12,073 bases of DNA from contig JAISWN010000248.1 of assembly GCA_031271075.1 (NCBI GenBank), forward strand, positions 1 to 12,073. The letters are read 5' to 3'. Made by a program: the position numbers and the translations under genes. The notes below the pieces were generated by a model that saw only the letters and a list, made by a program, of their open reading frames with translations, ran no database searches and was not told the origin of the DNA. This DNA comes from Treponema sp. (GTDB taxonomy: Bacteria > Spirochaetota > Spirochaetia > Treponematales > Breznakiellaceae). The stretch's first letter is position 1. Each line of letters starts with the position of its first letter. Below, piece after piece: positions 1 to 12,073 of the stretch.

Positions 1-180
1 CGGCTTTCCGTGGAGGCGGCCCTGGAGGGGGACCCGGTCAAGCTCAAGCAGGCCCTGCTCCTCGATCCGCTGACCGGGGCGGTCTGTGATCCTCCCGAGG
101 TATGGAAGCTGGCGGACGACATGCTCAAGGCCGAAAGCCAATGGCTTCCCCAGTACCGGAAGTACATCGACGCCATGTAA
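1..180 (+). CDS. Glycoside hydrolase family 4 (alpha-glucosidase/6-phospho-glycosidase type), C-terminal end only
   Basis: The frame is open from the first base and stops with TAA at 178-180, leaving 59 residues of a gene that begins left of the window. The visible part contains DPLTGAVCDPPEVWKLADDM and ends in EAQ-like WLPQYRKYIDAM. This matches the C-terminal helix region of NAD- and Mn-dependent family 4 glycosidases, where a 'D-P-L-T-x-A-V-C' stretch is followed by a Trp-rich end (recognised from family memory, no search run). Family 4 enzymes hydrolyse alpha- or beta-glycosides, often phosphorylated, by an oxidation-elimination route. The catalytic and NAD-binding residues are not in the window, so substrate and anomer preference cannot be read. 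It converges on the hydrogenase operon and is probably a separate carbohydrate-use unit. Confidence 0.72.
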   Translation, partial: RLSVEAALEGDPVKLKQALLLDPLTGAVCDPPEVWKLADDMLKAESQWLPQYRKYIDAM

Positions 181-199
181 AAAACCTGATCGTTTATTA

Positions 200-258
200 T
201 TCCTATGAGGGGAACTGCGCCGGTCTGGGCCGGTTCTCCCGCGTCGGAGGAATAGGAA
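200..258. repeat. Nested inverted repeat after the glycosidase gene
   Basis: Outer arms TTCCTAT (200-206) and ATAGGAA (252-258) pair perfectly. Inside them GGGGAAC (209-215) pairs with GTTCTCC (233-239) through one G-T wobble, and GCC (219-221) can pair with GGC (228-230). The element starts 20 bp after the glycosidase stop. It has no clear T tract on either side, so it may be an mRNA-stabilising stem rather than a terminator. Confidence 0.3.
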
Positions 259-272
259 AAGCCCTGGTACAT

Positions 273-340
273 AAACGCCTCCCCTGGCTTAACCGCCCCT
301 ATGCGGCAGGCTCCTGTCACACACCATTTCGGCGTTTTTA
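273..340. terminator. Candidate bidirectional terminator between convergent genes
   Basis: AAACGCC (273-279) and GGCGTTT (331-337) form a perfect 7-bp inverted repeat. On the plus strand the right arm runs into five Ts; on the minus strand the left arm continues as GGCGTTTAT. The 51-base interior can fold into CCGC/GCGG (293-296 with 303-306) and a small CAGG/CCTG stem. The right arm abuts the TAA of the minus-strand ferredoxin gene, the place expected for termination of both converging units. The long apical region makes this a weak intrinsic terminator. Confidence 0.33.
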
Positions 341-607
341 AACAGTGCGCGGCCCTCCGCCTTCCAGCCTGGCTTCCACCTCTTTGTGGAAGAAGTCCAC
401 CCCGCCGCCGCCGGTAACGTGGTGGATCTGCCCGTCCACCGAAACCGCCACACCGGGATTCTGGCATTGGCGCATACAGAAGCTCGACTTGAAGTCGATC
501 CGGTCGTGGAGCCCCTTCTCCTCAATAAGCTGCTGAAAGGTCTGGATAAGGTTATAGGCCCCTTTGATATGGCATGAACTGCCGATACACACGCATAACT
601 CAAGCAT
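338..607 (-). CDS. Small thioredoxin-fold [2Fe-2S] ferredoxin-like protein (89 aa)
   Basis: The 89-residue product has the cysteine pattern C7-x4-C12 ... C44-x3-C48, the [2Fe-2S] ligand set of the thioredoxin-like ferredoxin/NuoE C-terminal fold. The opening motif CVCIGSSCHIKGA and the FCMRQC loop are typical of short proteins found next to [FeFe]-hydrogenase genes. It has no flavin site, signal peptide or membrane segment. It is the last gene of the operon. Its ATG (605-607) overlaps the hydrogenase stop by 8 bases (ATGCTTGA), with an AGGAG about 9 bases upstream inside the hydrogenase gene, so translation is probably coupled. Likely role: electron carrier or accessory subunit for the upstream hydrogenase, in the manner of HndB. 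That role is an inference; a free ferredoxin or a maturation-related role is also possible. Confidence 0.85.
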   Translation of the reverse strand: MLELCVCIGSSCHIKGAYNLIQTFQQLIEEKGLHDRIDFKSSFCMRQCQNPGVAVSVDGQIHHVTGGGGVDFFHKEVEARLEGGGPRTV

Positions 608-2363
608 TGTCCTTCACTCCTTCTCTGTTTTTCCCGGAATAGTCCACGTGGAGCAGTTCGTGAACCCGCCCCTTGAGGATGCCCTGGTAGAGGCTCATCA
701 TCAGGGGGTTTTCCTCGGAACGTTTGATGCCGGTAAGCCGGTCGGCCGCGTAGAGTCCCCGGCCCCGGCTTTCCTTTTCCCCACCCGGCGCCTGGGGCTG
801 CCCCCCTCCGGCGATACAGCCGCCGGGGCAGGCCATTACCTCCACAAAATCGAAACTTTCCTCTCCCCCTTTGATCTTCCCGATCAGGGCGGAGGCGTTT
901 TTCAGACCGCTTACCACGGCTACTTTTATCTCCCGCCCCTCCACGGTGAGGGCGGCGGTTTTGGTCCCCTCCATGCCCCGCAGCCCCTGGAAGCCCAGGG
1001 AAAGCAGGGCGCCCGGGGATTTGTCATCGGAGATCCTCCGCAGCACCGCCTCGGTAACCCCGCCGGTAACACCGAAGATGAGCCCCGCGCCGCTGATGGT
1101 TCCGAAGGGCATGTCCACCGCCTCCGGGGCCAGTTCGCTGAAGACAATCCCCGACTGCTTGATCATCCTGATAAGCTCCTGGGTGGTGATCACGTAGTTC
1201 ACATCAGCTTTGTTACCGGTCCTGAATTCTTCCCGGGCCGCCTCGTACTTCTTTGCCGTACAGGGCATTACCGCCACATGTACATGGGTACGGCTTGATG
1301 TTTGGGAAGCCTCTATCCCGATGACCCGGGCGAACATCTGCATGGGGGAACGGCAGGTGGAGAGGTGAGGCAGGAGTTCGGGGTAGCGGGTCTCGGCGAA
1401 GCGGACCCAGGCGGGGCAGCAGCTGGTAAAGAGGGGCATGGGCCTTCCCCCGCCACCCCCGTTTTTCAGGCGCCGGAGAAGTTCGTTAGCCTCCTCCAGC
1501 ACCGTCAGATCCGCGCCGGCGGCGGTGTCGTAGACCTCGTCAAAACCCATGCGCCGTAGCGCCGCGGCCAGCCGGCCTATGGCGTTCCCCGCCGCGCCGG
1601 CCGCGCTGCCGGGGGCGTTCCCCGTCTCCGAAAGCCTCAGTGCCCTGGCAACCGCCACCCGCACCGCCGGCGCGATCTGCACCGTAACTTTAGTGTTCCT
1701 GTCGTCCAGGGCCTTCCACACTTCCTTTGTGTTGTCCTTTACCGTGACGGCTCCGGTGGGACAAACCGCGGCGCATTGCCCGCAGCCCACGCAGGAGGAT
1801 TCCCCGATGGGGCGATCGAAAACGGCGCTTACCGTCATGGCCGCCCCCCGGCGGGCAAAGTCGATGGCCCCCACATCCTGAACCTCGTTGCACATCCTGA
1901 CGCAGTCGCCGCAGAGGATACACTTGTTCTGATCCCGGGTAACGCAGAGGGAAGAGTTGTCGATCTTCGGCTCCCCGGCGGTGTTGGGGAAACGTACCCC
2001 CTGGATGTTGAAGTGATCCGCCAGGGTCTGGAGTTTGCAGTCCCGGTTCCGGCCGCAAGTGGTACAGTCCCGGCAGTGGTTCGCCAGGAGCAGTTCCAGT
2101 ATGTTCTTCCGGTAGCGCCTGAGCCGCTCAACATTGGTGCGGATGGACATGCCGGGGCGGGGCGGGGTGGAGCAGGCCGCTTCCAGGTCCCCCCCGCCGG
2201 TTTCCACCATGCACATCCTGCAGGCCCCGTAGATAGACAGTTCCGAATGGTAACAGAAGGTTGGAAGATCTATCCCCGCCTTGCGGATAAGTTCCAAAAG
2301 GTTTTTCTCCCCGTTTATCTCCACCGGGAACCCGTCGATAGTCATGTATTCTTTTGTTTGCAT
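600..2363 (-). CDS. hndD: Catalytic [FeFe]-hydrogenase subunit (HndD/HydA-like)
   Basis: The 587-residue protein carries the full clostridial-type layout. An N-terminal [2Fe-2S] domain has C37, C48, C51 and C64. A His-Cys3 [4Fe-4S] site has H96, C100, C103 and C109. Two [4Fe-4S] sites follow (C148/C151/C154/C158 and C191/C194/C197/C201). The H-cluster domain has TSCCPAW (proton-transfer C315, ligand C316), MPCTAKKYE (C368) and ACPGGCIAGGGQP (C512, C516). It should catalyse reversible 2H+ + 2e- to H2 in the cytoplasm; no signal peptide is seen. With the NuoE- and NuoF-like genes directly upstream it fits a trimeric, probably electron-bifurcating hydrogenase using NAD(P)H plus ferredoxin (group A3 in the published scheme, inferred from context). 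GGAGG lies 7 bases before the ATG at 2363 and supports this start. Length is close to Desulfovibrio HndD. A Gly/Ala-rich linker (residues 247-262) and a five-Gly run before the first H-cluster motif are small oddities. Confidence 0.95.
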   Translation of the reverse strand: MQTKEYMTIDGFPVEINGEKNLLELIRKAGIDLPTFCYHSELSIYGACRMCMVETGGGDLEAACSTPPRPGMSIRTNVERLRRYRKNILELLLANHCRDCTTCGRNRDCKLQTLADHFNIQGVRFPNTAGEPKIDNSSLCVTRDQNKCILCGDCVRMCNEVQDVGAIDFARRGAAMTVSAVFDRPIGESSCVGCGQCAAVCPTGAVTVKDNTKEVWKALDDRNTKVTVQIAPAVRVAVARALRLSETGNAPGSAAGAAGNAIGRLAAALRRMGFDEVYDTAAGADLTVLEEANELLRRLKNGGGGGRPMPLFTSCCPAWVRFAETRYPELLPHLSTCRSPMQMFARVIGIEASQTSSRTHVHVAVMPCTAKKYEAAREEFRTGNKADVNYVITTQELIRMIKQSGIVFSELAPEAVDMPFGTISGAGLIFGVTGGVTEAVLRRISDDKSPGALLSLGFQGLRGMEGTKTAALTVEGREIKVAVVSGLKNASALIGKIKGGEESFDFVEVMACPGGCIAGGGQPQAPGGEKESRGRGLYAADRLTGIKRSEENPLMMSLYQGILKGRVHELLHVDYSGKNREGVKDNA

Positions 2364-2384
2364 CGTTAATCCTCCCGGAGCGCC

Positions 2385-4313
2385 TCATGCGGCTCCAATA
2401 GCTTTGAACGGACAGGCCCCGATACAGGCCCCGCATTTGACACACTTTTTCTGATCGATGACGAAAGGTTTTTTGATTTCCCCGCCGATGGCCTCCGCCG
2501 GGCAGCTTCGGGAACACTTGGAACAGCCCCTGCACTTGTCCGGGTCAATGACAATTTTTCTGAGTTTCTGACAGCTTCCGGCGGGGCAGCGTTTCTCGTA
2601 GATGTGGGCCTCGTATTCGGAACGGAAACTCCGGATGGTACTGAGTACCGGGAAGGAGGCGGTTTTCCCCAGGCCGCAGAGGGCGGTCTCCGAAATGGTC
2701 TCCGCCAGTTCCAGGAGCAATTCTATATCCCCGTCCTCCCCCTTTCCCGCCACGATCCGTTCCAGAATGGCCAGCATCCGCTTGGTCCCTTCCCGGCAGG
2801 GGACGCATTTCCCGCAGGATTCCTTTTGGGTAAAGTTCATGAAGAACCGGGCTATCTCCACCATGCAGGTATGGTTGTCCATCACCACCAGGCCCCCGGA
2901 ACCGATCATTGCCCCGGCCTTTTTGAGGGAGTCGAAATCCATGGGGAGATCCAGATGTTCTTTCGTAAGGCAGCCCCCGGAGGGCCCGCCGATCTGTACC
3001 GCCTTGAATTCCGCCCCTTCGCGCATACCGCCGCCCACATCAAAGATAAGCTCCCGCAGGGTGGTACCCATAGGCACCTCGATAAGGCCGGTGTTTTCGA
3101 TGTTGCCCGTAAGGGCGAAAGCCTTGGTACCGGGGCTGTTTTCCGGCCCCATGGATCGGTACCAGGCGGCCCCCCGGTTGATGATCAGGGGCACGTTGGC
3201 AAAGGTCTCCACGTTATTGAGTACCGTAGGCCGGTCGAAAAGGCCATGCTCCACCGTGCGGGGCGGCTTAACCCGGGGCATACCCCGCTTCCCCTCAATG
3301 GATGCGGTAAGGGCGCTGCCCTCGCCGCAGACAAAGGCCCCGGCGCCCCGGTTGATCCGGAGATCGAAGCTGAATTCGGCGCCCAGGATGCGGTTCCCCA
3401 GGAGCCCCGCCTCCCGTGCCTGGGCGATGGCGGTTTGGAGGCGGCTTACCGCCATGGGGTACTCGGCCCGCACGTAGATGTAGCCTGTATCCGCCCCGGC
3501 GGCCAGGCCGGCGATCATCATACCCTCGATCATCCGGTGGGGGTCTCCCTCCATAATGCTGCGATCCATGAAAGCCCCCGGGTCTCCCTCGTCGCCGTTG
3601 CACACCACGTACTTCCGGCCCGGGGGCTGGCGCTTTACCTGTGCCCACTTCCGCCCGGCGGGAAAGCCTCCTCCTCCCCGGCCCCGGAGATTGGAATCGC
3701 CGATCTCGGCGATGATCTGGTCGGGGCTCATCTCAAAAAGGGCCTTTTCAAAGGCACTGTAGCCCCCCACGGCCAGGTACTCTCTGATGGATGTGGCGTC
3801 AATCTGGCCGCAGTGTTCCAGCACCATCCGGGTCTGTTTCTTGTAGAAGGGGATCTCCTTCCGCCTGGCATAGACCCGATCCTGCTTGCGGTACAAGAGT
3901 TTTTCCGCCGCTTCCCCGTTCCTGATAGTTTTACTGATGATGTCCCCGCAGTCCTCAAGCCTTACCCTGGTGTAGAGGTAGCCTTCCGGCTCCACCAGCA
4001 CCAGGGGGCCCATCTCGCAGAAACCGTGGCAGCCTGAACGTTTTACCCCCACCAGGCTTTCTGTGATCCCGGCCTCGTGAACCGCCGGCTCCTCCCGCAG
4101 TTCCACCGCACAGGGGATGTTTTCCCCCTTCATAAGCTCGATCAATTTTTCGTAGATGCCCAGGGAACCTGACGCGACGCAGCCCGTTCCCGCGCAGACG
4201 AGGATCCTCTTTTTCTCAAGATCACGGGCTCTTTTGCAGCTTTCCCTGAGCTTCCTTAACACGGCTCTGTCTTTAAGCGGCATCCCGCTTCTTAACGTTT
4301 CTGTGCCTTTCAT
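2385..4313 (-). CDS. hndC: NuoF-like NAD(P)H/FMN hydrogenase subunit (HndC/HydB-like)
   Basis: The 642-residue flavoprotein subunit should pass electrons between NAD(P)H and the Fe-S chain of the hydrogenase. Three blocks can be seen. An N-terminal thioredoxin-fold [2Fe-2S] domain has C40, C45, C95 and C99. The NuoF core (about 150-570) has the glycine-rich GRGGGGFPAGRKW (211-223, nucleotide/FMN binding), the NGDEGDPGAFMDR loop, and the [4Fe-4S] ligands ESCGKCVPCREG (C500, C503, C506) plus C546. A C-terminal 2[4Fe-4S] ferredoxin domain has C594/C597/C600/C604 and C624/C627/C630/C634. This three-part layout is that of HydB/HndC in bifurcating hydrogenases and differs from respiratory NuoF, which lacks both ends. 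The ATG overlaps the stop of the NuoE-like gene (ATGA, 4310-4313). A second in-frame Met at residue 11 is possible but less likely given the overlap. Preference for NADH or NADPH cannot be read safely. Confidence 0.95.
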   Translation of the reverse strand: MKGTETLRSGMPLKDRAVLRKLRESCKRARDLEKKRILVCAGTGCVASGSLGIYEKLIELMKGENIPCAVELREEPAVHEAGITESLVGVKRSGCHGFCEMGPLVLVEPEGYLYTRVRLEDCGDIISKTIRNGEAAEKLLYRKQDRVYARRKEIPFYKKQTRMVLEHCGQIDATSIREYLAVGGYSAFEKALFEMSPDQIIAEIGDSNLRGRGGGGFPAGRKWAQVKRQPPGRKYVVCNGDEGDPGAFMDRSIMEGDPHRMIEGMMIAGLAAGADTGYIYVRAEYPMAVSRLQTAIAQAREAGLLGNRILGAEFSFDLRINRGAGAFVCGEGSALTASIEGKRGMPRVKPPRTVEHGLFDRPTVLNNVETFANVPLIINRGAAWYRSMGPENSPGTKAFALTGNIENTGLIEVPMGTTLRELIFDVGGGMREGAEFKAVQIGGPSGGCLTKEHLDLPMDFDSLKKAGAMIGSGGLVVMDNHTCMVEIARFFMNFTQKESCGKCVPCREGTKRMLAILERIVAGKGEDGDIELLLELAETISETALCGLGKTASFPVLSTIRSFRSEYEAHIYEKRCPAGSCQKLRKIVIDPDKCRGCSKCSRSCPAEAIGGEIKKPFVIDQKKCVKCGACIGACPFKAIGAA

Positions 4314-4783
4314 TTCCGTTTCTCCCTGAGTCCTTTAAGCAGTTCCGCCGCTTTCTCCGCAGTCATGGCGGGGTGAACCTGGTCGTTTACGGTCAGTACC
4401 GGGGCAAGCCCGCAGGCCCCCAGGCAGGAAACGGTCTCTACCGTAAAGCCCAGATCCTCCGTGGTTACCCTGCCCCCTTCAAGCCCCAGTTCCTTCCGGA
4501 GCCTTTCAAGGATGGGTATGGATTTCCGCACATGACAGGCCGTTCCGTCACAGATCCTGATGACAAACTCCCCCTTGGGCTCAAGGGAAAAGTTTTCGTA
4601 AAAAGTAGCGACACTGTAGATCCGCGCTTCGCTTAGCCCCAGTCTTCTCGCCAAACGGGGGAAGATCTCCGGCGGCAGGTAACGGTAGTGTTCCTGAATA
4701 CCCTGGAGAATGGCAATAACGGCGCTGGGGCCAGCCCCCAGTTCGTCGACAATTCCATCCACAACCCTGTAATCAAAATCCAT
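4310..4783 (-). CDS. hndA: NuoE-like [2Fe-2S] hydrogenase subunit (HndA/HydC-like)
   Basis: The 157-residue protein has the NuoE/24-kDa layout. An N-terminal helical half includes the family stretch IQEHYRYLPPE and then SEARIYSVATFYENFSLEPK. The C-terminal thioredoxin fold has [2Fe-2S] ligands C78, C83, C120 and C124 (ICDGTACHV and SCLGACGLAP). Length matches the family (about 150-170). It should be the small electron-transfer subunit docking on the NuoF-like flavin subunit encoded next, with which its stop overlaps by 4 bases. A GGAG in an AG-rich run sits about 9 bases before the ATG at 4783. The phosphatase gene ends only 30 bp upstream, so these structural genes appear to be co-transcribed with the sensor/phosphatase pair. 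Confidence 0.94.
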   Translation of the reverse strand: MDFDYRVVDGIVDELGAGPSAVIAILQGIQEHYRYLPPEIFPRLARRLGLSEARIYSVATFYENFSLEPKGEFVIRICDGTACHVRKSIPILERLRKELGLEGGRVTTEDLGFTVETVSCLGACGLAPVLTVNDQVHPAMTAEKAAELLKGLREKRK

Positions 4784-4813
4784 GCATCTTTCTCCTCTCT
4801 CTTGTTCCTGGTA

Positions 4814-5989
4814 TTAAAAGTAACTAACCTTGATCCGCTTACCCATTTCTCTGAGGCAGGCGGCAAGTTCGTCAATTAACCGCATTTTGATACTGAAACC
4901 GATGGGAAGGCCCGGGTTCTGGTGCGCCGGGTTTATCGCCTTCCCCACATAAAAATTGATGTCCGTGGCCTCCCCGAAGAGGAGCCGCGCGATTTGGGAA
5001 GCCCCGTCCCTCCCGGTATTCCAGCGGACGCACTGTTCGTTGGACTTGAGGCAGTCCCGGGCGTACTCCAGTACCCGGTGAATGGTGATTACCCCTTCGG
5101 TTACCAGATCCACCCCTTCGATCTTCGCCGTGGGGGGAATCTCCGGATCTTCGTATTTCGGGTTTCCCGTCTCCAGGGGCTTTTTCAGAAACTCCGCCGC
5201 CAGGGCCGAGGTGGTTCCCCCGGAGACAATGTGTTTCCCCCCCTTGGCAAAAAAGAGGGCCATCATCTTCACGGCGTCACGGGGATTTTCCGGCGGGCCG
5301 ATAAGAAGGTTAACGGGGCATCTCCGCCGTATTTTTACTGTGCATACGGTGGCATCGTCCCCCGGCTCCCCGCCGTAGAGATTGTAACACTTCTCAAGAA
5401 GGATGGAGCTGATGGTCTTGGCGGTAAATTCGGCCTGGTACAGCCCTTCAAGGTATTTAACGATGTCCTGCCGCTGCCAGCCGAAGTTAAGGCTCTTCCC
5501 GATCCCCGCGTGAACCGCCCCGTCGCTAAGGGCGATAAAAACATCCCCCTCGCCGATATTGATACGTGTCTTGTAGATCCTCTTGTCCCCTATAAGCTCG
5601 GCGGTTTTCGGGTACTCCCGGTTTTTCCCGTTCCGCAGTAAAATTACCTGGGGGTTATCGTACTGGATAATCTCCGCGTCCTGGTTTTCATTAATGCTGA
5701 TGATGGTGAAGGTGGAATAGGCAATGCCCCGTTCCCTGCAGATAGGGAGGGTGGCGGCGATGGTTTCCACACATTCTTCCACGGGAAGGCGGCTGGCGAT
5801 CATGGTGGAGAGGATCTTGGAGGTAAGGGTGGAAAGGATGCTTGCCTTGACCCCGCTCCCCAGCCCGTCGGCCAAAACCGCCACGGTGTGCCGGTCGCCG
5901 GGGATTACCTCCACATGATCCCCGCAGAGATACTCTCCGTGCTTGTTTATGCAGGCGTGGCCTACTTCCGTACAGAGATTGGCGATCAT
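4814..5989 (-). CDS. SpoIIE/PP2C-family protein phosphatase linked to a sensory hydrogenase
   Basis: The 391-residue cytoplasmic protein has an N-terminal PPM/SpoIIE phosphatase domain (about 1-220). Metal-site motifs are C-G-D (D24), VLADGLGSGVKA (D41), ALSDGAVHAG (D156) and PGDDATV (D211/D212), so it is probably an active Mn/Mg-dependent Ser/Thr phosphatase. The C-terminal 165 residues form a second domain with GPPENPRD, SGGTTSALAAE, DPEIPP...EGVDLVTEG and INPAHQNPGLPIGF. I recognise these as conserved in homologues from anaerobes but know no function for them. The gene starts inside the stop of the sensory hydrogenase (ATGA, 5986-5989). This is the arrangement of phosphatase-linked sensory [FeFe]-hydrogenases (group C3), so it is the likely output enzyme of H2 sensing. 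Its phosphoprotein substrate is not in the window: I see no STAS, anti-sigma or sigma gene. Confidence 0.88.
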   Translation of the reverse strand: MIANLCTEVGHACINKHGEYLCGDHVEVIPGDRHTVAVLADGLGSGVKASILSTLTSKILSTMIASRLPVEECVETIAATLPICRERGIAYSTFTIISINENQDAEIIQYDNPQVILLRNGKNREYPKTAELIGDKRIYKTRINIGEGDVFIALSDGAVHAGIGKSLNFGWQRQDIVKYLEGLYQAEFTAKTISSILLEKCYNLYGGEPGDDATVCTVKIRRRCPVNLLIGPPENPRDAVKMMALFFAKGGKHIVSGGTTSALAAEFLKKPLETGNPKYEDPEIPPTAKIEGVDLVTEGVITIHRVLEYARDCLKSNEQCVRWNTGRDGASQIARLLFGEATDINFYVGKAINPAHQNPGLPIGFSIKMRLIDELAACLREMGKRIKVSYF

Positions 5990-7692
5990 TTTCCGCCCTC
6001 CCTAAGGCTTTCGGTAAGCTTGGTCAGGGCGATCTTGGTTTCCGCGGCGGTTTCCCCCAGGAGGCTGGCGATCTCCTGTACCGTCCGCATCTGTTTTTCG
6101 ATTACCTGTCCGCTTATCTCCAGGGTCTTGCGGTTAAGCTCCTCCTTGGCTTCCCGCTGGAGCATCTCCCCGGTTACGTCCCGCATGATGCCGATGATGA
6201 TGTGATAGTTCTTGTCGTAGATAACCGACTGTTCCACATACTTCTTGTAGTCCGCCAGAAAAACCCGCCGGTTGTAGCTGCTCTGTTCTTTCTGTACCGC
6301 CTCCACGAAGGGCATGGGATCCAGGATGCGCACCACCTGATCCCCCAGGATGTCCGCAGCCTTAATGTTCATCATCCCGCAGGCGGCGGCGTTGATCTGC
6401 TGCACCTCGAAATTTTCGTTCAGCACGATTATTCCGTTAGGGGTATTTTTAATGATGTTGTCCGAAAAAGACTCGGCCTTTTCCTTGAGCCAGGGAAGGC
6501 ACATTTCAATGTTCGCCTTGCCTTCCAGCACCGCCAGGGCCTTGTCCCGGCAGGTATTGTAACCGCAGCAGCCGCAGTTAAGTTCATCCTCGATCCGGGT
6601 CTTTCCCATTTTCTTCAACACTTCCTCTATCGCGCCGGGGCCTACGTGGATCTTCCCGGGCGCAAGGGAATCGAAATTTCTGGAGAGGGCCTCCGGCGGG
6701 TAATCCTGAACCGCAAAATCCCTGCTCCCCGCGGAAGAATGTACCGCCAGGTAGCTCCGCAGCGGATTCTCCCGGGCCCTGCCCATGGCCGGTCCCCCGA
6801 TGCAGCTTCCCGGGCAGGCGGACATTTCGATAAAGCAGTTCCGAAGCCCTCCCCCGCAAAGGTCTTCCAGAACCTTGACGCAGTTGCCGATACCGTCAAC
6901 GGCAAGGTAGACGTAGTTCCTGTTTTCCTTCGCCATGGTACTGAGGATACCCCCGGTAACCGGAAAGAGCCGGGTCAGGGTCCTGTCGTCCCCGTCCCCC
7001 GCCGTATCCGCCCCGTCCGCCTCCGGTTCTATGCCCCGGCCTCGCAGCCAGGCGGAAAGCTCGCTGAAGGTAAGGACACAGTCCACCGGCCGCTCCGCCC
7101 CGGGACATTCGTCGTCCGCTTCGGCCTTCTTGGATATGCAGGGTCCGATAAAAACCGTTTTGGCCCCAGGGTAACGGCGCTTCAGATCCATGCAGTGGGC
7201 CTGCATGGGGGAAAGTACCGGCGCGGCGCAGGGGATGGCGGCGGGGTAGTATTTCCTGATAAGCAGATTTACTGTGGGGCAGCAGGTGCTGAGGATAGCT
7301 TTTCCCGTATTCCGGTTTACCAGGGCGTCGTACTGTTTTTTTACCATGGCGGCCCCCAGGGCGGTCTCCTCAAGCCCGGCAAAGCCCAGCCGCGCCAGGG
7401 TCTCCCCCATCCGGGCGGCGGAAAAACCGGGGAAGCCGGCGGCGAAGGAAGGGGCCAGGCTTGCGTATACCGGGGCGGAACCGGCGATCAGGGCCTCCGC
7501 CCTGGCAGTATCGCTGCGGATCTCCTTTGCCTTCTGGGGACAGGCGACAAAACAGCGGCCGCAGAGGATACATTCGTCCTGGATGATGTGGGCGTGGCTG
7601 CCGGCGAAACCGATGGACTTGACCGGACAGTTCCTGATGCACTTGTAGCAGGTTTTGCAGTCCGCCGTCTTCAAGGTTAGATATTCAGACAT
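5986..7692 (-). CDS. hydS: Putative H2-sensing [FeFe]-hydrogenase with PAS domain (HydS-like)
   Basis: Order of parts in the 568 residues: 2[4Fe-4S] ferredoxin (C12/C15/C18/C22 and C41/C44/C47/C51); H-cluster domain with STCCPT (C137, C138), IGPCISKKAE (C185) and SACPGSCIGGP (C293, C297); a further [4Fe-4S] domain NCGCCGYNTC...C (C373, C376, C381, C398); PAS domain (about 402-510); and a C-terminal helical, probably coiled-coil segment (505-565). There is no histidine kinase, GGDEF or DNA-binding output. All H-cluster cysteines are present, but the motifs differ from catalytic enzymes (GPC for MPC; GSCIGGP for GGCxxGGG), as in sensory group C hydrogenases. It lacks the N-terminal [2Fe-2S] and His-Cys3 domains of the catalytic subunit. 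The role as H2 or redox sensor signalling to the overlapping phosphatase is an inference from architecture and the 4-base overlap. Start at 7692 is supported by GGGAGGG 6 bases upstream. Confidence 0.88.
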   Translation of the reverse strand: MSEYLTLKTADCKTCYKCIRNCPVKSIGFAGSHAHIIQDECILCGRCFVACPQKAKEIRSDTARAEALIAGSAPVYASLAPSFAAGFPGFSAARMGETLARLGFAGLEETALGAAMVKKQYDALVNRNTGKAILSTCCPTVNLLIRKYYPAAIPCAAPVLSPMQAHCMDLKRRYPGAKTVFIGPCISKKAEADDECPGAERPVDCVLTFSELSAWLRGRGIEPEADGADTAGDGDDRTLTRLFPVTGGILSTMAKENRNYVYLAVDGIGNCVKVLEDLCGGGLRNCFIEMSACPGSCIGGPAMGRARENPLRSYLAVHSSAGSRDFAVQDYPPEALSRNFDSLAPGKIHVGPGAIEEVLKKMGKTRIEDELNCGCCGYNTCRDKALAVLEGKANIEMCLPWLKEKAESFSDNIIKNTPNGIIVLNENFEVQQINAAACGMMNIKAADILGDQVVRILDPMPFVEAVQKEQSSYNRRVFLADYKKYVEQSVIYDKNYHIIIGIMRDVTGEMLQREAKEELNRKTLEISGQVIEKQMRTVQEIASLLGETAAETKIALTKLTESLREGGK

Positions 7693-7706
7693 AGCTATCC
7701 CTCCCG

Positions 7707-7730
7707 CTTTCCGTTTTTTTTTCCGGAAAG
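7707..7730 (-). promoter_or_regulatory. Hairpin with an A9 loop just before the sensor gene's ribosome binding site
   Basis: CTTTCCG (7707-7713) and CGGAAAG (7724-7730) are perfect 7-bp arms. On the minus-strand transcript the loop is G followed by nine As. The GGGAGGG ribosome binding site (7699-7705) begins one base after the stem, and the ATG is 6 bases further. The homopolymer and the stem could affect translation of the sensor gene. No T tract follows, so it is not a terminator. Confidence 0.4.
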
Positions 7731-7802
7731 CCTCTGTAAAGCGAGAAAATATACTGCAGGACTATGACCTGGTTTTTGACGGGTCAGGCGCCGGAACTCT
7801 CA

Positions 7803-7818
7803 GGAACCTTCCGGTTCC
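7803..7818 (-). repeat. Short hairpin with a GNRA-type loop after the kinase gene
   Basis: GGAACC (7803-7808) and GGTTCC (7813-7818) are perfect arms. On the transcript the 4-base loop reads GGAA, a GNRA tetraloop. It lies 11 bases after the kinase stop codon and lacks a following T tract, so it is more likely an RNA-end-stabilising stem or a partial attenuator than a terminator. Confidence 0.35.
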
Positions 7819-7828
7819 CGGATATTCC

Positions 7829-8593
7829 CTATTCGTATTCCACGATATTTACCTGACGGAGAAGGAAATCCCGCTCCTCCGCCTTTTTCTTTACCAGTTG
7901 GGAAGCGGCCGCTATGGCTATCCACTTTTCCACATACTGAAGGGCCGTGTCGCTCTTCGCGCAGAAAAGCTCCAGGTAGCGGTCGGGAATGTCGGGGTTC
8001 TCCGGAAAAAGATCCCGGTACAGGTTGAACATCAGCCAGGTCTGGGCCGCGTCCGCGGAGGCGTTGCCCTGGGTCGCGTGGGACCAGTCGATGATGTAAG
8101 CCTCGTCATTTCCGGTAATAACGATGTTGCTGGGGATAAAATCCCCGTGGCAAAGCTTGGTATGCCGGGGCATGCTGTCAAGCCGGGTGTGAAGCTCGTA
8201 GCGGTTCGTGGCGTCAAGACCGCCGTCGCGGATCTTCCGGTGCATTTTTTCGATTAGTACCGGGAGCCGGGGAGCGTTGTACTTGTGCATTTCAAGCTGG
8301 ATATCCACGAAACGTTCAAGGAATTCGTCGAAACGGTCCGGTTCGTTTCTCATCCTGTCCAGCAGGGTGGTTCCCTCAATGTACTCCCAGACAATGGCCC
8401 ACTTGCCCTCTATCTGCCTTACCTCGACGATCCTGGGAACCTTCAGCCCCGTTTCCCCCACCGCGGCAAGGTTCAGGGCCTCGTTAAACACATCGGAGAC
8501 CGGGTATTCGTTCCCCATCACCTTGTAGACCCTGCCATCTTCCAGGTAAATCGTCTTGTTAGGACGTTCCACGATAATTTTCCGTTCACTCAT
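7829..8593 (-). CDS. APH/choline-kinase-fold phosphotransferase of unknown substrate
   Basis: The 254-residue protein has the aminoglycoside-phosphotransferase kinase fold: a candidate ATP lysine K24 (RVYKVMG), E38 in the following helix, the hinge IVWEYIEGTTL, the catalytic loop LCHGDFIPSNIVI (H149, D151, N156) and the metal-binding IIDWSHA (D169). All core kinase residues appear intact. Families with this fold phosphorylate antibiotics, choline, homoserine, sugars or proteins, and I cannot tell which applies. I place the start at 8593: its ATG overlaps the adhE stop by 4 bases (ATGA) with a GGGGG run 8 or so bases upstream. An in-frame start at 8689 would bury 100 bp in adhE and adds an unconserved-looking leader. 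The tight coupling to adhE suggests a metabolic or regulatory partner rather than drug resistance, but this is inference. Confidence 0.8.
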   Translation of the reverse strand: MSERKIIVERPNKTIYLEDGRVYKVMGNEYPVSDVFNEALNLAAVGETGLKVPRIVEVRQIEGKWAIVWEYIEGTTLLDRMRNEPDRFDEFLERFVDIQLEMHKYNAPRLPVLIEKMHRKIRDGGLDATNRYELHTRLDSMPRHTKLCHGDFIPSNIVITGNDEAYIIDWSHATQGNASADAAQTWLMFNLYRDLFPENPDIPDRYLELFCAKSDTALQYVEKWIAIAAASQLVKKKAEERDFLLRQVNIVEYE

Positions 8594-11220
8594 ACTTTTA
8601 CCCCCTGCCCCGGTATCCCGTAATAGGCGTTTAGGTACATCTGCTTGATCTCCCCGATCAATGGATACCGGGGATTCGCCCCGGTACACTGATCATCGAA
8701 AGCCTGTTCACTCATATTGTCAAGCCGGGAGAGGAAATCTTTTTCGTCGATACCGTACTCCCTGATTGTTTTCCTGATCCCCACCCGCTCCTTAAGCCGG
8801 GCAATGGCGGCGATAAGGCTTTCCAGTTTCTCCTCATCGGTCTTCCCCTTGAGCCCCAGGGCCCCGGCGATTTCCCCGTAACGGGCCAGGGCACGGGGAT
8901 GATCGTACTGGGGAAAGGTTCCCATCTTGGGGGGAGCCTCCAGGGCGTTGAAGCGCAGAACCTCTTCGATCATCAGGGCGTTGGCGATCCCGTGGGGCAG
9001 GTGGTGGAACGCTCCCAGCTTGTGGGCCATGGAATGACAGACCCCCAGGAAGGCGTTGGCAAAGGCCATGCCGGCGATAGTGGCGGCGTTGGCCATCTTT
9101 TCCCGGGCCTTGGGATCGGCGGCCCCCTTCTCGTAGGCCCTGGGCAGGTATTCAAAGATCAACTCCAGGGCCTTGACGGCAAGACCGTCGGTGTAGTCGG
9201 TAGCCATGAGGGAGGCGTAAGCTTCCAGGGCGTGGGTCAGGGCGTCGATGCCGCTGGCGCTGGTAAGCCCCTGGGGGGCGTTCATCTGGAGATCCGCATC
9301 CACAATAGCCATATTGGGGAGAAGTTCGTAATCCGCCAGGGGATACTTCATTCCCGTTTCCCCGTCGGTGATCACCGCGAAGGGGGTTACCTCGCTGCCC
9401 GTGCCGGCGCTGGTGGGCACGGCGATAAAGCGGGCTTTCTCCCCCATTTTGGGGAAGCGGTAGATCCGCTTGCGGATATCCATGAAGCGCATAGCCATAT
9501 CCCGGAAGTCCGCCTCCGGGTGTTCGTAGAGGACCCACATGATCTTTGCCGCGTCCATGGCGGACCCGCCCCCCACCGCGATGATAACATCGGGCTGGAA
9601 ACTGATCATAACGGCGGCGCCCCGCCTGGCGCAGTCCAGGCTGGGATCGGGCTCCACGTCAAAGAAGGTCTCGTGGGCAATCCCCAGCTCTTCCAGCTTA
9701 TCCGTCACCCCTTTAGTGTAAGCGTTCCTGTAGAGGAACCTATCGGTAACGATGAAGGCCCGTTTCTTACCCATTACCGCCTTGAGTTCGTCCAGAGCTA
9801 CCGGGAGGCAGCCCCTTTTCAGGTATATTTTTTCAGGGGCCCTGAACCAGAGCATGTTTTCCCTCCTTTCCGCCAGAATTTTGATGTTCAAGAGCTGCTT
9901 AACCCCCACGTTTTCCGCCACCGAATTCCCCCCCCAGGAACCGCAACCCAGGGTAAGGGAGGGGGCCAGTTTGAAGTTGTAGAGATCCCCGATGCCCCCG
10001 TGGGACGAAGGGCTGTTCACCACCAGACGGCAGGTCTTCATCCGCAGGGCGAATTCCTCCAGCTTGGCCTTTTCCCGCGCCGGGTCCAGGTAAACGCTGG
10101 CGGTGTGCCCGTAGCCTCCGTCCCGGATCAGGGATTCCGCCTTGTCCAGGGCCTCTGCCCAGTCCTTGACCCGGTACATGGCCAGCACGGGGGAGAGCTT
10201 TTCGTGGGCGAATTCCTCGCCTGGATCCACGCTGCTTACCTCACCCAGGAGTATCTTGGTAGATTCGGGAACCTGTATCCCCGCCAGCTCGGCAATCTTA
10301 ACGGCCCGCTGGCCCACGATCCTGGCGTTAAGGGCCCCGTTGATAAGGATGGTCTTCCGCACCCTGTCGATTTCCCCGGGTTTGAGGAAGTAGCAGCCCC
10401 GGTAGATAAACTCCCCCTTTACCGCCTCGTAGATCCCCTCCGGGACGAGGACCGATTGTTCGCTGGCGCAGATCATCCCGTTGTCGAAGGTTTTGGAAAG
10501 GATGATCGAGTTTACCGCCAGCTTGATGTCCGCGCCGGAGTCGATAATGGCCGGCACGTTCCCGGAACCTACGCCGATAGCGGGCTTTCCCGAGGAGTAG
10601 GCCGCCTTGACCATGCCCGGTCCCCCGGTAGCCAGGATAATGTCCGCCTCCTTCATCACCAGGTTGGTAAGTTCCAGGCTGGGCTCGTCTATCCAGCCGA
10701 TGATCCCCTCCGGGGCGCCCGCCGCCACCGCCGCTTCCAGAACGATTCTTGCCGCCTCGCCCGTGCAGCCCTTGGCCCGGGGGTGGGGGGAGATGATGAT
10801 CCCGTTCCGGGTTTTCAGGGCTATAAGGCATTTGAAGATGGCCGTGGAAGTGGGGTTGGTGGTAGGTATAACCGCCGCCACCACGCCGACAGGCTCCGCC
10901 ACCTTCTTGACGCCCCAGGCCGGATCTTCTTCGATGATCCCGCAGGTCTTCGTGTCCTTGTAGGCGTTGTAGATATACTCCGAGGCGTAGTGGTTTTTTA
11001 TCACCTTGTCTTCCACCACCCCCATGCCGGTTTCCGCCACCGCCCTCTTGGCCAGCGGGAGGCGGGCGCGGTTTGCCGCCTCCGCCGCGGCAAAAAAGAT
11101 CCGATCCACCTGTTCCTGGGAGAATAAGGAAAATTCCACCTGGGCTTTCCGGATCTCTTTAAAAGCCCGCTCAAGGCTTTCCAGGTCTTTTACCGGTTCC
11201 CTGTTCGTCAGATCTGCCAT
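8590..11220 (-). CDS. adhE: Bifunctional acetaldehyde-CoA/alcohol dehydrogenase
   Basis: The 876-residue protein converts acetyl-CoA to acetaldehyde to ethanol, oxidising two NADH. The N-terminal CoA-acylating aldehyde dehydrogenase half (about 1-440) has the catalytic Cys in MICASEQSV (C251). A linker (441-465) leads to the iron-dependent alcohol dehydrogenase half with the NAD-binding GGGSAMDAAK (550-559), PTSAGTGSE, and metal ligands D659, H663, H729 and H743. These sit six positions after the iron ligands I recall for E. coli AdhE. Both active sites look intact. AdhE proteins usually assemble into spirosomes. The start at 11220 follows AAGGAAGGG (AAGGA core 8 bases from the ATG). The frame is open 60 codons further upstream, but that would run through the promoter. 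A strong promoter lies 130 bp upstream. As first gene of the cluster it links ethanol formation to the H2 genes downstream. Confidence 0.96.
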   Translation of the reverse strand: MADLTNREPVKDLESLERAFKEIRKAQVEFSLFSQEQVDRIFFAAAEAANRARLPLAKRAVAETGMGVVEDKVIKNHYASEYIYNAYKDTKTCGIIEEDPAWGVKKVAEPVGVVAAVIPTTNPTSTAIFKCLIALKTRNGIIISPHPRAKGCTGEAARIVLEAAVAAGAPEGIIGWIDEPSLELTNLVMKEADIILATGGPGMVKAAYSSGKPAIGVGSGNVPAIIDSGADIKLAVNSIILSKTFDNGMICASEQSVLVPEGIYEAVKGEFIYRGCYFLKPGEIDRVRKTILINGALNARIVGQRAVKIAELAGIQVPESTKILLGEVSSVDPGEEFAHEKLSPVLAMYRVKDWAEALDKAESLIRDGGYGHTASVYLDPAREKAKLEEFALRMKTCRLVVNSPSSHGGIGDLYNFKLAPSLTLGCGSWGGNSVAENVGVKQLLNIKILAERRENMLWFRAPEKIYLKRGCLPVALDELKAVMGKKRAFIVTDRFLYRNAYTKGVTDKLEELGIAHETFFDVEPDPSLDCARRGAAVMISFQPDVIIAVGGGSAMDAAKIMWVLYEHPEADFRDMAMRFMDIRKRIYRFPKMGEKARFIAVPTSAGTGSEVTPFAVITDGETGMKYPLADYELLPNMAIVDADLQMNAPQGLTSASGIDALTHALEAYASLMATDYTDGLAVKALELIFEYLPRAYEKGAADPKAREKMANAATIAGMAFANAFLGVCHSMAHKLGAFHHLPHGIANALMIEEVLRFNALEAPPKMGTFPQYDHPRALARYGEIAGALGLKGKTDEEKLESLIAAIARLKERVGIRKTIREYGIDEKDFLSRLDNMSEQAFDDQCTGANPRYPLIGEIKQMYLNAYYGIPGQGVKV

Positions 11221-11224
11221 AATA

Positions 11225-11233
11225 CCCTTCCTT
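11225..11233 (-). promoter_or_regulatory. Ribosome binding site fixing the adhE start
   Basis: On the minus strand AAGGAAGGG precedes the ATG at 11220, with the AAGGA core 8 bases away. No comparable site precedes the upstream in-frame Met at 11400, which decides the start. Confidence 0.7.
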
Positions 11234-11294
11234 TGGGGTGATTTTGCGCTTTGTTTCAAATGATAACGCAACCCCTTGCATATAGAAATAGGAG

Positions 11295-11310
11295 CCGGTT
11301 CCAAAACCGG
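11295..11310 (-). repeat. GC-rich 6-bp stem overlapping the larger leader hairpin
   Basis: CCGGTT (11295-11300) and AACCGG (11305-11310) are perfect arms around CCAA (UUGG on the adhE transcript). This stem shares bases with the 9-bp inverted repeat at 11298-11322, so the two cannot form together in RNA. Confidence 0.45.
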
Positions 11311-11322
11311 GCATTTTGGAAC
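11298..11322 (-). promoter_or_regulatory. 9-bp perfect inverted repeat in the adhE leader (operator or RNA hairpin)
   Basis: GTTCCAAAA (11298-11306) and TTTTGGAAC (11314-11322) are perfect 9-bp arms around a 7-base spacer. The element lies about +21 to +46 relative to the start predicted from the promoter. That suits a repressor roadblock, or a hairpin in the 5' leader. It does not resemble the Rex consensus I know (TTGTGAA/TTGTTAA half-sites), so no regulator is named. Confidence 0.5.
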
Positions 11323-11349
11323 AGCCTTCTCTGAATTCAATTCGATAAT

Positions 11350-11378
11350 AATATATCTATAAAATTTTATCGTGTCAA
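11350..11378 (-). promoter_or_regulatory. Sigma-70-type promoter for adhE
   Basis: On the minus strand a perfect -35 TTGACA (11378-11373) is followed after 17 bp by TATATT (11355-11350), one mismatch from consensus. The predicted start is near 11343, giving a leader of about 120 bases. The spacer contains a 12-bp palindrome ATAAAATTTTAT (11359-11370), and CGATAA/TTATCG arms (11343-11348 and 11367-11372) bracket the -10 region. Both are possible operator sites, but the AT-rich context makes chance palindromes common. Confidence 0.8.
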
Positions 11379-11422
11379 GAGGATGGGACAGCGAATCCAA
11401 GAATTTTCATTCCCAATTAAAC

Positions 11423-11437
11423 CAAAACGCCGTTTTG
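11423..11437. promoter_or_regulatory. 15-bp palindrome CAAAACG-C-CGTTTTG upstream of the Rpn gene
   Basis: Perfect 7-bp arms with a single central base end 25 bp before the Rpn ATG. It shares the half-site CCAAAAC with the adhE-leader repeat at 11301-11307. It could be an operator for the nuclease gene, for both divergent units, or a short RNA stem. Confidence 0.35.
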
Positions 11438-11462
11438 ACCCCCTATATATACGGAGGTTTTT

Positions 11463-12073
11463 ATGGGAAACAAACTGCTCTCTCCCCTGGCGGACGATGT
11501 CTTTAAGGGCATCTTTGCCGACCAGCGCAATATCGACAATTTGGCGGACTTCCTCATGCCCATTGCCAGACTCCCCGCCGAAGAATACAGCCGCCTTACC
11601 ATCGTTGACCCCTACCTCAGACGCCTGTTCAAAAAGGACAAACAGGGGATCCTGGATGTAAAGGTACTTACCAAATCCGGGAAAGTCATCAACGTGGAGG
11701 TACAGGTCTGCCGCTTCGCCGCTATCCGGAAACGGATACTCTACTACCTGGCAAGGCTGATAGGGGAACAGCTCCGCCGGGGCGACAAGTATGAGCGGAT
11801 ACAGCAGACCATCGTGGTGATCATCTGCGATCACCTCATCCCCGGCGAACCGGGACAAGCGGAGGAACCGGGGTATCTTTCCGGCATGGTCTCCGGAGAC
11901 GGGAGGCCCGGCGGGAAGGAACGGTACCTCAACAGTTTTTCGATAAGGAACGATGAGGACGGGGAAACCTTTACGGAACTGGTAAAAATAATTACGATAG
12001 AGTTACCGAAGGTACCGCGGAAGAGGGACGGGAACGCGGCGTGGCCGTGGGCGCGTTTTTTTACCTGCGAGGA
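11463..12073 (+). CDS. Rpn-family PD-(D/E)XK nuclease / putative transposase, 3' end outside window
   Basis: From ATG 11463, preceded by GGAGG (11453-11457) with a 5-base spacer, the frame stays open to the window edge (203 residues seen, roughly two thirds of the usual 280-320). The N-terminus LSPLADDVFKGIFAD, the nuclease core GILDVKVLT...VEVQV (D65, E79, Q81) and the later ITIELPKVP and AAWPWARFF motifs identify the recombination-promoting nuclease (Rpn/YhgA-like, also called PD-(D/E)XK nuclease family transposase) group. Family members cut DNA and promote RecA-independent recombination; copies are often numerous in termite-gut treponemes. A Gly/Pro/Glu-rich stretch at 127-152 looks like an insertion relative to the family as I remember it. 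No terminal inverted repeats or target duplications are seen near the start, so it is not shown to be part of an IS. It is divergent from adhE. Confidence 0.85.
   Translation, partial: MGNKLLSPLADDVFKGIFADQRNIDNLADFLMPIARLPAEEYSRLTIVDPYLRRLFKKDKQGILDVKVLTKSGKVINVEVQVCRFAAIRKRILYYLARLIGEQLRRGDKYERIQQTIVVIICDHLIPGEPGQAEEPGYLSGMVSGDGRPGGKERYLNSFSIRNDEDGETFTELVKIITIELPKVPRKRDGNAAWPWARFFTCE

Follow-up and report, generated by a model that had tools for sequence, protein, structure and literature searches.

The window, a stretch of 12,073 nucleotides on contig JAISWN010000248.1, comes from a treponeme-like MAG that is 63% complete. The following features were recognised in it, listed by descending coordinates.

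11350..11378, minus strand: promoter-like site, TTGACA-17-TATATT, ahead of AdhE, the sole one in the window
11299..11321, minus strand: inverted repeat TTCCAAAA-7-TTTTGGAA in the AdhE leader
8590..11220, minus strand: AdhE, bifunctional acetaldehyde/alcohol dehydrogenase, ATG at 11220
7829..8593, minus strand: APH/RIO-like kinase, 254 aa, with an HGDxxxxN motif; its start overlaps the AdhE stop
5986..7692, minus strand: HydS, PAS-containing sensory-type [FeFe]-hydrogenase, 568 aa
7540..7659, minus strand: two N-terminal [4Fe-4S] ferredoxin sites of HydS, residues 12-51
6790..7473, minus strand: H-cluster domain of HydS; ligand cysteines and C299-equivalent kept, M353->G, M497->S and S319->A (CpI numbering)
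6499..6576, minus strand: extra C-terminal [4Fe-4S] site of HydS (PF04060), C373 C376 C381 C398
6178..6435, minus strand: PAS fold of HydS, residues 420-505, from the model and relatives; Pfam score below cut-off
6007..6090, minus strand: helical tail of HydS after the PAS fold, residues 535-562
5986..5989, minus strand: ATGA stop/start overlap of HydS and the phosphatase
4814..5989, minus strand: SpoIIE/PP2C-type phosphatase, 391 aa
5330..5989, minus strand: PP2C catalytic domain, residues 1-220, without a regulatory domain in front
4817..5329, minus strand: C-terminal alpha/beta domain of the phosphatase, residues 221-391
4310..4783, minus strand: HydC-like NuoE subunit
2385..4313, minus strand: HydB-like NuoF subunit
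600..2363, minus strand: HydA, catalytic [FeFe]-hydrogenase subunit
338..607, minus strand: small protein resembling thioredoxin-like 2Fe-2S ferredoxins that are encoded ahead of HydS in other loci

The HydC, HydB and HydA subunits of a HydABC-type NAD-linked [FeFe]-hydrogenase are all encoded after the phosphatase gene, and the NCBIfam A6 model scores 642 (cut-off 765). An earlier, sequence-only reading of this DNA had placed the phosphatase-linked hydrogenase next to its likely target functions, and AdhE and hydrogenase genes indeed lie in the same cluster (the AdhE query used, 8590-11223, was one codon longer than the ORF from the ATG). The product of 338..607 gave no family match in the Pfam search and was assigned through its similarity to genes of relatives; in its R. 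albus counterparts, a 2Fe-2S thioredoxin-like domain was found. The same reading had noted that the HydS stop codon overlaps the phosphatase ATG by four bases, which is correct (TGA and ATG within ATGA). However, the HydC and HydB genes overlap in the same manner (4310-4313), as do AdhE and the kinase (8590-8593), provided that the ATG at 8593 is the kinase start, as is also seen in L149. Therefore, we rejected the overlap as a sign of a special link between HydS and the phosphatase. Regarding the regulatory sites, the promoter-like site is weak, since one was found against a shuffle mean of 3.9, and a scan of the window with what we take to be the Rex operator consensus (up to two mismatches) gave no signal, with seven matches against a shuffle mean of 8.2. 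The inverted repeat in the AdhE leader is a possible candidate operator.

HydS matched the Pfam families Fe_hyd_lg_C and FeS (PF04060) as well as ferredoxin sites, and neither a kinase nor a cyclase domain was among its matches at E <= 0.01, in agreement with what had been claimed. The eight cysteines of the N-terminal [4Fe-4S] sites are invariant in alignment A5 (50 sequences). The proposed PAS domain has a Pfam score of 20.4 bits, just below the cut-off of 22.6, but it is supported by the strand and helix order of the structural model (mean pLDDT 87.2), which was read as PAS at residues 420-505, and by the precomputed PAS domains (PF00989/PF13426) of many HydS relatives. In the structure search with HydS, the 50 matches listed were all hydrogenases, with no PAS entry among them. 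The H-cluster had been described as intact, which holds for the ligands but not for the group A proton path: HydS keeps the equivalents of C300, C355, C499 and C503, presumably the H-cluster ligands, whereas the acidic proton-path residues are lost. As an internal control, the HydA of the window keeps those examined. Among clade 1 HydS, M353 is replaced by G in 82/82 sequences, M497 by S in 79/82 and S319 by A in 81/82. The C299-equivalent is retained in 80 of these 82 proteins; this residue is replaced in about 83% of sensory sequences (PMC10055695). Judged from its residues, the H-cluster pocket of HydS is sensor-like. The most conserved of the eight HydS stretches compared is the helical tail, whose limits were set after the alignment had been viewed. 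When the window is compared with clade 1, its identity is 0.89 and that of the H-cluster domain 0.50; across clades, the tail reaches 0.50 and the PAS domain 0.15, the extra Fe-S site being nearly equal to the tail (0.48). This tail could be a candidate contact site for the phosphatase.

The single Pfam match of the phosphatase at E <= 0.01 was SpoIIE (63.1 bits, cut-off 25). Its PP2C fold is supported, the SpoIIE structure aligning from residue 2, and its closest solved structures are a Sphaerobacter phosphatase, followed by others that include SpoIIE and an RsbU-RsbW fusion. D24, D41, D156, D211 and D212 are invariant in alignment A4 (55 sequences), and metal-binding roles are presumably found among these aspartates. 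The protein begins at the catalytic domain, with neither a regulatory domain nor a linker in cis ahead of PP2C. No Pfam match was obtained for the C-terminal domain, and the structure-match lists were filled by the catalytic domain and hence say little about residues 221-391; conservation of this domain between clades equals that of the catalytic domain.

The HydS and phosphatase genes were adjacent in 101 of the 103 loci fetched, 100 of them via the phosphatase and three via HydS; two locus pairs in this set have identical phosphatases, and one of these pairs is the same contig twice. Scored by script, 84 of the adjacent pairs overlap, 15 were scored +1, with the printed sequence showing ATGAATNA at -8, and two are separated by a gap of 4-5 bases. 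In the two non-adjacent cases both genes are present, either in one operon with a hydrogenase gene between them (L121) or unlinked (Acetoanaerobium noterae). No natural HydS-PP2C fusion was seen among the best 120 of the 7,995 chimera-search hits. The distances of HydS and PP2C showed a mirror correlation of r=0.92 (83 sequences), vs 0.39-0.67 for HydA2, APH, AdhE and 2Fe-2S genes against HydS in the same loci; these are raw distances uncorrected for ancestry, with one contig counted twice and with noisy values for the short control proteins. Loci with cut genes were excluded from the pocket, distance and neighbour comparisons. The 95-locus neighbour table also omits L042 (same contig as L125), which was kept in the pairing, upstream-kinase, pocket and distance counts, and L143, a stretch without the phosphatase, was left out of the neighbour tables. 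We conclude that the pairing of HydS and phosphatase is near-obligate and not due to chance.

The locus belongs to a known kind of H2 switch, with the features of HydDB group C3 and a counterpart in the R. albus cluster. According to the available part of PMC5037454, [FeFe] group C3 comprises putative H2 sensors linked to Ser/Thr phosphatases. The earlier assignment to this class stands, the ligand cysteines, the PAS domain and the linked Ser/Thr phosphatase gene all being present; the fit is based on these features. In R. albus 7 (pRUMAL01, L141) the order is Rex-AdhE-phosphotransferase-2Fe2S-2Fe2S-HydS-SpoIIE-HydA2. The window shares AdhE, the kinase/phosphotransferase, HydS and the SpoIIE phosphatase in that order, with 52% identity for HydS and 61% for the phosphatase. 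Of the two, only R. albus has Rex in first place, a pair of 2Fe-2S genes ahead of HydS and HydA2 behind the phosphatase, and only the window has HydC-HydB-HydA after the phosphatase and a terminal 2Fe-2S-like gene. As far as the available text of the two papers goes, the eight-gene R. albus cluster was 111-fold lower in low-H2 co-culture (PMC6776011), and its H2-dependent expression was also reported in PMC10838669. The hfsABCD operon of T. saccharolyticum, which encodes the PAS hydrogenase HfsB followed by the serine phosphatase HfsC and is genetically linked to adhE (available parts of PMC5707799 and PMC11837493), ends in HfsD and has no HydCBA; its likeness to the window is judged from the published description of its genes. 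HydS resembles TmHydS in the G at M353, the S at M497 and the C-terminal [4Fe-4S] site, but has Cys at C299, where TmHydS has Ala. In contrast to SpoIIE, RsbU and RsbP, the phosphatase has no regulatory domain in cis, possesses an extra C-terminal domain and is accompanied by no STAS gene in the window. Leadbettera azotonutricia also carries the HydS/phosphatase pair; a 2012 paper by Ballor, Paulsen and Leadbetter, going by its title, concerns proteins of this kind, H2 sensors of termite-gut treponemes, which are the bacterial group of the window.

The layout of the genes, their near-obligate pairing and co-evolution, the conserved tail and the sensor-type pocket all back a sensor-effector unit, and we consider it probable that HydS and the phosphatase together switch AdhE and the hydrogenase genes with H2. 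Such a unit would in effect be a PAS-phosphatase divided over two chains. The H-cluster domain would read H2, or the redox state set by H2, and the PAS domain and helical tail would hand a shape change to PP2C, probably through contact with the tail. PP2C, having no regulatory domain of its own, would then alter the phosphorylation of a putative target, be it a regulator or an enzyme, and as a result AdhE and the cluster's hydrogenase genes would follow H2. This target may lie anywhere, not necessarily in the cluster. Judging from the genetics of homologues, HydS most likely restrains the phosphatase at low H2 and releases it at high H2, and the ethanol and hydrogenase genes would then be switched on. 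In T. saccharolyticum, loss of hfsB raised ethanol, with adhE expression alongside, and loss of hfsC and/or hfsD left ethanol at wild-type yield (available text of PMC5707799). Overexpression of hfsD in a strain lacking hfsABCD gave an ethanol phenotype resembling that of hfsB loss, indicating that the phosphatase gene is dispensable for the phenotype and that the hfs effect may be metabolic (available text of PMC11837493). A relay via the extra [4Fe-4S] site, as proposed in the sequence-only reading, is doubtful, since the C-terminal [4Fe-4S] cluster of the group D protein TamHydS stayed unreduced under 1 atm H2 according to the available part of PMC13104023.

Alternatively, the phosphatase might act by partner switching as SpoIIE, RsbU and RsbP do, with a STAS anti-anti-sigma substrate encoded elsewhere and a sigma factor as output. 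Its structural likeness to SpoIIE and the RsbU-RsbW fusion, after the Sphaerobacter phosphatase, and the presence of STAS proteins in 12/12 relatives searched are consistent with this, but no gene of the window was recognised by Pfam as STAS or anti-sigma, the own 63%-complete genome gave no STAS match, and neither type was recognised in the 40 top neighbour families of the 95 loci, families that are partly identified. We regard partner switching as rather unlikely. Two HATPase_c_2 proteins scored above cut-off in the own genome. HydS is unlikely to be an active hydrogenase, or the scaffold of one, with an incidental phosphatase link and loss effects arising from redox flow: the replacements of M353, M497 and S319 in clade 1, the loss of acidic proton-path residues that HydA keeps, and the pairing and co-evolution with the phosphatase argue against it, as does the rise of benzyl viologen hydrogenase activity on hfsB loss (available text of PMC5707799), even though the C299-equivalent is mostly retained (80/82) and electron flow accounts for part of the hfs phenotypes (available text of PMC11837493).

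The claim that the phosphatase is the only visible output overlooked the APH/RIO-like kinase and a recurrent Rex neighbour. The kinase scores above the Pfam RIO1 cut-off, is encoded after AdhE and before HydS both here and in R. albus, and occurs in 39/95 loci, always upstream and on the same strand; HGDxxxxN is present in 45 of the 46 distinct copies with at least 200 aligned residues. Rex lies no more than 9 kb away from the pair in 17/95 loci (15 upstream; two downstream, in treponemes). The window contains no Rex gene, and a search of the 63%-complete genome for the Rex N-terminal domain found nothing. Since the kinase follows AdhE and Rex recurs near the pair, the phosphatase is not the sole possible signalling part. 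AdhE or Rex might be phosphorylated by the kinase and dephosphorylated by PP2C under HydS control; loss of hfsB in T. saccharolyticum, which lifts NADH-ADH but not NADH-ALDH activity, hints at post-transcriptional control. We nevertheless regard such a pair acting on one target as unlikely. In ten more contigs from treponemes the kinase is present but the stretch gave no HydS match; AdhE adjoins it in nine, and the tenth has a C-terminal piece only and no AdhE match. This weakens the case for counting the kinase into the HydS unit (a weak match of 30%, in G048, was left aside in this survey). Moreover, the kinase is missing from all 13 clade 2 loci, and its distances correlate weakly with those of the HydS/phosphatase pair (0.39-0.41). 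Six loci whose stretch covers at least 4.5 kb upstream (L069, L087, L089, L090, L110 and L115) nevertheless have kinase and HydS without a close AdhE. APH-like kinases often target small molecules, and Rex may be just a parallel NADH input. At the level of literature listings, nothing on AdhE or Rex phosphorylation in this connection was found, which does not prove its absence. That HydS and PP2C form a two-chain H2-gated phosphatase opposing the kinase, so that H2 sets AdhE (or Rex) phosphorylation directly, is distinctly unlikely; if true, it would be a complete write-and-erase module that decides between ethanol and H2 and is built, in spirochetes and Clostridia, from two separable cassettes, AdhE-kinase and HydS-phosphatase. 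In summary, the reading of the locus as a putative H2 sensor coupled to a phosphatase is supported in part, by the C3-type couple, the pairing, the co-evolution and the R. albus match, whereas the sole output, the [4Fe-4S] relay and the overlap as a special link are too narrow or doubtful.

While this kind of sensor was already known, the 101/103 pairing, the co-evolution with r=0.92, the conserved tail and the sensor-like pocket are new here. For the sensor-effector unit of HydS and phosphatase that we favour, the comparison yields concrete targets, namely the 28-residue HydS tail and the extra phosphatase domain, with the kinase and Rex as candidate partners. H2 sensing and the choice between acetate, ethanol and H2 in gut fermenters bear on ruminant methane and on ethanol strains.

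The window corresponds to contig C50 in a treponeme-like MAG (63% complete, 394 contigs) that has its nearest protein matches in Treponema. The minus strand of the window carries eight genes, all in the same direction.

Genes and gene overlaps in the window
8590-11220, minus strand: AdhE
8590-8593, minus strand: AdhE/kinase gene overlap
7829-8593, minus strand: APH/RIO-like kinase
5986-7692, minus strand: HydS, PAS-containing sensory-type [FeFe]-hydrogenase
5986-5989, minus strand: HydS/phosphatase gene overlap, ATGA common to both genes
4814-5989, minus strand: SpoIIE/PP2C phosphatase
4310-4783, minus strand: HydC, NAD-linked [FeFe]-hydrogenase
4310-4313, minus strand: HydC/HydB gene overlap
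2385-4313, minus strand: HydB, NAD-linked [FeFe]-hydrogenase
600-2363, minus strand: HydA, NAD-linked [FeFe]-hydrogenase
338-607, minus strand: small 2Fe-2S-like protein

The sole promoter-like site in the window lies ahead of AdhE, which is weak evidence, since shuffled sequences gave 3.9 such sites. An inverted repeat, TTCCAAAA-7-TTTTGGAA, at 11299-11321 within the AdhE leader is a possible operator for some regulator; a degenerate copy with equal spacing was read by eye upstream of AdhE in a relative (L127). A PDDEXK_2/Rpn-family putative transposase (11463-12071, plus strand) is divergent from AdhE and runs past the contig end. Outside the window, the same MAG has [FeFe]-hydrogenase domain matches on contigs C1, C107 and C322, one of them weak.

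The sequence-only reading had described a putative sensor hydrogenase with an overlapping phosphatase, and this observation was borne out: besides the ATGA overlap, the genes lie side by side in 101 of 103 fetched loci. Of these 103 loci, 100 were reached through the phosphatase (one search contributing its top 80 out of at least 571 confirmed matches) and three through HydS. The spacing was -8 in 73 loci by script, and 15 further loci, script-scored +1, show ATGAATNA at -8; the remaining spacings were -4 (8 loci), -1 (2 loci) and -17, +4 and +5 (one each). In Leadbettera azotonutricia (L121, 5723-10204) a hydrogenase gene is inserted between the two. Acetoanaerobium noterae has no phosphatase within 6 kb of HydS and one family phosphatase elsewhere in the record (NZ_CP154629.1, labelled a plasmid, 2.63 Mb and chromosome-like; L143/L169), where the two genes are unlinked; its HydS retains the C-terminal tail discussed below. 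A Methanocorpusculum-labelled contig (L090) with a Clostridia-like HydS cluster is likely misbinned. The phosphatase was present in 28 of the 97 relatives' genomes searched and at least 64% identical in eight (own genome included in both counts), and the window's phosphatase falls in a treponeme group of ten tips (tree support 0.996).

HydS has the parts of sensory enzymes, namely ferredoxin sites, an H-cluster domain, an extra [4Fe-4S] site and a PAS-like fold, the last scoring slightly below the Pfam cut-off in the window. The H-cluster surroundings were compared across 82 clade 1 (phosphatase >50% identical to the window's) and 13 clade 2 (about 30%) HydS, one contig being counted twice, in CpI numbering transferred via CpI alignments and the window's HydA. 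No ligand cysteine varies. Clade 1 has Gly for M353 (82/82), Ala for S319 (81/82) and, as in TmHydS, Ser for M497 (79/82), and it retains C299 (80/82); Cys stands at this position in 17% of sensory sequences (PMC10055695). In clade 2, C299 is replaced by Ala and M497 by Leu (12/13 each). Two alignments agree that the window's HydS has lost the acidic residues E279 and E282, and disagree on their replacements and on R286. As an internal control, the window's HydA retains all seven residues (C299, S319, M353, M497, E279, E282 and R286). The substitutions and the retained C299 point to a sensor-like pocket with one prototype feature.

Pairwise distances of HydS and phosphatase, uncorrected for ancestry, correlated with r 0.92 among 83 clade 1 sequences, the window's among them, and with r 0.98 across 96 sequences. 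Controls from the same loci, likewise uncorrected, gave 0.67 for HydS versus HydA2, the hydrogenase gene after the phosphatase in relatives (n=64), 0.63 for AdhE (n=21), 0.46 for the 2Fe-2S protein (n=73) and 0.39 for the kinase (n=35), whereas HydS versus phosphatase in those loci still gave 0.92-0.95. The HydS C-terminal tail, whose limits (535-562) were set after an alignment had been viewed, was the most conserved of eight stretches compared: identity between the window and clade 1 was 0.89, versus 0.68 for the extra Fe-S site, 0.59 for PAS and 0.50 for the H-cluster domain, and between clades 0.50, versus 0.48, 0.15 and 0.33, respectively. The HydS model places helices at 507-545 and 550-565 in this region, with falling confidence. 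The tail is a candidate contact for the phosphatase.

Neighbours were counted within 9 kb of the pair in 95 loci, many on contigs that end early, with Pfam run on representatives: 82 had a 2Fe-2S family protein, 39 the kinase, 23 AdhE, 22 a LysR-type regulator (upstream and on the same strand in 21) and 17 Rex. A LysR-type regulator, assigned by family, immediately precedes HydS in a clade 2 locus (L139, 6778-7716, plus strand) and lies farther upstream in several clade 1 clusters. Rex immediately follows the phosphatase in L125, follows the phosphatase and a 2Fe-2S protein in L121, and stands ahead of AdhE in R. albus. Among loci with at least 4.5 kb upstream, 54 of clade 1 had AdhE plus kinase (21), kinase alone (6), close AdhE alone (0) or neither (27), and all 11 of clade 2 had neither. 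In ten more treponeme contigs the kinase occurs without any HydS match over the stretch, and in nine of them AdhE is beside it. AdhE-kinase and HydS-phosphatase are therefore separable units that meet in the window. Downstream, 68 of 80 clade 1 loci with at least 1.5 kb have a HydA2-like gene and three have HydB/HydC (L045, L085, L122; L041 is a shorter fourth).

In HydDB, C3 is the phosphatase-linked group, its role given as undetermined in the passage concerned (PMC5037454). Eight genes on the R. albus plasmid encode Rex, AdhE, a phosphotransferase, two 2Fe-2S proteins, HydS, SpoIIE and a hydrogenase. This Rex-to-hydrogenase cluster is presumably the subject of two reports: an excerpt of PMC6776011 records a 111-fold drop in co-culture for eight genes, a putative cluster that includes hydrogenase, AdhE and sensory hydrogenase, and suggests that H2 is sensed with the phosphatase taking part; one of PMC10838669 assigns HydA2 and HydS to a single transcriptional unit on pRumal01. 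In the T. saccharolyticum hfsABCD operon, loss of hfsB (PAS hydrogenase) raised ethanol and adhE expression, with hfsC (serine phosphatase) and hfsD needed, in a passage of PMC5707799; that paper refers to Zheng et al. 2014 for signalling to a neighbouring Ser/Thr kinase. The case that the phosphatase is required is weakened by the statement in part of PMC11837493 that hfsD overexpression is sufficient for ethanol in a strain without hfsABCD.

The interpretation that H2 or redox state is relayed through the extra [4Fe-4S] site and PAS to the phosphatase, as the only visible output, stands in outline. The Fe-S relay is doubtful, since the C-terminal cluster of TamHydS is described in a section of PMC13104023 as not reduced by H2, and the possible output is wider than claimed. 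The HydS-phosphatase couple is real and conserved, one more case of an already known kind; the conserved HydS tail is the best lead, followed by Rex and the kinase.
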